DNA of 64,000 nt from a virus. This document shows positions 1 through 64,000 of this stretch, in pieces. The notes under the pieces were generated by a model. The model saw nothing but the letters and a program-made list of their open reading frames with translations, was not told the DNA's origin and made no database searches. The stretch is taken from positions 303,105-367,104 of IMG/VR virus record IMGVR_UViG_3300023174_002543; one strand, written 5' to 3'. The position numbers and the translations under genes are program-made. The stretch's first letter is position 1. Each line of letters starts with the position of its first letter.

Positions 1-46
1 TTTGGTCAATGATTGATACTTGTACGCCTGGTGAATTTAATGCCAT
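1..46 (-). CDS. 18: Tail sheath protein gp18, N-terminus only (cut by window edge)
   Basis: Only the first 15 residues are inside the window; they read MALNSPGVQVSIIDQ. This opening is typical of T4-like tail sheath proteins, which form the contractile sheath around the tail tube. The start has a clear ribosome binding site (AAAGGA) and a late-type box GCTAAATA about 50 nt upstream. The neighbouring neck and tail genes (gp13, gp14, gp15) support the call. The identification rests on a short peptide, so it is moderate. Confidence 0.6.
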   Translation of the reverse strand, partial: MALNSPGVQVSIIDQ

Positions 47-95
47 TTTGTTTTCCTTTAAATGTTATGTATAGGGTTCATTCCCGTCATAGTAA

Positions 96-103
96 TATTT
101 AGC
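96..103 (-). promoter_or_regulatory. Late promoter box GCTAAATA upstream of sheath gene
   Basis: Matches the T4 gp55-type late promoter core (TATAAATA) at six of eight positions. It lies about 50 nt before the sheath start codon and is followed by a ribosome binding site. Confidence 0.55.
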
Positions 104-150
104 ATAGGATCGTAAAAATACCCCAATAACCATGCCTTCGAAGGTTATTT

Positions 151-158
151 GCTAAATA
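151..158 (+). promoter_or_regulatory. Late promoter box GCTAAATA abutting a start codon
   Basis: The box ends five bases before ATG 164. In T4 the transcription start lies about six bases after the box, so the transcript would begin at or next to the start codon (leaderless). Confidence 0.5.
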
Positions 159-163
159 ATAGC

Positions 164-505
164 ATGAGACCTATATGCAAGACCTGCAACAAAAATTTTT
201 GTGCTATTAATTATAAACGTGATGATGTTACACACTATCGTAGCGGATGTGATGAGTGTGGTAGAAAGAAGAAAAAGTTAGTAGCTAGGATGCCCGGATG
301 GCAAAAAGCAAATTACAAGAAAAAAACCACATGTGATTTGTGCGGTTTTCATAGTATCTATCCCAGTCAAACATTAGTCTATCACATAGACGGTGATTTG
401 AAAAATGTAAAATTTAACAACCTCAGAACTATATGTTTAAACTGTGTTGAGGTTATTAAACGCAAAGAAGTTACATGGCGTAGGGGTGACTTAGCAGTTG
501 ATTAA
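164..505 (+). CDS. HNH/zinc-ribbon protein conserved in T4-like phages
   Basis: A 113-residue protein that opens with MRPICKTCNKNF. It has two zinc-ribbon-like cysteine pairs near the N-terminus, a third CDLCGF pair, a central HIDGDLKN stretch resembling a degenerate HNH active site, and a fourth C-x2-C pair. A similar protein is common in T4-like cyanophages, where it has no proven role. An upstream TTG at 149 is possible, but ATG 164 matches the family start and sits exactly five bases after a late box. It faces away from the sheath gene and its end overlaps gp1 by 15 bases (convergent). Confidence 0.7.
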   Translation: MRPICKTCNKNFCAINYKRDDVTHYRSGCDECGRKKKKLVARMPGWQKANYKKKTTCDLCGFHSIYPSQTLVYHIDGDLKNVKFNNLRTICLNCVEVIKRKEVTWRRGDLAVD

Positions 506-1126
506 GTGTTCTATTTGACTGTGTAGATTGTCGATAGAGCCATTATTATCAATATAATAGTCATAATTTAACCCCACGCTACTATATTCACTAGCATGAA
601 TTTTAAGTTTATCTAATTTAGATTTGCTCACTGCCCATAATGCATTACCGTCTGGACCTTTATTATAGTTAACTGCGGAATCATACCATTCTGGTCTTTC
701 ACCGCGCTCAACTCGCATAGTTATACCACCTGCATTTTTGATAGCATTAACTTCATTGGCAAAACGACAATCAGTAATTACGATATTATCTTTTGCTTTG
801 CGTAGTTGATTTTCAACGCTTGCTACCCAAATATCATTATGAAACCCGTTACGACAAACTTCTGTTCCCCATTGTTGTAATACCCAGCGCGGGGTAAGTT
901 CAGGCATATTTAAACGCTCACTCCACCATATATCTAGTTGTTCACGCCATTCTCTACTAGACTTTGTAGTACCTTCAAGCAATTCACGATCCCAACCAAA
1001 GACTGCGGCACATGCATCCTTCAATGTACCTGCAAAACTAATACGTTTATATCCGTGAAATGTTGTAAGATAATCTGCAATAGTGTCCTTACCACTACCA
1101 ATAAACCCTGTAATACCTATAATCAT
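491..1126 (-). CDS. 1: Deoxynucleoside monophosphate kinase (T4 gp1-like)
   Basis: A 211-residue P-loop kinase. The Walker A motif GFIGSGKD lies at residues 7-14, right after the first beta strand, as in T4 gp1. That enzyme phosphorylates dNMPs to feed phage DNA synthesis. ATG 1126 is chosen because AGGAG lies upstream and the P-loop then sits at the usual distance; the frame stays open 15 codons further without a good start. A moderate sigma-70 promoter (TTACTT-17-TATAAT, 1177 to 1149) precedes it. T4 gp1 is slightly longer (241 residues). Confidence 0.85.
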   Translation of the reverse strand: MIIGITGFIGSGKDTIADYLTTFHGYKRISFAGTLKDACAAVFGWDRELLEGTTKSSREWREQLDIWWSERLNMPELTPRWVLQQWGTEVCRNGFHNDIWVASVENQLRKAKDNIVITDCRFANEVNAIKNAGGITMRVERGERPEWYDSAVNYNKGPDGNALWAVSKSKLDKLKIHASEYSSVGLNYDYYIDNNGSIDNLHSQIEHLINC

Positions 1127-1148
1127 AAAACAAAACTCCTGTAATATA

Positions 1149-1177
1149 ATTATACTACAATAGTGTGACAAAAGTAA
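1149..1177 (-). promoter_or_regulatory. Probable sigma-70 promoter for gp1
   Basis: TTACTT, 17-base spacer, TATAAT on the minus strand, about 23 bases before the gp1 start codon. The -10 is perfect; the -35 is weak. Confidence 0.45.
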
Positions 1178-1186
1178 ATGATTAGG

Positions 1187-2026
1187 TTATATTAATTTAG
1201 AAAGATTTGGGTCGGATAAAATAAATTGTTTTGCTTTTTTAATATCCGTTTCACTTACACCTTCCATAGTGTAAACATAACGGGCATCTTCTTCTGATAT
1301 TGGTACTAGTTTGATACTTTCAATCTTATTGTTAAAGTATAAATTTTTAGGCTTTCCACGATGAAGACCATCAACGTCTATCCATTCTATTTGGTCAAAT
1401 GATTTTACACAACAAATATGAGAAATTTCTGTACTGTCTTCTTCTTCAAAATCATCATAATAGTATCCAGTCCATGCACCTAGGGGTAATTTTGTTAGTT
1501 GATGTAGTGCCATAGCAAATGCATCACACATTCCAGACCTATATATTGATTTAGAATCAGATTCATTAACTTGTTTTGGTCTAGTCAACGTGAATCTTAA
1601 TCCATACTCTGGGCTATAATCTTCCTCTGCATCCCAATTTGGTAATAGTCTTTGAACCATTTTTCTATATAGTGCGATACGACTATTCTCTTTTGCGTCA
1701 AATGCAATTTGTTGTACACTATCACCATAGTATTGTAAAAATTCACGCATAATGTCTACTGCGATTGACATTACTTCTGCTGAGTTCCCTGTACCTGTTG
1801 TACCGAATAATTCTAATTTTTCAGGGTCACTTGCTTGTCGCACTAGACGAAATTGTACTTCCCATTTATGTGGTTTATCATCTCTAAAATGGCTAAATGC
1901 TTGCCATACATAGTCTCTATTACCTACAGTAAATTTAGCAATAGCCTCAGTATCAGCCTTGTATTTCCAAGTCCAGTTTTGTTTACCATGTTGGAATAAT
2001 TCAGCAATGAATTCAGTTGCTCTCAT
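1187..2026 (-). CDS. Conserved phage protein with capsid-targeting-like N-terminus
   Basis: A 279-residue protein of unknown function. It begins MRATEFIAE, resembling the propeptides of T4 internal head proteins that are cut by the gp21 protease after I-x-E. ATG 2026 is chosen over an in-frame start at 2041 because it overlaps the gp13 stop as TAATG and starts the motif. There is a conserved-looking CDAFAMALHQ stretch (residues about 168-177) and an aromatic, acidic YYYDDFEEED region. It could be a virion-packaged protein, inferred only from the N-terminus and the structural neighbourhood. Confidence 0.6.
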   Translation of the reverse strand: MRATEFIAELFQHGKQNWTWKYKADTEAIAKFTVGNRDYVWQAFSHFRDDKPHKWEVQFRLVRQASDPEKLELFGTTGTGNSAEVMSIAVDIMREFLQYYGDSVQQIAFDAKENSRIALYRKMVQRLLPNWDAEEDYSPEYGLRFTLTRPKQVNESDSKSIYRSGMCDAFAMALHQLTKLPLGAWTGYYYDDFEEEDSTEISHICCVKSFDQIEWIDVDGLHRGKPKNLYFNNKIESIKLVPISEEDARYVYTMEGVSETDIKKAKQFILSDPNLSKLI

Positions 2027-2787
2027 TAACCTTGAATCCAAGTCAATGGTTGGCTATAGTCTACGTAATTCTTTAAGTCTAATAATAACTGGTCTTGCAT
2101 TGCTTTGGCTTCTGACTTAAGTGCAGTTCCATTTAATGTAGATCCACCACCTGGTCCTGCAATAGTACCAAATTTTTCACGTGCTTCGCCTATAGTTAGT
2201 TTAAGTTGGCTAAGTGTCCAATCTCCAATCCAAACGCCTGCACCCGGGTCTTGTAATAATTCTGACTCAGGTCTTTGAGTATCGGCCCAAACTAATATTT
2301 GTTCACCGGAACCTTTGATGTTTCGTACTAAACGAATTTGTTTTGTTACAGGATTGAATGTGTAAACAATATATCCACCAAACATACGTGCGGCTAGTTC
2401 GATATACCCTGCATAAAAATCATAGGTTGCTAAACCGCCGGCGGCATTATAATTAAGCAAATATGTATTGAGAATAGCACTTGAAAATGGATCAAAACTA
2501 CTAGCAGCTGGTCCTGTTTCTAGACCAATTGTTCTACGAAATACTTGTCTAACATTTATAAATTCAGGAGGCAAGGTATAAGTATCTACCCCTGATTGCA
2601 ACGTCATTAATGTGTATGATTCAACAGTAGCATTTTGAGCACGTTGGCGATATATTTTAACTGAATATCCATACGCAGCCTCAAAGTGCTCAGGACCAAT
2701 TTCTAAATCAATAATACCGTCACCTAAACGATATCGTAAACTTTGATATAATTCTTGTTTAAGTTCTTCTAAACTTTTTGTAGCCAT
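2026..2787 (-). CDS. 13: Neck protein gp13-like (head-tail connector)
   Basis: A 253-residue protein. The pattern YTLPPEFINVRQVFR near residues 91-105, a central aromatic stretch, and a C-terminal LNGTALKSEAKAMQ segment match the layout of gp13 neck proteins in T4-like cyanophages as I recall them. gp13 joins the filled head to the tail with gp14. gp14 and gp15 homologues lie nearby on the opposite strand. The start ATG 2787 follows GGAG inside the 3' arm of an inverted repeat that also contains a late promoter (see 2792-2820). The assignment rests on remembered family features. Confidence 0.6.
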   Translation of the reverse strand: MATKSLEELKQELYQSLRYRLGDGIIDLEIGPEHFEAAYGYSVKIYRQRAQNATVESYTLMTLQSGVDTYTLPPEFINVRQVFRRTIGLETGPAASSFDPFSSAILNTYLLNYNAAGGLATYDFYAGYIELAARMFGGYIVYTFNPVTKQIRLVRNIKGSGEQILVWADTQRPESELLQDPGAGVWIGDWTLSQLKLTIGEAREKFGTIAGPGGGSTLNGTALKSEAKAMQDQLLLDLKNYVDYSQPLTWIQG

Positions 2788-2791
2788 GTAA

Positions 2792-2820
2792 ATCTCCAGA
2801 TAATGTATTTATCTGGAGAT
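2792..2820 (-). promoter_or_regulatory. Late promoter inside an 11-bp inverted repeat masking the gp13 ribosome binding site
   Basis: Arms ATCTCCAGATA (2792-2802) and its complement (2810-2820) flank a 7-base loop; GATAAATA occupies 2813 to 2806. In a read-through transcript the GGAG binding site would be paired. A transcript starting just after the box would lack the 5' arm and be translatable. T4 genes e, soc and 49 use this logic. Confidence 0.7.
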
Positions 2821-2829
2821 CCGGGTACA

Positions 2830-3276
2830 TTACAAATCGCCGTCTTTACGATTCTCAGAGTGATATGCATCAAATGAACCACCGGGATAGCGTGATTCTA
2901 GTTTCTTTACATTCTCTGCAATAACTTCATTGGGGTCTAGATTAAGTGCCCTACAAGCATTAATCCAGTACCACATAACATCACCCAACTCTCGTTTCAT
3001 GTGAAACACATTTTCATCAGTTAGTGCTTTACCTTGAAAGAAAATCTTTTTAGGAATCTCAATAAATTCCCCTGACTCAGCAGCAAGTCCTAAACATGCG
3101 GTTAACAATAAAGGAACATTAACGTTAGGTCCATGTTTCATTTGATTATCATTTAAATCTAGTTCATAGTTTGCATCTATGCGATCCAATGTATCTATGA
3201 ATGTAGTTAAATCATTGCTTGCTTGACTTGTCACCGCCTCTACAAAATCCGCGTACTTGTTCAAATCAATATTCAT
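2830..3276 (-). CDS. mazG: MazG-like nucleotide pyrophosphohydrolase
   Basis: A 148-residue all-helical protein with the MazG metal-binding pattern: AAESGEF (Glu67, Glu70) and ELGDVMWYW (Glu96, Asp99). The C-terminal SRYPGGSFD is also usual for this family. MazG proteins hydrolyse nucleoside triphosphates to monophosphates, and phage versions may affect ppGpp or dNTP pools. The start overlaps the upstream small membrane gene as ATGA, so the two are probably translationally coupled. Confidence 0.85.
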   Translation of the reverse strand: MNIDLNKYADFVEAVTSQASNDLTTFIDTLDRIDANYELDLNDNQMKHGPNVNVPLLLTACLGLAAESGEFIEIPKKIFFQGKALTDENVFHMKRELGDVMWYWINACRALNLDPNEVIAENVKKLESRYPGGSFDAYHSENRKDGDL

Positions 3277-3452
3277 GGCATATTCCAGGCATCAAATACA
3301 ATAACAGTACCTACAAAAATTTGCACAAGACCAGTACTAGGTTGACCATAACCAAGTAAAGACATTATACCACTTAGTATACTAAGTGTACCCAATGAAT
3401 ATCCAATTTTTTTACGGTTTTCAGTAAACCAAAATACAAATTTATCAATCAT
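3273..3452 (-). CDS. Small membrane protein, 59 residues
   Basis: An open frame with start and stop both in ATGA overlaps: its ATG overlaps the stop of the upstream gene, and its stop overlaps the MazG start. The sequence has a basic N-terminal segment (FTENRKK, residues 9-15) followed by two hydrophobic stretches (about residues 17-33 and 42-53), so it is probably a small inner-membrane protein. It ends DAWNMP. I do not recognise the family. Confidence 0.65.
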   Translation of the reverse strand: MIDKFVFWFTENRKKIGYSLGTLSILSGIMSLLGYGQPSTGLVQIFVGTVIVFDAWNMP

Positions 3453-3631
3453 TTCAATAACTCCTTAAACATTTGTTTTCTGCCTTGCACACCAATTTGA
3501 TTATCAAATATTTCTTTAACACGTTGCATCATAGCACATGCCAACATTAGCATTTCCTCGTCATTATCAGTTAATTGTATACACTTATTAACTGGTTCCA
3601 TCATTTCTATCATTCGTTTTTCTATATCCAT
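3449..3631 (-). CDS. Small hypothetical protein, 60 residues
   Basis: A short, mostly helical protein opening MDIEKRMIEMMEP. Its start overlaps the upstream stop as TAATG and its stop overlaps the next start as ATGA, placing it firmly in a coupled operon. No domain is recognised. Confidence 0.6.
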   Translation of the reverse strand: MDIEKRMIEMMEPVNKCIQLTDNDEEMLMLACAMMQRVKEIFDNQIGVQGRKQMFKELLK

Positions 3632-4788
3632 TAGAACGCCTTTAAAATAATCATATTTTCATTAAAGCGTCCTGTTGGTACAGTACCTACTGCTTTAATA
3701 TCTTTAAAATATTTACGTGCCGCGGGCTTACTTCCCATAATTTCTTTAATTTGTTCGCCGGGTTTACGTAGTGTTTTAATTTCACTGGTAGTATTATCAA
3801 ATCCAAGAATCGTATTACCTTTTACAGTAAACGCTTTTGAATAATCATCTGCAATATAGTGATGCAATTTACGCCTTGCAGTGTCATAGACCCATGCCTC
3901 GCTTGCACCATGCAACTTAGTTGGATGTACACTAATCAAGTCAAGTTTATTAGCAGGTTCTTTAAACTCTTTCAAGTACTTAAGTTTGCTAACAATCTTT
4001 TCTACAGGCACTGCCTTCTTTTTGCGAGGTGCTTTACTTGCTTTCTTAATGCTAATATAACTATTGAGGTCACTTAGTACCTGTTCAATGAATTTAAGTG
4101 TATTACGTAATTGGACCTTACCTAAATTGCCATAAGCCTCTTTAAGTTCTTTGTCATCAGTTTCGGATACTTCCTCAAATTCTAATTGTTTCTTCTTCCA
4201 TATCTCAACAATCAATGGAATATGTTGTGGCATGACATTAAATTTTGCAACTAAATCAACTGTCTTTTGCGTTACTTTACCTTCAGTAATAAATTCATCA
4301 AAAATGCCTTCAAGTTCACCTGCCGCATCACGTGCTTTTTCACGCATCAATTCCTGAATGTTAGGGCGATTACTAGGTGCTACTTCTTTTTCAATGACTT
4401 CTGGTTTGTTCACTACTTTAACTAGTCGGCTAATTTCATTTTGTAATGTAAGTTCTTCATGCTCGGTTAATTCTAATCCACGCAATGTCATGCGGGCAAG
4501 CCAACACAATGTCATTAAAAATTCTTTTTCATCAACCTTGCGAATAATCTTGGCATCAGACTCACGATTATTGTGGTCTAAATATTGTGCTAGTAGTTCT
4601 TTGGCGTCTTTTTTTCCATAGAAACGATTGTACCATGTAAAACCATATGTAAGTGCGACTGTACGACTTCCGCCCTCAGGTTGAACTGGAAAAAAGGGCT
4701 CGTCACCCATATACTTTGTATCAGCATCACGCGGATTCAATGCTTTGATAAAGTGGTCTGATGTTGCTTTGGGTTTACGTGTTGCCAT
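3631..4788 (-). CDS. Conserved hypothetical phage protein, 385 residues
   Basis: ATG 4788 follows AGGAGTATTT, a strong binding site; the open frame 54 bases further upstream lacks one and would overlap the promoter. The N-terminal part has FFPVQPEGGSRT. A lysine-rich linker (KKASKAPRKKK) separates a helical domain from a C-terminal domain containing AWVYDTARRKLHHY. Similar proteins occur in T4-like cyanophages without known function. A perfect sigma-70 promoter precedes it, so it is probably expressed early together with the small genes and mazG downstream. Confidence 0.6.
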   Translation of the reverse strand: MATRKPKATSDHFIKALNPRDADTKYMGDEPFFPVQPEGGSRTVALTYGFTWYNRFYGKKDAKELLAQYLDHNNRESDAKIIRKVDEKEFLMTLCWLARMTLRGLELTEHEELTLQNEISRLVKVVNKPEVIEKEVAPSNRPNIQELMREKARDAAGELEGIFDEFITEGKVTQKTVDLVAKFNVMPQHIPLIVEIWKKKQLEFEEVSETDDKELKEAYGNLGKVQLRNTLKFIEQVLSDLNSYISIKKASKAPRKKKAVPVEKIVSKLKYLKEFKEPANKLDLISVHPTKLHGASEAWVYDTARRKLHHYIADDYSKAFTVKGNTILGFDNTTSEIKTLRKPGEQIKEIMGSKPAARKYFKDIKAVGTVPTGRFNENMIILKAF

Positions 4789-4813
4789 AAATACTCCTGT
4801 TACGATAAGACAT

Positions 4814-4842
4814 ATTATACGATATATCCTATTTATTGTCAA
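4814..4842 (-). promoter_or_regulatory. Sigma-70 (early) promoter
   Basis: TTGACA, 17-base spacer, TATAAT: a perfect consensus on the minus strand, 26 bases before ATG 4788. Confidence 0.8.
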
Positions 4843-4879
4843 GCCTAAAAAGGTAATACTTACTTACTACAAATGGGCT

Positions 4880-4887
4880 GATAAATA
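4880..4887 (+). promoter_or_regulatory. Late promoter box GATAAATA upstream of gp14
   Basis: T4-like late box 21 bases before the gp14 start, on the plus strand. Confidence 0.6.
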
Positions 4888-4908
4888 CTAGATATATCGG
4901 ATACAAAC

Positions 4909-6825
4909 ATGCCTAGACTCTCCTTATACCGTAGTGAAAAATCAAATGATTATAGATTTTTTGACAGAACCATAGCAGAAATGCTAGATGTTGGTGCGAC
5001 TGATTTGTACATTCACAAGTACAAGGGTATCCAAGACAATGGTCCTACTGATAGCTTGAGTACTCCTAGACAAACTAGTACCGATCCAACAAAGATACAA
5101 GACTTATTATTCTTAGAGAATCGTGACCGTGTATATGACAAAGACATTTATAGATTGCGAGGGCACTATAATGTTCAAAACTTGGATTTTGATTTAAGTC
5201 AGTTTGGATTATTCCTCAATAATGATACAATTTTTATCACAGTACATTATAATAAGATGATAGAAATTGTTGGACGTAAATTAATGGTTGGTGACGTTAT
5301 TGAATTACCTCATCTAACAGATTATCATCCATTAAATGAAACAATACCCACTAGTTTACGCAGATATTATCAAATTACAGATGGTAACTTTGCCAGCGAA
5401 GGATTTAGTAATACTTGGTATGCACATTTATGGCGTATTAAATGTGAGCCATTAGTAGATACTCAGGAGTTTAGTAATATTCTTAAGCAACCAACAAGTA
5501 CAGATAATTATCTAGGTGACTGGAATAAGACAGCCACATATGTCCCGGGATATGTAGTTAGTTATGGTAATAAAAATTATATCTCCCAACAAAATGTACC
5601 AGTAGGTACACCTTGTACAAAAATAGATCCATATACAGGGACATACGTAGTTAATTCACCGTTCTGGGCACTAGATACCGCAGACAATTTAAAAGATATA
5701 TTAGGTAGATATAATCAAAACATTGAAGTAAATGACGCACTGGTCGCAGAAGCTACTAGAATTCTTCCTAGTTCAGGGTACGATAGGCGTCAATTATATC
5801 TTGTACCGACTGATCCTAGTACAAGACAGCCGCAATTACCTAAGGGTATATTAACTAGCAAGGGTGCTCCATTAACCGCAACAGTTCAAATGGTTCAAGG
5901 ATCAAGATATAGTCCTAGCCCTGGTATCATTATTGGTGCTGGTGCATTGAAAAACTTTTTAGACCAACCAATCGGCAGTAGTGATTTATTAAAAGCCTTT
6001 ATGAAGATGACATTAGAGGTTGAACAAGTTGAGCCTGATAGATTAGACACTGGTGGTGGCCAAGTGTCAGGTGATTTTGTTATTGCCGCAAGTGCAACTG
6101 CATTAATTGATAGACCATACGGCACAAGTGATAATACATATTCAGTTTCTAGTGATTATCCAAGTAGCATTGTAACCACGGTTGTTGCTCCTGCAGGTGC
6201 TACAGTTATTAATGTATTAGAATCTCCCAAAGATGCACATCCAGGTATTGATTTAACTGCAACCATTACTACATTGAATGGTCAAACCGCTGAAGTATTT
6301 GATACCGGTACAGTAATTGTAAGTAGAGATTTAGTTAATAAAACGTTTACAATAAATAAACCAACATTGTTTGCAATGCCAGTTAACACAACAATTACTA
6401 TTGCGGGTCGTAGTTTTACCGGTACAATAACAGAAGAAATGGATTATCGTGCTGACGCTGATCCAAGATTCAACTATGTTGTAAATTATACTCCAACAGG
6501 ATTTGGTTATTCTGGTGGATACATGACAGGTGACGGGACTGCACCCAATGGATTACCTTTTGAATCAGGAATAACATTTCCTAATAATCCTGCATTAGGT
6601 GATTACTTCTTAAGAACAGATTATCTTCCACAGACTATGTATCGTTATGATGGTAGTTTATGGGTACAAATAAGTAAAAATGTACGTGCTAGTGTTGGAC
6701 CAAATAGTAATCAAACACAAATGGGTTCATTTATTAATAATACTGCAACTACAACGTTGACTGATGGTACTGTAATTCCACAAAGTCAAGCACTATCATC
6801 ACTATTCAAAATAACACCAGATTAA
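4909..6825 (+). CDS. 14: Neck protein gp14-like, extended
   Basis: A 638-residue protein. The first 200 residues resemble the gp14 neck proteins of T4-like cyanophages: MPRLSLYRSEKSNDYRFFD at the start, then QDLLFLENRDR, FDLSQFGLFL and MVGDVIELPH. T4 gp14 is only 256 residues; this one carries a long C-terminal extension, including a segment near residues 555-590 with NPALGDYFLRTDYLPQ, which looks like a surface or decoration module. gp14 acts with gp13 in the neck. It is followed 8 bases later by gp15, and a late box precedes it. Confidence 0.65.
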   Translation: MPRLSLYRSEKSNDYRFFDRTIAEMLDVGATDLYIHKYKGIQDNGPTDSLSTPRQTSTDPTKIQDLLFLENRDRVYDKDIYRLRGHYNVQNLDFDLSQFGLFLNNDTIFITVHYNKMIEIVGRKLMVGDVIELPHLTDYHPLNETIPTSLRRYYQITDGNFASEGFSNTWYAHLWRIKCEPLVDTQEFSNILKQPTSTDNYLGDWNKTATYVPGYVVSYGNKNYISQQNVPVGTPCTKIDPYTGTYVVNSPFWALDTADNLKDILGRYNQNIEVNDALVAEATRILPSSGYDRRQLYLVPTDPSTRQPQLPKGILTSKGAPLTATVQMVQGSRYSPSPGIIIGAGALKNFLDQPIGSSDLLKAFMKMTLEVEQVEPDRLDTGGGQVSGDFVIAASATALIDRPYGTSDNTYSVSSDYPSSIVTTVVAPAGATVINVLESPKDAHPGIDLTATITTLNGQTAEVFDTGTVIVSRDLVNKTFTINKPTLFAMPVNTTITIAGRSFTGTITEEMDYRADADPRFNYVVNYTPTGFGYSGGYMTGDGTAPNGLPFESGITFPNNPALGDYFLRTDYLPQTMYRYDGSLWVQISKNVRASVGPNSNQTQMGSFINNTATTTLTDGTVIPQSQALSSLFKITPD

Positions 6826-6833
6826 GGTAAACA

Positions 6834-8213
6834 ATGGCACAATATTTTTATGACCAACAGATACGTAGATTTTTGATTCAATTTGCAAGAATCTTTAGTG
6901 ACTGGAATGTAACTAAAGGAAACGATCCTGCAGGAAATCCAATCATTGTGCGTGTACCTATTCAGTATGGTGATCAAAGTCGTCAAACCGCAGTGATTCA
7001 AGCAAACAACAGTTCTAGTACTATGCCAAGCGCACCGATGATTACATATTATATCACCGGTTTAGAATACGACCAAAAGCGTACACAGGATCCATATTTT
7101 ATTGATAAAGTCAGTGTTCGACAGCGCACGTTTAATCAAACAACACAAAGTTATGAACAAACTCAGGGACAAGCATTTACTGTTGAACGTGTTATGCCTG
7201 TGCCATACACACTAAAAGTTACTGTAGATTTTTGGACTAGTAATTATAATCAAAAATTAGAACTCATAGAACAGTTAGGTGTGTTATTTAACCCTGCAAT
7301 GGAAATACAAAGTACAGATAACTTTATTGATTGGACTAGTTTAAGTGTTATATACCAAGATGGATTGACTTTTAGTAGTAGGACTGTGGCACCAACCACA
7401 GGTAATCCAATCGATATTATGACATGGAAGTTCTATATGCCTATATGGTTAAGTACACCTGCTAAAGTTAAGAAACTCGGTGTCATTCATAAAATCATTG
7501 CAAGTATCTTTAAAGGTAATGCACTTACCGATATGCAAGATGACCATTTGTTATTGGGTACAAGACAAAAGATTACACCATACGGATATAAATTATTATT
7601 GATAGGTAATACATTACAGATATTACCAGCTAATCAAACATTCTACCCAGACAATAGCGCAATTGATTTACCACCTAATCCTAATACTGCATTATATTGG
7701 ACTAGTGTATTGAATGTGTATGGCACGGTAAGACCGGGAATCAGCCAAATATGGTTACAGAATCCATATATGGATACTGATATTGTAGGTACTATTAATT
7801 ATAATGCAGACGATGATAGATTATTAATATTCAATATTGATACTGATACATTGCCGTTGAACACCTTAAAATCAGTTGACAGTATTATCAATCCGCAACT
7901 CAAAGGTCCCGGGCATGGTTTGCCTAATGTTGCTTCGGGACAACGGTACCTGATTGTAGAACCTATAGGTAGTACCATTAACGCTAGTGTAGATTATAGT
8001 GTATGGGGTAGTATAGTAGCAAATGCAAATGATATTATTGAGTATAATAGCACAGCTAGTAAGTGGGAAATTAGTTTTGACAGTAGTGCAGAAACTATTG
8101 TCGAATACGTTACTAATCTTACTTCAGGTGTGCAATATAGATTTGCAAATAATACTTGGATGAAATCATTTGAAGGTTGGTATGAAGAAGGTGATTACAA
8201 CATAGTAATTTAA
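6834..8213 (+). CDS. 15: Tail sheath stabiliser/completion protein gp15-like
   Basis: A 459-residue protein whose N-terminal half follows T4 gp15: it opens MAQYFYDQQIRRFLIQFARIF, continues with IIVRVPIQYGDQSR, and has PVPYTLKVTVDFWTSNYNQ and a later MTWKFYMPIWL strand. gp15 caps the tail tube and sheath and contacts the neck. T4 gp15 is 272 residues, so about 190 C-terminal residues are additional. It lies directly downstream of gp14 and is probably co-transcribed. Confidence 0.75.
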   Translation: MAQYFYDQQIRRFLIQFARIFSDWNVTKGNDPAGNPIIVRVPIQYGDQSRQTAVIQANNSSSTMPSAPMITYYITGLEYDQKRTQDPYFIDKVSVRQRTFNQTTQSYEQTQGQAFTVERVMPVPYTLKVTVDFWTSNYNQKLELIEQLGVLFNPAMEIQSTDNFIDWTSLSVIYQDGLTFSSRTVAPTTGNPIDIMTWKFYMPIWLSTPAKVKKLGVIHKIIASIFKGNALTDMQDDHLLLGTRQKITPYGYKLLLIGNTLQILPANQTFYPDNSAIDLPPNPNTALYWTSVLNVYGTVRPGISQIWLQNPYMDTDIVGTINYNADDDRLLIFNIDTDTLPLNTLKSVDSIINPQLKGPGHGLPNVASGQRYLIVEPIGSTINASVDYSVWGSIVANANDIIEYNSTASKWEISFDSSAETIVEYVTNLTSGVQYRFANNTWMKSFEGWYEEGDYNIVI

Positions 8214-8228
8214 TGGATATATTCATCT

Positions 8229-8660
8229 ATGATAAATCATAGTATGATGAATATTTCAGGTGGTGTTTTCTTTTACGCACAACACACTAAAAGATTTTTA
8301 TACTTGTTACGCAATGATCCTAGGAACGTAGGTAACTGGGGAATTCCAGGTGGAAAAATAGAAGAAGATGAAACATTATTAGATGGTGTTACACGTGAGT
8401 GTATGGAAGAAATAGGTTACTTTCCTAATGACGCTAAACTTGTACCTATACAAAAGTTCATCAATAATAAATTTGTCTATCATACATTTTTCTGCAAGAT
8501 AGAAGAAGAATTTATTCCTATACTTAATAATGAACACAGCGGTTATTGCTGGATAGATTATGAACAGTATCCAAAGCCAATGCATCCGGGATTATTTAAT
8601 ACAATCAACTTTGATGTTGTACAAGATAAATTAAAAGAGTTGGTTAAAAAAGGGTCCTAA
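8229..8660 (+). CDS. Nudix hydrolase
   Basis: A 143-residue protein with a complete Nudix box at residues 42-64 (G-x5-E-x7-REC-x-EE-x-GY). Nudix enzymes hydrolyse nucleoside diphosphates linked to another moiety; the substrate cannot be told from sequence. It follows gp15 by 15 bases. No good binding site precedes ATG 8229; internal ATGs at 8244 and 8247 are alternatives. The stop codon lies within the loop of a terminator hairpin. Confidence 0.85.
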   Translation: MINHSMMNISGGVFFYAQHTKRFLYLLRNDPRNVGNWGIPGGKIEEDETLLDGVTRECMEEIGYFPNDAKLVPIQKFINNKFVYHTFFCKIEEEFIPILNNEHSGYCWIDYEQYPKPMHPGLFNTINFDVVQDKLKELVKKGS

Positions 8661-8671
8661 GACCCTTTTTT
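8646..8671. terminator. Bidirectional rho-independent terminator
   Basis: A GGGTC/GACCC stem with a six-A tract on one side and a six-T tract on the other, between convergent genes (Nudix on plus, structural protein on minus). Confidence 0.85.
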
Positions 8672-8687
8672 GTTGTGCTTAAATTAA

Positions 8688-9689
8688 TTAAGCGTTGTCA
8701 ATCTTTACAGAAGTATTTAATACTGCAGCATCAAAAGACCACGGTACACTTGAATTAGTAGCAAATTGTGTACCTGTGCCACGTGTTAGTGTACAACGAC
8801 GGGCTCCAATTTTAGTAACAAAATATGTACCGCCTGCGCTATCTGTAGCACCAATAGTCATTTTACCGGTATCTGTTGCTGCAGATGAAGACAATGCGCT
8901 AGACTTTAATTCGCAAATTGCAGTACCCGATGTAGTTTTAACTTTGAAACGTTTGGTGCTACGTTGTTTAATGATATCTGCAGGTTGTGCATTTGTGATA
9001 GCATCAGAAATTTTAGCATAACAGAAAATTGCATTTTCTTGATTAGTACTTGAACCAATTGCACCTGTATCAGCAGTCAACACGATTGTACCTGCTGGCG
9101 GTGTAAAAGCTGCACCGTTAGCTAACGTAACTGTAAATGTTTCACCACCGCCGTAACCAGAACCTTTTTCATTGATAACTGTGTTAACAATTTTTAATTG
9201 AATGTCAACCGTAAATGTGGCTGCTCCGGAACCTGTTCTTCTAGTAAGAGCAACGGTTTGCAAGTCTGTTAACAATGAAGTTGTACTACCCGGGGCTGTT
9301 ACTGTGAATAAAGCATTTGCTGCAGCTAAACTACCAACAGTAACTATTAATCCTGGAATACTAGCATATTCGTATGTTTCACCGGTGACTAGTCCAGCTT
9401 TGCCAGCTCCGGTTGTAACTGCTGCCGCACCAAAGTAGTTTGTCCAAGTTGCTTGGACGCCGCCCGGTAATGTTGGAGCTGGTAATTGTAAGCCTGCTAA
9501 CGGAGCGGCTGCGCCACCTGCTGTTGATAACCATGAACCACGATTAGACCAGTTAATTGATGCAATACCTTCGCCACCGATTTTATCGTCTGCTGGAGTG
9601 ATTTGATTACCATTTTCATCAACAGTTAATTGTTGACCACCGGTACCGATGTTGCGGTTACCGAAATATTTTTGATTGATTTTTGCCAT
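8688..9689 (-). CDS. Probable virion structural protein, 333 residues
   Basis: A Gly/Ala/Thr-rich protein opening MAKINQKYFGNRN, with low-complexity beta-strand-rich character typical of exposed virion or decoration proteins. The start has AAAGGA upstream, and a late box (9779 to 9772) lies about 80 bases before it, separated by a structured leader. It ends before a strong terminator as a single-gene late unit, which suggests high expression. The exact role is not recognised. Confidence 0.6.
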   Translation of the reverse strand: MAKINQKYFGNRNIGTGGQQLTVDENGNQITPADDKIGGEGIASINWSNRGSWLSTAGGAAAPLAGLQLPAPTLPGGVQATWTNYFGAAAVTTGAGKAGLVTGETYEYASIPGLIVTVGSLAAANALFTVTAPGSTTSLLTDLQTVALTRRTGSGAATFTVDIQLKIVNTVINEKGSGYGGGETFTVTLANGAAFTPPAGTIVLTADTGAIGSSTNQENAIFCYAKISDAITNAQPADIIKQRSTKRFKVKTTSGTAICELKSSALSSSAATDTGKMTIGATDSAGGTYFVTKIGARRCTLTRGTGTQFATNSSVPWSFDAAVLNTSVKIDNA

Positions 9690-9771
9690 TTTATTTTTCC
9701 TTTATGTTATGGGCGTTCTAGGCCTACGCAGTGGCGTTCTGCGTAAACTCTCGTTTTAAGAGCGAACTATG
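9690..9771 (-). promoter_or_regulatory. Structured 5' leader of a late structural gene
   Basis: The leader holds two likely stem-loops on the minus strand (ACGCAG...CTGCGT and CTC...GAG pairs) before an AAAGGA binding site. Such leaders often stabilise abundant structural mRNAs; that role is inferred. Confidence 0.4.
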
Positions 9772-9779
9772 TATTTATC
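9772..9779 (-). promoter_or_regulatory. Late promoter box GATAAATA
   Basis: T4-like late box on the minus strand upstream of the structural gene ending at 8688. Confidence 0.6.
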
Positions 9780-9782
9780 TTT

Positions 9783-11408
9783 TTACCCTACAAGCCAATC
9801 AGTGCCGTTACTGAACACTGGCATATTATTTGATCCGGATCCACCCACTTGTGTTCCAAATGTAGTGGTATTAGCATCAGTAATAAATGCTCTAGTGCCC
9901 GCGCCAGCAATTGATGCAGTAGGTAAAACACTAAATATTGTGGGTATAGTTTTGAATGTAGTACCAACGCTAGTGATATTGGGTTGAGCCGCTGTTGTTA
10001 ATACACCAGTAAAATAATTACTAGTTATAAGATTGCCTAAGTTAGCATTGCCTGCACCTATATTTCCTGTTACAGTTAAACTAGTTAATGTACCGACGCT
10101 AGTAATATTAGGTTGTGCAGCATCTGTTACTGCAGCGGCTGAATCAGCAGTAACTGCACTAGTAGCAACAGTGGCTATTGTAGCAGTTCCGGCAGTTCCG
10201 GCACTAGTTGCATATGTAGCATTAGCAACTACACCAGTAATATTAGTACCTGCTATTGATGTTAATCGACTACCATTACCAATAATATAGTTGCCACTGA
10301 TGTTACCGGTAGCAATTACATTACTCGAATTAATATTAGTTGTAACACTTAAATTACCTAAGGTACCAACACTAGTAATATTGGGCTGTGCGGCTGTAGT
10401 AACCGTTCCGGCTATTGTAGCAGAATCAGCGACATTTGCACTATCAACTTGTCCTACTACATTTGATCCATCAATACTATAAGCAGTTTGAGCCTTAGGA
10501 ATTACTCCAGTGAACCCTGGAATATAATTTGCGTTCATAAATGTTTGAACGTCAAGATTACCATATGTAGCAATTCCACCGGCACCTACATCTGATACCC
10601 ATGTAAGATTACCTAAACCATCTGTACGTAACAATTGATTTGGTGTGCCACCACCAATTTTAATATCAGTAATTGAACCTAACACAACGTCACCTGAAAC
10701 TGTTAATTCAGCTAGTGTACCGACAGTTGTGATATTAGGTTGTGCATTTGCAGTTACAGTAATAGCGGTACTTGCTGCAACAGCAGTTAATAAACTACCA
10801 TTACCACTGAAATAATTACTTGTTGTGAGATTACCTAACGTAGCATTACCCGACGTGATGTTACCGGTTACACTCAAACTTACTAATGTACCTACACTAG
10901 TAATGTTAGGTTGTGCATTTGAATTAACAGCAATATTACCAGTAATATTTGTTGCAACTAAATTACCTGTTAAGGTAAGTGTGCTATTTGTTTTATTAAA
11001 CGTTAGGTTACTTACTCCAGTAGCATCACCTGCGTCATTAAATTGAATTTGTGTATTTGAACCACCGGCTAATCCTATGCCGCCACCTGCGCCCACTACC
11101 CAACCTAAATTTCCATTTCCGTCAGTCTGAAGTATATATCCGTTTGTGCCGCCGGCTATCTTAATGTTGCCTACATCTACGTCAATTACACCAGTAAGCT
11201 GACTAGAATTAATATGGCAGTTTGGGCTATCAGTTAATAACTGAGTAAGTGTAGGTTCTATTCCTACAGGAGGATCCAATACAGGATCGTTACCTATATA
11301 AGCATTTCTAGTGTCGGTAGCAAATCCTAATTCACCGATATCTAACTGAGGTAAATCTGATTCTGCGCCCGTGCGAATTTGTATTTTGGAGATTTGTACT
11401 ATTGCCAT
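9783..11408 (-). CDS. Repetitive tail-fibre/adhesin-like protein
   Basis: A 541-residue protein. The N-terminal 35 residues (IQIRTGAESDLPQ, then IGELGFATDTRNAYIG) resemble the N-terminal module of phage tail-fibre and hyaluronidase-type proteins that attach to the virion. The rest is beta-rich with at least five copies of a repeat centred on AQPNITSVGTL, each followed by a SVTGNI-type strand and GNL. No chaperone domain is visible. It starts five bases after a perfect TATAAATA box, with no ribosome binding site. Confidence 0.65.
   Translation of the reverse strand: MAIVQISKIQIRTGAESDLPQLDIGELGFATDTRNAYIGNDPVLDPPVGIEPTLTQLLTDSPNCHINSSQLTGVIDVDVGNIKIAGGTNGYILQTDGNGNLGWVVGAGGGIGLAGGSNTQIQFNDAGDATGVSNLTFNKTNSTLTLTGNLVATNITGNIAVNSNAQPNITSVGTLVSLSVTGNITSGNATLGNLTTSNYFSGNGSLLTAVAASTAITVTANAQPNITTVGTLAELTVSGDVVLGSITDIKIGGGTPNQLLRTDGLGNLTWVSDVGAGGIATYGNLDVQTFMNANYIPGFTGVIPKAQTAYSIDGSNVVGQVDSANVADSATIAGTVTTAAQPNITSVGTLGNLSVTTNINSSNVIATGNISGNYIIGNGSRLTSIAGTNITGVVANATYATSAGTAGTATIATVATSAVTADSAAAVTDAAQPNITSVGTLTSLTVTGNIGAGNANLGNLITSNYFTGVLTTAAQPNITSVGTTFKTIPTIFSVLPTASIAGAGTRAFITDANTTTFGTQVGGSGSNNMPVFSNGTDWLVG
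9960..10930 (-). repeat. In-gene repeats encoding AQPNITSVGTL units
   Basis: Five degenerate copies within the fibre gene, spaced irregularly (e.g. near 9970, 10100, 10375, 10730 and 10905). Interspersed NYFSGNGSLLT-like units repeat as well. These are protein-structural repeats, not a CRISPR. Confidence 0.7.
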
Positions 11409-11413
11409 AATAG

Positions 11414-11421
11414 TATTTATA
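11414..11421 (-). promoter_or_regulatory. Late promoter TATAAATA abutting a start codon
   Basis: Perfect T4 late consensus, five bases before ATG 11408. The string AAATACTATTATGGCA is shared with the terminase start at 39426. Confidence 0.7.
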
Positions 11422-12103
11422 CAAATTGCGAGTAGTACTGCTCCAATCTAGTAAACCACATATTTGTATATTTGTCGAATTCAGCACCTTCAATGATGAA
11501 TTCCTGATATACAGCATTAGGGTCGCACATAAAAATCACACCCTTACGTATCTTTGTACCGTGAACTTCATTATGTGCATTAGCATAAGCAGCTAATTGC
11601 ACAAAGTAATCATCGATCCATTCACGTTTCTTGGGTTTATTTGTCTGTTTATGATCCATTATTGCTTCGGATCCATCATGCACTCCGCACAAGTCAGTAG
11701 TACCTGCATATATCTTGGGGTAGTATAATGGAACTTCTGTACCCCAGAATTCATCACAGTTCACTAATCCTTGACTAATAATACTCTGTGCCATGCTATG
11801 ACTTTGAATACTATATGGATTACTGCCAGGGTCTCCTGTTTCGCCGTTCTTAATATAGTTCTCAAGCCACTTGTGCATTCGTGTTCCGCGACCTGCAGCT
11901 TCGGTAGTAATTGCTTGTGCTTGAACAGTGCCCACACGTTTGCGCCAGTTTTGTAATGCTTGCTTGCTTTCTTCACTTTTAGTAGCATCAAGTACTGTAG
12001 TGACACTGGGGAGTTTCTCTCCGTCTGGGGTAAGATATCTACGCTTACCTTCTACTTCAACCCTTTGCATGGGTTGATAGATATATTTGTTTGGATTATA
12101 CAT
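11417..12103 (-). CDS. PD-(D/E)XK family nuclease
   Basis: A 228-residue protein with the RecB/lambda-exonuclease-type pattern: Glu123 in GTEVPLYY, Asp137 in AGTTDLCG, the DHK triad at 150-152, and QLAAYA at 169-174. Such nucleases occur in T4-like cyanophages, probably for recombination or DNA processing. A perfect sigma-70 promoter (12143 to 12115) precedes it, and the -10 lies only 11 bases before ATG with no binding site, so the leader is very short. Confidence 0.75.
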   Translation of the reverse strand: MYNPNKYIYQPMQRVEVEGKRRYLTPDGEKLPSVTTVLDATKSEESKQALQNWRKRVGTVQAQAITTEAAGRGTRMHKWLENYIKNGETGDPGSNPYSIQSHSMAQSIISQGLVNCDEFWGTEVPLYYPKIYAGTTDLCGVHDGSEAIMDHKQTNKPKKREWIDDYFVQLAAYANAHNEVHGTKIRKGVIFMCDPNAVYQEFIIEGAEFDKYTNMWFTRLEQYYSQFV

Positions 12104-12114
12104 AATTATAGTCG

Positions 12115-12143
12115 ATTATAGTCAACTATAGACCAACTGTCAA
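12115..12143 (-). promoter_or_regulatory. Sigma-70 (early) promoter
   Basis: TTGACA, 17 bases, TATAAT. The spacer and flanks repeat a TATAGTTGAC unit, which might bind a regulator. Confidence 0.75.
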
Positions 12144-12467
12144 CTATATTCGGAAACTCTCGCCGCATCCACAACGATCACGTTCATTTGGATTTTTAAA
12201 GTCAAACCCTTCATTTAATCCATTGCGTGTATAATCTATTGTCATGCCGTTAAGATAGACCATATCTTTAGTAGATATCAATATAATAAAGTCAGGGTAT
12301 GTTATACGTTCATCAAATGGATCAAACTTTACTTCTTTAACATACTCTAACACATATGCTAAACCACTACAACCCGTAGTACGTACACCTATACGTACAC
12401 CTCTATTATGTGTTTTCGTTAATAGTTGTTTGATTTTATCAACTGCAATATCAGTTAAGTAAACCAT
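12144..12467 (-). CDS. iscA: A-type iron-sulfur carrier protein IscA/HesB
   Basis: A 107-residue protein with the three family cysteines: Cys33 in TTGCSG and Cys99/Cys101 in CGCGESF at the C-terminus. A-type carriers deliver Fe-S clusters to client proteins. HesB-like genes are frequent in marine and freshwater T4-like phages. It overlaps the end of iscU by 17 bases. Confidence 0.9.
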
Positions 12468-12844
12468 GTTTTTCTTTATAGTTGTTTACAGCTGCTTTGA
12501 TAGCATCTTCTGCAAGTATGCTACAATGTATCTTAACTGGAGGTAATGCTAGTTCTTCGGCGATTTCGGAGTTTTTAATTGATCCGGCTTCATCTAGTGT
12601 TTTACCTTTTACCCATTCTGTGACGAGACTCGAACTTGCGATTGCTGATCCACACCCATATGTTTTAAATCGTGCATCTGTTATTACTCCATCTGTTACT
12701 TTAATTTGTAGTTTCATTACATCGCCGTCAGCCGCATGCCGGAGCACCAACCATCCCGGTGCCGACATGCGCTTCATCCTTGGCGAACGATCCTACATTT
12801 CTTGGGTTTTCATAGTGGTCTATTACTTTATCTGAGTAAGCCAT
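12451..12844 (-). CDS. iscU: Fe-S scaffold IscU, interrupted by UGA (possible +1 frameshift)
   Basis: From ATG 12844 (preceded by AGGAGAACACA) the frame reads a normal IscU N-terminus up to GAPACG with Cys37, then hits TGA at 12730-12728. Skipping one base (T12730) restores a frame through [16 protein letters not shown] and [11 protein letters not shown], so all three ligand cysteines survive; two extra residues (Asp-Gly) are added. The context GGC-UGA-C resembles the stop used for +1 shifting in prfB. Alternatives are a 7-base insertion making a pseudogene, or translation of the 3' part from an internal start. The stretch around 12721-12793 is far more GC-rich than its surroundings. Confidence 0.75.
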
Positions 12845-13436
12845 TGTGTTCTCCTAATACTTTGTTTACAATATCTTCTGGTTGGAAGCGATCCCATTTC
12901 GTCCTATTTTCTTCCCCCAGAATCCATTGGAGATTACTTCTACCTCCAATGACTTTTGGATTTATACCTAAATCAAACCCCTGCTTAAAAGGAATAATAT
13001 GATCCAATTGATATTGGTTTTTCATTTTCCCAGTGTCCTTAGGTACTAAACCCTCTTTTTTCATAGCATATCTAGACCTATAGGTTTCTCTCCTACATAA
13101 GTTTCTATATGTTATAAATTCATCATTAATTTCTTTTTTGTGGCGCATGTTGTTGATGCGTCCTTCCCAATTTGGATTATTATGTCCGGTCCACTTGAAT
13201 GATTGAATTGGATTAGACAATCCTTTATTCCAACCTCGGCCCTTTTTTAATCCTTCGGTATTCAATTTAGATTTTTGTTCTTCTGTGAATTTGACACCTT
13301 TATTCCAAGGTTCATATTCTCCTCTGTTCAGGGGATTCTTACATTTTTGTGAGCAGAAATCTAAAAATCTAGGTTTGGTTTCAAACTTTTCATTACAGTA
13401 TCTACAATATTTAATTACACCATACTTGTTTTTCAT
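12828..13436 (-). CDS. HNH endonuclease with zinc-finger N-terminus
   Basis: A 202-residue protein. An N-terminal C-x2-C/C-x3-C finger (Cys11, 14, 28, 32) is followed by NUMOD-like W-N-K-G segments and a C-terminal HNH core: LDHIIPF, then GGRSNLQWI and ENRTKWD. It looks like a free-standing homing endonuclease. Its 3' end overlaps the iscU start by 17 bases. ATG 13436 lies five bases after a GATAAATA box; an in-frame GTG at 13451 would lie inside the box. Confidence 0.8.
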   Translation of the reverse strand: MKNKYGVIKYCRYCNEKFETKPRFLDFCSQKCKNPLNRGEYEPWNKGVKFTEEQKSKLNTEGLKKGRGWNKGLSNPIQSFKWTGHNNPNWEGRINNMRHKKEINDEFITYRNLCRRETYRSRYAMKKEGLVPKDTGKMKNQYQLDHIIPFKQGFDLGINPKVIGGRSNLQWILGEENRTKWDRFQPEDIVNKVLGEHNGLLR

Positions 13437-13441
13437 ACAAG

Positions 13442-13449
13442 TATTTATC
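13442..13449 (-). promoter_or_regulatory. Late promoter box GATAAATA abutting the HNH start
   Basis: Five bases before ATG 13436; could also drive iscU and iscA downstream. Confidence 0.6.
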
Positions 13450-13466
13450 ACCTAGGCGTACCCGCA

Positions 13467-13820
13467 TTATCCTAATGGGTTAGGTTTATTTGCTTGTTTA
13501 CTTGCCATTTGTTGCAGGGTCTTTTGATTATCGCCTACTTGCTTTTCTTGGTTACTCATTTGATCCTGCTCTGGCTCTTGACCTTTAAAAATAACTTCGT
13601 TACTATTTAAATCACTAATGATATTACTGAGAGGTTCTTTTTTAACTATGTCAAACAAGTCATCCTTGTCAACAGGAACATCGTGTTTTCTTAATATCTT
13701 TAAAAAAAGTTCTGTTGACAATTTTTGATGCTGGCCCCTATAACGTGATTCTAAATAGCTGGCTACAGCAGTTAGATTGACACGAAGTGGGTCATCATCA
13801 GCAAATTCAAACAATCTCAT
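13467..13820 (-). CDS. Conserved T4-like phage protein, 117 residues
   Basis: A hydrophilic protein opening MRLFEFADDDPLRVNL, with a Gln-rich C-terminus. Its N-terminus resembles the M-R/K-x-x-E-F pattern of several putative virion proteins in this window, although no clear I-x-E cleavage site follows. It lies 1 base after the upstream structural-type gene, in the same late unit. Function unknown. Confidence 0.6.
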   Translation of the reverse strand: MRLFEFADDDPLRVNLTAVASYLESRYRGQHQKLSTELFLKILRKHDVPVDKDDLFDIVKKEPLSNIISDLNSNEVIFKGQEPEQDQMSNQEKQVGDNQKTLQQMASKQANKPNPLG

Positions 13821-13821
13821 T

Positions 13822-14532
13822 TTAGCGAGTAGGTCTGCCTACGTTTGGCTCTTCTTCTGGTGGCTCTTCTGGAAGCTCTCCGCCACCCATTTCATCACCC
13901 ATTGCAGGTACTTCTTCGTCACTGCCTAATGGTAATTCTTCAGGCATGCCCATGTCACCGCCCATTTCATTACCACCAAAGCCACCACCTTCTCCGGTGA
14001 TAACACCTAATGCTGAACGTAGTCCAGTCTTAGATTGTGCCAATGCAGCTTGTAGTGAGGTCAATGCTTCAGTTACTTGACTTTCAAATTGTTCACTTTC
14101 ATTTGTACCAAATTCTGAACTTACACCTTGAACCACTGCTGGTAATTCTTTTACCAACATATCACTCACACTTTCAATCATCTTTTGCATTTCATCAATC
14201 ATCTCATTAGCTGCCAATACAACTTGTGATTTCTCAACTTCTTCGTTTTCTAATACAATACGTGGATTGTACATTGGAAGAGATTTCAAATCACCATAGT
14301 GATGTGTCAATGCTTGTTCCATGAACATTAGTTTCATGTAACTTGGATTTTGCTCATTTGCAACTCCCTTACTATTTTCTTTCAATTCAGACATTAAACC
14401 CTTGACTTTAGACAACATACGTTTTGTGTCGTAGATGCCCATACCGTCAACATTTAAGTTGGTATTGAAATGCTCTTTCAATGCTTTCTTTGCATTCAAA
14501 GTTGGTTTGTTGTTAAGTTCGTTTAGTTTCAT
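13822..14532 (-). CDS. Conserved virion/prohead-type protein, 236 residues
   Basis: Opens MKLNELNNKPTLNAKKALKE and ends in a Gly/Met/Glu-rich acidic tail (about residues 185-236). A helical central region has EQALTHHYGDLKS and NEEVEKSQVVLAANEM. This arrangement occurs in a conserved structural protein of T4-like cyanophages; it may be a scaffold or internal head component. A late box lies 26 bases upstream. Confidence 0.6.
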   Translation of the reverse strand: MKLNELNNKPTLNAKKALKEHFNTNLNVDGMGIYDTKRMLSKVKGLMSELKENSKGVANEQNPSYMKLMFMEQALTHHYGDLKSLPMYNPRIVLENEEVEKSQVVLAANEMIDEMQKMIESVSDMLVKELPAVVQGVSSEFGTNESEQFESQVTEALTSLQAALAQSKTGLRSALGVITGEGGGFGGNEMGGDMGMPEELPLGSDEEVPAMGDEMGGGELPEEPPEEEPNVGRPTR

Positions 14533-14557
14533 AGTTCTTCCTAGAGTGCTAATAATA

Positions 14558-14565
14558 TATTTATC
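14558..14565 (-). promoter_or_regulatory. Late promoter box GATAAATA
   Basis: Minus-strand late box 25 bases before ATG 14532. Confidence 0.6.
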
Positions 14566-14575
14566 TTTAATTGAA

Positions 14576-15055
14576 TTATTTTGTCAGTTTATCGAATCGT
14601 TGTTCCTGTAGGACTCTGGACAGACCTACAAAATGTTCTAATTCTCTGACAATATTGCTCTTTTTAATCGTTTCTTCATTGAGTTTCGTATATGCTAATG
14701 ACATTGAATCCGTGGTTCTGGTAGATTTTAACAACCGTTTCTGTATTTGGATATGAGAATCTGTACTTGCTAGTAATATATCCAATTCTTCAACTTTCTT
14801 AGCATATAGTATCTTATTGGATTTATCTAATGTAGCCCACATAACTGCATTACGTAAACTGTTAAATCTTTTAGTCGTATATGTATTAAATTTTTCTATT
14901 ATAAAATCACCGGATTTTAGGGTTTTAATTATATATTCATCATACATAATATATCCATTTTCGTCTGGATATATTATGTGCTTTTTAACCTCATTTATAT
15001 TATCTTTATCTAATATACGTTTAAGTATCTTAAACATTCTTTTTTCACTTCTCAT
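14576..15055 (-). CDS. Hypothetical protein, 159 residues
   Basis: A basic, helical protein. ATG 15055 (MRSEKRMFKIL) is chosen because GAGG lies upstream; the TTG at 15067 is less likely. It overlaps the upstream gene by 11 bases. No domain recognised. Confidence 0.55.
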   Translation of the reverse strand: MRSEKRMFKILKRILDKDNINEVKKHIIYPDENGYIMYDEYIIKTLKSGDFIIEKFNTYTTKRFNSLRNAVMWATLDKSNKILYAKKVEELDILLASTDSHIQIQKRLLKSTRTTDSMSLAYTKLNEETIKKSNIVRELEHFVGLSRVLQEQRFDKLTK

Positions 15056-15509
15056 GTATAACCTCAAAATGTATGTTTTTTAATTCAGGAGTGGTATCTA
15101 AAAAGTTAGGCAGTTTATCCCACTCTGTTCCTACTTTAATCATGGGTACTCCGTCACAATCGTTAAACAAGTTACCCAATTCATTGATCCCATCATCATA
15201 TACTTTATTATGTGGTATAGACATCTCAAAAGACCAACATGTTTGTGCAACATCTTCATTATCAAATAAGAATCCAAATATATCTAACTCACCATCAAAA
15301 ATAATCATGTCTTCTATAGGATCTGTTATATCCTCGGGCTGGCTACGTAACGATAATACTTGTATTATAGTGTCAAAATTAGTCTGTGTATTTCTAGTCT
15401 TTTCCCAACGTTTAGTCTGCTCGGGTGTTCCATTGACGGGAGGTCGTCTGTTCGTGTTACCAGTCTTGGTAATATCAAATAATGTGTAACACTTTAATTT
15501 AAAACTCAT
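15045..15509 (-). CDS. Conserved T4-like phage protein, 154 residues
   Basis: Contains RRPPVNGTPEQTKRWEKTRNTQ near residues 21-42, a pattern I associate with a conserved cyanophage protein of unknown role, then acidic and aromatic segments. Its ATG lies four bases after a perfect TATAAATA box and has no ribosome binding site. Confidence 0.6.
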   Translation of the reverse strand: MSFKLKCYTLFDITKTGNTNRRPPVNGTPEQTKRWEKTRNTQTNFDTIIQVLSLRSQPEDITDPIEDMIIFDGELDIFGFLFDNEDVAQTCWSFEMSIPHNKVYDDGINELGNLFNDCDGVPMIKVGTEWDKLPNFLDTTPELKNIHFEVIHEK

Positions 15510-15513
15510 ACAG

Positions 15514-15521
15514 TATTTATA
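15514..15521 (-). promoter_or_regulatory. Late promoter TATAAATA abutting a start codon
   Basis: Perfect consensus, four bases before ATG 15509. Confidence 0.65.
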
Positions 15522-15526
15522 GAGGT

Positions 15527-15550
15527 AAAAAAACCCGAGAAATTCTCGGG
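15527..15550 (-). terminator. Rho-independent terminator after the 138-residue structural gene
   Basis: CCCGAGA/TCTCGGG stem followed by seven T on the minus strand. Confidence 0.85.
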
Positions 15551-15575
15551 TCCTTTTATAGTTATTAAACTAAAA

Positions 15576-15992
15576 TTACGCTAATTTGAAACCGTTGTTT
15601 GCAACAGATGCACTTGCTAATGAATAAGAACTGTTAGTGCCGTATGCAGAAACTGTACCTAAGGCCTGAATAGCATCTTCTAAGTCAGAAGCTGTCCATG
15701 CACCAGTTGGGTAAACAGCAATAGACATTGCACCAGAAGCATCTACTTGATAGAAGTGAACAGTAGCCAATTGTGTGATACACTGGATAACTTTTTCTAC
15801 TGCACCGTTTGTGCCTAATTGGTTGTTGTTTGCACTTGTGTACAACTCACCACCTAGGTCCATAGAGAAGAAGTCTAATTTAGGACCAGCGATTTGAACT
15901 GCTGTGCCTAGATTTGCACCACCTGAACCTGCTAATGTGTCGATTGCGAATACTGGTAAAGAATCGCCATGTGTACGTGTTTGAATTGCCAT
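15576..15992 (-). CDS. Probable virion structural protein, 138 residues
   Basis: A Gly/Ala/Ser-rich protein opening MAIQTRTHGDSLPVFAID. It is isolated between its own late box (16048 to 16041), a strong binding site (AAAGGA) and a strong terminator, so it is likely abundant late in infection. A decoration or other minor capsid role is possible; no family recognised. Confidence 0.55.
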   Translation of the reverse strand: MAIQTRTHGDSLPVFAIDTLAGSGGANLGTAVQIAGPKLDFFSMDLGGELYTSANNNQLGTNGAVEKVIQCITQLATVHFYQVDASGAMSIAVYPTGAWTASDLEDAIQALGTVSAYGTNSSYSLASASVANNGFKLA

Positions 15993-16040
15993 AATATTTT
16001 TCCTTTAAAAGTTTGAGTCTCATATAGATACTCATACTAT

Positions 16041-16048
16041 TATTTATG
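16041..16048 (-). promoter_or_regulatory. Late promoter box CATAAATA
   Basis: About 50 bases before ATG 15992. Confidence 0.55.
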
Positions 16049-16070
16049 CCTAGAAGAAAAAAATGTTGGT

Positions 16071-17255
16071 TTAGCGGCCTAGTAGATTCTGACGGCTGAA
16101 CCCCATTCTGTCTACAAACTTAAACCCATATGCTACATAGCCCTCTTGAGTCTGCGTTCCGTCTTGTAAGTATCCCTTGACTGGACTGTTTTTGCTTGCT
16201 TTGTCTAGTTGTTTAACGACAGGACCTTTTAAGTTATAGATAGCACTCCATATCATAAATGCCCCAATCAACCCTTGCTTATTAATCTCAAAATGTCCGG
16301 GGACTTTCTTGTTAGTAGCTGGATCAACGTATCCAAACATCTTACCCCTAACAGCATCAGTCAATTGCTTACTACTAGCGAACGTCATAAAGTCCTTCAT
16401 TAAATTATTAAAGTTACCCTGTCGTACTTTCTGATTAATAAAACTAGTGAATAAATTGCTGTTTAAGAAACTCTTGCATCCAGCTGGTGCAACTAATAGT
16501 TGGTCTACAGCTTGTCCATATTGTTGAATCAATTGGTCTGCTTTACCTTTCTGTGCTTCACTATATTTTAATTTTGCTTGTATGGGCATTTTACTAGGAA
16601 TAATCGCCACATTTGAACTATTCTGTAACTGTCCTATACTACCATTTAAACTAGTTGCTTCATCTGTGCTAGCGGCATTAGGTTTAATAAATTGATGCAC
16701 TGCGATACCAGCAATTTTACCCTTCATTAATTTACCTACTTCACTATTAACATCTACTGTATAAGTAATTCCGTTTGGATTCGCTTTAAATGTATATAAT
16801 CCGTTATTTTCTTCTAACGGTTGGCTGAACAATAAGTCACCCCAATAATATCCTTGACCCTGGTCTTCTTTACTTAAACCGGGCCATATTTGACTTAGTA
16901 TTTGATGTAATTGTGAGCGGTCAACTCCACGTGCCAAGTCATATTTGCGAAATAATTCAGGAGTATATGCGGTGCGTCCGGATCCGTCACCTTTATTAAA
17001 CATATGCTTATCCATTATTGCAAACTTACCATTGCCACCGCGGCCAAAGATAATTGCAGGATATCCGTCCCATTTAATTGTAACTACATTAGGATTTTGC
17101 ACTGTTGATACAATAGCATTTACTGCTGTTTGTGCATAGCTACTACCACCGATAAAGACTGCATCTTCTGGATGGTCTAAATGCCCCTTAGCTTCTACAA
17201 GCATAGGGGCATTGATGGTTGTTAGGATTTCTAATAATTCACGTATTGAATTCAT
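16071..17255 (-). CDS. Nucleotidyltransferase/ligase-like phage protein (DUF6267-like), possibly packaged
   Basis: A 394-residue protein. VTIKWDGYPAIIFGR (about residues 57-71) resembles motif I (K-x-D-G) of covalent nucleotidyltransferases such as DNA and RNA ligases; downstream segments (GIAVHQF, then IQAKLKYSEAQKGK) could correspond to later motifs. Cyanophage relatives are annotated only as a DUF. The N-terminus contains MLVE followed by Ala (residues 18-22), matching the T4 gp21 cleavage rule, so it may be carried in the capsid. The start overlaps the upstream stop as ATGA. Activity is unproven. Confidence 0.55.
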   Translation of the reverse strand: MNSIRELLEILTTINAPMLVEAKGHLDHPEDAVFIGGSSYAQTAVNAIVSTVQNPNVVTIKWDGYPAIIFGRGGNGKFAIMDKHMFNKGDGSGRTAYTPELFRKYDLARGVDRSQLHQILSQIWPGLSKEDQGQGYYWGDLLFSQPLEENNGLYTFKANPNGITYTVDVNSEVGKLMKGKIAGIAVHQFIKPNAASTDEATSLNGSIGQLQNSSNVAIIPSKMPIQAKLKYSEAQKGKADQLIQQYGQAVDQLLVAPAGCKSFLNSNLFTSFINQKVRQGNFNNLMKDFMTFASSKQLTDAVRGKMFGYVDPATNKKVPGHFEINKQGLIGAFMIWSAIYNLKGPVVKQLDKASKNSPVKGYLQDGTQTQEGYVAYGFKFVDRMGFSRQNLLGR

Positions 17256-17974
17256 GGATTAGGTGTATTATTGTATGTTACGTTGCTAGGCGGAGGTGCT
17301 TGTCGTTGTCCACCTGAATAATTAGGAGTAGATTGTGCCGGGGAAGGCGCTGGTGTACTAGACCTACCGCCGTTAGACATTATACTAGAAATAACTTTAG
17401 AATAAGTTTTTGGAGAAATTCTTTGTAATTTCATCAATGACATAGAGATAATATCTGTTAGGTCAATTATATTTTCAGGACTATTTTTCATCCCTCTAAT
17501 TTTACCTAGAATCTGAATAGTCTCAGGATCAAGTTGGGATGAGGCTGCAGGTGCAGTTGGTGCGGCAGCTTGTTGAGTCTGTTGCTGACTGGATCGTTGA
17601 CCACCACTAGGTAGCATCAATGCAATATTATAAACTACACTAGCTAATTGTTGTACTGTTTGTGGACTTGGATTAGCAGTGACCGCTTGTTTAGCATTAT
17701 CTAAACTTTGTTGATATGTTCCAGGTAAATTACTAGCGTCCCAGTTATTTTTTCTAAAATACATATCTAAAAAATCATCTATATTTAAATTAGGATGAAT
17801 TTTATGTTCTCTGTTATATTGTTGTGTGAAAAGTTTGATAAAGTTTTTTTCATGTTCTGGATCAATTCCAGTAGAATTTGAACCGCGCATTTTTTTAAGT
17901 GCATATCCAGCCGCCATTTTCCATGGATCAATTCCTAAAAAGGCTTCATTAACATTAAATTCATTAGATTTCAT
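17252..17974 (-). CDS. Hypothetical virion-type protein, 240 residues
   Basis: Opens MKSNEFNVNEAF, similar to the capsid-targeting-like starts elsewhere here, and ends in a long Pro/Ser/Gln-rich low-complexity tail. It overlaps both neighbours, consistent with a late structural operon. Function unknown. Confidence 0.55.
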   Translation of the reverse strand: MKSNEFNVNEAFLGIDPWKMAAGYALKKMRGSNSTGIDPEHEKNFIKLFTQQYNREHKIHPNLNIDDFLDMYFRKNNWDASNLPGTYQQSLDNAKQAVTANPSPQTVQQLASVVYNIALMLPSGGQRSSQQQTQQAAAPTAPAASSQLDPETIQILGKIRGMKNSPENIIDLTDIISMSLMKLQRISPKTYSKVISSIMSNGGRSSTPAPSPAQSTPNYSGGQRQAPPPSNVTYNNTPNP

Positions 17975-18209
17975 CGTTTTTCCTTATACTCTTGGAAAAA
18001 CGATCCTGGTCTCTGGATTTAATAGCGTTTAATAATTTGCGTTCAAGTATCGCAGCCTTCTCACTATCATAATGTTTATTAATCATTTCTAATAAATTAA
18101 TAGCACTTGTGATGATGTTGTGGGCACGGCTCTCAATAATGTGCTTAGTGTCACGATTATTACCAATTATTTCTAATTCTTCTAAAAGGCTGCGGGTTTT
18201 CTTTTGCAT
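17964..18209 (-). CDS. Small helical hypothetical protein, 81 residues
   Basis: A charged, helical protein (MQKKTRSLLEELEIIG) in the same operon, overlapping the next gene by 11 bases. A late box lies about 20 bases upstream and AGGA precedes the start. No family recognised. Confidence 0.55.
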   Translation of the reverse strand: MQKKTRSLLEELEIIGNNRDTKHIIESRAHNIITSAINLLEMINKHYDSEKAAILERKLLNAIKSRDQDRFSKSIRKNDEI

Positions 18210-18229
18210 AATGTAAGATGTCCTACATA

Positions 18230-18237
18230 TATTTATC
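18230..18237 (-). promoter_or_regulatory. Late promoter box GATAAATA
   Basis: Minus strand, upstream of the 81-residue gene and of the two putative virion genes downstream; it overlaps the end of the helicase gene. Confidence 0.6.
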
Positions 18238-19651
18238 TTCTATTGTTCTTTAATAATGTATTAATTCTTGCACTAATAGCCGAACCCTCTACTCTTTTCT
18301 CCGGTACATCCACAGTTTCGTGGATTTTCTCATTAACTGACGTAACTGTACTTGAGGGCTTTAATCTACTCATAATGTCATTTCCTGAGGGTTGCGGGGC
18401 AGGACGATAACTATTGCTACCCTCTGGATCCGGATCTGTAATACGCAAAGTGTTCAAATCAAACGCTAATTCAATGTTCTGACCAACCCCTGAACTACTG
18501 CGAGTTTTCATTAATTGCAACTGGTATTGTCCCTTCTCACGCATATGTCTACTTGTGAAAATACCGAACACATTATCCGCGGTATTAATCTTACTAATAC
18601 CACCTGAAATATGACTATGGTCGAACTGAATTTCGTCTACCGCAGTACGATTTAACTGACTGGCCGTTACAAATAATACACGCAATTCTTTTGCTAAATT
18701 ACGCAATTCTTCCGACACATATTTGTCTTTAATAAACAAGTCGCTTGGGCTGACTTTTGCTGAAACTGGCATTAATAAATCCAAATAATCCACACATAAA
18801 AAGTCTAATTTCTTTTTATTTTTAATTTCTAACTCTTTACAATAACTACGCAAGTCATTAACTGTACTTTGTGCCGGTAGATATTTAATTTGCAATCCAC
18901 CTGACTTTTTTGCCAGCATTTTAACTTTCATTTCAACATCGTCAATACTCTTAAAGATATCACGGCTTCCCGTGTCAGTCATCATACCGTCAATACGCAT
19001 AGCACTTAGTTCTTCACTCAATTCTAATGAAATATAAGCACCATTTAATCCTGCTTGACTCCAGTTAACTGATAAGTTTTGCATGAATAATGACTTACCC
19101 GATCCTGAACCACCAGCAAAGATATTCAATTCTCCTCTGTTGAATCCACCATAAAGTTTCGCATCCATGCAGGGCCATCCCGTACTAATTTGTCCGTTAG
19201 AGTTTTTAAGCTGCATAAGCCTCCCCCTCGGGTCAGCAAAGTAATCTGTACCCATGTCTTTTGTTAAACTAATCTGTACCGCATCTTTGATTAGTTTCTC
19301 TACTGGGTTATAATCACCCTTCTCTAATAGGTCAGCACTCTTTAGAATTGCACGTTCCAACTCTTGTCTACGTGTAAACTTCTCAAACTCATCCAAGAAC
19401 CAATCATAGTGACCTTGCTCAAATTCTGTTACTGGTTCTATCTCTACGTTTGTTACTGCAACAACTTGTGCGCTGTCAGGCAACAAGTTATACTTCTCCA
19501 TGTGTTCTTTGAAAAAGCTAGCCACAGGACGTAAACTCTTATCAAAGTTGTCTGGGTTCATTATGTTCATAACCCTTACATACAATTCTGCGTTTGTCAA
19601 CATCATACGCAAGAATAATGTTTGCACATTTACATTATATTCTTCTACCAT
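18233..19651 (-). CDS. 41: Replicative DNA helicase (T4 gp41, DnaB-like)
   Basis: A 472-residue DnaB-family helicase. The Walker A GGSGSGKS is at residues 180-187, Walker B is LDFLCVDYLDLL, and the sensor-type TASQLNR and ISGG segments follow. gp41 unwinds DNA ahead of the replisome and stimulates the gp61 primase, whose gene lies directly upstream and overlaps by 17 bases. Confidence 0.95.
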   Translation of the reverse strand: MVEEYNVNVQTLFLRMMLTNAELYVRVMNIMNPDNFDKSLRPVASFFKEHMEKYNLLPDSAQVVAVTNVEIEPVTEFEQGHYDWFLDEFEKFTRRQELERAILKSADLLEKGDYNPVEKLIKDAVQISLTKDMGTDYFADPRGRLMQLKNSNGQISTGWPCMDAKLYGGFNRGELNIFAGGSGSGKSLFMQNLSVNWSQAGLNGAYISLELSEELSAMRIDGMMTDTGSRDIFKSIDDVEMKVKMLAKKSGGLQIKYLPAQSTVNDLRSYCKELEIKNKKKLDFLCVDYLDLLMPVSAKVSPSDLFIKDKYVSEELRNLAKELRVLFVTASQLNRTAVDEIQFDHSHISGGISKINTADNVFGIFTSRHMREKGQYQLQLMKTRSSSGVGQNIELAFDLNTLRITDPDPEGSNSYRPAPQPSGNDIMSRLKPSSTVTSVNEKIHETVDVPEKRVEGSAISARINTLLKNNRR

Positions 19652-20618
19652 TCATTATCTTTCTTTTTTGCATTTGTATCTTAATCTTACTGTTAGTAGC
19701 ATACTGTAATATGCTTAACAATGTAGGTAGTTTACCATATCTAACCACTGCGTCATTCACATCTTTAACATCATTGTGCCATAACGGTAAACTAACACTA
19801 TACCCTAACTCCAATGCACGGTCAGTCATCTTTAGTCCTGCTTCATCTTGATCTGGAACTACAATGATACGTTTACCTAGACTGTTTAAAATTTCTGCTT
19901 GCCCATCGCTGATATCATCATGCATTACTGCAACACCATCAATACTAATTGCATCGAAAATACCTTCGGTGACTATACACACTTGATAGTCTTGTTTTTG
20001 CTTGTTAGTATTGAACACATAACCAGGTTGCTGGTTATTTAAGTATTTAGGAATCTTATTATCTAAGAATCTACTAGTGTTACCTACGATTCTGTTCTTA
20101 TAATAGTATGGAACTACTATACGATTACTGTTGCGACCTTCGTCATTTGGAGTAACTATAAATCTATAGTTATGTATATCTATCTTGCGTTTTGTTAGAT
20201 AATCTACATATACTTTGTGTTTTGGGTTATTTACATCTAACTCTTCACCTTCAGGTAAAGGTACGTTATTAAATTTACCTGCCACACTATTCTTTTTCTT
20301 TTGTATAGTAAAGTCTAATAAGTCTTTATATTGTAAACTTTCTAAACTCCATCGTTGAATTTCGATTTCATCTACACCCAACCAAGTTAAATATTTTCTA
20401 GTGTTTTGGCTGATCGGTTTACCTAATGTGAAACTACATTTGAAGCCACAATTGAAACAATGCATTACCCAATTCTGACCTTCAAATTTAAGTCCGCCCC
20501 TACTTCTAGTATCGGGTCTATGACCGCCGTGATTAGTACAACAAGTTGCATTAAAACTTGTCCAACCATTATGTGTTTTTTTCTTTTTACTAGGAATTAG
20601 TGATAGGATATCAAACAT
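19635..20618 (-). CDS. 61: DNA primase (T4 gp61-like)
   Basis: A 327-residue primase. An N-terminal zinc site is formed by Cys26/27, His30/33 and Cys54/57. A Toprim domain follows: TEG at 217-219 and PDQDEAG at 255-261. It makes RNA primers and partners gp41. A sigma-70 promoter (TTGCTT-17-TACAAT) places its -10 only six bases before ATG with no binding site, so this mRNA may be nearly leaderless. Confidence 0.92.
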   Translation of the reverse strand: MFDILSLIPSKKKKTHNGWTSFNATCCTNHGGHRPDTRSRGGLKFEGQNWVMHCFNCGFKCSFTLGKPISQNTRKYLTWLGVDEIEIQRWSLESLQYKDLLDFTIQKKKNSVAGKFNNVPLPEGEELDVNNPKHKVYVDYLTKRKIDIHNYRFIVTPNDEGRNSNRIVVPYYYKNRIVGNTSRFLDNKIPKYLNNQQPGYVFNTNKQKQDYQVCIVTEGIFDAISIDGVAVMHDDISDGQAEILNSLGKRIIVVPDQDEAGLKMTDRALELGYSVSLPLWHNDVKDVNDAVVRYGKLPTLLSILQYATNSKIKIQMQKRKIMNGRRI

Positions 20619-20624
20619 ATTACA

Positions 20625-20653
20625 ATTGTAACATAATATCTATCAAAAAGCAA
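20625..20653 (-). promoter_or_regulatory. Sigma-70 (early) promoter for primase
   Basis: TTGCTT, 17 bases, TACAAT; the -10 ends six bases before the start codon. Confidence 0.6.
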
Positions 20654-20669
20654 TATAGATGGTATAATA

Positions 20670-21419
20670 TTATCTAGCTAAAATAGAAGTCACGTAGCCG
20701 GCTGTTCTATCAAATTGGAATCGTATATATGGATGATATCCAATGGTGTTGTATCCAAGGGTATATGTCACTGGTAAAGCGGGATCCGTAAACGCAATTA
20801 CCTCTATATTATACCAATTTGATATTCCATTGGTAGAACCCTGTATAGTTATTTGACCTACAAATTCTTCGTACCTTACTTGAAAAGTAATCTTAGGGTT
20901 ATAATTGGTAGGAAACACAGAACTATAATATATACCTGTTTGGGCATTTATAGCAGGAACTGTTAATTCCTGTGATAGAACACGTAGAGGATATACGCTA
21001 TTAACAATATCTATTTCACCCCTACCGGTACCGTTTTTATCTATTAGTCCAGGTACGTTTAATCCCAATTCATCAGGTAATTCTAAACTGTAATAGCATT
21101 TTTGTGTGTGTACATTGTTCAAACTATTGGCATTTACTCTGAGTTCAGCAATTCCTGTTACGGCCAATGTGTTTACTAAACTTTGTTGTAACAATATTTC
21201 ATTGTTATCATAACTGATTAATCTAAAGGTTATTTGCTTACCAGTAATGTTGATTGGTTTCTGTTCTTGGTTTAAGAACTGGAATTGTAATCTACTGGCG
21301 CTTCCCTTATGTAGTTTTAATGTTTTAGCGTACACGTTGTCATATCTCCTAGGTGAGGAACCCACTTCAATTACTACTATTTGTCTGGGGACATATTGAT
21401 AAATTTCAGTTGAGTACAA
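20670..21419 (-). CDS. Probable baseplate/virion protein with BppU-like N-terminus
   Basis: A 249-residue beta-rich protein. Residues about 32-65 (KLHKGSASRLQFQFLN, then ITGKQITFRLIS) resemble the immunoglobulin-like N-terminal fold of baseplate upper proteins. The start appears to be TTG 21419, preceded by AGGAGCCGGAAA. A perfect late TATAAATA lies about 18 bases upstream, divergent from the late box of the plus-strand gene at 21500. Role inferred from fold resemblance and expression class. Confidence 0.5.
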   Translation of the reverse strand: MYSTEIYQYVPRQIVVIEVGSSPRRYDNVYAKTLKLHKGSASRLQFQFLNQEQKPINITGKQITFRLISYDNNEILLQQSLVNTLAVTGIAELRVNANSLNNVHTQKCYYSLELPDELGLNVPGLIDKNGTGRGEIDIVNSVYPLRVLSQELTVPAINAQTGIYYSSVFPTNYNPKITFQVRYEEFVGQITIQGSTNGISNWYNIEVIAFTDPALPVTYTLGYNTIGYHPYIRFQFDRTAGYVTSILAR

Positions 21420-21437
21420 TTTCCGGCTCCTGTATAG

Positions 21438-21445
21438 TATTTATA
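21438..21445 (-). promoter_or_regulatory. Late promoter TATAAATA (minus)
   Basis: Perfect consensus, divergent from the plus-strand box at 21474. Confidence 0.7.
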
Positions 21446-21473
21446 TAAAATAATATATTGGTAAACTACCCAG

Positions 21474-21481
21474 TATAAATA
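21474..21481 (+). promoter_or_regulatory. Late promoter TATAAATA (plus)
   Basis: Perfect consensus 18 bases before ATG 21500. Confidence 0.7.
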
Positions 21482-21499
21482 AAGGGTGCATCTAAAATA

Positions 21500-21880
21500 A
21501 TGATTAATAACGAATTTTTCAAAAAACTCACCGAGAATCACCCCTTTATAACTGTTTGTTCCTATGCTGGTCAAGACTATGTAGGGATAGTTCAAAATAG
21601 GGACGATATTGTCACCACTATCTATGATTATGGTTCTATTATTGATGCAATATTACGTGATAGGTTCTTAGAACTAGGTGATACTTGGTGGTGGGAAAGT
21701 AACAGATTAGTTCCTATTAACATGTTTTTACGACAAGATTGGGATCCCTTTAAACCCTATCTTAGAACATTTAATAACAAAAGCCTTACTGTAGTACATG
21801 GACCAATATGCAGTATGTTAGAATTGAGCAAGCGCAAAAGTAAACGCAAGTCAATAACACTAGTCAAACGAATGTCCTGA
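21500..21880 (+). CDS. Conserved T4-like phage protein, 126 residues
   Basis: Contains GDTWWWESNRLVPINMFLR around residues 59-78 and YLRTFNNK, a signature I associate with a conserved small protein of T4-like cyanophages. Strongly basic C-terminus (KRKSKRKS). It has its own late promoter on the plus strand, and its end overlaps the minus-strand gene by 21 bases. Function unknown. Confidence 0.6.
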   Translation: MINNEFFKKLTENHPFITVCSYAGQDYVGIVQNRDDIVTTIYDYGSIIDAILRDRFLELGDTWWWESNRLVPINMFLRQDWDPFKPYLRTFNNKSLTVVHGPICSMLELSKRKSKRKSITLVKRMS

Positions 21881-22441
21881 TTCAAGTAAGTTCATATGAA
21901 CTACTACAAGTTGTGCATAAGCGATAGCATGACTTTTCTTAAAACTATACCCATCACTTCCCTTATCCCATACAGTTTCTGCTACTTCTTTCCAGGATAG
22001 TCCAATCAAATGTTTCTTGCCAGGTCTTAATAGTGCTAAGAACATTGCTAGTCTAGGTATACTATTGATTGGTTCTGGCATCTTTTGTATGCTACTATAA
22101 TGATTACTCAAATGAATAAGTTTTTCTACAAAATTCTTATCATATAGTTTCACCCAATTAGGTTCACGCATCATTTCAATTAGATGATTTTCATCTTTGA
22201 TAGCACTATAAACAAAAACATTCAATAAATCTAACTTGATATATCCTCTATTTTCTGCAACAGTATAATCTATGTTAGCCATATCATTCATGCTATCATA
22301 AGGTATATCAGTTACGTATACACCGGTCGCATGTTTACGAATAGGTTTGACATTACGCATACTTGCAGGTATATGCTGTATATGTTCTAATATACTATCT
22401 CTGTTACCAAAGTCAATATCAATGTCTGAATTGAATTTCAT
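21860..22441 (-). CDS. Mini DnaE-like protein (C-family polymerase motifs, 193 residues)
   Basis: The start MKFNSDIDIDFGNRD and following ILEHI resemble the palm motif of bacterial DNA polymerase III alpha (PDxDxDF-x-R...VIEHV). The C-terminal GYSFKKSHAIAYAQL resembles its GYGFNKSHAAAYA motif. The 1,000-residue polymerase is thus reduced to under 200 residues. Homologues in T4-like phages are of unknown role, and polymerase activity is unlikely. ATG 22441 overlaps the upstream stop as ATGA. Confidence 0.55.
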   Translation of the reverse strand: MKFNSDIDIDFGNRDSILEHIQHIPASMRNVKPIRKHATGVYVTDIPYDSMNDMANIDYTVAENRGYIKLDLLNVFVYSAIKDENHLIEMMREPNWVKLYDKNFVEKLIHLSNHYSSIQKMPEPINSIPRLAMFLALLRPGKKHLIGLSWKEVAETVWDKGSDGYSFKKSHAIAYAQLVVVHMNLLESGHSFD

Positions 22442-22860
22442 TTGCTTAAGTACTCCGCCGCACGTATACATCTTTCAGCATTATCACCTAAATTACCTAA
22501 ACCTAAATTACACTTGTGGCATAACCATCCTCTAAATTCTTCGGTTTCATGATTATGGTCTGCTACCCACACAGACTTTTTATTTTTACCATACGTAGTT
22601 AGTTCGTCTCCTGTACGTTGGCATACCGGACATTTATGATTAGATTCAACTTTTGGTGCTGACTTTTTAATCTTATTTAGAAGTTTAGTATGTTTTCTTG
22701 CACAATTTCTACATTCGTAACGTAGATATCCTTTACTCCCTTCTTTAGCAAAATATGCAGAATTTGCCGGTAATGTTTGCTTACACATAGTACAAAGTTT
22801 TGTATCCAAAGACCTGTTACTTTGATCCAGCCCGTCGAATAATTCAGTTAACATTTTCAT
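22438..22860 (-). CDS. 49: Endonuclease VII-like protein, copy 1
   Basis: A 140-residue zinc protein with C-x2-C pairs and the endonuclease VII core ADHNHETEEFRGWLCHKC followed by NLGLGNLGD. T4 gp49 resolves branched DNA during packaging; it also carries an H-N-H site in this arrangement. A paralogue lies at 23407-23805, with dexA between them. It overlaps both neighbours as ATGA. Confidence 0.8.
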   Translation of the reverse strand: MKMLTELFDGLDQSNRSLDTKLCTMCKQTLPANSAYFAKEGSKGYLRYECRNCARKHTKLLNKIKKSAPKVESNHKCPVCQRTGDELTTYGKNKKSVWVADHNHETEEFRGWLCHKCNLGLGNLGDNAERCIRAAEYLSK

Positions 22861-23414
22861 TTTCTAGGTTCTACCAATCCAACTTTAATTAATTTCATAT
22901 ATGCTTGTTGTACAACTATTGCTTGTCGTTCGGCATCTTCTACTGCCTTGTGGCTTGTTACATGACCATCAGATTTAAGTTTAACACCGCATATGTCATA
23001 GATAGTTCTAGTGTCTCTAATATTCCAAAAACTCCATGGTGGCAATTGTTTAAAGTTTCGCCATGCACTTTCCATTACAACAATATCAAAACTAGCGCCA
23101 TTACTCCATACATGACCATTGTTATACTTCCAACACCATTTGTAAAGTGTATCCATGCAATCTTTAAATGACACTCTATCTCTATCACCTAATGCTTCTT
23201 CTTGTGCGGCTTCACTTTGCTCACCCCACCAACGCAATGTATCGTCATTGATAGTACGATTGTACAACTCTGTTTGGTCTTCAATCGTAGGGCGTAACTC
23301 AAGTCTTTCGATAATGCCTTGACCTTTAGGGTCAAACAATACTGCACCGATTGTAAGTATAACACAATCAGGTCCTGTATCTAAACTCTCAATGTCAATC
23401 ATTATATCAGCCAT
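22857..23414 (-). CDS. dexA: 3'-5' exonuclease DexA
   Basis: A 185-residue DEDD exonuclease. The first motif is DIE (Asp7, Glu9) within MIDIESLDTGP; the middle region has NGASFDIVVMESAWR and the C-terminal SHKAVEDAERQ supplies the His/Asp. T4 DexA degrades DNA 3' to 5' and contributes to host DNA turnover. It overlaps endonuclease VII-like genes on both sides. Confidence 0.88.
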   Translation of the reverse strand: MADIMIDIESLDTGPDCVILTIGAVLFDPKGQGIIERLELRPTIEDQTELYNRTINDDTLRWWGEQSEAAQEEALGDRDRVSFKDCMDTLYKWCWKYNNGHVWSNGASFDIVVMESAWRNFKQLPPWSFWNIRDTRTIYDICGVKLKSDGHVTSHKAVEDAERQAIVVQQAYMKLIKVGLVEPRK

Positions 23415-23805
23415 TTTGTGTATCCCTTAAATATTTTGCCGCTTTGTCTAATAGTTCGGGGTTGTCTTTGAAATTGCCACATCCCAAATTACATTTTCTA
23501 CACAACCATCCACGAAATGTTTTTTCAATATGATTATGATCCATAACCCACGGTCTACCTTTTTTACGTAATGTTGGATTAATATTTTCATTTAATTGTT
23601 CTTCTGTTTGTTTACATATAGGACAAACATGATTGTCAGGTATAGGTGGTGCAGTTTTTCTTATTTCATTACGTTCTTTAGCTAATGCACTATCACATTC
23701 TCTACAATCAGACCGTAATTTTTTACCCCCACTATCATTGCCAAATTGATTCAATGGTTTGATACATTTGCATCTGTTACAAATCTTTGATATCAATTTT
23801 TCCAT
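23407..23805 (-). CDS. Endonuclease VII-like protein, copy 2
   Basis: A 132-residue paralogue of 22438-22860: C-x2-C ribbons, then MDHNHIEKTFRGWLCRKC and NLGCGNFKDN. It may be a second resolvase or a mobile HNH-type enzyme. Its position beside dexA mirrors that of copy 1, suggesting duplication around dexA. It overlaps the next upstream gene by 13 bases. Confidence 0.75.
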   Translation of the reverse strand: MEKLISKICNRCKCIKPLNQFGNDSGGKKLRSDCRECDSALAKERNEIRKTAPPIPDNHVCPICKQTEEQLNENINPTLRKKGRPWVMDHNHIEKTFRGWLCRKCNLGCGNFKDNPELLDKAAKYLRDTQNG

Positions 23806-24077
23806 AACTCGTACATAGTTTTAAATTTGTCTTCCCATAGTATGATTGTAACATTTCCTGATACTAAAAGAAAGTCCCAACCTATACCTCTTTCCCCGAA
23901 ATTACGTCTACACCATTTTACAATGATACTTGGGTCTTCTTTTTTACTCTTACAATCATATACATATGATTTTCTGTTTCCCCTACTCATATAAGTACGG
24001 TCAATTATCTCATATTGTATTTCGTCTTCTCTAACTGGTAGTGGTCTGAATGTACCTGTGCTAATTCCTATTGCCAT
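23793..24077 (-). CDS. Small hypothetical protein, 94 residues
   Basis: Contains DCKSKKEDPSIIVKWCRRNFGERG and ends WEDKFKTMYELWKN. The C-terminus resembles, in degraded form, the aromatic-x-L-R/K motif of the four genes upstream. Function unknown. Confidence 0.6.
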   Translation of the reverse strand: MAIGISTGTFRPLPVREDEIQYEIIDRTYMSRGNRKSYVYDCKSKKEDPSIIVKWCRRNFGERGIGWDFLLVSGNVTIILWEDKFKTMYELWKN

Positions 24078-24081
24078 AATT

Positions 24082-24306
24082 TCACCCGTATTTTAATTTA
24101 AACCAAGTACCTAAACTATCTACGTAAAAGGTAAAGATAGAATATCTTTTGCTATCAATCCAATGACCTGACACTGGATCTGTTTTTGGTGGTATATACT
24201 CAAAGTCAAAATGAATTCCTTGAACATATTTCAAATTTCTCAATTCTGACACAATCACCAATGTATCATTAGGTGATTTGTCTACTAATGTAACTACACT
24301 TGTCAT
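24082..24306 (-). CDS. Small F-x-L-K-Y motif protein, 74 residues
   Basis: Ends FYVDSLGTWFKLKYG, one of a cluster of small proteins sharing a C-terminal [FY]-x-L-[RK]-aromatic motif. It overlaps the upstream gene as ATGA. Function unknown. Confidence 0.6.
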   Translation of the reverse strand: MTSVVTLVDKSPNDTLVIVSELRNLKYVQGIHFDFEYIPPKTDPVSGHWIDSKRYSIFTFYVDSLGTWFKLKYG

Positions 24307-24539
24307 AAGAATTTTAATGAAAAATAACTTGCTAACTTATCATCTTCAAATGATAGATACCATACTAATGCTACACCGGTTACTGCACGACCGGCTATGC
24401 GTTCTTCTTTACACTTTGCAACCCAACCAACACCACCGATACTTTTCGGTAGATAATGTAATCTAGCCCCGACATTTTTTACTAACCATTGTTCTTCTCT
24501 TGGTCTTAAACTGCGTCCTAATCTTACTGTTGCTACCAT
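24303..24539 (-). CDS. Small F-x-L-K-F motif protein, 78 residues
   Basis: Ends SFEDDKLASYFSLKFL. The N-terminus is basic (RLGRSLRPREEQW). A member of the same small-protein cluster, with one base separating it from the upstream stop. Function unknown. Confidence 0.6.
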   Translation of the reverse strand: MVATVRLGRSLRPREEQWLVKNVGARLHYLPKSIGGVGWVAKCKEERIAGRAVTGVALVWYLSFEDDKLASYFSLKFL

Positions 24540-24540
24540 G

Positions 24541-24813
24541 TTATTGCCACCTCAGACTAAACCATTCAGCTTCTTTTTTAGATTTGAATATAAATGTTTT
24601 TCCTCTGGATACAAAACCTCTTTTACAATTTTTTGTTACCCAATCTCTAAGTTCAATTGATTTTTCTCTACTTCCCAATGTTAGTAACTCAACTGTGTAC
24701 CAACCGGAGCCAATCAATAATTCTTTCATAATACCAAAGTCCATCTCCTCAGCCATTTCTTTAGCCAAGTCTTCAGTGATTTGTTCTTCTAGTGATGTTG
24801 TTTTTATAGCCAT
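24541..24813 (-). CDS. Small F-x-L-R-W motif protein, 90 residues
   Basis: An acidic N-terminus (EEQITEDLAKEMAEEMD) precedes a compact domain ending FKSKKEAEWFSLRWQ. Same C-terminal motif as its neighbours; overlaps the upstream gene by 10 bases. Confidence 0.6.
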   Translation of the reverse strand: MAIKTTSLEEQITEDLAKEMAEEMDFGIMKELLIGSGWYTVELLTLGSREKSIELRDWVTKNCKRGFVSRGKTFIFKSKKEAEWFSLRWQ

Positions 24814-25040
24814 CTCAAGTTAAAATGAATTGCATCACGCTCGTCTTGAAAATAAAAATCCATATATCCTTCAGTAGGATGTGTGGAATATTTACCTCCA
24901 GGTAAGCCATAGTGTTCAATTGCCCAAGCACATGTTTCGTTCCACTTGGTAATAGTATCCCCTTCTTTCCAAGGTATACGTACCCTAGTAGCCTGCGATA
25001 CGGAGAGTGTCGGTGATTTGTTTTTTAAGTTCTGGTTCAC
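24804..25040 (-). CDS. Small F-x-L-R-W motif protein, 78 residues
   Basis: Ends YFQDERDAIHFNLRWL. The best-conserved part begins VRIPWKEGDTITKWNETCAW, recalling a cyanophage family. The start is uncertain: only GTG 25040 is available, and it lies 56 bases inside the upstream gene. Confidence 0.55.
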   Translation of the reverse strand: MNQNLKNKSPTLSVSQATRVRIPWKEGDTITKWNETCAWAIEHYGLPGGKYSTHPTEGYMDFYFQDERDAIHFNLRWL

Positions 25041-25692
25041 GATGAAATTTTAATGCCCACTGTTCTGGATTTATGTAATCAATTACTATTTTAGCATGGT
25101 CTGTGTTTAATGTCTCTAAGAAACGGCTACCGCTATCACTACAATACAACATCCAGGGACTTATTTTACCTGTTGTAATAGCATGACATATCTTGTTTGG
25201 ATTAGCATAGCGTAACACATCATTGGCTTGTATGTGAGCATCTTCAGCCAATATTGCACTATACTCTACACTTCTAGCAAGTGCATCAAACGCATCCTCT
25301 ACTCTTAGATATTCACATAGATATTTTGTATAGTTGTTATCACTAACCCAATTATCTATTTTGATATTGTCTTTTAGTAACCAGTCGATATATCTACTAG
25401 GATTTAGTACATTTACATCTACACAATAGCTACCAAATTTTGCAAACAATGCATAGTAAGGATTACGAATGAATTCCTCATACGTTTTGTTTTTAGTTTT
25501 ACTTGCGCTATGCTTACTGTAGAATTGCAACCATGATTGAAAACCTAAACGATTTCCTGCATGGTCACGATGAAGCCATCGTTGTTTGTATTCGCAAATA
25601 TGACTGAATAATGTTTTTTCACGGACAAACTCTCGCTTACAAAATTCACAACCATACTTAACCGGTTGTTCAATTACCGCTTTCTTTTTCAT
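24985..25692 (-). CDS. Conserved T4-like phage protein with C2H2-like finger
   Basis: A 235-residue protein. Residues about 15-35 (CEFCKREFVREKTLFSHIC) form a zinc-finger-like site. It then has RLGFQSWLQFY, YYALFAKFGSYC and ISPWMLYCSDSG, a layout I recall from an uncharacterised protein conserved beside the clamp-loader genes of cyanophages. It overlaps the gp62-like gene by 23 bases. A replication or late-transcription role is possible but unsupported. Confidence 0.6.
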   Translation of the reverse strand: MKKKAVIEQPVKYGCEFCKREFVREKTLFSHICEYKQRWLHRDHAGNRLGFQSWLQFYSKHSASKTKNKTYEEFIRNPYYALFAKFGSYCVDVNVLNPSRYIDWLLKDNIKIDNWVSDNNYTKYLCEYLRVEDAFDALARSVEYSAILAEDAHIQANDVLRYANPNKICHAITTGKISPWMLYCSDSGSRFLETLNTDHAKIVIDYINPEQWALKFHREPELKKQITDTLRIAGY

Positions 25693-26257
25693 ATTTCTTT
25701 ATATCTTCTTCAGTAATTAAGTTAGCCAGTGTTTTGATATCACTGTATTTTAGATTAGGATAAGTCTTTGCTAAAAAATGCATCTTTTTGTGTTCCAAGA
25801 CATATGCCTCGCTTATTGCCATGATATCATCAGAACTATATTTAGGATATATCTTAGTAAAGTAATCAATGATATCACTAATCTTTGCATTGTCACGCAA
25901 ACTAGTAACACCTATTTTAAGATGGGGTATCCACTGGTGATATTGTTTGCCTGCACCTAGACTTGCAGCACAAAACATTAACCACTGTAGTTTAGGATGA
26001 CGTTGTACGTGTTCATTAAACAAATGTTTGTTTACTGCACCATCAGTAGACATTACATAAAATCCTTGCACATCACTTGAACTTTTTACTGTGCTTACCC
26101 AATGTGTCATCATATAGGGTACAAACTTTTTCTTTTGTTCTTCACTTAGTCTGTCATAGTAGCCATAGTCTTTTTTATCAATAGCCAACAATGTTTCAAA
26201 CAAGTCTAAGTCTTGCTTTTGAAACTTTTCATCAACTGATACTTTTTCTTTTGCCAT
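25670..26257 (-). CDS. 62: Possible clamp-loader small subunit (gp62-like)
   Basis: A 195-residue helical protein. FVPYMMTHWVSTV and the following LQWLMFCAASLGAGKQYHQWI segment resemble gp62, which joins gp44 to load the sliding clamp (for T4: RGKRYGKWAK in the matching place). No gp44 or gp45 is in this window, so the assignment rests on weak similarity and its location in the replication block. The start overlaps the upstream stop. Confidence 0.5.
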   Translation of the reverse strand: MAKEKVSVDEKFQKQDLDLFETLLAIDKKDYGYYDRLSEEQKKKFVPYMMTHWVSTVKSSSDVQGFYVMSTDGAVNKHLFNEHVQRHPKLQWLMFCAASLGAGKQYHQWIPHLKIGVTSLRDNAKISDIIDYFTKIYPKYSSDDIMAISEAYVLEHKKMHFLAKTYPNLKYSDIKTLANLITEEDIKKYEKESGN

Positions 26258-26760
26258 TAGAATGCCTGATTATAATCTACAATTTCACAATTACGACTAA
26301 TCTCTTTTACAAAATAAACACATCTAGGTTTAGGACCATCATCAAGTGGAATACATAAGAATTGACCATTCTTCAATCTAGGTGCATACCAAGTTACATC
26401 ATGGTATATGTTTACAATCTCAATATCTAAGAAACTGGGTCTAAATGCACTAAGTGGATTAAACTCAAATACTTTAAATCCCCTATCATTGATACTAGTA
26501 AGAGGCAATGTTTCTAAGTCACCTATTTCAGGTTCTCCGATTAACACTTGCCAATCAATTGGCATCTTAATTGTTCTATCACCAATCTTCAATACTAGGG
26601 CCGGACTATTAAAACTCTCTAAGAAGATTAACGGTATGTAATGGTAATCAACGTTAGTAGGATTACTGTTATCAAGTATTGCAAATCGTAAATCATCTAT
26701 TTCCTCTGGCAAGGTTTCTAGGTTGTAAAATTCGTTGTTTTCTAAATTCAATATACGCAT
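26257..26760 (-). CDS. Conserved T4-like phage protein, 167 residues
   Basis: Contains PIDWQVLIGEPEIGDLE and FNPLSAFRPSFLDIEI followed by HDVTWYAPRLKNGQFL, typical of a conserved, uncharacterised protein near uvsW or clamp-loader genes in T4-like phages. A perfect sigma-70 promoter has its -10 only six bases before ATG 26760 with no ribosome binding site, so the early transcript would be nearly leaderless. Confidence 0.65.
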   Translation of the reverse strand: MRILNLENNEFYNLETLPEEIDDLRFAILDNSNPTNVDYHYIPLIFLESFNSPALVLKIGDRTIKMPIDWQVLIGEPEIGDLETLPLTSINDRGFKVFEFNPLSAFRPSFLDIEIVNIYHDVTWYAPRLKNGQFLCIPLDDGPKPRCVYFVKEISRNCEIVDYNQAF

Positions 26761-26766
26761 GTTGCT

Positions 26767-26795
26767 ATTATAACACTTTCTTATTTGTATGTCAA
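26767..26795 (-). promoter_or_regulatory. Sigma-70 (early) promoter
   Basis: TTGACA, 17 bases, TATAAT: perfect consensus, close to the start codon; heads the gp62-like operon. Confidence 0.8.
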
Positions 26796-28238
26796 TTTTT
26801 CTACGTCAAACGGGTAGTTTGCTTCTTTGTAGAATGCTTTGCGCTGGGTCAAATGACGTTTAGCAAACTTGCATGTACTCGTCATATCCCAGATTTGGAC
26901 AAAGTCTTTGTCTTCCGCTTTCCTAATACCTCGCCCAATAGATTGTATAACCCTAACAAAACTCTTTCCGGGCTCAACAAGAACAAGATTGAAGATCCTA
27001 GGAATATTAATACCCACAGCGGCCACACCATAAGTCGCCACAATAATCTTCCCAGTACTTGTAGCAATTTCGTCATATTCTTCTTTCCTTTCTGTTAATT
27101 TTGTCTCACCTGATATGAACACACTATCGGGTAATCTGTTTACTAATTCTCTACCTGCATTAACTCTGTCAACTAGAATCAATGTATTACCTGTTTCTTT
27201 AATCTCTAAAATCTTTTGTGCAATAGCATCTAATCTATAAGTATCTTCCAATAAATGTTTTAATTCACTTTGGTAATTAGTAAATTCTACATCGTCTTTA
27301 AGTTGCAATATCTTAACATGACACTGTGCTAACACACCCTTTTCTTGCAATTCACTTGCACTTAACTTGCTGATTACAGGACCAAGCGAAACATACAATG
27401 ATTGTGCTTCAAAAATTGCTTTAGGTATTGTCCCAGTCAGTCCCCAACGAATTGGAATATGACTCATCACACCAGTCAATAGTTCTTTCAATACGTCAGC
27501 CTTAGCCATATGCACTTCATCAACCATGATACAAACAACACCTTCAATAAATTCACCTATTGATACTTCAGCGTTACCTGACTTAGTATTCTTCAACATG
27601 TTACCTAGGCTTTGCCATGTACATATTGTATGTGTTTTGCCATACTCTTTTCTATCACCAAAGTATACACCAACGTCTAAACCTAGATTAATATAATCGG
27701 CTTCAGTTTGTACAACTAAACTTTTGTTTGGTACAATAACAATACTACGACCATAATCTTGTACGCTATAACTCAATGCCGCAGTCATCAATGTCTTACC
27801 TGCACCAGTAGCAATTTCTTGTATAGACTGTGGATTAGCCAAGAACTCGTTAACTACCGTTAGTTGATAGTCACGAAACATAACAGGATCACCTGCTTTA
27901 GGATGACCTATAGGCCAACTATGTTTACTGAATGTATCTTCTTCAATTTGCTTAAAGTTGAAAACTGTACTGTATGTTCTTAGGTCGTCTAATTCGATAT
28001 CGTATCCTGCATTCTCGAGGAGGGGCAGAATTTCAGGAAGTAAATTTACATAAGTTGAACCACCTAGACTGAAATAACTGATTTTACCGTTCCAACGACC
28101 GAGTCGGACACTTGGCAGATATCTTGCCCCCGGCTTCTCATATTCGAATTTTTTCATCAATGCTTTGCGTTCAGGTAACTCTAATCCCTCAATCTTTACA
28201 TTGACTTCATCTTTGATAATTAATCTACACTGTTTCAT
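26781..28238 (-). CDS. uvsW: UvsW-type ATP-dependent helicase
   Basis: A 485-residue superfamily 2 helicase. Motif I ATGAGKTL is at residues 143-150, motif II is MVDEVHMA, motif III LTGTI, and motif VI QSIGRGIRK. T4 UvsW remodels branched DNA and R-loops and controls the switch from origin to recombination-dependent replication. It overlaps the next upstream gene by 14 bases. Confidence 0.92.
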   Translation of the reverse strand: MKQCRLIIKDEVNVKIEGLELPERKALMKKFEYEKPGARYLPSVRLGRWNGKISYFSLGGSTYVNLLPEILPLLENAGYDIELDDLRTYSTVFNFKQIEEDTFSKHSWPIGHPKAGDPVMFRDYQLTVVNEFLANPQSIQEIATGAGKTLMTAALSYSVQDYGRSIVIVPNKSLVVQTEADYINLGLDVGVYFGDRKEYGKTHTICTWQSLGNMLKNTKSGNAEVSIGEFIEGVVCIMVDEVHMAKADVLKELLTGVMSHIPIRWGLTGTIPKAIFEAQSLYVSLGPVISKLSASELQEKGVLAQCHVKILQLKDDVEFTNYQSELKHLLEDTYRLDAIAQKILEIKETGNTLILVDRVNAGRELVNRLPDSVFISGETKLTERKEEYDEIATSTGKIIVATYGVAAVGINIPRIFNLVLVEPGKSFVRVIQSIGRGIRKAEDKDFVQIWDMTSTCKFAKRHLTQRKAFYKEANYPFDVEKLTYK

Positions 28239-29274
28239 ACATTGATTTTACTTTTTGTGGTGCTTCACTGTTTACTAAATGCAGTATCTTATCAGTGAAG
28301 ATAATCGGTGTTGAATTTGTTCTCATATTGTTAGTTAGAAACACACTACACTTAGATTTTTTTATTTCGTCTATATCATACGATTGATACCTATCAACAA
28401 TCATTAAATTTATATGACTGTCCTTTAGGATATTGGTTAATTCAACTGTTATAAATTTATTAAAGTAAGCTGAATTGTACACTACAATTAATTCACATTC
28501 AATTTTCTGCAAGTATTCCACTAACTGTAGCATGTTATCCGATTCTAATGTCGGTTGCACTTCTATTGCAAAATTTATTATTTCTTTACTATAGGATAAA
28601 CTATTCACAACACTATCATCTATCACGATACCATATCTTACTAATTTAGTAAGTGAATATAATGTGATATCATCTAACAAATGATTGACTGCATTATACA
28701 AATGCTCATTTACTGCTATAAGATAGTACATTCCATTTATACAAACTAACGTAGGATTCCAATACTTGTATTTTTCGTAATCACACAAATAGTTAATAGT
28801 TTCCTGAATATCTTTGCTATAGTTAACTACACTAAAATTATTTTCGGTATGTTCTATAACATACTTTAATGTTTCCGCACAATACTCAGTATACCACAAT
28901 CTAGATTCTCTGTTCCATGTGATCGGAAACCTAGACTCCTTTAACCTTAGGATATAGTCCTTTTTATAGGGTGTTCTAATATTAATAATATCGTCATTAG
29001 TTGATATGTGCGCCTCTGTAAATTCCGGGCTACTGATAACAAGAGGACGTGTCCATGGAAGGTTGATTAGGTCCGTTGAAATTAATTCTTTTTTTGCAAA
29101 TTGTCTACTGTAACGTAGGATAATCTTGTCTAATAATTCATTCTGGTTAGTAGTTAACGGTTTGTTTATTTCGTAGATATTATTTAAAAACTTTTTATCG
29201 TAGGTTCCTAAACTAATATGATGTACTAGGTAATGTATTAATTGTTCTTTAGTTGTAGGCTTAGGCGCTTGCAT
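28225..29274 (-). CDS. Hypothetical protein upstream of uvsW, 349 residues
   Basis: An AT-rich gene. The stretch LRLKESRFPITWNRESRLWY resembles the F-x..RW..W pattern of HARP-like N-terminal domains in helicases, and the gene overlaps uvsW, so it may act with it. The C-terminal half looks like an alpha/beta fold without recognisable nucleotide-binding motifs. Preceded by TTGTAT-17-TATAAT. Confidence 0.5.
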   Translation of the reverse strand: MQAPKPTTKEQLIHYLVHHISLGTYDKKFLNNIYEINKPLTTNQNELLDKIILRYSRQFAKKELISTDLINLPWTRPLVISSPEFTEAHISTNDDIINIRTPYKKDYILRLKESRFPITWNRESRLWYTEYCAETLKYVIEHTENNFSVVNYSKDIQETINYLCDYEKYKYWNPTLVCINGMYYLIAVNEHLYNAVNHLLDDITLYSLTKLVRYGIVIDDSVVNSLSYSKEIINFAIEVQPTLESDNMLQLVEYLQKIECELIVVYNSAYFNKFITVELTNILKDSHINLMIVDRYQSYDIDEIKKSKCSVFLTNNMRTNSTPIIFTDKILHLVNSEAPQKVKSMYETV

Positions 29275-29280
29275 ACTATT

Positions 29281-29309
29281 ATTATATACTTATCAAGTTC
29301 AAAATACAA
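29281..29309 (-). promoter_or_regulatory. Sigma-70 (early) promoter
   Basis: TTGTAT, 17 bases, TATAAT, 6 bases before ATG 29274. Confidence 0.6.
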
Positions 29310-29319
29310 GCAGATAGGT

Positions 29320-29343
29320 AAAAAAAGGGGACACGAAGTCCCC
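29320..29343 (-). terminator. Rho-independent terminator
   Basis: GGGGAC/GTCCCC stem with a TTCGT loop and a seven-T tract on the minus strand, after the AAA ATPase gene. Confidence 0.88.
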
Positions 29344-29364
29344 TGAAAGTTCTATTAGAAGCCA

Positions 29365-30384
29365 TTACGTAGGCTTCACACACGTTGCTTTCGCAAACTC
29401 TCTCCAATTAGTTGGACTAATCTTAACCAAATCTGCAATTTTCAAACACATACGCAAACTGATTTCACGCAAGTTTGTTTTGTGTTCCCACATAAAATCA
29501 AAAATAGAATCAGCAACACCTTGCTCAAACTCATAACGTGCAAACAAATCACTATCACGGTGTACTTGTTTAATACGCAACATTTTGTCACGTTCGCTAT
29601 TGACTGTCAGGTCAAGATAGTGACAACGACTTTGCAATGCATCCAAGTGAGCCTTGATTTTATTACTACGCTTGTCGTTGAAATTCAAGTTTGTAATAAA
29701 GATTACAGAGCCGTTGAAATTGAAAGTATTAGGGATACCTTCTTCACGCAAAATACGTGAATCTTTGTTCCAACTAATACGACGGGTCTTACCTGAATCA
29801 AGCGCACCCTTGAGTACGTTCAATGCATCAGGGTCTTCCCACACATCACAATCGTCAAACACTAAAACATTTTTAGCATCAGAGTATTTGTACAATGTTG
29901 CAAACAAGCCAATACCTGACATAGCACCTTTTACGATATTGAATCGTGTTTTCTTGCCTGCAATTTTGTCAAACAAACTTGCCTTTTCCATTTGTTGTTC
30001 GACACCATAACTCTTACCTACACCCGGAGGGCCTGAAACAATCATAGCACGAATATCAGTATTGATACATGCCTTAGACATTTCATCTAAAATTGCAAAA
30101 CGTGATGCGATACGGTCCATTGCTTGTTCATCAGTTTCTACAGGTGTAGTAACTGGTGCTTGTGCTACTGTAGGTGTAGCATCACCTTCTACAAATTCGA
30201 TTTTATTCATATCTTCTACTAGCACACGCACCTCTCCAATGTTAATGTTAAACTGACCCTCATTCTTTACTGTCACAAACCCACCCTTAGCACCAACTTG
30301 GTAACCCTTGACAAGTGTAAACACTTGATTGTTTACTGCTTGTTTACGATACGAACCTGACACAATGCGAACTTTGCTAGACAT
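29365..30384 (-). CDS. AAA+ ATPase of T4-like phages
   Basis: A 339-residue protein. An N-terminal beta domain (about residues 1-60, FTLVKGYQVGAKGGFVTV) is joined by a Pro/Thr/Val linker to an AAA+ domain with Walker A GPPGVGKS and a Walker B-like VLVFDDCD. A sensor-like FITNLNF follows. It is a single-gene early unit with a perfect sigma-70 promoter and a strong terminator. Not gp44; the role is unknown. Confidence 0.75.
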   Translation of the reverse strand: MSSKVRIVSGSYRKQAVNNQVFTLVKGYQVGAKGGFVTVKNEGQFNINIGEVRVLVEDMNKIEFVEGDATPTVAQAPVTTPVETDEQAMDRIASRFAILDEMSKACINTDIRAMIVSGPPGVGKSYGVEQQMEKASLFDKIAGKKTRFNIVKGAMSGIGLFATLYKYSDAKNVLVFDDCDVWEDPDALNVLKGALDSGKTRRISWNKDSRILREEGIPNTFNFNGSVIFITNLNFNDKRSNKIKAHLDALQSRCHYLDLTVNSERDKMLRIKQVHRDSDLFARYEFEQGVADSIFDFMWEHKTNLREISLRMCLKIADLVKISPTNWREFAKATCVKPT

Positions 30385-30414
30385 TTAGACTCCTGTTAAT
30401 TAATCAATACAAGT

Positions 30415-30443
30415 ATTATACAACAATTTGGATTTATTGTCAA
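30415..30443 (-). promoter_or_regulatory. Sigma-70 (early) promoter
   Basis: TTGACA, 17 bases, TATAAT: perfect consensus. Confidence 0.85.
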
Positions 30444-30643
30444 ATATCGAATGCGTATTCACCCTGAATAGGACCACTGATACCAACCGTACCAAGACCA
30501 AATTCTTTGCTTAGTGTGTGATACACTTTGCGGGCTTCATTTTCATCACAGGCAACAAACAAGCAACCTGATGTAAAACTAGCAATGTTGTTTTTCTGCA
30601 ACACTTTAGCAACTAGTTTTAAAATCTCTTTTTCAGTAAGCAT
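30440..30643 (-). CDS. Small hypothetical protein, 67 residues
   Basis: ATG 30643 (MLTEKEIL) is chosen because AAAGGGG lies upstream. The sequence has SGCLFVACDENEARKVYHTL, suggesting a small alpha/beta fold. A sigma-70 promoter precedes it. Function unknown. Confidence 0.6.
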   Translation of the reverse strand: MLTEKEILKLVAKVLQKNNIASFTSGCLFVACDENEARKVYHTLSKEFGLGTVGISGPIQGEYAFDI

Positions 30644-30672
30644 TTGAACCCCTTTAATCAATCTATAAACAT

Positions 30673-30701
30673 AGTATAGCACAATGTCCATTTATTGTCA
30701 A
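30673..30701 (-). promoter_or_regulatory. Sigma-70 (early) promoter
   Basis: TTGACA, 17 bases, TATACT. Confidence 0.75.
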
Positions 30702-31567
30702 ATTTTGGCTAGTTTAAAATTCTTAATATTTAAGTATTCAAAATCATCCATGTGTTTGATAAAGGGGAATCCTGAAATTTGTAATACTTTTTTACTATTA
30801 AAAATATCATCCCATACATGCAATAGTGGATTCTTTGGTTCAAGTTGAATTAAAACAGGAGTACTACTTTTTCCCTCAAACCAATACTCCATAACTTTTA
30901 GTCTTTTATTATGTTTTTTTACGATAGTGATTGGTGACAACTCAAATACCGTTTGCTTTCCGTGAAGTTTTTCTAACTTAGCACCTTTAGGTCTATCCTC
31001 TAGTGATAATTTAATTTCTTCAATTTTCATATCATATTCATAAAACTCAGGTAGTCTATAAATGAGAGGTAATAATTCATCGGTAGCTTTATTAGTGTCA
31101 CCATGAATGTATGTGTTTAGGTCTTTTCTAAATGATGTTAACTTGTGACCCTTCAATGTTAGCACCATTATTTTTTTACTATAATAATCACGAATTACTC
31201 TTGCCAATTCTCTGTCATCATTATTAACACTATCAAACAATTTCTTATCTGTTAATTTAGAATATATAAACTCGGCAGGTGTAGTATCTCGTTGTCTTTT
31301 CCAAGCACAACTAACTGCCAATATGTCATCTTCAAATTCATATATTTCATATTTCTTATAGTGATTGTTATACAATAAATCATCTAATGATTGTGCATGG
31401 ATGCCACCGTATCCTGCACCACCGAGAGTGACATTATTCATTGTAACACTGGATTGAGACCAAGTACTTGGATTGGTATTACTAATTGATAGTGATGGAA
31501 TAGGTTGTATGTTCATTTGTTTACCTGTTATTTGAACCATGCCTCGACCTTTATACTTATAGGTCAT
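30698..31567 (-). CDS. Hypothetical protein downstream of uvsY, 289 residues
   Basis: ATG 31567 overlaps the UvsY stop as ATGA, indicating coupling. The sequence is Gly/Ser/Asn-rich at the N-terminus (LGGAGYGGI) then charged, with FIYSKLTDKKLFDS and DILAVSCAWKRQRD. No family recognised; a recombination or late DNA role is only suggested by context. Confidence 0.55.
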   Translation of the reverse strand: MTYKYKGRGMVQITGKQMNIQPIPSLSISNTNPSTWSQSSVTMNNVTLGGAGYGGIHAQSLDDLLYNNHYKKYEIYEFEDDILAVSCAWKRQRDTTPAEFIYSKLTDKKLFDSVNNDDRELARVIRDYYSKKIMVLTLKGHKLTSFRKDLNTYIHGDTNKATDELLPLIYRLPEFYEYDMKIEEIKLSLEDRPKGAKLEKLHGKQTVFELSPITIVKKHNKRLKVMEYWFEGKSSTPVLIQLEPKNPLLHVWDDIFNSKKVLQISGFPFIKHMDDFEYLNIKNFKLAKI

Positions 31568-32022
31568 AATGTTACATCTTCCATACCAGCAGTTCTTAAT
31601 CTGACGATATGGCCCATTTGCCATTGCTTGGCTTCAAGACCTTTCATAATGCCTAACCAACGATTACGTAGTAATGCAACTTCATTTATGATAGTCTCAA
31701 AGTCAACAACTTCTTGCTCACCGTCTACATACTTTTCAGCATCACGGCTAGTCAATACTCTATTATACGCTTCTAAATACTTTTGAAAATGCTTTCGGCG
31801 AATTTTCCGTAATTGAATATTAAGGTAATTTAATACCGCTTCAATTTCTTGTAGTTGGTTAAAACGATGTTCGGTGACACCCGGAATCCCTGCAATAAGT
31901 TTTTCAACATTGCCTGAAATCTTTACATCACTTTTGGCAGAAATTAATTCTGCCTCATAGTATGACATAAAATCGGGTATTACACTTAAGTCGTTACTTA
32001 CACGTGTATACCAATTAGTCAT
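31564..32022 (-). CDS. uvsY: Recombination mediator UvsY-like
   Basis: A 152-residue helical protein. LRKIRRKHFQKYLEAYNRVL and the C-terminal LLRNRWLGIMKGLEAKQWQMG resemble UvsY, which loads UvsX onto gp32-coated DNA. It lies one small gene downstream of uvsX. Similarity is to the family pattern, not strong identity. Confidence 0.65.
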   Translation of the reverse strand: MTNWYTRVSNDLSVIPDFMSYYEAELISAKSDVKISGNVEKLIAGIPGVTEHRFNQLQEIEAVLNYLNIQLRKIRRKHFQKYLEAYNRVLTSRDAEKYVDGEQEVVDFETIINEVALLRNRWLGIMKGLEAKQWQMGHIVRLRTAGMEDVTL

Positions 32023-32025
32023 TGA

Positions 32026-32280
32026 TTACCAATCCGAATCTTCGTCCGAATATTCGTCTTCTTCGTCTTCTTCGTAGTCTTCTTCTTGGAAATGTTGTTC
32101 GGCGTAGCCTTTCAAAGCCTTAGTGATATCTTTGTCTTTGAAGGCATCTTTGATATCATCAACTTCATAGTTACTATCCATTAGATAGTTGACCAATGTA
32201 TCTGCGGCCTCACTACGTTCATTCATATCGATATAGTCACGCAATGCATCCCAAACTTCTGTAATTACTAATAAACTCAT
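32026..32280 (-). CDS. Acidic small protein, 84 residues
   Basis: Ends in a run of acidic residues (EEDYEEDEEDEYSDEDSD). The N-terminal two thirds are helical. It overlaps uvsX as ATGA and precedes uvsY by 3 bases, so it is co-translated with both; the tail could mimic DNA or bind basic partners. Function unknown. Confidence 0.6.
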   Translation of the reverse strand: MSLLVITEVWDALRDYIDMNERSEAADTLVNYLMDSNYEVDDIKDAFKDKDITKALKGYAEQHFQEEDYEEDEEDEYSDEDSDW

Positions 32281-33341
32281 TCTGCAGGTTCTCCTTCTGA
32301 AGATGTACTTATCGTTGATTTTGATTTTGAAGTATACTCACTCATTACCTTGTCTAAACAACCGTCTTCATTAGACTCCCATGCTTTGCGAAATAATTTA
32401 ATAATCTCACCGTCATCGGTTGTATAACTTAAACGATTACCCTCTTTGGTTAGTATGCCTGCTTTTTCATACATATCAAGCAAACCACTGTATGGATTCA
32501 TACCTGTTGCATATGGAATCTTAATCTGTAGTGTTTCAAAAGGTTTAGCATAACGTGTTTTCATAATCTTACATGCGGCACGAATACCATTTACTTCTGA
32601 AACTTTATTACCATCCTCATCCTCTTTGAGTTTGAGTTTCTTCATAGCAACTACGATAGAACTTGCATAAACGAAACCTTGACCACCACTGATTTTATCA
32701 TCTGGATCAAACATATCTTGGCTTGCATACGTATGATTAGTAGCAACTAAACCTACATTCAAGCTGCCAAACATATTTACACAATTACGAACAAGTGCAG
32801 TAAGTGCTTTAGGCTTACGACCCATATCACCTTTCAAATCACCTGCATCAAACTGATTAACGTCTGTTGGGGTTAACAACATACCTAAACTATCTAATAC
32901 AAATAATACTTTAGGTCTTTCACCTTCTGCTAATGTTTTATAATCAGCGACAAATTTACTGATTGTCTTAGCTACATCATCAATCATAGCCATATTGAGT
33001 TTCAATAGTTTACTTTCGTCAGTATCTACACCCAATGCTTTTAGCCAGTCTTCATCCAAGGCATTTTCTGTATCAACCAAGATAACAAAGATTCCTTGTT
33101 GCTGTGCATGTCGGACAAGATTGCCTGAACATATATAACTTTTGCCTGAACCACTTTCACCAGCAAATACAGTGACCTTGCCCAAAGGAACGCCTTTGTT
33201 AAAATCACCACTGATAAGATAATTGAGTGCATAATTTCCTGTACTAACCCAGTCCGTAGGATCGTTATATCCGATACTGAGTCCCTCTATTGATTTTGTT
33301 ATTTCTTTTCTAAACTTACTAACGTCAAATGGTTTAACCAA
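32277..33341 (-). CDS. uvsX: Recombinase UvsX (RecA-like)
   Basis: A 354-residue RecA-family ATPase with Walker A GESGSGKS at residues 61-68, Walker B VLFVLDSLG, and the conserved Gln/His region LVATNHTYASQD. It performs strand exchange in recombination-dependent replication. The start overlaps the upstream stop by 8 bases. uvsY is in the same unit. Confidence 0.95.
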   Translation of the reverse strand: MVKPFDVSKFRKEITKSIEGLSIGYNDPTDWVSTGNYALNYLISGDFNKGVPLGKVTVFAGESGSGKSYICSGNLVRHAQQQGIFVILVDTENALDEDWLKALGVDTDESKLLKLNMAMIDDVAKTISKFVADYKTLAEGERPKVLFVLDSLGMLLTPTDVNQFDAGDLKGDMGRKPKALTALVRNCVNMFGSLNVGLVATNHTYASQDMFDPDDKISGGQGFVYASSIVVAMKKLKLKEDEDGNKVSEVNGIRAACKIMKTRYAKPFETLQIKIPYATGMNPYSGLLDMYEKAGILTKEGNRLSYTTDDGEIIKLFRKAWESNEDGCLDKVMSEYTSKSKSTISTSSEGEPAE

Positions 33342-33579
33342 TTTTATCCCCTAAATGTTTTCCTGTATGATACGTACTAAATGATTGTTTGTCAAGTAAG
33401 TCGGGGCATTTGTCTGCCAATGAATCCAATTCATAATCATTTGGATAGTGGCGTAATGCACCTCTTGCTCGGTCTCGAACTATACTCGGTACCCTTGGTG
33501 TCTTACCAGGGTCACATAGTTCCTCTAATAGTTTTTTACCTTGCTTGATGGCGCGGTATCTTTCGTCTGGTAGTGTCAT
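33334..33579 (-). CDS. BPSL0761-family protein, 81 residues
   Basis: ATG 33579 (MTLPDERYRAIKQGK) follows AAGGAG. TPRVPSIVRDRARGALRHYP is the family signature; such proteins are common in Proteobacteria and their phages and have no known role. It overlaps uvsX. Confidence 0.75.
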   Translation of the reverse strand: MTLPDERYRAIKQGKKLLEELCDPGKTPRVPSIVRDRARGALRHYPNDYELDSLADKCPDLLDKQSFSTYHTGKHLGDKIG

Positions 33580-33592
33580 ATTATACTCCTTA

Positions 33593-33617
33593 AAGAAGGG
33601 AACTGTTGTTCCCTTCA
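33593..33617 (-). terminator. Hairpin after gp32 (weak terminator)
   Basis: AAGGGAAC/GTTCCCTT stem with an AACA loop, followed by only a short T run. Probably limits read-through from the abundant gp32 mRNA into uvsX. Confidence 0.6.
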
Positions 33618-33626
33618 ACCTAGATA

Positions 33627-34619
33627 TTAGGCACTTGCGTTTTGCTTACGAGCACGAATCATTGCTAGAATGTCTTGTGTCTTGTCGCTAGACGCGGCTT
33701 GTGGTACTACTACTGGAGTTGATACTGCTTCTGGTTCATCTTCAGGAATAGACTCTGCTATGGGTGCTTTTGCGGGTGCGCTAGTTTCAGTAGTCGCTGT
33801 TGGTTGTGCCGCGGTTGCTCCTGCAGGTGCCTCTAATCCATAAGGACGATAGTATGCGCCCCAACGTTCATTGTCGTATGGGCGACCATCTACACTTGCT
33901 TCAAACATTTCTTTGATAATACGTAGTTCTGCCTCAGTTGGTTTCTTTGGCAAGAATTCAGTTAGGTTGAATAAACCATGACTATCAATAGCTGCTTGTT
34001 CTAATTCGGTCAATGCAGTTTCTTTACGTGCCCAGTTACTGGTCGAGTAATCTGCATAGCCACCTTTACTTGTTTTCTTAACGTTGAAGTCAAGACCACG
34101 TGTATAGTGTGTTGGAATTTCTTCCATCTCTGGATCCATGATACTTGCTTTGATAATAGCAAAGATTTGTGGACTGATTACAAATCTACGAATTGGATTC
34201 GAAGGAACTTTATCATCACCAATTGGGTTTTGACGAACAAAACCTTGGAATAGATAACTGCGTTTCTTCCAATACTTATTAGCCATTTCTTTTAATGACT
34301 CATCTTTGTACCAAGGACGAACCTCAGCAAGTACTGGACAATTCTCACCATACATTTCCATACATGGAACTTGTACTTGAACTTGTTTTACGTTTGGATC
34401 ACCCTTGACTCCATTGAATGGCAGTTTGATGATTTGACGTTCTACCCAAAAGAAAGTATTTGTACTGTTCGCATCTGGTAGGAAACGAATAGTAGCAGTC
34501 GTGCCTTCGTCCATATTCCAGTGTGGGTAAATTGAGTTGTCAGATTGCTGGCTGCTTGAACCAGTTGACTTGTTTTCTTGCGCTTGAATTCTAGCGCGGA
34601 TTTCTGCTAATGATGCCAT
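33627..34619 (-). CDS. 32: Single-stranded DNA-binding protein gp32
   Basis: A 330-residue protein. The N-terminus SLAEIRARIQ resembles the cooperativity domain, the core contains YPHWNMDEGTTATIRFLPD and a Cys pair (PCMEMYGENC), and the tail is Ala/Pro/Glu-rich. gp32 coats single-stranded DNA and organises replication and recombination proteins. A strong sigma-70 promoter and a late box both precede it. Confidence 0.93.
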   Translation of the reverse strand: MASLAEIRARIQAQENKSTGSSSQQSDNSIYPHWNMDEGTTATIRFLPDANSTNTFFWVERQIIKLPFNGVKGDPNVKQVQVQVPCMEMYGENCPVLAEVRPWYKDESLKEMANKYWKKRSYLFQGFVRQNPIGDDKVPSNPIRRFVISPQIFAIIKASIMDPEMEEIPTHYTRGLDFNVKKTSKGGYADYSTSNWARKETALTELEQAAIDSHGLFNLTEFLPKKPTEAELRIIKEMFEASVDGRPYDNERWGAYYRPYGLEAPAGATAAQPTATTETSAPAKAPIAESIPEDEPEAVSTPVVVPQAASSDKTQDILAMIRARKQNASA

Positions 34620-34699
34620 AATGTTTATATCCTTTTTTCATTAAGTTGGTCTTTGTTTTAATTGTCGCCACACATAATTATGTGACTAACATGTGATAG

Positions 34700-34727
34700 A
34701 GTATAACATACTTTTCTCTCATGTCAA
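34700..34727 (-). promoter_or_regulatory. Sigma-70 (early) promoter for gp32
   Basis: TTGACA, 16 bases, TATACT. Confidence 0.7.
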
Positions 34728-34730
34728 TAG

Positions 34731-34738
34731 TATTTATC
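34731..34738 (-). promoter_or_regulatory. Late promoter box GATAAATA for gp32
   Basis: Immediately upstream of the sigma-70 -35, giving gp32 both early and late expression. Confidence 0.55.
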
Positions 34739-34773
34739 ACCGTATAGGGCAAATATATGATGATTTATTGCGT

Positions 34774-36258
34774 TTAGTAACGTATTTGGGAAATATTGTT
34801 TAATGCAGTTTCATATGCATAGATTAGGGATTCATTGAATAATGTCCCTTGTTCTGTGTTTCGATTTCTATATGCATTGAGTAAACGTCTATGGGTAATA
34901 TCAAATTTTTCTCTCACTACCTTGTTTGAAATAACTGCATGGTATTGGTACATTAAATGCATGTCATCCTCAACCATTTGATATAAACCCTCTTCATCAA
35001 TTATAGTACCCATATCATTTGGATATAATTTCTGATATAGATAAACAAATTTTGGTAAGTATGTTTCCAACCATTCCTTTTCTTCTAACGAATAATTATT
35101 TTTTGAGACCCTAGTATCTTCACGCAGGTTTAATGCAGGAATGTTTTCATCTGGGATAGTTTCATCAGGTATATCTAAAGGTAAGTCTGGATTAAATGAG
35201 TTCGGCTCTTGGTTTAATTCTTGATCCAGTTCACTATCAAACTGGGGCGGTTGTTGTCTGGAAGTAGATTGTGCTTTGGATATAACATCAGCAGTTGCAT
35301 CTTGTTTACCTATACTACGCACCAATTCTAATGTATGATTGATTTCATTTTTAGCATCTTCAATTGCGTTAATACTATTGTCCAAGTATGTTTCGTAGTT
35401 ATCAAATTTTTCTAATTTACTTTTGAAACGTTTTAACATTTCGGTTGATTCTTGGTCTACCGTATTAATTTTTTCTTCCATGCCAGCCGCTTGCTGTCCA
35501 AAATCGGTGAATAGTTTTTCAGTAACGTTTTTTGTGTTCTCAATTTCTCTATTCAATTCAGCAAATTTATTGCCCCATGACTGTTGTACATCTTTATTCT
35601 TTGCGATACTTTTTTGGAATCTAAGTTCTTTGGCATCTAATTCACTTTGTGTAGCAGATAATTGATACATAGCCTTATTAAACATTTGGTCACTAACACC
35701 TTGTTTATTTGCTAATAAATTCAATGTACCTTGCATCTTATCAATGCCACTGTCATCTGCTACAAGTTTCATTTGTTGCACTTTGGTTTCTAATTCTTTG
35801 AATTTTTTATCATCAATACTAGGATTATTACGAACTTTTTCTAAATCGGCAAGCATTTGTTCAACTTTATCTGCACTTGCTTTTGCAGCACCTTGTTGTA
35901 TTTCGCCTGCTGGTTTTAGTTTAGCACTTAGGTCTTTTAGTCGTTGCACTTCAATATCAGTTTGTTGTGCTTGAAGTTCATGGTCACGTAGTTCATTACC
36001 TAAATCTTGTAGTGACCTACGTAATTTTTCATTTTCACGTTTTTGTGCGTTGATGACTTTATTTTGGTCGTAATCTAATTTTTCTTGCTTAGATAATTTA
36101 TCTGCAACAAACATAGTCATAGCTTGTTCGGGACTACGATCTGGGAATTTTAATTGTGCTTGTCGTTGGATATCAGTATCTAATGTTAATGGGCGGTCTT
36201 TACCCGCTTCATTAAGCATACTATTAGCCCATGATTCGAACTCACGTATCTCACGCAT
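34774..36258 (-). CDS. Coiled-coil virion-type protein with capsid-targeting-like N-terminus
   Basis: A 494-residue protein dominated by heptad-like Leu/Lys/Glu/Gln stretches between residues 60 and 320. The N-terminus includes MLNE followed by Ala-Gly (residues 14-19), matching the T4 prohead protease rule. It overlaps the next upstream structural gene as TAATG. Could be an internal or scaffold-associated protein. Confidence 0.55.
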   Translation of the reverse strand: MREIREFESWANSMLNEAGKDRPLTLDTDIQRQAQLKFPDRSPEQAMTMFVADKLSKQEKLDYDQNKVINAQKRENEKLRRSLQDLGNELRDHELQAQQTDIEVQRLKDLSAKLKPAGEIQQGAAKASADKVEQMLADLEKVRNNPSIDDKKFKELETKVQQMKLVADDSGIDKMQGTLNLLANKQGVSDQMFNKAMYQLSATQSELDAKELRFQKSIAKNKDVQQSWGNKFAELNREIENTKNVTEKLFTDFGQQAAGMEEKINTVDQESTEMLKRFKSKLEKFDNYETYLDNSINAIEDAKNEINHTLELVRSIGKQDATADVISKAQSTSRQQPPQFDSELDQELNQEPNSFNPDLPLDIPDETIPDENIPALNLREDTRVSKNNYSLEEKEWLETYLPKFVYLYQKLYPNDMGTIIDEEGLYQMVEDDMHLMYQYHAVISNKVVREKFDITHRRLLNAYRNRNTEQGTLFNESLIYAYETALNNISQIRY

Positions 36259-37856
36259 TATTTTAAGCCTGATAATTTTTTGATCCTAGATAATACTGGA
36301 TCAATACTTTCACTTGTACCTACTAATTTACCACGTAGGCCTTTTTGACTACGTTCTGGATTACCTAATATTGTACCACCTGCATTAACTTTAGCAGTCG
36401 CACCTAGTTGACCAACTGCGGCTTGTTGTGGTCCGATATCTTCATTTTGTGGTTGTTGCTGTGGTTGTGTAGCAGGCATGCTACGTTGTGTGGTAGAATC
36501 CCATTGACGATTTGTATTTTTTAAATACTGGTCTCTATCTAATGGATTCATATTTTTAAGACTTGTTCCTTTGCCTTGTTGCTGTTGTTGTCTCATTTTG
36601 GCAAAAACGTCTGCTTCGTGTTTTGCATCAGCAGCCGGATCGTTTGCAAAAGGATCATAAGAACCAGGTTCGCCTTCTACCACACCCTTTTGTTTATCCC
36701 ACTCTTTATCAGTTTTAACGTTGTGTTCTTTGCCACCTTTACCGATATCAGCAACTCTAGTACCAATTGGTTTGTTAGTTTTAACTACTGCTGGATGTGA
36801 CTTTACACCTGGCGCTTTACCATTTGGGAATGCTCTTTCAACATCATGTGAATATACACCCTCTGTAACATCATCAGCCCATGCTTCTAATGCAACTACT
36901 TGTTTAATCTCTTGGTTCTCACTAATAGTTTTGTTCAATCTGTTAAGAATTGGTATAACACTTTCAATGCGTGGATCTAGGCTACTGTTCATAAACATTT
37001 CGCTTAAGTCTTCATCACCTTCGCTCTCCATTAATGGGGGTGCCCAACTCTCAAAGTAATTATTATAACCACGCTTACCAGCTAACTTATGTAATGACTC
37101 ACGCAAACTGATATAGTGTTCGGTACCTGCAGTCACTAAACGTTGTGTATCTTCATTGAATTGTCCATTGCGAGTAGCACGAATGAATCCTGCCATCTTT
37201 GAATATTCTTCACATAGTCCTGTAATATGATTCCACTTGTCATCATTAACTTTGCCACCTTCAGCAATATGTCTTGCATATACTCTTGCCAATCCTGGTT
37301 TAGTAGTAGGTGCTAAAAATCTCTCACCTAGTTGATTTTCAATAAAGATTTGATGAATGTTACGATAACGTTGTTCACCTTCTTCGATTGTACGATTATG
37401 TTTAATGATAATCTTACACTCAGGGATGTTATCACTATAACTGGCTTTCTTACCCATTGGGTGATAGCCTTCTTCTAATTTTTTACTATGTTCTCTTTTA
37501 GCCATATCGTATTCCAAGTTATCCATATCATCTAATTCAAAACTCTTTGTTTTACCAAAGGTCATTTGTCTCAGAGTGGGTATTAAATCATTCCACGTTG
37601 TCTCACCGTGTTCGCTGGTATTAGGGCTGTTCTCTATCTTATCGCTATAGAATACTTTAAGTTGGCCCTCATTATCTAAACTCAATGCGGCTGTACCGTA
37701 GTTTACGTCATCTACTTTAAACTGGAATTCAATAACTTCAGCTTCGTTAGGAACGCTTACTTCTTTACCATTTGTAGATTTAAGTACAGGTTCATAACCA
37801 TTACTCTTAAAGTAATTGTATATGTCGTTTTTAGTTTTGTCTTGGTTTTTTGCCAT
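36258..37856 (-). CDS. Probable virion protein downstream of terminase, 532 residues
   Basis: A hydrophilic protein with a Gln-rich stretch (residues about 423-495). It opens MAKNQDKTKNDIYNYFKS. A late box (37883 to 37876) lies 20 bases upstream, at the end of the terminase gene. Function unknown; expression class and location suggest a structural role. Confidence 0.5.
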   Translation of the reverse strand: MAKNQDKTKNDIYNYFKSNGYEPVLKSTNGKEVSVPNEAEVIEFQFKVDDVNYGTAALSLDNEGQLKVFYSDKIENSPNTSEHGETTWNDLIPTLRQMTFGKTKSFELDDMDNLEYDMAKREHSKKLEEGYHPMGKKASYSDNIPECKIIIKHNRTIEEGEQRYRNIHQIFIENQLGERFLAPTTKPGLARVYARHIAEGGKVNDDKWNHITGLCEEYSKMAGFIRATRNGQFNEDTQRLVTAGTEHYISLRESLHKLAGKRGYNNYFESWAPPLMESEGDEDLSEMFMNSSLDPRIESVIPILNRLNKTISENQEIKQVVALEAWADDVTEGVYSHDVERAFPNGKAPGVKSHPAVVKTNKPIGTRVADIGKGGKEHNVKTDKEWDKQKGVVEGEPGSYDPFANDPAADAKHEADVFAKMRQQQQQGKGTSLKNMNPLDRDQYLKNTNRQWDSTTQRSMPATQPQQQPQNEDIGPQQAAVGQLGATAKVNAGGTILGNPERSQKGLRGKLVGTSESIDPVLSRIKKLSGLK

Positions 37857-37875
37857 AATTTAAGTCTCAATAAGA

Positions 37876-37883
37876 TATTTATG
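37876..37883 (-). promoter_or_regulatory. Late promoter box CATAAATA
   Basis: At the end of the terminase gene, 19 bases before ATG 37856. Confidence 0.55.
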
Positions 37884-39426
37884 CGAATACTGCAAAGAAG
37901 GGTAAGGGCATGATAATTTCCTGATGGTCGCGGATATGATTCTCTAAATCCACGTTAAAATCGCTTAATTGTTGCATAACTCTAACTGATAATAATGCGG
38001 CCATAATCAAATCGTCAGTTTCACCTAATTTTGCCTCATAACTAGCACCTTTTGCAACAAAGGTCTTTAATTCTGATATTAGGCTTTTGCTATGTACTTT
38101 AAGTTTCTTACTTTCTAGTAATGACTTGAACTTTGCACAAGCAGTTAATTTACTCTTATTAGTTGTAGTAAATCCCTTGCGTTTCTTTCCGGGCTCACTG
38201 ATAAAGTTACCTACAATGTTTTGCTCACCGTACTCATTTAATGATACTAATGCTGCTTCTCCAACAGAGTTATTCTCAATACTATAATAGATATTTTTTG
38301 GTTCTGTTGTACAGTCAACAATGTACTTGTTAATCTGTGCTATCAATTTAATTTGATTAGGGATATCAGTTTTATTATGCTTCCATTCACCAACTTGAGT
38401 AGTAGTGTTTGCTTCAAATATTTGTATACCTGCTGGATCACCGCCTGTACCAATACTAGGATCTAATGTAACAACATATATGTTGCCCTTTTTAGGTGTC
38501 TTATACCAACGTATTTGTCCTTGACGTAATATAGGCTCAGTACCATCTAATTCAATTAGTGTACTAGGATTGATTAATGTTTCATCAGCGATAATGAATT
38601 CGCAATTCATTTCTCGACGGAATCTATCTTCACCTAGTTGTGAACGCATTTCATCAGCCCACTTTTCATCACGTTCTGGATGTGCATGCCATGTTGCTTT
38701 ATATGCTTTGAATCCGTTTACACCCAAATCAGTTGTATTGCCAAACTCATCTTCGCACTTGTTAGCGCCCTTCCAGATTAAAGCAAATTGGTCTTCGTCA
38801 GAGTTAGGGGTTGATGTGATAATAGCTTTACCACCAGTACTTAATGTTGGTGTAATAGATGTCCAGAATTCTTGTGCGATAGTAGGTCTTACGAATGCAA
38901 ACTCGTCAAGGTATAGTAATGAAATAGATAGACCACGACCTGTATTTTCTGTAGTTGTTGCACTAACAATACGACTACCGTTATCAAATGTTAAACTACC
39001 TTTGTTATAATCAACTGCACCTGCTTTAATATGATCGGGGCAATTTTCGTATGCATAACGAACACGTTGCATAATCTCTTGTGCACCAGCATACTTGTGT
39101 GCTGCAATTAGTACTGTGCTGTCTGGTACAAACATTGCATACCATAGTAAGTAACCTGCGGCACTAGTTGACTTACCTGTTTGTCGAGCCATCAAGTTGA
39201 TACTGAATCTATACTTATGATATGTTTCAATTAATTCACGTTGAAAGTCCCATGGGTGATAGTGCATACTACCGCGTGTTGGGTGCTGTATCATAAAGAA
39301 GTTATCCATGAAGTATAGATAACCTGTATCCGGGTCACAGCATTTGATATAGTCTTCTAAGTCTTTATCAGTCTTAAACTTTGTTTTCTTATAAGGAGTC
39401 TTAACTAGTGTTGGGGTATCTGCCAT
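37879..39426 (-). CDS. 17: Terminase large subunit gp17
   Basis: A 515-residue packaging motor. The adenine/Walker A region LMARQTGKST is at residues 79-88, Walker B is LLYLDEFAF, and the nuclease domain has VTLDPSIGTGGD and GETDDLIMAAL. It drives DNA translocation and cuts concatemers. ATG lies five bases after ACTAAATA with no binding site; a second box (TATAAATA) is further upstream. Confidence 0.95.
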   Translation of the reverse strand: MADTPTLVKTPYKKTKFKTDKDLEDYIKCCDPDTGYLYFMDNFFMIQHPTRGSMHYHPWDFQRELIETYHKYRFSINLMARQTGKSTSAAGYLLWYAMFVPDSTVLIAAHKYAGAQEIMQRVRYAYENCPDHIKAGAVDYNKGSLTFDNGSRIVSATTTENTGRGLSISLLYLDEFAFVRPTIAQEFWTSITPTLSTGGKAIITSTPNSDEDQFALIWKGANKCEDEFGNTTDLGVNGFKAYKATWHAHPERDEKWADEMRSQLGEDRFRREMNCEFIIADETLINPSTLIELDGTEPILRQGQIRWYKTPKKGNIYVVTLDPSIGTGGDPAGIQIFEANTTTQVGEWKHNKTDIPNQIKLIAQINKYIVDCTTEPKNIYYSIENNSVGEAALVSLNEYGEQNIVGNFISEPGKKRKGFTTTNKSKLTACAKFKSLLESKKLKVHSKSLISELKTFVAKGASYEAKLGETDDLIMAALLSVRVMQQLSDFNVDLENHIRDHQEIIMPLPFFAVFA

Positions 39427-39431
39427 AATAG

Positions 39432-39439
39432 TATTTAGT
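39432..39439 (-). promoter_or_regulatory. Late promoter box ACTAAATA abutting the terminase start
   Basis: Five bases before ATG 39426; the following CTATTATGGCA is identical to that at 11408. Confidence 0.55.
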
Positions 39440-39454
39440 AAACACAGGGAACTG

Positions 39455-39462
39455 TATTTATA
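39455..39462 (-). promoter_or_regulatory. Late promoter TATAAATA upstream of terminase
   Basis: Perfect consensus overlapping the stop codon of the LamG-type gene. Confidence 0.6.
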
Positions 39463-40921
39463 TTCCGTATTTACTCCGTAGTGCGTTGAAGTTTTGTTGA
39501 ATCTGACTTGCGTTTAATGCTTCTCCGTAGATAGCAACTGCGCCAATATCGCCACGCCAATAGTTGTCTGACCGTGCTACTGCTTCAATTCCACTGTTTA
39601 TAAATTGATAAAATGTTACGCTAGTATTTGGTGTGCCTATCTGGCGTCCGTTGACATAATAAGTTACTACCCCACCGGTGGTTTGTGTTGCAGCTACGAC
39701 TATCCACTGGTTATCTGTCACCGTGAAAGATGCAGATACAGATGGCGCCCATGGAGACGTAGGACCGGTGCTGAAATGCAGTCGCCAAGTAGTTCCTGAT
39801 ATATGATACATGTAGGTATTGAAGTTACGAACATTGGTGCTACCACCAAACAAGTTACGATAAGTAGCATCGGCGGTGTTAGCATTGACAGTTCTAATTG
39901 CAAACATTGCGGTCTTGCCGGTGAGGGCCACATTCATTTTAGATGTGGTTACAGGAGCAAATTGATTAGTACCATTAAAACTAAAATAACTTGCTGTACT
40001 AGCACTAGTAAAAGATGGACCGTTAGTCAAAGTGGCATTGTTTTGATAAGTGCTAAGGTCCGTCCAGGTTGTTCCTGATCCCGAATAGCTTGTAGGATTA
40101 CCTGCATCTAATTGTAGTAGTAATCCTGAAGTAACCATAGAGTATATCCAAGGACGACCTTCAATCAATCCATCAGGATTTGGATTGTCAACTATATCAT
40201 TGTCAGAATACTGTGTTGGCAATTGTGTGATATCATATGTTGCTCTAGGGTTGCCTAATGCGGCTCTATTTGTTTCGGCCAAATCAAGTTTGGCAATCTG
40301 TCTAGCCTCTTTGTCTGCTAGGCCGCCGGTGGCTGGTGTTATAGTCCATTGTGTTGTGGTTGTTTTAGCAACTCTCTGCCAAACACCAGTAGCGTAGATG
40401 CGCCAGTCTTGTTCAACATACGCAGGAAAGGCGCCGCTGGTTCCAGTAACTGTTGTATCGTAAGCATCACCTTCTGTGCCAATACCATCAGTCAGTGTAG
40501 GAGTGTTAGTAAAAGCGTTCCACGTGCCTTTGTATGTTGCGACATTTATTACTGTTTCAATTAGTGGATTAGTGACTGCCCCACAAACGGCCGCGGCTTT
40601 GGCCATATAATTGTCTATTGTAGTATTGCCCTTTATGATGCCAATGCTAGTTCCATACTCATCATACAAGAAGTTGCCTGCTGTTACTGCATAATCACCG
40701 GTCTGATGACTGGTCAATGTGACGGCAGAGCCTATCCCCAACGATGTTACATATAATTTGTATGAGACATCATTTGTTGCCCCCAATGCACCTGCATAAT
40801 TTAAACTCCAAATAGCTGAGTAAGGAGGAACAATCTCAGTATTAGTATGTGGCGGACTAACATTTTTTGTGAGAGTAGTCCCACTTGCTATCATCAGGGT
40901 TGATATTCCGTTTAGTGCCAT
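39458..40921 (-). CDS. Adhesin-like protein with C-terminal LamG-type domain
   Basis: A 487-residue protein. The last 220 residues have the concanavalin/LamG jelly-roll pattern (LLLQLDAGNPTSYSGSGTTW, WIVVAATQTTGGVVTYYVNG, GDIGAVAIYGEALN), typical of glycan binding in phage fibres and virion decorations. AGGAAAA precedes the start. A second LamG-type protein lies directly upstream. Confidence 0.7.
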   Translation of the reverse strand: MALNGISTLMIASGTTLTKNVSPPHTNTEIVPPYSAIWSLNYAGALGATNDVSYKLYVTSLGIGSAVTLTSHQTGDYAVTAGNFLYDEYGTSIGIIKGNTTIDNYMAKAAAVCGAVTNPLIETVINVATYKGTWNAFTNTPTLTDGIGTEGDAYDTTVTGTSGAFPAYVEQDWRIYATGVWQRVAKTTTTQWTITPATGGLADKEARQIAKLDLAETNRAALGNPRATYDITQLPTQYSDNDIVDNPNPDGLIEGRPWIYSMVTSGLLLQLDAGNPTSYSGSGTTWTDLSTYQNNATLTNGPSFTSASTASYFSFNGTNQFAPVTTSKMNVALTGKTAMFAIRTVNANTADATYRNLFGGSTNVRNFNTYMYHISGTTWRLHFSTGPTSPWAPSVSASFTVTDNQWIVVAATQTTGGVVTYYVNGRQIGTPNTSVTFYQFINSGIEAVARSDNYWRGDIGAVAIYGEALNASQIQQNFNALRSKYGI

Positions 40922-40939
40922 GTTATTTTCCTAATTTAA

Positions 40940-41680
40940 TTATAAACCAAACGCAGTTTTAGCTTCGTTGTAGTTTGTAGTTACAGCAGTTTGGTCTAAC
41001 ACACTATCATATACTCTTACCATAAAATATTTGCCATGTGCAGCATCATTTATTGTGTTTATTGTACCAACGTTGGGGTGTCTGGCACCAATCTGTAAGC
41101 TATTAGTTGATACACCACCTGAAGGTTGAGCAAATGTACCTGAAGATTTTGTTTGTAATGTACCATTTAAATAGAATTTCAATGTTGATCCGGTGACAGT
41201 AATTAGATAGTGATTTCTATTTGCTTTTGCGCCGGATGACAAGGTATAATTCTCAAAAGAACCGGATGGTGATCCAATTGCTAGTATTGTGTCACTGCCA
41301 AAATATGCAAGAAATCCTTTATTAAAGCTATATGCCTCATTACCAAACAAAGTGTTCCAATAACTTGTAGCACTAATACTTGCTACTATTTCAATAGTAA
41401 ATGTTGATGGTAAATTATACGGAATATCAATCATTGCACCGTTAAGACCCGTAGTACCGGTTGTGACTATGCCACCGCCATTAGCTGAGTTATAAGCATA
41501 ATTACCTGTACCTGACTTGCGTAGAGTACCATCGTAACCATTACCTGAAGTGTCTGTCCATGTTGTTCCACTTGATGGAGCTGATTGTAGGTATACTTTT
41601 AGTCCTCCGCCGCCTCCTCCAGAGCTAGCCCCAAATGTGATTCCTGAACCTATTGTTACTCCTGAATATATTATTGTCAT
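40940..41680 (-). CDS. LamG-type virion/adhesin protein, 246 residues
   Basis: A poly-Gly linker (residues about 21-26) precedes a single LamG-like jelly roll: GTTWTDTSGNGYDGTL, then RNHYLITVTGSTLKFYLNGT and YFMVRVYDSVLD. Same fold as the C-terminus of the next gene, suggesting duplication. Starts with a good AGGAAAA site, 1 base after the upstream gene. Confidence 0.68.
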   Translation of the reverse strand: MTIIYSGVTIGSGITFGASSGGGGGGLKVYLQSAPSSGTTWTDTSGNGYDGTLRKSGTGNYAYNSANGGGIVTTGTTGLNGAMIDIPYNLPSTFTIEIVASISATSYWNTLFGNEAYSFNKGFLAYFGSDTILAIGSPSGSFENYTLSSGAKANRNHYLITVTGSTLKFYLNGTLQTKSSGTFAQPSGGVSTNSLQIGARHPNVGTINTINDAAHGKYFMVRVYDSVLDQTAVTTNYNEAKTAFGL

Positions 41681-41681
41681 G

Positions 41682-41963
41682 TTATTTTCCTATAGGCTTT
41701 TCGCCGGTTAAATATGGTCTACTAAACCATAACTGGAACCATTCTTTAGTTCCAGGTTGTATATTATGTTTTTTCATTAGCTGACCTTTTTCGTTTCCAG
41801 TAATACTAATATTACTTTCTTCTCCTATAACTTGAGGGGTTATTCCGCTTAGTTTTTTAAGGTCTTCTAGTGTTGTGTCAACGTTTTCCTGATGTGACGG
41901 AATGGACTTGAGTTTGTCAAATCCATTCATTAACTGTTTTTGTTTCCATACATCAAAGGACAT
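41682..41963 (-). CDS. Hypothetical protein, 93 residues
   Basis: Opens MSFDVWKQKQLMNGFDK. The C-terminal PGTKEWFQLWFSRPYLTGEKP looks conserved-type. ATG lies four bases after GCTAAATA with no binding site. Function unknown. Confidence 0.55.
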   Translation of the reverse strand: MSFDVWKQKQLMNGFDKLKSIPSHQENVDTTLEDLKKLSGITPQVIGEESNISITGNEKGQLMKKHNIQPGTKEWFQLWFSRPYLTGEKPIGK

Positions 41964-41967
41964 GATG

Positions 41968-41975
41968 TATTTAGC
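41968..41975 (-). promoter_or_regulatory. Late promoter box GCTAAATA abutting a start codon
   Basis: Four bases before ATG 41963; overlaps the spacer after the methyltransferase gene. Confidence 0.55.
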
Positions 41976-41980
41976 TAGAT

Positions 41981-42670
41981 TTACTTGATATCGATAGGTC
42001 TTGTCTTGGTGACAACAACCGCGTAATAGACTTCTGGAATAGTTGCGGCCTCATCATTCTGTGGATTTTTTACAGTTAAATCAAACTTCATGTCGTTGAA
42101 TTTATCGATTCTAAATCCCGTACGTTCTAATAAAGCGGCCAGTTGCACGTGACCCATAACACTATAATGCTCTGTATTGAATTCGTGTTTTCTTTCAGAA
42201 TTAGGGGCAGGTACTTCAATATACATTTTTGCACCCAATTTCATTATTCTATTATACTCAACTAATGTGAAAATAGGATATGGACTACATTGTAACATTT
42301 GTCGCATAAACACGAAATCAATAGTTTCATCATTAAAACCATCTTTTTGTGGTAAAAAGGTCATATCATAATTTCTTACGTTGTGACCTTTTGTTTTACA
42401 TATTTCGGTATCTTTTTCATTTAGTGTGATACCCAACATGTTAGTATAACCCTTGTCTTTCATGTTGTCCATAAAGTAACCCTGACCACAGCCTATATCT
42501 AATATAGCTGCATTTTTAGGAATATCCAATGGATCAATATGCATTTCAATTGATTTATTAGTTACATCTTTGTGGAATTCACTAGTTGGGTCACTTGACA
42601 TGACGGTATAAATCCATTCATTAAAGAATTTAAACTTTACCAAGTCAAGAGTTTTATTTATATCAATCAT
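41981..42670 (-). CDS. Class I SAM-dependent methyltransferase
   Basis: A 229-residue protein with motif I ILDIGCGQGYF, an acidic loop, and motif IV-like DFVFMRQMLQCS. It is flanked by adhesin and structural genes, so it may modify a glycan or virion component; the substrate is not visible. TAGGAT precedes the start. Confidence 0.75.
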   Translation of the reverse strand: MIDINKTLDLVKFKFFNEWIYTVMSSDPTSEFHKDVTNKSIEMHIDPLDIPKNAAILDIGCGQGYFMDNMKDKGYTNMLGITLNEKDTEICKTKGHNVRNYDMTFLPQKDGFNDETIDFVFMRQMLQCSPYPIFTLVEYNRIMKLGAKMYIEVPAPNSERKHEFNTEHYSVMGHVQLAALLERTGFRIDKFNDMKFDLTVKNPQNDEAATIPEVYYAVVVTKTRPIDIK

Positions 42671-42722
42671 TTATTATCCTATAAGTTAATAATATTACTT
42701 ATCAGGATAACGTGTTATGATT

Positions 42723-43127
42723 TTATTTTTTCTTTATGGCTTTTTTGTCTGACTTTTCAGAACTAAAGCCCTTAAAGCCTAACACAGGACTAACTTTATG
42801 AGTATCATCAAGTTCTTTACTTTTCATGTCACCGTGATTGAGGTCTTTATATGATGCACCAACAGCCTTATATGCTTGCTTTAGCATATCTTGTTCTTCT
42901 TTTGTATAAGGGTGAGCTGTTTTCTTTTTACCAATCCAACTTTTTGCTTTCATGTCTATTGGATCTTTTCCGTTTGCACCAGCAACTGCCATACCTAAAC
43001 GATAAGAAGTATAGTCTGCGGACATAAGTTCTGCATCACCGTACGTGTTTAAACCAGCCGTTGATTGTGATTGTCTTTTAGAAATTTTCTTTTGACTTGA
43101 CTCTGATATGAATTCATTGGCTCTCAT
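42723..43127 (-). CDS. Probable internal head protein with capsid-targeting sequence
   Basis: A 134-residue basic protein (Lys-rich, ending KSDKKAIKKK). The N-terminus MRANEFISE-SSQKK closely follows the T4 internal-protein propeptide (I-x-E cleavage). T4 internal proteins are basic and injected with DNA. It starts one base after the fibre-gene stop, without a clear binding site. Confidence 0.6.
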   Translation of the reverse strand: MRANEFISESSQKKISKRQSQSTAGLNTYGDAELMSADYTSYRLGMAVAGANGKDPIDMKAKSWIGKKKTAHPYTKEEQDMLKQAYKAVGASYKDLNHGDMKSKELDDTHKVSPVLGFKGFSSEKSDKKAIKKK

Positions 43128-43128
43128 A

Positions 43129-43941
43129 TTAATTGTTTATTTCGTATGATATTAAATGAACAATAGGGTCTGCAAACTGCGGACTTACCATTATTCTAAC
43201 GTTACTAAAATGAAGGTCAACGTTGTATTTTGTAACTGGGAGACTAGAAAACACAGTACTATGTGCTGTATATCGTAGTACACCTTTATCCCCGGTTACC
43301 ACAATATTAAGTTCTACTGACTGAGTATAATTGGTACTGATATTTCTACTAGAAGCAATTTTGAATTTGCCAGTAGTAAATGTTGCCGCCGGAGTTTCAT
43401 AAATCACTTGATTTATTGTTGCGTCTGGAGTTGTTACTTTAGCTGATCCAATAATAACGTTACCATATGCTAGACTATTACCCAATGCAACATTACCTGA
43501 AGTAATAATATTACCACTGACTTGAATATCATTTAAGCCGGCTAAACTAATCTTAGCACCAGGAGTACCTACAATAGAGAACGTAATAGTGTTACCGGTT
43601 TCAGCAATATTTACATTTCCTACATCAAGTCCTACATTACTTAGATATAATTTATGTATTGGGGAAGGACGTGATCCTATGTTTACATTGGCGCCAGTTA
43701 TTACACCTACATTTGAACCAATTCTAATTGAATTATTACTGAATAATAAATTAGGACTGCCAGTATAAGAATTACCAATTTTGTACTGCAATGAGCCCTC
43801 AATACCCCCCGGGGCTGGGAAGCTAATCGCTGAAAGAGTGCTAAAATTATTGTTAATTTTATCAAAGGCTACACGTAACGGGTCACCTGTACCATCATTT
43901 GCTAATGCACCAATATCAATTAATTCAACTTGTACTGCCAT
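43129..43941 (-). CDS. Tail-fibre/baseplate-type protein
   Basis: A 270-residue beta-rich protein. The N-terminal IDIGALANDGTGDPLRVAFD and KINNNF segment is a common attachment motif of T4-like fibre or baseplate proteins; NVNIGS and GNVxLGN repeats follow, similar to the fibre at 9783-11408. A late box lies 22 bases upstream. Confidence 0.65.
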   Translation of the reverse strand: MAVQVELIDIGALANDGTGDPLRVAFDKINNNFSTLSAISFPAPGGIEGSLQYKIGNSYTGSPNLLFSNNSIRIGSNVGVITGANVNIGSRPSPIHKLYLSNVGLDVGNVNIAETGNTITFSIVGTPGAKISLAGLNDIQVSGNIITSGNVALGNSLAYGNVIIGSAKVTTPDATINQVIYETPAATFTTGKFKIASSRNISTNYTQSVELNIVVTGDKGVLRYTAHSTVFSSLPVTKYNVDLHFSNVRIMVSPQFADPIVHLISYEINN

Positions 43942-43962
43942 GTTTTTATTCCATTAATAATA

Positions 43963-43970
43963 TATTTATC
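43963..43970 (-). promoter_or_regulatory. Late promoter box GATAAATA
   Basis: Minus strand, upstream of the fibre-type gene. Confidence 0.6.
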
Positions 43971-43995
43971 TTTTATTGTATGGGCACGATATTCC

Positions 43996-44003
43996 ACTAA
44001 ATA
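43996..44003 (+). promoter_or_regulatory. Late promoter box ACTAAATA for the exported nuclease
   Basis: Plus strand; followed by AAAGGAGC and ATG 44025. The 12-mer CTAAATATATGA recurs at 44884. Confidence 0.6.
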
Positions 44004-44024
44004 TATGACTTTAAAGGAGCTTTT

Positions 44025-44846
44025 ATGCGTAAAATTATGTTGTCATTGGCACTATTAGTAGTAAGTTCAATGACGTTTGCTTGGACACAACGTCCTCCCC
44101 TGGATCCACAATCATGTAAAATACACGCCCCGTATGGATTCCCCCAAGCAATCGGCGTTAATCCTATATGCCGTCAGGCATACTTAGTTGGATACGATGC
44201 TCCGGCAAAACTACCAAGATTTGTTACTTATGAATTAATACCTCAAAATGCATTGGGATGTGTTGCACGTACTAACGCATTTGTTGCAGACCAATCGGTA
44301 GCCGGTGGTGCTAGACCAGATGACTATGCCGGTACAGGATATGATAAAGGTCACATGGTTCCTGATGGTGACTTAAGTTGGGATCAACAAGTAGAATATG
44401 AAAGTTTCTTAATGACTAATATGAGTCCTCAAGCAGGTTCATTAAATCGTGGAATTTGGAAATTATTAGAAACTAGTGTGCGTGGTTGGGCAGTTCAGCG
44501 TAATCAAAGCTATACAATTTATGTTGGTGGAATATACAATGCACAAGACAAAAAAATCGGTCAGGGTGTTGTAGTTCCGCATCAATTTTATAAGATTGTA
44601 ATTAATAATCAAACTAAAGAAGTTGCTGGATGGTTATTCCCACACGTACCGCCCTATCCTAATTTAGGTAATGACTTAACTAAATTTCGTATTCCTATTA
44701 CTGATATTATGAAACAAGCAAGCGTTACGTATGCTTTCCCTCAAGGTGCTATTGAATTATCTCCTGGTAAAGAATGGCCAGTTGACTATGGCGCATTAAC
44801 AAATGCTAAACGTAAAAAATGCGGTAATAATGCATCAAGCGAATAA
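44025..44846 (+). CDS. Exported DNA/RNA non-specific endonuclease (NucA/EndA type)
   Basis: A 273-residue protein with a classic signal peptide (MRKIMLSLALLVVSSMTFAW; cleavage likely after Ala19). The beta-beta-alpha-Me nuclease core is visible: DKGHM at 107-111 (catalytic His110) and NMSPQAGSLNRGIWK with the metal-binding Asn. Such nucleases cut any DNA or RNA outside the cytoplasm. Strong binding site and late promoter. A role in clearing DNA from the envelope or lysate is inferred. Confidence 0.85.
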   Translation: MRKIMLSLALLVVSSMTFAWTQRPPLDPQSCKIHAPYGFPQAIGVNPICRQAYLVGYDAPAKLPRFVTYELIPQNALGCVARTNAFVADQSVAGGARPDDYAGTGYDKGHMVPDGDLSWDQQVEYESFLMTNMSPQAGSLNRGIWKLLETSVRGWAVQRNQSYTIYVGGIYNAQDKKIGQGVVVPHQFYKIVINNQTKEVAGWLFPHVPPYPNLGNDLTKFRIPITDIMKQASVTYAFPQGAIELSPGKEWPVDYGALTNAKRKKCGNNASSE

Positions 44847-44871
44847 GAGGATATAGTCTACTTTATGTAGG

Positions 44872-44905
44872 CTCTACTCAATTCTAAATATATGAATGAG
44901 TAGAG
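44872..44905 (+). promoter_or_regulatory. Late promoter inside a 9-bp inverted repeat covering the start codon
   Basis: Arms CTCTACTCA (44872-44880) and TGAGTAGAG (44897-44905) flank TCTAAATA (44883-44890). The 3' arm includes ATG 44896. Read-through from the nuclease gene would pair the start codon; a late transcript would not contain the 5' arm. It may also attenuate the upstream message. Confidence 0.65.
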
Positions 44906-45033
44906 AATATACATTGCTTGATTGGATAAGTGATTTGCCACCAAGAGTTTTCTTTTGGGGAGTAGTTGCTATTGTTTTAGGATCGTGGACATTTGCAATG
45001 GCTATTATTTTGATTTATCTTCGTTTTTTCTAA
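44896..45033 (+). CDS. Small single-span membrane protein, 45 residues
   Basis: A short frame opening MSREYTLLDWISDLPPRVFF, then a hydrophobic span (about residues 19-43) ending RFF. ATG lies five bases after TCTAAATA. The 3' end overlaps the convergent gene by 29 bases. Its position after the exported nuclease could mean an envelope or lysis function; that is only context. Confidence 0.6.
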   Translation: MSREYTLLDWISDLPPRVFFWGVVAIVLGSWTFAMAIILIYLRFF

Positions 45034-45835
45034 ATTCTTCCTCTTCACGCTCTCGTCTTTCTTGGTTAGCTCTTGACCAATTTAAATGTTCTTGTTTTCG
45101 TTCTTGTCGTTTTTTAGCCAATACATCAGGTTCTAATTCAGGCCATCTTACTTTTCTATCGTGTGATATGTAGGCAAACAATGCAACCATTGCAAGCCCT
45201 ACTATTAGTACTGCGCCGGCCCACAATAAATCTTCCATCATGGCTTTCATTTTTTGTCTTTTTCGTTCGGCAATTATTTGGTCAGCACGAACTTTCTTAG
45301 TAAAAAGAACTTTTTGTTCCTTACTAAGTTGTGTCATCATCTCATTGACCTCAGTATATAATGCCCCGAGTTCCGGTGGACTCTGATAAATCATAATCTC
45401 ACGTAATTCAACACCCATTTGGTCTAATTGTTTTTTCATTAAGACACGTTGCAATGCCCTTTTACCTAGACTATCATCACCGGTGTATAATTCTTCACGA
45501 CTTCTACGTTCTTCTTCATCAAGCAATATCATGCACTTATAGTAATTGTCGTAATAGGTACCTAGATGTTCACCTAATTCAGTATAGATACTAGTGGTCT
45601 CACCTTGCTTTTTGTTTAATTCAATTACACGATTTTTTTCTTCTATATATGCATTTTTTTGTGCAGTACTAGCAGGCTTATCCGGTGGGTGTAGTTTATG
45701 AAATTGGTCGTCAAGGTCCTTGAGGACGCCCTTAACATCCCCAGCTGCACTTTTAATATCTTTGTATAGCTGGCACCCCTTCTTAACGGCGGCTACCGCC
45801 CCGTTGGCAAGGGCGAAGAGGGTTAGAGGATCCAC
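45005..45835 (-). CDS. Membrane-anchored coiled-coil protein, 276 residues
   Basis: Starts at GTG 45835 (AAGG upstream). An N-terminal hydrophobic patch, a long charged helical region, one transmembrane segment near residues 206-224 (LLWAGAVLIVGLAMVALFAY), and a highly charged C-terminal tail. Unknown function; last gene of the membrane-protein operon. Confidence 0.55.
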   Translation of the reverse strand: MDPLTLFALANGAVAAVKKGCQLYKDIKSAAGDVKGVLKDLDDQFHKLHPPDKPASTAQKNAYIEEKNRVIELNKKQGETTSIYTELGEHLGTYYDNYYKCMILLDEEERRSREELYTGDDSLGKRALQRVLMKKQLDQMGVELREIMIYQSPPELGALYTEVNEMMTQLSKEQKVLFTKKVRADQIIAERKRQKMKAMMEDLLWAGAVLIVGLAMVALFAYISHDRKVRWPELEPDVLAKKRQERKQEHLNWSRANQERREREEEEFRKNEDKSK

Positions 45836-45847
45836 CTTAGTGGCTCT

Positions 45848-46438
45848 TTAAAAGAATAGAAATATACCCTGTGCTGAAAGTAATAATCCTAGACCGGCAA
45901 CAAAGAAACTGCCCCAGAACATTGACATACTAACTGCAAGGATACTTGCTGATAACACAACAATACTTAGTTGGTACATAGTACTTGCATAACCAATCCA
46001 TGGGCTGCGCTTTTTGGCTTCGTCACGTTCAGCTTCTAACTTACGTGCTTTTTCCATTAATTCAACTTTACCTTCACCGGTCTTTGGATCAGATTCATAA
46101 CGGTCGATCTTAGCTTTTAATTTTTCAATTTTATCTACTTGCTTGCGTTCTATAGCATTTTCTAGTGATATTTCAGCTAGTGTTTGTTTGATACTCTTTG
46201 CTTGATAAAACGCCCATACGTTATTTGCTTTGATTGTATTGTTTAATGTTAAACTACTCAATGTACCACCGTACCAGCTATTTACTGCTAATAACAATGC
46301 AAATATAGAAATAACCATACCGGCTTTATCTTTTAGTTTAGCCTCACGTTCGCTACGTGAACCGACCGGCGGCTTAGGTGCATTTGGATCTTTTGGTTGT
46401 TTGTTTACTAAATTCAATACGCTATCTATTAATGCCAT
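45848..46438 (-). CDS. DUF4337-like membrane protein
   Basis: A 196-residue protein with one N-terminal transmembrane segment (MVISIFALLLAV), a charged coiled-coil, and two C-terminal spans. This layout matches DUF4337 proteins, found in bacteria and phages, function unknown. AAAGGAG precedes ATG 46438. Confidence 0.65.
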   Translation of the reverse strand: MALIDSVLNLVNKQPKDPNAPKPPVGSRSEREAKLKDKAGMVISIFALLLAVNSWYGGTLSSLTLNNTIKANNVWAFYQAKSIKQTLAEISLENAIERKQVDKIEKLKAKIDRYESDPKTGEGKVELMEKARKLEAERDEAKKRSPWIGYASTMYQLSIVVLSASILAVSMSMFWGSFFVAGLGLLLSAQGIFLFF

Positions 46439-46463
46439 TTTTGACTCCTTTATATATTTTTTA

Positions 46464-46721
46464 TTATGCTAAACTTGCTAAACTAATTAAACCATTTATT
46501 GCGGTATTCATTAATATCAAGTTGTCCTGCTCTACCATATGTTGGTTGATATTTAATTCTCTTTGGATATCTTTAATCAACTCTATATATTCTTCTCTAC
46601 TAATCTCACCCTTCATACACATCTCTGTGTATTCATGTACCTTAGCGGCAGCATCAGTTACATCTGGGTTTCTACTATTTACACTTGCTAATTCTTCTTG
46701 GTGTTGCTGTACTGTGCTCAT
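46464..46721 (-). CDS. Small helical protein, 85 residues
   Basis: Opens MSTVQQHQEELASVNSRNP; helical, with a hydrophobic C-terminus. ATGA overlap with the lipoprotein gene upstream. Function unknown. Confidence 0.55.
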   Translation of the reverse strand: MSTVQQHQEELASVNSRNPDVTDAAAKVHEYTEMCMKGEISREEYIELIKDIQRELNINQHMVEQDNLILMNTAINGLISLASLA

Positions 46722-47125
46722 CTTGGTTTACTCCCCTCACTTTTTTGCATAGTATTTGCGGATTCTTCTATGTTCTTAAATTTAATTTTACAAAACACAG
46801 GACTTACTGTTCCGCTATCATATTTGTCAGATAATCCCTTTACCATATCATTTAGTTCAACTGTTGCCTTTTGCATTGGTTTATTATGTGGTAAGTGTTC
46901 TGCATAGTGCATTAAAAATGAACTAGTGTACGCTAATTCTTTTGCTACCCTTTTAGATTCTACTACGTCACTGCATTTATCTTTAGCAACGCCGGCTTTA
47001 GTTCTAATTTCAGTGATTAATTTATATTCATTACTGTCATACTTCATTAAGTATGCATCTATTGCATCATTAAATGTAGCACATCCCGTTAATAATATTA
47101 CTGCTATTAATAGTAACTTTTTCAT
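46718..47125 (-). CDS. Lipoprotein, 135 residues
   Basis: A lipoprotein signal MKKLLLIAVILLTGC with lipobox Cys15. The mature part is helical and charged. It overlaps neighbours as ATGA on both sides, in an operon with another lipoprotein. A lysis or envelope role is plausible from context. Confidence 0.65.
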   Translation of the reverse strand: MKKLLLIAVILLTGCATFNDAIDAYLMKYDSNEYKLITEIRTKAGVAKDKCSDVVESKRVAKELAYTSSFLMHYAEHLPHNKPMQKATVELNDMVKGLSDKYDSGTVSPVFCKIKFKNIEESANTMQKSEGSKPR

Positions 47126-47409
47126 TTAACGCTTTCAAATATATTTTTCTGTAGTTGGTACCATTCAATCCAGGTATCAAGTTTAACTGCACACTCATAA
47201 TAAGTTGAATAGTTGATTGAAATTGTATTTGATATATCACTTAATTTTGCATCCTCTTTTAGTTTTTGTAAATTAGGACAATTCTCCATTGCTATTTTAC
47301 TAGGACTATCCGGGAAGTTTTGCTTTACAGGAACGGTGGTACTGCATCCTGTGGCTAAGAATGCAAGCACAATAAAAATTAATAATACAAACCATTTAAT
47401 TAAGTTCAT
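47122..47409 (-). CDS. Spanin-like lipoprotein (Rz1-type candidate), 95 residues
   Basis: A lipoprotein signal ending LATGC (Cys22) is followed by STTVPVKQNFPDSP and MENCPNLQKL, a pattern seen in small phage lipoproteins annotated as outer-membrane spanin. The start overlaps the upstream stop as TAATG. Candidate partner: the membrane protein at 47810-48271. Confidence 0.6.
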   Translation of the reverse strand: MNLIKWFVLLIFIVLAFLATGCSTTVPVKQNFPDSPSKIAMENCPNLQKLKEDAKLSDISNTISINYSTYYECAVKLDTWIEWYQLQKNIFESVK

Positions 47410-47813
47410 TATTTTCCTTGCTGAGCCATATAATCTGCACCTGATATCGTAGTAACAGGACTGCTTAATTTACGCATTTTTTGCTTTTCTTTTTGATATT
47501 GTTGCCCTGGTTGCATAAAACTCTTACGGTCACTCTTTAATCTATCCATTATGGCACGGACTTGTTCTCTATAGATATCTAATTTACTTTGTAATGGTAA
47601 ACTATCTTGTGGATCTGTTGCCACACCCTTACCAACTAGGTCAGGGCTAATACCGCGTTGTTCTAATTTCTGTAGTAATTCTTCTTTGTATTGTTTTAAT
47701 AATCCCAATTCTTTAGCATCTAAATTACTGCGAACTACTGCCAATTGGTCAGCACTATAGCCACTGTATGGGTTAGAACCACGACCTTCATTAATTATTT
47801 CATTTATTTTCAT
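47409..47813 (-). CDS. Putative virion protein with capsid-targeting-like N-terminus, 134 residues
   Basis: Opens MKINEIINE-GRGSNPYS, matching the I-x-E cleavage rule, then a basic helical body. It is oddly placed between two membrane genes and overlaps both. Similar N-termini occur at 2026, 43127 and elsewhere. Confidence 0.5.
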   Translation of the reverse strand: MKINEIINEGRGSNPYSGYSADQLAVVRSNLDAKELGLLKQYKEELLQKLEQRGISPDLVGKGVATDPQDSLPLQSKLDIYREQVRAIMDRLKSDRKSFMQPGQQYQKEKQKMRKLSSPVTTISGADYMAQQGK

Positions 47814-48271
47814 TTTTTTGGAGCCTCTGCTGAATCATTGTGTGCTTTAATAAATTCGCTAGGAATTGGACACTCACCGCCGGGTGCGAATTTAGTATCA
47901 TATTTTGTGACTTCACGGTCTATGTACTGTTTAATAACTATCCCTTTTTCTCGGATAATCTTAACTTTTTGTTGTGCTTTATTATCCAGTTTTACATTGG
48001 CCTGTTTAGATTGTTCCTCTGCTATTGCTATTTTAGCCTGCATATCGGCAACACGCTTACGCCATTCCATTTCAGTTCCATATCCACCGGCAAAATATAC
48101 CCCTAATAATATGAACAATAGTGATATGATGCGTATTATTTGCTGATAAGGGACTAAAACTGGGAATAATTTTAGTAAAAAACTAGCCATGTACAGGACT
48201 ATCCCAGTTGCTATAATAGCAAAGATAGTCATGTGTAAATAAAGATCGGGTATAAAGTTGAGTATCCACAT
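47810..48271 (-). CDS. Membrane protein, possible inner-membrane spanin or lysis protein
   Basis: A 153-residue protein with two N-terminal spans (about residues 10-35 and 44-64), a charged coiled-coil (VADMQAKIAIAEEQSKQAN) and a C-terminal TKYDTKFAPGGECPIP segment known from phage proteins of unknown role. The coiled-coil periplasmic part fits an i-spanin; two spans are less usual. ATG lies seven bases after ACTAAATA within a small inverted repeat. Confidence 0.5.
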   Translation of the reverse strand: MWILNFIPDLYLHMTIFAIIATGIVLYMASFLLKLFPVLVPYQQIIRIISLLFILLGVYFAGGYGTEMEWRKRVADMQAKIAIAEEQSKQANVKLDNKAQQKVKIIREKGIVIKQYIDREVTKYDTKFAPGGECPIPSEFIKAHNDSAEAPKK

Positions 48272-48289
48272 ATACTACTATTTAGTATA
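48271..48289 (-). promoter_or_regulatory. Late promoter within a 7-bp inverted repeat
   Basis: Arms TATACTA/TAGTATA surround the box ACTAAATA (48286 to 48279), directly before ATG 48271; same design as at 2792, 44872 and 63192 but weaker. Confidence 0.45.
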
Positions 48290-49237
48290 GAATGTGGAAC
48301 TCCTTATCCAATCGTAGTATAATTTAAATCCGGTTTCTATATCAATTTTGGGAGCAAAATCAAAATCTCTTTGGGCTTTATTAATAGATAATTGGTTTCG
48401 ACTAGGATAAGCAACATCCTTGTCATTTACCTGTAACATTCCACCATTGGCAGTCCCTAGTACTATTTGGGCGGCTTCTAATAATGTACGGCCGTTGCCC
48501 CTAGAAATGTTATATGTCTGATTATCTGTATTTTTACTTAGTGTAGCACTAACGATACCCTCTATAGTATCATCAATGTATGTAAAATCAAGTAATTCAT
48601 TTTGACCATTAACCTGTAATGTTTCCCCTCGTATCGCTGACAAAATAAACTTGCTGACAACTCTGTCTTCCACGTCACATGGGCCATATACAGCAGAAGG
48701 ACGTATAATGGTGTAATCAAAACAGCCACGGCGATGATAGTCTTTAACCAGTTGTTCTCCTGCAAGTTTAAGAATCCCATATTGGCCTTCTGGACGACAG
48801 TTCCAACTTTCATCAGCAGTAGTATTAAATGTGCCATATACCATTGAACTACTTAGATATACAAACTTCTTAACAGTATGCTTTTTTGATAGTTCCAGCA
48901 AGTTGAGTAACCCTTCACTCATTACACGACTTCCCTGCATTGGATTCGTGTTTACTATTTTCTGTCTTGGGAAACTAGCAGTATGCACTACTATGTCAAA
49001 TTTATATGTCTCAAATAGTGCATCAATATTTGGCATACAAATATCCATTGAATGCAAGAATACATTTTCACTTAATTTATTCTTACGTTCATTCATAACG
49101 TAATCTAGTTCTTGTTTAGGAATGACTCCGTAATTAGTTCTGTTATCTGTTATCACCACTGTACACCCTAGCTTGTCAAAACTATTTGCTAAGTTGTGTC
49201 CTATAAAACCCAAACCACCGGTAATTAAAATATTCAT
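48278..49237 (-). CDS. NAD-dependent epimerase/dehydratase (extended SDR)
   Basis: A 319-residue protein with the Rossmann motif TGGLGFIG (residues 6-13), a Ser-rich SSSMVYG and the catalytic YGILK. Extended SDRs act on nucleotide sugars; a role in modifying host or virion glycans is inferred. It overlaps the upstream gene as ATGA. Confidence 0.8.
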   Translation of the reverse strand: MNILITGGLGFIGHNLANSFDKLGCTVVITDNRTNYGVIPKQELDYVMNERKNKLSENVFLHSMDICMPNIDALFETYKFDIVVHTASFPRQKIVNTNPMQGSRVMSEGLLNLLELSKKHTVKKFVYLSSSMVYGTFNTTADESWNCRPEGQYGILKLAGEQLVKDYHRRGCFDYTIIRPSAVYGPCDVEDRVVSKFILSAIRGETLQVNGQNELLDFTYIDDTIEGIVSATLSKNTDNQTYNISRGNGRTLLEAAQIVLGTANGGMLQVNDKDVAYPSRNQLSINKAQRDFDFAPKIDIETGFKLYYDWIRSSTFYTK

Positions 49238-49476
49238 TCAAACCTCAGTTTATAATAAGTTAATTGATGAGGAGTGAAGTATGCTGTTATGGTATAAAGA
49301 TGCCCATAACCATGAATCAGTCTATGCCACATTGGAGTGGGTGAACTATTTTCCATTACGTATTTACCTGCGGGAGTTTGTTGCCAATCATATATAGGAC
49401 TAGCGACCATTAAGTCCGGATCTTCTACATCACCCATTGGAATTTTATGAACAACATATTCTATTGATTCACTCAT
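49234..49476 (-). CDS. Small Y-x-L-R-F motif protein, 80 residues
   Basis: Ends FTPHQLTYYKLRFE, resembling the C-terminal motif of the small proteins at 24-25 kb. It overlaps thyA and the SDR gene as ATGA. Function unknown. Confidence 0.55.
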   Translation of the reverse strand: MSESIEYVVHKIPMGDVEDPDLMVASPIYDWQQTPAGKYVMENSSPTPMWHRLIHGYGHLYTITAYFTPHQLTYYKLRFE

Positions 49477-50387
49477 ACCGCCATTTGGGCCTTAATTGAA
49501 TCATAAGACTTATAGTCTTCCAACTGAATATCGTTCATGGTAAACTTGTCTATATCTTTAACATTACTATTAAGAAATAATGTAGGCAACGGTAATGGTG
49601 CACGTGTTAATTGTTCACGTACTTGTTCAACATGATTTTGATAGATATGTGTATCACCGGTACTAATGATAAGTTCACCTACTTTTAAATCACATACCTG
49701 TGCAATTAAGTGTGTAAGTAATGCATAACTAGCAATATTGAACGGTAGACCCAAGAATACATCTACACTACGTTGATACATATGACAAGATAATTCTTTA
49801 TTCTTGTTAACATAGAATTGGCTCATAACGTGACAAGGTGGTAATGCCATCTGTTCTAACTCGCCCACGTTCCAAGCACTAAGAATATGCCTGCGCCCAT
49901 TAGGATCTCGTTTAAGTCCTTCTATGAGATTTGCCAATTGGTCAACTGGTTCTGTTGTTAATTTAGCATCAAAATGAGTAACAGCATTATTCTCATGTTC
50001 CACGGTATCAACAGACCGTTTAAGTGTATACTTGTTCCAACTACGCCATTGTACTCCGTATACTCTTCCCAGATCACCTTCAAAGTTTGATTTACCTTGC
50101 CAATATGGTGCAAGTGCATTTGGTGTCCATATAGTCACAGTACCATCTTTAGTGCCATGTGTTATTTCTGCCAGTCTACGCTCATCCCCTGAACCTTCAA
50201 TAAACCAAAGTAGTTCACCTTTACAGGCTCGCCATGCTAATTTTTTGGTAGTGACGGCTGGAAAGCCCCTACGCAAATCAAAGCGAATATTACGTCCAAA
50301 CACACTAATAGTGCCAATGCCAGTTCTGTCATCTTTTGTTTCTCCGTTATCTAAAATGTCTTGTAATAAATCTAAATACTGTTTCAT
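49473..50387 (-). CDS. thyA: Thymidylate synthase ThyA
   Basis: A 304-residue enzyme that makes dTMP from dUMP. Visible motifs: DRTGIGT with FPAVTTKKL near the N-terminus, the nucleophile loop ALPPCHVMSQFYV, and the dUMP-binding QRSVDVFLGLPFN and HIYQNH. ATGA overlaps on both sides place it in an operon. Confidence 0.95.
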   Translation of the reverse strand: MKQYLDLLQDILDNGETKDDRTGIGTISVFGRNIRFDLRRGFPAVTTKKLAWRACKGELLWFIEGSGDERRLAEITHGTKDGTVTIWTPNALAPYWQGKSNFEGDLGRVYGVQWRSWNKYTLKRSVDTVEHENNAVTHFDAKLTTEPVDQLANLIEGLKRDPNGRRHILSAWNVGELEQMALPPCHVMSQFYVNKNKELSCHMYQRSVDVFLGLPFNIASYALLTHLIAQVCDLKVGELIISTGDTHIYQNHVEQVREQLTRAPLPLPTLFLNSNVKDIDKFTMNDIQLEDYKSYDSIKAQMAV

Positions 50388-50680
50388 AATTTGCCAAGTA
50401 ATCTATCTGTTTCTGGCTGTACTGTTTCAGCAATACTTTCTAAATTCAATACGAATTCAAAGCTGTTGATAAGAGGATCTAACTCATTTAGTTTACGTGA
50501 GATGACCTCTTCAACTTCGTCAGGACTTAATCCTTGTTTAAAAAGTGCTTGTATATTAATAGTATGTTGTTTCTTACCTACCATTCGTACTACAATCTTT
50601 TTAACAAATTGTACAGGAACTCTACTCTTTTCAACATCCTCAAGAATATGTTCCCATTTACTCAAAAAATCGGGTGACAT
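50384..50680 (-). CDS. Conserved T4-like phage protein, 98 residues
   Basis: A helical protein (SRVPVQFVKKIVVRMVGKKQH) resembling an uncharacterised cyanophage protein. It is coupled to thyA by ATGA. Confidence 0.6.
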   Translation of the reverse strand: MSPDFLSKWEHILEDVEKSRVPVQFVKKIVVRMVGKKQHTINIQALFKQGLSPDEVEEVISRKLNELDPLINSFEFVLNLESIAETVQPETDRLLGKL

Positions 50681-50687
50681 TATTACC

Positions 50688-51377
50688 TTAAGCAGTTACA
50701 GCTGCCTTTGCAGGACGACCACGCTTTTTAGCAACTGGTGCAGTAGTTTGTGTTGCAGTAGTGATACCTAACATATCGTTGGCTTCTTGCTGAAGTCTTG
50801 CACTTTCTGCTAGTAGTCCTTTCGCTTCAGCTTCCATACGTGCCGCTTGTGAACGTAGATTATTTGCTAATGCACTATCACCTAATACACCGTCTGCATT
50901 AGGAATATTAACTGGAGGTGTAGTTTTTGCCGCCTCTTTGTTTCTCATTCTTTGTGCAACTTGTTTAGAACTTTGCAATCCTAAACTTTGATCCATTTCA
51001 GCTAAACGTTGAACTGCTTCTTCACCTTGTTTCATCTCATCTAAGATTTTATTCAACTCATCTAACTTGATGTTAGTAGTTGGACTTGGTGTCATTACAA
51101 CTTGATTGGTTTGTACTTTCTTCAACAATCCTTCTTTATGAAGAACTTGTAAAATAATTTTACCATCATTAGTATGAGTGCGGTTCAATGCATCTGCTAG
51201 GTTTTCACTGTTTTGACCAATATCACTTTCGATACACTTCATTAATGGGTCATGTATATGTCTGTTTAATGATTCAGTATACACTACTAATGCCATGTGG
51301 TCTTCACCTGGTACTTCTCTGAATACGATTGCAACCTTACGGTCACTGATTTTTCCTACGTGTCTTAAAAAACTCAT
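50688..51377 (-). CDS. Phage protein with C-terminal AT-hook, 229 residues
   Basis: Opens MSFLRHVGKISDRKVAIVFRE, a pattern of an uncharacterised T4-like cyanophage family, with a coiled-coil middle and a C-terminal KKRGRPAK AT-hook, which binds AT-rich minor grooves. A DNA-binding regulator is possible. AAGGAG precedes the start. Confidence 0.6.
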   Translation of the reverse strand: MSFLRHVGKISDRKVAIVFREVPGEDHMALVVYTESLNRHIHDPLMKCIESDIGQNSENLADALNRTHTNDGKIILQVLHKEGLLKKVQTNQVVMTPSPTTNIKLDELNKILDEMKQGEEAVQRLAEMDQSLGLQSSKQVAQRMRNKEAAKTTPPVNIPNADGVLGDSALANNLRSQAARMEAEAKGLLAESARLQQEANDMLGITTATQTTAPVAKKRGRPAKAAVTA

Positions 51378-51439
51378 AACGTTCTCCTTATGCTTATAAG
51401 CTATGTTGATATTTAATATGATTTTTACTAGTTGTAAAA

Positions 51440-51694
51440 TTAATTACCACCAGACCAACGCAATTCATATATCATTGCTTCTTTTGGGTCTTCAAAATAT
51501 ACGTATGTGTCTTCTATTATAGATAATAGATTAGATGCATCCATAGATGTTCCAAAACGCCCAGCCAATTTCTTTACTACCCAAATATAGGATTCTTCAC
51601 TCATAGGAGTATTAGATTTGATAAAATGTTTTGGTATATTACTTTTTATCTCTCTAATACCAAACCAACTTTGTGGGTCAATTTCTCTTTTCAT
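51440..51694 (-). CDS. Small Y-x-L-R-W motif protein, 84 residues
   Basis: Ends FEDPKEAMIYELRWSGGN, another member of the C-terminal-motif group seen at 24-25 kb. It overlaps the upstream gene by 17 bases. Function unknown. Confidence 0.6.
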   Translation of the reverse strand: MKREIDPQSWFGIREIKSNIPKHFIKSNTPMSEESYIWVVKKLAGRFGTSMDASNLLSIIEDTYVYFEDPKEAMIYELRWSGGN

Positions 51695-51914
51695 CTTTAA
51701 TTAAATTATAAACCATGATTGCTTGATTGAGTATATCACGTAATGCTACGTTTGTCTTAGCCTTTCGGCGAATATTACCCCACAGTTTATCTTCCATTAG
51801 TTGTTCATGTATTGATTTTTTCTTTTCAGAAATGGAAACAAGTTCACGGTCAAGTGAACCTGATTCTCTTTTATAAATAGTTTCTCCTTTATCGGGAGAT
51901 TCAAATATACTCAT
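51678..51914 (-). CDS. Small hypothetical protein, 78 residues
   Basis: A charged helical protein opening MSIFESPDKGETIYKR; ATGA overlap with the upstream gene. No family recognised. Confidence 0.55.
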   Translation of the reverse strand: MSIFESPDKGETIYKRESGSLDRELVSISEKKKSIHEQLMEDKLWGNIRRKAKTNVALRDILNQAIMVYNLIKDEKRN

Positions 51915-52321
51915 CTAGTCAATATGTCTAACATCTTGTATTTTTCGTAGGCGTCTACTGCAGCAGGATTACTATTAGTATTAGTAGGTACTACTTGCCA
52001 CCATAATTGGTCACCACCGTTAAACGGATGTTGGTAACCCATTGCACCAACAAAGGATCTAGGTTGATGAATCTTACCCTTGTACCAAAGTGTTTCTGCT
52101 AACTTTAACACATCTTCTAATTCATAATCACCTAGTTCATAGTTACCGGGCCGTGATGCAAATGGATTACCCTGAGCATGATATGCCTTTACAACATTAA
52201 TAAATTTTTCATAGTCAGGTGCGTCGGTACGTGTTACGATAAACATAACTTCCTTTTCGGACACTTCGTTTGCCATCATACTTTGCAAACAGCCACCCAA
52301 ACTTGTTCCAATGTACATCAT
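51911..52321 (-). CDS. Hypothetical protein, 136 residues
   Basis: Contains MYIGTSLGGCLQSMMANEV and PNYELGDYELEDVLKLAE-type segments; a small alpha/beta protein. Its start and stop both overlap neighbours as ATGA. Function unknown. Confidence 0.55.
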   Translation of the reverse strand: MMYIGTSLGGCLQSMMANEVSEKEVMFIVTRTDAPDYEKFINVVKAYHAQGNPFASRPGNYELGDYELEDVLKLAETLWYKGKIHQPRSFVGAMGYQHPFNGGDQLWWQVVPTNTNSNPAAVDAYEKYKMLDILTR

Positions 52322-52641
52322 GTTATTACTGCTTTCTTTTCTGCACGGTCGCTATAAATTTTTTTACCATTAACCCGAATAAAATCTACTATACCTTGAG
52401 GTGCAGTTTCAAATGCTAACTTGATTGATTCCTCAGTCAAGTCATCATCTGCATTGAATGAATAAATTTCATAACAACGCTGACTATTAGCCTTAGCCCG
52501 TAGTATCATCATTTGAATGCTAGGAGTGTCAGGTTTTTTCTTTTCGGAAAGAATACTCCACATGTATTCTTTCTCCCACTTATCCGTGTCAAACAAAAAC
52601 TCAAGACCGTACATATCCCACATTGCAAGGTATCGTTTCAT
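52318..52641 (-). CDS. Hypothetical protein, 107 residues
   Basis: Opens MKRYLAMWDMYGLEFLFD; coupled by ATGA to the halogenase gene upstream. T4-like phages have similar short proteins of unknown role. Confidence 0.55.
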   Translation of the reverse strand: MKRYLAMWDMYGLEFLFDTDKWEKEYMWSILSEKKKPDTPSIQMMILRAKANSQRCYEIYSFNADDDLTEESIKLAFETAPQGIVDFIRVNGKKIYSDRAEKKAVIT

Positions 52642-53801
52642 TTACTTTTCTCTTTTAGTTTTTCTAGTTTATCATATAAATTCAAACCAGTCAAGTTTAT
52701 TTTGTAACTTAGTGCAAGTAATACACCAAAATTTGGTTGTACTTGCATAGCCTCACCCGGATGTTCATTCTTTGACATATCATATATAAAATTAAATTTT
52801 TTATTCTTCATTAATTGCTTTGAACATTTCTCTCCACGGTCTTTTGCAAAATCCCAAAAAGGTGTGTTGAACTTAGAACCAGCATAGTAATGTAACATTA
52901 TCATACTTTCAATTTCACGTAGTATTTCTAAATAAGAAGCATTATAATCTCTGTATGAGGTCTTACCTGACCATATGTCAATAGCTCCTCGATTAATAAA
53001 ATCCATTACTACAATAGATGTTGCTTCCATTGGTTCTAGAAAAAATGACGCATTACCGTTATATATTACCCTCTTAGAAAAATTCTCTTTTCTAATATAG
53101 TTTTTGAAAGTAAATGCATTAGTAACTTCACTCGGAATTAGGTCTAACTCTGCAAATACATTTTTAACATCTTCTTTGACTTCTTCTAATGTATTGATAG
53201 TATGGTTATACATGTAACCAATCGAACATCTGTTTCTTAGAGGAATAGCAAATATCCAACCATATGGTCTGGCTATTGCAAGTGTGTTATTAAACTTTAC
53301 ATTGTCCCAATAGCATTGTGTAACGTAAACTGCATTTACTGAAATGTAGTCTGACATATAAAAGTCATCATAGTTGTCAGGTTTACCGGAACAATCCATA
53401 ATAAAATCGGCATCAATGTCACTATGTGTTACATTTTTATCAATGATTTTAATATCATCTTTCAGGGCATCTATAACATAAGTTTGAAACTTACCAGCAT
53501 TAAAATGATATCCTACATTAGGCGGGTAAAAGGGGTGAATGAAATCTTTACCGCCCCAATTACGTTTATCTATTCCATATTTTATAGTACCATCTAGTTT
53601 TTCTAAATGGTCAAATGTGAAATTTAAATTATGCCATAATGCATTAGGAAAAGTATTAGTTGATCCTTCACCTACCGGTTGTGGTTTTATGGCGGAATCA
53701 AAATATAGTTCTACCTCGCAGTCTTTCATCCATCTATTAAAATGAGAGACTGCGAGAACCCCTGCAGTACCTGCACCTATTACTGCAATCTTTTTAGCCA
53801 T
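52638..53801 (-). CDS. Flavin-dependent halogenase (tryptophan-halogenase family, VirX1-like)
   Basis: A 387-residue protein. The FAD-binding GAGTAG lies at 9-14, GEGST at 44-48, the expected catalytic lysine is Lys74 in TIKYGI, WIFAIP at 182-187 replaces the classical WxWxIP (second Trp is Phe), and FLEPMEAT matches the halogenase Glu/Ser region. The cyanophage enzyme VirX1 iodinates diverse substrates; this may be a freshwater or marine relative. Coupled by TAATG to the VWA gene. Confidence 0.8.
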   Translation of the reverse strand: MAKKIAVIGAGTAGVLAVSHFNRWMKDCEVELYFDSAIKPQPVGEGSTNTFPNALWHNLNFTFDHLEKLDGTIKYGIDKRNWGGKDFIHPFYPPNVGYHFNAGKFQTYVIDALKDDIKIIDKNVTHSDIDADFIMDCSGKPDNYDDFYMSDYISVNAVYVTQCYWDNVKFNNTLAIARPYGWIFAIPLRNRCSIGYMYNHTINTLEEVKEDVKNVFAELDLIPSEVTNAFTFKNYIRKENFSKRVIYNGNASFFLEPMEATSIVVMDFINRGAIDIWSGKTSYRDYNASYLEILREIESMIMLHYYAGSKFNTPFWDFAKDRGEKCSKQLMKNKKFNFIYDMSKNEHPGEAMQVQPNFGVLLALSYKINLTGLNLYDKLEKLKEKSK

Positions 53802-55087
53802 TAATTTTCATCATACAATGCGAATGTACCGAATGGGGGATTCGGATTCTTGTCACCATGAATGATCCAAGTAGTATCGCAATAGTCAGGGTCACCCCAA
53901 GAGCCACAGGGATATCCATCAGTAAACACAATCAAACGTTTTGGTTCAATAGCATTTTTCTTCAAGTAATCAAAGATACAATCAAAGTCAGTGCCACCGC
54001 CACCTTGTGGTTCGTAGTTTTCAATACTTTCCATGTTCTCGCTAGAGAAGTCTTGTGGGTTATATGTATCAGTATCAAAACAGAATACGTGAACCTTGTA
54101 GCCATCAAATGCATCCATCATGCCTGCAATTTCACCCAAGAATGCTTGTGCTTGTTTATTACTAATACTACCTGACATATCAAGTGATACAACAACATCA
54201 ATCTCTTCACCCGGTGTCATACCGGGCATGATAGCATCACTATGCCAACCTCTACGTGAGGGGCGCATCCAACTAAAGTCTGTGCGAATAGCACTAGTCA
54301 AATTAGTTTGAATCAGTTCACGCCAGGGCATGACTGGATTAGTATGTTGTTGAATCAATCGTTCAACACCTTTGGGCATTGTACCTGCCTCTGCACTTTG
54401 TGCGGCACTGATAATTGCTTGTTTGATTTCTTGACGGGTACGTTCACGTTCTTCAGGTGTCATTGGTTTCGGGCGTTTACCTTTACCTTTTTTGTCACCA
54501 TCACCTTCGCTATCGCCCTCACCCTCACCATCTTCACCATCCATGTGGTCATCAAGCAATTGGTCAATCAATGAATCAATGTTGATTTTTTGAACATTCT
54601 TCATCAAGTCATCATAGATTTCTTCAGCAGGTTTACCATCATACTTAGTTTCGTACAAGCAAGGGACTGTGGTAATGAATTGACCAACATTGTGTCGTTT
54701 CAAATCTGCATTAACTGCATAGTCATCAGCAATATTCCAGATTTGAGGATCACGTTCATTTCTACGACCCATGTGGTCATATACAACGTGCAATACTTCG
54801 TGACCAAACAAGAATTCAATTTCTTTTGGTTTCAACATTTTGATAAAACGACTATTGTAATAGAATGTAATGCCATCAGTTGCAGCAGTAGCGCACCATT
54901 CATCAGCATTAACCAATTTCATTCGTGTAGCAAGATTACCAAAGAATGAATGACGCAACAATAGACCAATACGTGCGCCTACTAATAGTTCACGTGCTTG
55001 TGCATCAATCTTAGGATCCATTGGACCGATTAGATTATCAAATTTACTACTACGTTTCTTTTTAGTTGGGGCAATTACATCACTCAT
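53801..55087 (-). CDS. VWA-domain metallopeptidase-like protein
   Basis: A 428-residue protein. An N-terminal zincin-like helix FGHEVLHVVYDH (His96, Glu97, His100) is followed by an acidic linker and a C-terminal von Willebrand A domain with the MIDAS motif DMSGS. This is the DUF2201/VWA arrangement that usually accompanies a MoxR ATPase; one lies upstream at 55392. A perfect sigma-70 promoter precedes it. Confidence 0.8.
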   Translation of the reverse strand: MSDVIAPTKKKRSSKFDNLIGPMDPKIDAQARELLVGARIGLLLRHSFFGNLATRMKLVNADEWCATAATDGITFYYNSRFIKMLKPKEIEFLFGHEVLHVVYDHMGRRNERDPQIWNIADDYAVNADLKRHNVGQFITTVPCLYETKYDGKPAEEIYDDLMKNVQKINIDSLIDQLLDDHMDGEDGEGEGDSEGDGDKKGKGKRPKPMTPEERERTRQEIKQAIISAAQSAEAGTMPKGVERLIQQHTNPVMPWRELIQTNLTSAIRTDFSWMRPSRRGWHSDAIMPGMTPGEEIDVVVSLDMSGSISNKQAQAFLGEIAGMMDAFDGYKVHVFCFDTDTYNPQDFSSENMESIENYEPQGGGGTDFDCIFDYLKKNAIEPKRLIVFTDGYPCGSWGDPDYCDTTWIIHGDKNPNPPFGTFALYDEN

Positions 55088-55113
55088 ATAGACTCCTTTA
55101 TTACAATAACTAT

Positions 55114-55142
55114 ATTATACACTATTATTTAATTATTGTCAA
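55114..55142 (-). promoter_or_regulatory. Sigma-70 (early) promoter
   Basis: TTGACA, 17 bases, TATAAT: perfect consensus before the VWA gene; it overlaps the end of the small gene at 55139. Confidence 0.85.
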
Positions 55143-55309
55143 TTCAATCGCAAGCCACGAAATCCAGCATCATATGCAATTCTAGCATAATCGGGTGCGG
55201 AATCAATCTTATAAAATTCCATACCTTGGTCCTTTGTAAGTCCTTTTGCACGGACACGTTGGCCAATTGCGTAAAAATATTTCTTACCTGATAAAGCGGG
55301 GTTTCTCAT
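55139..55309 (-). CDS. Small conserved-looking protein, 56 residues
   Basis: A frame opening MRNPALSGKKYFYAIGQRV and ending DAGFRGLRLN, with AAAGGA before ATG 55309. It fills the gap between the MoxR-like gene's terminator and the VWA promoter. Function unknown. Confidence 0.6.
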   Translation of the reverse strand: MRNPALSGKKYFYAIGQRVRAKGLTKDQGMEFYKIDSAPDYARIAYDAGFRGLRLN

Positions 55310-55321
55310 TTTAAATCCTTT

Positions 55322-55357
55322 AAAAAAAGGGCGGGAACATTCACACTATCCCCGCCC
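55322..55357 (-). terminator. Rho-independent terminator after the MoxR-like gene
   Basis: GGGCGGG/CCCGCCC stem with a seven-T tract on the minus strand; a second stem (CGGTGT/ACACCG) lies just before it. Confidence 0.85.
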
Positions 55358-55391
55358 GTTAAACGGTGTTTGCACACCGGGAGTCTGTGGA

Positions 55392-56492
55392 TCAGTTACC
55401 TGCTTCCACAATATATTTTCCATACTTCTTATGGAATTCGTCAAAGTTTTTCAATTGAGTTGGTTCAATTGGCAACTCATAAGTCTTCAATGCAATCTTA
55501 GCACCCATAACAGTCAACTCTGTTTCAAAGTTGTTCATCATGTAAGTGAAAAAGTTTTCAGCCATAGAGTGGAACTCTTTACTGTTTACTTTCTTATTGT
55601 CTACTGAATCTTTCAATTCATAGCACATTGCAATGGTCAATGCATACATAGCACTAATCTCTTTGATTGCCAAGTCTTTTACTTTACCTGACAAAATATC
55701 GCTAGGCTCGGGCATACGACCTGCAACTTTGCGGTGTGCTGCAAACTTAACTGCAAGACCTTCACCAACTGCACCTGCAATCAAATTGAATTGAGTATCA
55801 ACATCCATGTTAGCCTCGTCATTCAACAAGTCACTAACGAAACACCAACTACGGGGTGTCGCAAATGCACGGCTTGATGATTTAGCATCAAAGTCATACA
55901 TATCATTTTTTGCAAATGACAAATAACCAACAACGTCTTTATGAACATTGTTATTAACAGCCCAAGTCTGCCATGACGTAAAGTCAGGGCGCATTTCTAA
56001 GTGAATAAAACGATTAGCAAGGGGCATCGGCATACGATAAGTAACACCTTTGTCACTATCACGATTACCTGCCGCAACGATAACGACATTATCGGGCAGT
56101 TTGTATTTACCTACTCGACGGTTAAGAACCAATTGATAACCTGCCGCTTGTACAGCAGGGGGTGCTGAGTTCATTTCATCTAAGAATAGGACAATAACAG
56201 GATATTGCTTTGCAAATTCCTCATCAGGCAAGTCTACTGGGGGTGCCCAATCCATCTTACCATTCTCACGATTAAAGAATGGAATACCTCGAATGTCAGT
56301 AGGTTCCATTTGCGCCATACGCAAATCAATGACATGACCTTTTAGTTCTGCAGCAATCTCTGCAACAACATCACTCTTGCCGATTCCGGGAGGGCCCCAA
56401 AGAAAAACGGGACGTTTAGTTTTGAAGGCACTAAGAATTGCTTTTCGGGTTTGCACACTAGTGATTGTGTGATTGTCGCTAACTGATGCCAT
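55392..56492 (-). CDS. MoxR-type AAA+ ATPase
   Basis: A 366-residue protein. Walker A GPPGIGKS is at residues 33-40, Walker B VLFLDEMNSA, sensor 1 VVIVAAGNR, and PLANRFIHL serves as the arginine-finger region. MoxR ATPases work with VWA proteins as chaperones or activators; the VWA gene is next downstream. Its own sigma-70 promoter (TTGACA-17-TACAAT) and terminator make it a separate early unit. Confidence 0.85.
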   Translation of the reverse strand: MASVSDNHTITSVQTRKAILSAFKTKRPVFLWGPPGIGKSDVVAEIAAELKGHVIDLRMAQMEPTDIRGIPFFNRENGKMDWAPPVDLPDEEFAKQYPVIVLFLDEMNSAPPAVQAAGYQLVLNRRVGKYKLPDNVVIVAAGNRDSDKGVTYRMPMPLANRFIHLEMRPDFTSWQTWAVNNNVHKDVVGYLSFAKNDMYDFDAKSSSRAFATPRSWCFVSDLLNDEANMDVDTQFNLIAGAVGEGLAVKFAAHRKVAGRMPEPSDILSGKVKDLAIKEISAMYALTIAMCYELKDSVDNKKVNSKEFHSMAENFFTYMMNNFETELTVMGAKIALKTYELPIEPTQLKNFDEFHKKYGKYIVEAGN

Positions 56493-56534
56493 TTATGACT
56501 CCTTTAAAAATGACTTGTTGACTTAAGAAACTCT

Positions 56535-56563
56535 ATTGTATAGTAAACTTGATTTATTGTCAA
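56535..56563 (-). promoter_or_regulatory. Sigma-70 (early) promoter
   Basis: TTGACA, 17 bases, TACAAT; 42 bases before ATG 56492. Confidence 0.8.
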
Positions 56564-57015
56564 GCCCTACTCGCTTTTTGGGCAACTGAATTAATCAGTG
56601 CCTCAACCAATTCACCTTCTCTACGAAAGGCTTCACGTTCCCATGGACGTTTCATATATGAAACTGAGTATTGTTTACCTAACCAAAAACGCTTGTGTTT
56701 ACCGTTACGTGAAGGTGTTGCTTTATATTGACCACGCATGTATTGTTTAGCATGAACCATTTCATGTGCCAATGTCATTAGCATTTGTGGCAATTGTAGT
56801 TGACTGTCAACTGCAATAGTAATTTCTTTATCATCCGTTTTGCTTGCAACGCCGTTATTACCGTCACGTTTCCGCAAATTAGGTGCGCTACAAATATAAA
56901 TTGTATATTTAAAATTTGTAAGGTTCAAGTACTTTGCATAAAACTTTGCAGTCTTATAAAGTAATAGAACCTTTTCAGGGTTTGTGTTACCGTGTGCTAA
57001 TACTTCAACTTTCAT
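56560..57015 (-). CDS. SprT-like metalloprotease
   Basis: A 151-residue protein with the zincin motif LAHEMVHAKQ (His84, Glu85, His88) and a later PWEREAF that may give the third ligand region. SprT/Spartan proteases cut DNA-protein crosslinks in cells. It is co-transcribed with the gene upstream (2-base gap). Confidence 0.75.
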   Translation of the reverse strand: MKVEVLAHGNTNPEKVLLLYKTAKFYAKYLNLTNFKYTIYICSAPNLRKRDGNNGVASKTDDKEITIAVDSQLQLPQMLMTLAHEMVHAKQYMRGQYKATPSRNGKHKRFWLGKQYSVSYMKRPWEREAFRREGELVEALINSVAQKASRA

Positions 57016-57017
57016 AA

Positions 57018-57293
57018 TTAACCTCGGTTATCACAATATTCAAACAAAATCCATTTAGCACGATTCAGTGCTTGGCGAACATCTTCAATGACCATGAAAT
57101 CATAAGAGCCGCCGTTGTCGTAAGCAATCATTTCCTGACAATCAGACATGAGGCTAGCTGCCATCATAGCAGGACCTGAATGACGAAAAGTAATACTTTG
57201 CTCTACAGCCTCTTTCATCTCGGCTTCAGTAACGCCATACATGCGAATCTCACGTTTTTGTTTGTCTGTCAGTGCATCGTAAACTGCGGTCAT
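57018..57293 (-). CDS. Hypothetical protein, 91 residues
   Basis: Opens MTAVYDALTDKQKREIRMYG; helical, with AMMAASLMSDCQEM. A perfect sigma-70 promoter lies upstream with AAAGGAG before the start; the SprT-like gene follows. Function unknown. Confidence 0.6.
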   Translation of the reverse strand: MTAVYDALTDKQKREIRMYGVTEAEMKEAVEQSITFRHSGPAMMAASLMSDCQEMIAYDNGGSYDFMVIEDVRQALNRAKWILFEYCDNRG

Positions 57294-57323
57294 TGCAAGC
57301 TCCTTTAATTAATCAATACATGT

Positions 57324-57352
57324 ATTATAGACTATAATGGATTTATTGTCAA
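57324..57352 (-). promoter_or_regulatory. Sigma-70 (early) promoter
   Basis: TTGACA, 17 bases, TATAAT: perfect consensus. Confidence 0.85.
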
Positions 57353-57496
57353 ATTATGGGTGGCTACTAGAGCGAAAGTTGTGTTGTATTATTACAACAA
57401 AAAGGTAATACTTCTGTTTGAAAATGGGTATAAATATAATACTAAATGCTAATGCAAATGTATAATTAATCTATATTACAAGGATTGATGTAGGAT

Positions 57497-57751
57497 TTAG
57501 TACATCAACTTAGCCATCAATAACAACTTCTCTAAGTGGTCAATGGCTTTGTTGATTTTATCTTTTTGACTATCACTATATGTAGTCTTGCGGGTGCGTC
57601 TTGCTTCAACTTCCAACTTGCTGAATTCAACGACCATACTGTCAATATTTTTTAACATCTTACGAAGGTCGGGATTATACCCTATACTTTCTAACTGGTT
57701 ACCAAGTGAGTTTTTAACCTCTTCCCAATCTAATGATGTTTCTACTTTCAC
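57497..57751 (-). CDS. Small helical protein, 84 residues
   Basis: Starts at GTG 57751, six bases after CATAAATA, with no binding site. Helical, with RRTRKTTYSDSQKDKINKA. Function unknown. Downstream, 57353-57496 contains no convincing gene. Confidence 0.5.
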   Translation of the reverse strand: MKVETSLDWEEVKNSLGNQLESIGYNPDLRKMLKNIDSMVVEFSKLEVEARRTRKTTYSDSQKDKINKAIDHLEKLLLMAKLMY

Positions 57752-57757
57752 AAAACA

Positions 57758-57765
57758 TATTTATG
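57758..57765 (-). promoter_or_regulatory. Late promoter box CATAAATA abutting a GTG start
   Basis: Six bases before GTG 57751; overlaps the end of the glycosyltransferase gene. Confidence 0.5.
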
Positions 57766-58759
57766 TCTTAGACACTAGGTTATCACGAAATATTTTCCAA
57801 GCATTTTCCCAAGACCAACGATAACTACCCTCTAACACTTTGTGTCTAGGTAAAAATAAACAATCAGTTACTGCTTGTTTTAAGTCTTCGTTCATGCACC
57901 CAGTAACACCCTCATCTATTACATCTTCTGGTCCTTGTACTGGATATGCGGCTACTGGTGTACCGCAAGCCATTGCTTCAATCATAACAATACCAAACGT
58001 TTCCCATTTGCTAGGGAATACAAATACGTCTGCGTTTGCATAATATTGCGCTAATTCTACTCCGGTCTTAAACCCAGTAAAGTGTACGTCAGGATATTGT
58101 TTTTTGTAGGTTTCTAACATTGGCCCATCACCTACCATAACTTTGAGATATTTAGGATAATCCATTTCTAAAAATGCTTCTAAATTTTTCTCTTTACTGA
58201 CCCTACTAACACATACTATATATTTGCTGGTTGTTTCTACTCTATGACTTATATTAAATATTGTTCGGTCAACACCACGTGTCCAGGGAATTATTTCGCC
58301 ATCAAATCCATGTGCTTTTAATTCTGCCACCATACTGTCCGTAGTAGTTAAAACTTTTCCACTGTGCTTGTGAAACCATCTTACTAATGGCCAAGTGATA
58401 AACTCAGGAATGCCAAATAATTTTTTTAACCCCTCAGGAAACTTAGTATGATAAGCGGTATTGTGGCGAATACTACCCAATGAAAGATATGTTCTAGCCC
58501 ACAAACCAAGAGGACCCTCTGTGGCGATATGGATATAATCCGGAGATATCTCCTCAATCTTCTTGCCCAAGTTCCTCGGATAGGCAATCTTGACTTCGTT
58601 GTAGCCAGGGCAATCAATGTAGCGGAACCACCCGGGATCCAACACCACAACGTTATAACCGTCACGAACAGCACACGCCTCAATATTTTTGTAGGTCGTA
58701 ACAACACCATTTATTTGCTCCGGTAAATTATCTGTTATAATTAAGATTGTTTTTGACAT
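57761..58759 (-). CDS. GT4-family glycosyltransferase (Agt-like glycolipid synthase candidate)
   Basis: A 332-residue GT-B enzyme. The N-terminus ITDNLPEQINGVVTTYKN is typical of GT4 lipid glycosyltransferases, and the donor-site EAMACGTPVAAYP with a preceding FVFPSKWETFG follows. It is directly downstream of a PlcP-like phosphoesterase. In phosphate-starved bacteria the plcP-agt pair converts phospholipids to glycolipids (diacylglycerol is the acceptor). That function is inferred from the pairing. Confidence 0.75.
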   Translation of the reverse strand: MSKTILIITDNLPEQINGVVTTYKNIEACAVRDGYNVVVLDPGWFRYIDCPGYNEVKIAYPRNLGKKIEEISPDYIHIATEGPLGLWARTYLSLGSIRHNTAYHTKFPEGLKKLFGIPEFITWPLVRWFHKHSGKVLTTTDSMVAELKAHGFDGEIIPWTRGVDRTIFNISHRVETTSKYIVCVSRVSKEKNLEAFLEMDYPKYLKVMVGDGPMLETYKKQYPDVHFTGFKTGVELAQYYANADVFVFPSKWETFGIVMIEAMACGTPVAAYPVQGPEDVIDEGVTGCMNEDLKQAVTDCLFLPRHKVLEGSYRWSWENAWKIFRDNLVSKT

Positions 58760-58792
58760 GAACCCTCTACTTTAAAACTTTTAAATTTTAAT

Positions 58793-59668
58793 TCATATTT
58801 CATTGTTGACAATGTTTGTTCGCAACTCTTTTGGTCGTTGAACAATAGTTCTATTCTTCCTGGTCGATCTTGCGGGTTGTTCATGTGTACTGCTATCAAT
58901 ATCATTAACCACATTATCACGCTCCTTAGTCCAAGTTACTATTTCCCAACGACCATCATGGTGTTCTACTAGTGCTGTGCAACTTTCTACCCAGTCACCA
59001 TCATTCATATATGTAATACCATCTATATCTTTTATCTCAGCATGATGAATGTGTCCACAGATAACCCCATCAAAGCCTCTCTTGCGACAATAGCCAGCAA
59101 GATTATGCTCAAACTGAAACATAAAATCCACGGCTTTTTTAACACGATGCTTAAGATACTTAGACAAACTCCAGTAACCAAAACCCATGCGATGACGAAT
59201 CCAATTAAACTTACTATTAAGAGTGAGTATAAAATCATACAACCTATCTCCCAAGAATCCTAACCAAGGAGCTAGGCGTGTTATACCATCAAACAAATCC
59301 CCATGTACAACTAGATAGTGTTTACCATCTGCTCCTATGTGTTCTATTTGATTGTGTATTTCTATTAAGCCAAAACTAAAACCATATGGTATCATTGGTC
59401 TTAAGAATTCATCGTGATTGCCTGCAATGAATATTACTTTTGTACCACGCTTGGCATGACCTAATACTCTGCGTACTACGTTGGTGTGACTTTGTTTCCA
59501 ACGCCATTTGTTTTGTTGAATCTTCCATGCATCAATTATATCTCCTACAAGATATAATGTTTCGCAAGTATTATGTTTAAGAAAGTTGTTAAGGGATTCG
59601 GCTTTACAATCTTTTGTGCCAAGATGTACATCACTAATAAAAATAGCACGATATGTTCTCTGTGTCAT
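58793..59668 (-). CDS. PlcP-like metallophosphoesterase (phospholipid phospholipase C type)
   Basis: A 291-residue calcineurin-fold enzyme. Metal-binding motifs: SDVHLGT (Asp13, His15), VGDIIDAW, GNHDE, VHGD and CGHIHH. The segments YDFILTLNSKFNWIRH and DGDWVESCTALVEH match the PlcP group, which releases diacylglycerol from phospholipids under phosphate limitation; LpxH is the other possibility. ATG 59668 lies five bases after GATAAATA; an ATG at 59674 overlaps the box. Confidence 0.75.
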   Translation of the reverse strand: MTQRTYRAIFISDVHLGTKDCKAESLNNFLKHNTCETLYLVGDIIDAWKIQQNKWRWKQSHTNVVRRVLGHAKRGTKVIFIAGNHDEFLRPMIPYGFSFGLIEIHNQIEHIGADGKHYLVVHGDLFDGITRLAPWLGFLGDRLYDFILTLNSKFNWIRHRMGFGYWSLSKYLKHRVKKAVDFMFQFEHNLAGYCRKRGFDGVICGHIHHAEIKDIDGITYMNDGDWVESCTALVEHHDGRWEIVTWTKERDNVVNDIDSSTHEQPARSTRKNRTIVQRPKELRTNIVNNEI

Positions 59669-59706
59669 GTACATATTTATCGGAAAAATCCGTTATAATG
59701 TATGAC
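59664..59706 (-). promoter_or_regulatory. Late promoter in an imperfect inverted repeat before the PlcP-like gene
   Basis: GTCAT-ACAT (59706 to 59698) pairs imperfectly with ATGTACATGAC (59674 to 59664), which includes the start codon. A CGGA/TCCG stem and GATAAATA (59681 to 59674) lie between. Confidence 0.45.
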
Positions 59707-59727
59707 AATTCTGTGACACACGTAGGT

Positions 59728-59747
59728 AGTCCCGGCTAGCCGGGACT
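59728..59747. repeat. Perfect 20-bp palindrome
   Basis: AGTCCCGGCTAGCCGGGACT, GC-rich in an AT-rich genome, just after the small membrane gene. It could be a terminator without a long T tract, or a protein-binding site. Confidence 0.7.
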
Positions 59748-59756
59748 TGGTTAAAA

Positions 59757-59981
59757 TTACTTTCTAGTTCTAGTATTATCTATACTTGGTTCAATCTTGG
59801 GTTCATCTATGGTGTGTACAGGAGGGTTAACATGCCAGCTGTCTAAAGTAAATATACGTATTGGTTTCCAATATTTACTTAGTAAATTATTAATTACAAC
59901 CGCCGCCCCAATTACTACAATAAAACCTAGTGCAGTTAAAATACTACCTGCCAAAAATACTGCTGATTGATCCATGTTCAT
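59757..59981 (-). CDS. Small membrane protein, 74 residues
   Basis: One hydrophobic span (about residues 8-33, FLAGSILTALGFIVVIGAAV), then a polar tail. AAGGAA precedes ATG 59981. It follows the rubredoxin gene by 11 bases in the same operon. Function unknown. Confidence 0.6.
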   Translation of the reverse strand: MNMDQSAVFLAGSILTALGFIVVIGAAVVINNLLSKYWKPIRIFTLDSWHVNPPVHTIDEPKIEPSIDNTRTRK

Positions 59982-59992
59982 GATAATGTTCC

Positions 59993-60121
59993 TTAAATAG
60001 TTTCGTAATCTTCTTTACCTACACCGCATTCCGGGCATAGAAAATCTGCAGGCAAATCTTCCCATTTACCTTCTATTTCTTCATCGTGGATATGTCCACA
60101 TACTACGCATACGTGTTCCAT
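59993..60121 (-). CDS. Rubredoxin, 42 residues
   Basis: A minimal rubredoxin: CVVCGHIHD near the N-terminus and CPECGVGKEDY near the C-terminus give the four iron-binding cysteines. Spacing matches the rubredoxin domain usually fused to rubrerythrin. The ATG overlaps the rubrerythrin stop as TAATG, so both are made together. It would pass electrons to the diiron site. Confidence 0.88.
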   Translation of the reverse strand: MEHVCVVCGHIHDEEIEGKWEDLPADFLCPECGVGKEDYETI

Positions 60122-60585
60122 TATTGAACCTCCTGTAACATTTTTTGATAAGCAGTAGCATGACGTTCTTCAACTCGTTTTAGTGCAGAGAAACGTTTTT
60201 GTGCTTTGTCTAATACTGCCTTAAATTGTTCAGCGTGTTCTTTGCTTTCTGCAATTTGACCACGCATTTCTTGTGCTACTTCATTAGCACCTTCCATCAT
60301 AGCATCTGCTTCCATGTTAGGATACATAACAGTGAATTCTTGTGTTTCACCTTCAATAGCCTTTTCTAAACATTGCACTGTTGTTGGTTTGCCGATTAGT
60401 AATTCTAAATGCCCCCATGCATGTAGGATTTCTTGGTCTGCGGTATGTTCAAAGTGTTTTGCAACATCCTCGAACCCCTCTTCCCTTGCTATTTTTGCAA
60501 AATAACGATACTTGATATGAGCCATACTCTCACCTGCAAGTGCGTATTCTAAGTTTTTTAGTGTCGCTGATTGATTTTGTGACAT
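60121..60585 (-). CDS. Rubrerythrin (diiron peroxidase) lacking its rubredoxin domain
   Basis: A 154-residue four-helix diiron protein: Glu19 in AGES, EILH at 52-55, Glu80 in EGET and further carboxylates follow the rubrerythrin pattern. It reduces hydrogen peroxide. The C-terminal rubredoxin domain is absent but encoded separately just downstream. A sigma-70 promoter (TTGACT-17-TAGAAT) makes it early. Confidence 0.88.
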   Translation of the reverse strand: MSQNQSATLKNLEYALAGESMAHIKYRYFAKIAREEGFEDVAKHFEHTADQEILHAWGHLELLIGKPTTVQCLEKAIEGETQEFTVMYPNMEADAMMEGANEVAQEMRGQIAESKEHAEQFKAVLDKAQKRFSALKRVEERHATAYQKMLQEVQ

Positions 60586-60607
60586 AGTTTTCCTTTATTC
60601 GAACTGA

Positions 60608-60636
60608 ATTCTACTTTATATTGATAGATAAGTCAA
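60608..60636 (-). promoter_or_regulatory. Sigma-70 (early) promoter for rubrerythrin
   Basis: TTGACT, 17 bases, TAGAAT. Confidence 0.65.
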
Positions 60637-60685
60637 CAAGTTTTGGATATATTCCCATTTGTATTAATTGTGTCATATTATACGT

Positions 60686-60693
60686 CATAAATA
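60686..60693 (+). promoter_or_regulatory. Late promoter box CATAAATA abutting a start codon
   Basis: Five bases before ATG 60699 on the plus strand. Confidence 0.55.
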
Positions 60694-60698
60694 TCATA

Positions 60699-61358
60699 AT
60701 GAGACCCACAATAGCCCTATTCATTGCTGATCCAAAATGCTCAGTTCAGAGCGGAAATGGTATTATAAAAGCATTGGGAGAACACTATAACTTCAAATTA
60801 TTCTCAAAAAATGCATTAGAAGATAATTTCTTCGAGGGAGTAGATATAGTAGCAGTTCCCGGAGGACTCGGAGATAGTGACAGCTACAATACTCTATTGA
60901 AACATAGTGCAAATCGTATCCGTAAATTTGTTAGTAACGGTGGACGATATCTTGGGATATGTATGGGGGCATATTGGGCTGATAGTCACTACTTCAATAT
61001 ACTAGATGATGTTAGGGTAGTTCAATATATCAAACAACCAAATACTTGTACTAGACGACCACATGCTAAAAACATGCCTGTCATGTGGAAGGATCGATAT
61101 GGTATGGTAGAACCATACAAGATGTTTTTTTATGATGGATGTGCATTAGTAGGTGATAATACTAAATTTGAAACCGTTGCGACTTATAGTAACGGTGATG
61201 CGATGGCTATTATACAAAATCGTATAGGATTAATAGGGTGTCATCCAGAAAGTGAACAGTTTTGGTATGATAGTTACAGTTGGATGCGAGGTTACTATCA
61301 CCGCGGCCAACATCATACACTATTATTAGATTTTGTTAATTCTTTGATGAAGAGGTAA
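60699..61358 (+). CDS. Class I amidotransferase-like (BPL_N-type) protein
   Basis: A 219-residue protein. VAVPGGLGDSDSYN and the nucleophile elbow GICMGAYWAD (Cys88) followed by GCHPESEQ give the class I glutamine-amidotransferase-like fold, closest in pattern to the BPL_N group. No synthetase partner is visible. An in-frame upstream ATG (60621) is rejected because ATG 60699 fits the five-base late-box spacing. Confidence 0.7.
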   Translation: MRPTIALFIADPKCSVQSGNGIIKALGEHYNFKLFSKNALEDNFFEGVDIVAVPGGLGDSDSYNTLLKHSANRIRKFVSNGGRYLGICMGAYWADSHYFNILDDVRVVQYIKQPNTCTRRPHAKNMPVMWKDRYGMVEPYKMFFYDGCALVGDNTKFETVATYSNGDAMAIIQNRIGLIGCHPESEQFWYDSYSWMRGYYHRGQHHTLLLDFVNSLMKR

Positions 61359-61479
61359 CTTCCTCTTTCTTCTTTTCCTTGACTACTGGTTCAGGTAAGT
61401 GAGGAGCAATTACATAATAGTTGGCGCCCCACCAACCTAATGCTGACAAAAATCCTATCACAATATATTCTGCTATCAT
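61336..61479 (-). CDS. Small membrane protein, 47 residues
   Basis: Opens MIAEYIVIGFLSALGWWGAN, one hydrophobic span, then a Pro- and Lys/Glu-rich tail. AAAGGA precedes ATG 61479. The 3' end overlaps the convergent plus-strand gene by 23 bases. Function unknown. Confidence 0.6.
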   Translation of the reverse strand: MIAEYIVIGFLSALGWWGANYYVIAPHLPEPVVKEKKKEEVTSSSKN

Positions 61480-61489
61480 ATTAATCCTT

Positions 61490-61523
61490 TAAATTAAAAA
61501 AGGCTCCTAAGAGCCTTTTATTA
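61490..61523 (-). terminator. Rho-independent terminator after the outer-membrane protein gene
   Basis: AAGGCTC/GAGCCTT stem with a T tract; a 23-base core is identical to the terminator of the tmRNA at 63672. Confidence 0.85.
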
Positions 61524-61536
61524 GCATGTTCCTAAA

Positions 61537-62088
61537 TTAGAAACTACGTGTGTACTGTAGACGCCATGCATCTTTTTCTTCATCACCATAGCTACGGCTC
61601 CAACGAACTGCAACTGCATCTTGTTTAGTAAGCGCATAACCTACTGCAACGTGACCGCGTGTGGTTCTGAAACTATTACCAGACTCAAACGCATTGCGAT
61701 AACGAGCACCAACATCACCGGTGAAACCAGCTCCAAGAGGAATCTTAACACCACCATCAACTGCATAATGACTAAAGTGGGTACTGCTAGTTACTTTTTC
61801 ACCCAAACGTCCACCTAAATAGAACATATCGAAAGTTCTTTTGACACGTACTTCTAGTCCTTGAGAAATAGAACCACTGCCATATGCAGTTTGACTATTT
61901 TCCATTTTGATGCTGTAATCCATTGCGCCATCCTTAGTGCCGACAACGATTGCTTCTTTAATATTGTTTGCACCAGTTGTACGATTATTTTCATCAGAAT
62001 ATTCCAATGATGCATAGCCACCTGAGGCCATTGCGGAACCTGCAATCAATAAAGTTGCGAATGTTGTTGCTAGTTTTGTAAATCTCAT
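61537..62088 (-). CDS. Outer-membrane beta-barrel protein
   Basis: A 183-residue protein with a Sec signal peptide (cleavage near SAMA, residue about 21) and alternating amphipathic strands ending in YTRSF, a C-terminal Phe signature recognised by the BAM complex. Strong binding site and late box TATAAATA. A phage-borne porin or receptor-masking protein is possible; no specific family recognised. Confidence 0.75.
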   Translation of the reverse strand: MRFTKLATTFATLLIAGSAMASGGYASLEYSDENNRTTGANNIKEAIVVGTKDGAMDYSIKMENSQTAYGSGSISQGLEVRVKRTFDMFYLGGRLGEKVTSSTHFSHYAVDGGVKIPLGAGFTGDVGARYRNAFESGNSFRTTRGHVAVGYALTKQDAVAVRWSRSYGDEEKDAWRLQYTRSF

Positions 62089-62117
62089 TTTATCTCCTTG
62101 TGTGTTAAATGATTATA

Positions 62118-62125
62118 TATTTATA
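62118..62125 (-). promoter_or_regulatory. Late promoter TATAAATA for the outer-membrane protein
   Basis: Perfect consensus; 29 bases before ATG 62088 with AAGGAG between. Confidence 0.7.
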
Positions 62126-62154
62126 GTTCGAAATATGACAGAAATAATATTGTC

Positions 62155-62463
62155 TTATTCATTACTATTTGGCAGACCGTTGCTATGGCGATCTCGAACT
62201 TCATCCAAATCTTGAAACAATCTATGTTCCTGTACCGTCAACTTATCCTTATGTGTTTTACGCGGATTACCGCATATATAACATTCTGAATTACCACAAT
62301 CCATTGCATGATGTTTTGATAAACGATGTGGTTCTTTTATGACTTTAGGAGTTATGTCACCCGGGATGTGCGATGCTTTAGCAATTTTAACTTGCTTTTT
62401 AATAGCATTCTCATCCTTGAGTAAACGCTTAGAATGTTTGAATTTATCATGTTCGGTGCTCAT
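62155..62463 (-). CDS. Conserved phage protein with zinc-binding HHxxDCGNxxCxxC motif
   Basis: A 102-residue protein. The central HHAMDCGNSECYICGNPRK is a conserved-looking zinc site known from T4-like cyanophage proteins of unknown role. A sigma-70-like promoter has its -10 seven bases before ATG 62463 with no binding site. Confidence 0.65.
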   Translation of the reverse strand: MSTEHDKFKHSKRLLKDENAIKKQVKIAKASHIPGDITPKVIKEPHRLSKHHAMDCGNSECYICGNPRKTHKDKLTVQEHRLFQDLDEVRDRHSNGLPNSNE

Positions 62464-62470
62464 AGTTCGT

Positions 62471-62499
62471 ATGATATACTAAACTATGTGATTTGTCTA
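62471..62499 (-). promoter_or_regulatory. Sigma-70-like promoter near the start codon
   Basis: TAGACA, 17 bases, TATCAT. Confidence 0.5.
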
Positions 62500-63194
62500 G
62501 CATTAGCTAACCCAAACAACGTGAATATGGTCAACCACATATAACCCACATCAAATTCATACCACTTCTTGCTTAGGCGAGGACTTGCTGGGTTTAAGTG
62601 GTGATTGTTGTGTAATTCTTCACCGCCAATAATAATACCCCAAGGACTAATGTTTCTGCTATCATCTTTAGTTTCACCATTACGATATCCAATCCAATGT
62701 CCAATGCCGTTAATGACGCCAGCTGCCCAGAATGGTATCCATATCATTTGTATGCCCCATATTAATATTCCCCAATATCCAAAGACTACCGTGTTGAACA
62801 AAAAGAGAATGCTAATGCCAGATCTGGAGTAAGGAGTGTATATGTTGTGCTCCATCCAATCAGAAGGAGTACCAACACCATATGTATCAACCATATCTTT
62901 ATCTTTTGATGCTTCATGGTATAATAATGCTCCTTTAAAAAATACTTGTTTAATTCCGTACACATGCGGGCTGTGTGGATCACCCTCTGTATCACTATAT
63001 CTATGATGCTTACGATGTATTGCTACCCATTGCTTGGTGACCATACCTGTGGTTAACCATAACCAAAAGCGCATGAAGTGACTTAGTATAGGGTGAAAGA
63101 TTATTCCTTTGTGTGCCTGACCTCTATGTAAGAATAGGGTGACACAAATGATAGTAATATGTGTTACTATCAATGTATAGATTATATATGTCAT
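62484..63194 (-). CDS. Acyl-lipid/acyl-CoA desaturase (delta-9 type)
   Basis: A 236-residue membrane desaturase. The three His boxes are HRGQAH (23-28), HRKHH (60-64) and HNNHH (195-199), with His166 between; at least four hydrophobic spans are visible. It introduces a double bond in fatty acyl chains. Cyanophage lipid desaturases are known. ATG lies four bases after ACTAAATA in an inverted repeat. Confidence 0.88.
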   Translation of the reverse strand: MTYIIYTLIVTHITIICVTLFLHRGQAHKGIIFHPILSHFMRFWLWLTTGMVTKQWVAIHRKHHRYSDTEGDPHSPHVYGIKQVFFKGALLYHEASKDKDMVDTYGVGTPSDWMEHNIYTPYSRSGISILFLFNTVVFGYWGILIWGIQMIWIPFWAAGVINGIGHWIGYRNGETKDDSRNISPWGIIIGGEELHNNHHLNPASPRLSKKWYEFDVGYMWLTIFTLFGLANARQIT

Positions 63195-63218
63195 ACTCTA
63201 TTTAGTTAAAAGAGTATG
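63192..63218 (-). promoter_or_regulatory. Late promoter inside an 8-bp inverted repeat covering the desaturase start codon
   Basis: Arms CATACTCT and AGAGTATG enclose ACTAAATA (63206 to 63199); ATG 63194 is in the 3' arm. Confidence 0.6.
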
Positions 63219-63225
63219 ATTTTGG

Positions 63226-63387
63226 TCATTTTTTTAGTTTATTAATTTTAGGATTTTTACAAGCAGTTGTTCGTTTTTTATCAGAATCCAAAAAGGTGTT
63301 GTTGGTTGACCATCGATATTCACCTGATACTTGCTCATATTTACTCGGTTTACCCAAATTGCTATAACATATTGCACGTTCTTGCAT
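63226..63387 (-). CDS. Small hypothetical protein, 53 residues
   Basis: ATG 63387 (MQERAICYSNLGKPSKYEQV) follows AGGAG. Two cysteines, basic C-terminus. It lies between pqqA and the desaturase gene. No family recognised. Confidence 0.5.
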   Translation of the reverse strand: MQERAICYSNLGKPSKYEQVSGEYRWSTNNTFLDSDKKRTTACKNPKINKLKK

Positions 63388-63435
63388 AAGAATTCTCCTA
63401 TACATATATAACGCCGTAACCATGCTTTCCGTTGA

Positions 63436-63462
63436 CAAAATAAAAGGGCAACTAGTGCCCTT
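63436..63462 (-). terminator. Terminator after pqqA
   Basis: AAGGGCA/TGCCCTT stem followed by TTTTATTTT on the minus strand, 8 bases after the pqqA stop. Confidence 0.75.
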
Positions 63463-63469
63463 CCCCATG

Positions 63470-63541
63470 TTATCGGTTAGCGATATACATAGTGATTTCG
63501 AAACCGAAGCGCATATCGCTTGCTGTAGGTTTTGTCCACAT
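63470..63541 (-). CDS. pqqA: PQQ precursor peptide PqqA
   Basis: A 23-residue peptide that opens MWTKPTASDMRFG and ends MYIANR. It has the hallmark Glu15 and Tyr19 (E-x3-Y) from which PqqE/D make pyrroloquinoline quinone, the Trp-x-Lys-Pro start, and the terminal Arg typical of PqqA. A strong AAAAGGAG lies upstream. No pqqB-E genes are in the window, so the host would supply the enzymes. The unit has its own promoter, leader hairpin and terminator. Confidence 0.88.
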   Translation of the reverse strand: MWTKPTASDMRFGFEITMYIANR

Positions 63542-63560
63542 AATTTTCTCCTTTTAAGTT

Positions 63561-63576
63561 ATGCACCGTAGTGCAT
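63561..63576 (-). promoter_or_regulatory. Leader hairpin of pqqA mRNA
   Basis: ATGCAC/GTGCAT stem with a four-base loop, at the predicted 5' end just upstream of the binding site; likely stabilises the mRNA. Confidence 0.5.
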
Positions 63577-63580
63577 GACT

Positions 63581-63589
63581 AGTATAACA
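63581..63589 (-). promoter_or_regulatory. Extended -10 promoter element for pqqA
   Basis: TGTTATACT on the minus strand (TGn plus TATACT). The -35 region is poor and is overlapped by direct repeats, suggesting activator or repressor control. Confidence 0.5.
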
Positions 63590-63604
63590 GATAACTAAAA
63601 TATT

Positions 63605-63650
63605 GATATAGAGAAAATCATTAATCTGATATAGAGAAAATCATTAATCT
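63605..63650. repeat. Perfect tandem repeat, 2 x 23 bp, upstream of pqqA
   Basis: GATATAGAGAAAATCATTAA plus TCT occurs twice back to back (63605-63627, 63628-63650). It lies just upstream of the pqqA -10, between pqqA and the tmRNA terminator. Confidence 0.8.
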
Positions 63651-63671
63651 ATGTTAGTGTTTACACTTAGA

Positions 63672-63697
63672 GAAAAAGGCTCCTAAGAGCCTTTTCT
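63672..63697 (-). terminator. Rho-independent terminator of the tmRNA
   Basis: AAGGCTC/GAGCCTT stem with a T tract after the tag reading frame; core identical to 61490-61523. Confidence 0.85.
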
Positions 63698-64000
63698 GAT
63701 TTTCTGTTACGAGGTATGTCTTACCCTAGGATGCTTTTATCAAGCAGCCAATGCGAACTGTGAGTCGTTTGCGTTTACTTTTTTCGCTTCTTCGGCCGGG
63801 CCTAACGTCTTTCTATGCTATGAGCATAGCGACTATTACTTTTCCCCCAACCCTACGGTTTTCACATTACCGTGCTGTCCACTCTGTTACTACTTGCCCT
63901 GTCGAAACTATGCAGGCCCATCATAAACATACTGTTTGGACTTTTATTATGAGCATTGTTATCTCATTCACCAGTAGACATTATGTTTATGGTGGACCTG
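63673..64000 (-). ncRNA. ssrA: Circularly permuted two-piece tmRNA (right end cut by window)
   Basis: The tag frame at 63772-63740 encodes ANDSQFALAA then TGA. The coding piece starts at 63919 with GGGCCTG, then TTCGACAGGGC, the usual tmRNA 5' pattern. The acceptor piece (CAGGTCC, A, CCA) lies upstream in the transcript at 64000-63990. The seven acceptor pairs fit with a G3-U70 wobble and discriminator A, as alanyl-tRNA synthetase needs. The 70-base spacer extends the stem (TAAACATA/TATGTTTA). The T arm lies beyond the window. A terminator follows the tag, so no standard 3' part is encoded after it. Confidence 0.88.

Follow-up and report, generated by a model that had tools for sequence, protein, structure and literature searches.

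We find that a viral genome fragment carries a stand-alone copy of pqqA, the gene for the peptide precursor of PQQ, and that this copy lies downstream of a sequence element that phage and host pqqA genes have in common. The fragment (the window, 64,000 nucleotides in length) makes up the last 64 kb of a viral record of 367,104 bases. On the strength of sequence comparisons that identify the gene, set it apart from the rest of the pathway, reveal purifying selection on it and place it behind a host-type operator, we think it likely that the window's pqqA is a working copy, in a phage, of the host PQQ precursor gene, in other words a substrate-supply auxiliary gene under host pqqA control.

The predicted peptide matches both the PF08042 PqqA profile (E 3e-10, 40.2 bits, against a cut-off of 21.1) and TIGR02107 (E 2e-10, 40.4 bits, cut-off 20), contains Glu15 and Tyr19, the two residues that become PQQ, and is identical in the viral loci L010 and L011. 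The gene (Table 1) is the single pqqA in the entire record. In profile searches of the window's record, ten other viral records and six public phage genomes, the PqqB and PqqC models gave zero matches and the PqqE model gave nothing over its cut-off; the same search returned clear PqqB and PqqC matches from a Limnohabitans control genome. PQQ-repeat dehydrogenases were not found in 24 pqqA phage records, that of the window included.

Table 1 Features at and around pqqA in the window
Feature	Position	Strand	Evidence
Conserved 102-aa phage gene, function unassigned; next syntenic gene after pqqA in L010, L011 and L025	62155..62463	-	60-68% identity
Intrinsic terminator hairpin	63442..63464	-	Hairpin
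pqqA, 23-residue PQQ precursor peptide MWTKPTASDMRFGFEITMYIANR, ATG to TAA	63470..63541	-	PF08042 and TIGR02107 matches
Shine-Dalgarno region AAAAGGAGA	63547..63555	-	Sequence
5' leader stem-loop, six-pair core stem plus outer pairs	63556..63578	-	-10.5 kcal/mol, z -3.7
Extended -10 TGTTATACT	63581..63589	-	Sequence; -10-like block at about the same spacing in aligned phage upstreams
23-bp repeat, proximal copy, putative pqqA operator (motif core 63607-63625)	63605..63627	-	Motif score 20.0
23-bp repeat, distal copy, putative pqqA operator (motif core 63630-63648)	63628..63650	-	Motif score 20.0; perfect repeat
Permuted (two-piece) betaproteobacterial-type tmRNA, tag ANDSQFALAA, encoded CCA, cut by record end	63671..64000	-	RF01850, RF04321

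The gene has expression signals of its own. The sequence AAAGGAG lies 7–8 nt 5' of the ATG, and an AGGAG-like site is near-universal among viral pqqA loci. The leader hairpin has the core ATGCAC-TACG-GTGCAT, and a stem-loop opens the leaders of many phage pqqA genes (mean z of -1.3 vs -0.2 in control stretches). No -35 hexamer could be recognised at the window's pqqA promoter. The proximal repeat copy ends 20 nt before the -10 hexamer TATACT, which places the centre of its motif near -43. The window holds no further copy of the tandem 23-bp repeats when up to three mismatches are allowed, and none is expected in shuffled sequence. The preliminary description of this DNA had listed a 23-residue PqqA with Glu15 and Tyr19, standing apart from the other pqq genes and equipped with a ribosome-binding site, a leader hairpin, an extended -10 element, perfect 23-bp repeats and a terminator. 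All of these are present in the window's sequence, the peptide scoring over both curated cut-offs and the absence of PqqB and PqqC matches, and of PqqE matches over the cut-off, extending to the whole record. Its proposal that pqqA forms an independent, regulated unit likewise gains support, with the refinement that the regulation is more specific than had been proposed, the repeats being a host-type pqqA operator. That description had noted neither the sharing of this element with host pqqA genes nor the tmRNA just upstream.

Each 23-bp repeat holds a copy of a 19-bp element that is common to viral pqqA upstream regions. Expectation-maximisation (EM) motif discovery in 59 non-redundant viral upstreams returned one 19-bp motif, [AT]TTAATGATTWTCNNTAKG, with a log-likelihood of 370 as against about 65 in base-shuffled sets. 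The motif scores at least 12 in 52 of these 59 upstreams (it is missing from four and weak in three more) and in 0.6% of random viral stretches, a figure in which the pqqA sites themselves are counted. Raising the threshold to 17 left 46 on-target loci and not one hit outside pqqA upstreams across 854 kb of viral loci, and both copies of the core AATGATTTTCNNTA that the 367-kb record contains lie at pqqA. Alignment of 50 phage upstreams on the motif shows random flanks and a -10-like hexamer at a fixed distance, the motif centre falling about 43 bp before the inferred transcription start; a site near -43 would suit an activator that contacts polymerase at promoters whose -35 is poor. The phage motif is a dyad, TAATGA-N3-TCNNTA, and the window's copies fit a TNATGA-N3-TCATNA-type dyad pattern, with a degenerate right half-site (TCTCTA). 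Across phage upstreams, offsets of -23 and +23 from the motif outscore most other offsets, and a second copy 23 bp away is thus a wider trend among phages, perfected in the window.

The same element is found at host pqqA genes. Of 40 betaproteobacterial pqqA upstreams, 32 score at least 12 with the phage-trained motif, for which hosts were outside the training set, vs 0.7% of random host stretches. The betaproteobacterial form is a 7-3-7 palindrome, CTCATGA-AAA-TCATGAG or CTAATGA-AAA-TCATTAG, and the Methylophaga form is CTCAGGA-AAA-TCCTGAG; the phage dyads are weaker than these host palindromes. The exact palindrome TCATGAWWWTCATGA has 12 sites in seven of nine whole host genomes, and the reversed control pattern has none in the nine. 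Since ten of the 12 sites lie 90–150 nt upstream of pqqA, the element is all but reserved for pqqA in hosts and phages alike. The two host palindrome sites away from pqqA are one upstream of a glycine-zipper surface-antigen-like gene (L203, G018:C14:24704) and one in Thauera about 1.1 kb from the gene of the candidate response regulator described below (L199, G030:C12:56600). Sequence comparison thus reveals an operator common to phage and host pqqA. We found no description of the palindrome in the literature searched, the coverage of which leaves out most subscription journals.

The shared palindrome points to the regulator of host pqqA copies, a regulator for which the literature searched gave no description. 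Near pqqA in two host lineages are genes for a sensor kinase (HisKA_3) and a NarL/GacA-like response regulator (Response_reg plus GerE), and the sensor kinase of one lineage also has a sub-threshold LapD_MoxY_N match. The two-component genes are divergent from pqqA in seven Comamonadaceae loci and directly upstream of it in at least ten Methylophaga-type loci; in Methylophilaceae, the nearest homologues of the regulator, 51–60% identical, are located away from pqqA. Gene adjacency in two lineages makes this MoxY/NarL-type two-component system a candidate for the pqqA regulator. A phage-encoded copy of the regulator was looked for in nine phage records and set aside, none being present. In Acinetobacter, an amsR response-regulator mutant is stated to have pqqA mRNA lowered 31.8-fold with pqqBCDE unchanged (PMC10112286), and pqqA can therefore be controlled separately by a system of this kind.

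Stand-alone pqqA is widespread among viruses. A scan of viral contigs gave at least 600 stretches that matched the pattern [ED]MRFGFE, and 598 of the matches listed encode PqqA relatives, so that at least 598 viral stretches do so. None of 80 viral loci inspected has pqqB, C, D or E in its flanks, as against 26 of 80 bacterial pqqA loci. The gene also went without a pqqA annotation in the public genomes of six phages, namely the five OM43 isolates Melnitz, Venkman, MEP301, MEP402 and P19250A and the spring virus ctXG6705; we saw it in four Melnitz strains and in MEP401/402. At these sites the public annotation gives either nothing or an overlapping hypothetical ORF, and the papers on Melnitz and on an OM43 phage do not mention pqqA. 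A contig labelled 'Acinetobacter phage MD-2021a' (CAKLQF020000010.1, L008) was set aside as a viral case; a full pqqBCDE set lies behind its pqqA, and the contig is therefore probably bacterial. Large tRNA arrays, of about 20 or more genes each within a few kb, lie near phage pqqA in L014 and L015.

The pattern of substitution shows that viral pqqA is under purifying selection. Among 1043 pairs of viral pqqA genes, pS is 0.54 and pN 0.08; L012 and L013 differ by five synonymous changes with no amino-acid change, and L013 and L015 by ten synonymous and no non-synonymous changes. The 45 distinct viral peptides do not vary at residues W2, P5, M10, R11, F12, G13, F14, E15, T17, Y19 and N22, the conservation of residues 10–15 being partly imposed because the search pattern was [ED]MRFGFE, and that of T17, Y19, N22, W2 and P5 being free of it. 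Glu15 and Tyr19, on whose conservation in homologous phage loci the preliminary description had made its reading depend in part, are therefore retained in 45 of 45 distinct peptides, Glu15 inside the search pattern and Tyr19 outside it.

The window also encodes a terminase large subunit, a DnaB-like helicase, a single-strand binding protein and a T4-like tail sheath stabiliser, and we therefore assign it to a large tailed phage. Upstream of pqqA is a tmRNA that matches RF04321 over the gathering score and RF01850 (E 8e-16) below it, the latter because the molecule is truncated; some 20 bp separate its end, where a terminator-like hairpin lies at 63674-63695, from the pqqA operator, and a same-strand tmRNA likewise precedes pqqA in L010–L013, L016 and L055. 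L011 is syntenic with the window over about 10 kb. This synteny sets the ends of the record close together, yet joining them yielded no tmRNA with ARAGORN, and some sequence must therefore be missing there. The end of the window found no counterpart among phages by megablast. Between genes that are syntenic with L011, the window has a metabolic-type gene block absent from that relative (57761-61479 and 62484-63194), with a glycosyltransferase, a calcineurin-like phosphoesterase, rubredoxin-like and rubrerythrin ORFs, a BPL_N/GATase-like protein and a fatty acid desaturase. Elsewhere in the window are a freshwater-2 RNA (RF02980; 9687-9763, minus strand; 53.8 bits, over the gathering score), a cis-regulatory candidate in a phage genome, and a tryptophan-halogenase-like protein (PF04820, E 3e-33; 52638-53801, minus strand).

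A betaproteobacterial host is likely for this phage, because the PqqA core, DMRFGFEITMYIANR, is of the Comamonadaceae/Thauera type rather than the Methylophilaceae type: it matches Comamonadaceae/Rhodocyclales PqqA at 91% over residues 2–23, vs 74% for Methylophilaceae PqqA. The tmRNA is likewise of betaproteobacterial type. The suggestion that the host might be a methylotroph finds no support in this comparison. Among sampled Comamonadaceae-family genomes, 20 of 101 have pqqA.

Taken together, these observations suggest how the gene might work. After injection, the host protein that controls pqqA, probably the response regulator (NarL family) of a MoxY-type system, would bind the tandem operator and, acting as an activator rather than a repressor, recruit RNA polymerase to an otherwise weak phage pqqA promoter. 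The short, hairpin-protected mRNA would be translated into PqqA, in which host PqqE/PqqD would cross-link Glu15 to Tyr19; host PqqF/G, B and C would then complete PQQ, one precursor being used for each cofactor. In this way PQQ-dependent dehydrogenases could stay charged as host gene expression falls, and the levels of PQQ or the yield of phage may rise. The pqqA phages are largely unrelated to one another in their other genes, and on balance we favour the broader view that many unrelated phages of PQQ-making bacteria have a lone pqqA which, behind its host-type operator, belongs to the host pqqA regulon, such that a host two-component system would set the amount of viral PQQ precursor.

The Fur consensus is GATAATGATAATCATTATC, which the AATGAT core resembles, many loci matching it at 12–15 of 19 positions, above shuffles; a Fur box was accordingly our first idea for the repeats, replaced after de novo motif finding and the discovery of the host palindromes, and the restriction of the motif to pqqA led us to drop the idea of a phage-wide promoter element. 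That the element is one of these rather than the host pqqA operator is unlikely: the host version is a 7-3-7 dyad, CTCATGA-N3-TCATGAG or CTCAGGA-N3-TCCTGAG, whose spacing differs from that of the Fur consensus, and it is practically absent upstream of non-pqqA genes in phages and nearly so in hosts. Alternatively, the phage could use its operator copies, or the peptide, as a decoy that sequesters the host regulator or PqqD/PqqE and so lowers host PQQ synthesis. Two perfect tandem operators in the window, the few regulator sites in each host genome and the high copy number to which a phage genome replicates would all suit such titration. A DNA decoy, however, would work without any gene, and loss of the reactive residues would be expected of an inhibitor peptide, whereas Glu15, Tyr19 and the whole core are under strong purifying selection and nearly all loci keep a ribosome site; we consider this reading quite improbable.

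The product might instead be the precursor of a different modified peptide, matured by a phage radical-SAM enzyme, and a radical-SAM/SPASM-like ORF (L009 3816-5246) does lie near the start of the record, no more than several kb from pqqA if the ends adjoin. This ORF is not among the L010 or L011 genes that match the record start, most of the pqqA phages tested have no PqqE-like match, and it is host PqqA, not some other precursor family, that the peptide matches, all of which makes this alternative very doubtful; the search for a phage-encoded PqqE or radical-SAM maturase turned up weak matches only and both were dropped as candidates. Next to the radical-SAM/SPASM-like protein, L009 has a second fatty acid desaturase (5243-6103, minus strand), amid glycine-rich repeat-like ORFs. 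Finally, a gene this tiny, with many scattered host copies available for capture, could be an unused relic or neutral passenger of host origin, but the pS and pN values given above, and the retention of the operator while its flanks randomise in phages with largely unrelated other genes, leave this scarcely credible.

PqqA is consumed one per PQQ, and some bacteria have amplified its gene alone. In our sample pqqA is present in 60 of 60 Methylophilaceae genomes, with 2–12 copies in 58 of them; 3–12 copies beside a single pqqBCDE have been published for this family (PMC4109929), and by analogy this amplification is a cellular counterpart of phage pqqA carriage. Work on P. putida and Methylobacterium, as cited in PMC10112286, is said there to show little effect of pqqA level on PQQ, and in some hosts precursor may therefore not limit PQQ; published views differ on whether PQQ is limited by pqqA dosage. 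PQQ powers the oxidation of methanol, alcohol and sugar in abundant aquatic bacteria, and a 23-codon gene is easily overlooked in annotation, as in the six public phage genomes. If our reading is right, viruses top up a consumable cofactor precursor in an amount set by a host sensor, an unusual mode of auxiliary-gene regulation, and the dyad would give this pqqA regulator its first described operator. Cultured phage–host pairs exist, so that both the precursor-supply and the regulator claims are directly testable.

Phage PqqA as such has been reported already; the breadth of its distribution and the shared operator appear to be new. We found no report of stand-alone pqqA across many phages or in OM43 isolates, in a search that left most subscription journals outside. 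The Lake Baikal virus VP_266 is likewise a viral contig with PqqA, read as boosting methanol oxidation by a methylotroph host, and it is reported with methanol dehydrogenase, whereas the window's pqqA stands alone; the accessible portion of that paper (PMC7678222) makes no mention of a shared operator, a broad distribution or OM43 isolates. In a reservoir study, pqqA, pqqD and pqqE appear among viral genes (PMC13188868). The AmsSR system of Acinetobacter baumannii, whose response regulator is needed strongly by pqqA and not by pqqBCDE, resembles the system proposed here in role, the accessible part of the report describing no operator (PMC10112286). The orphan pqqA genes of Methylophilaceae and Methylophaga, like the phage gene, lie apart from a single pqqBCDE set, most with a palindrome of their own; unlike the phage gene, they are cellular, with near-perfect palindromes, an operator more distant from the ATG (about -105 to -145) and a longer leader. 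The pqqABCDE operons of Limnohabitans, Rhodoferax, Polaromonas and Thauera have pqqBCDE behind pqqA, unlike the window, and divergent MoxY/NarL-type two-component genes lie near the Comamonadaceae loci, but the first gene of these operons encodes the same PqqA core, DMRFGFEITMYIANR, and most have the same operator half-sites as the phage.
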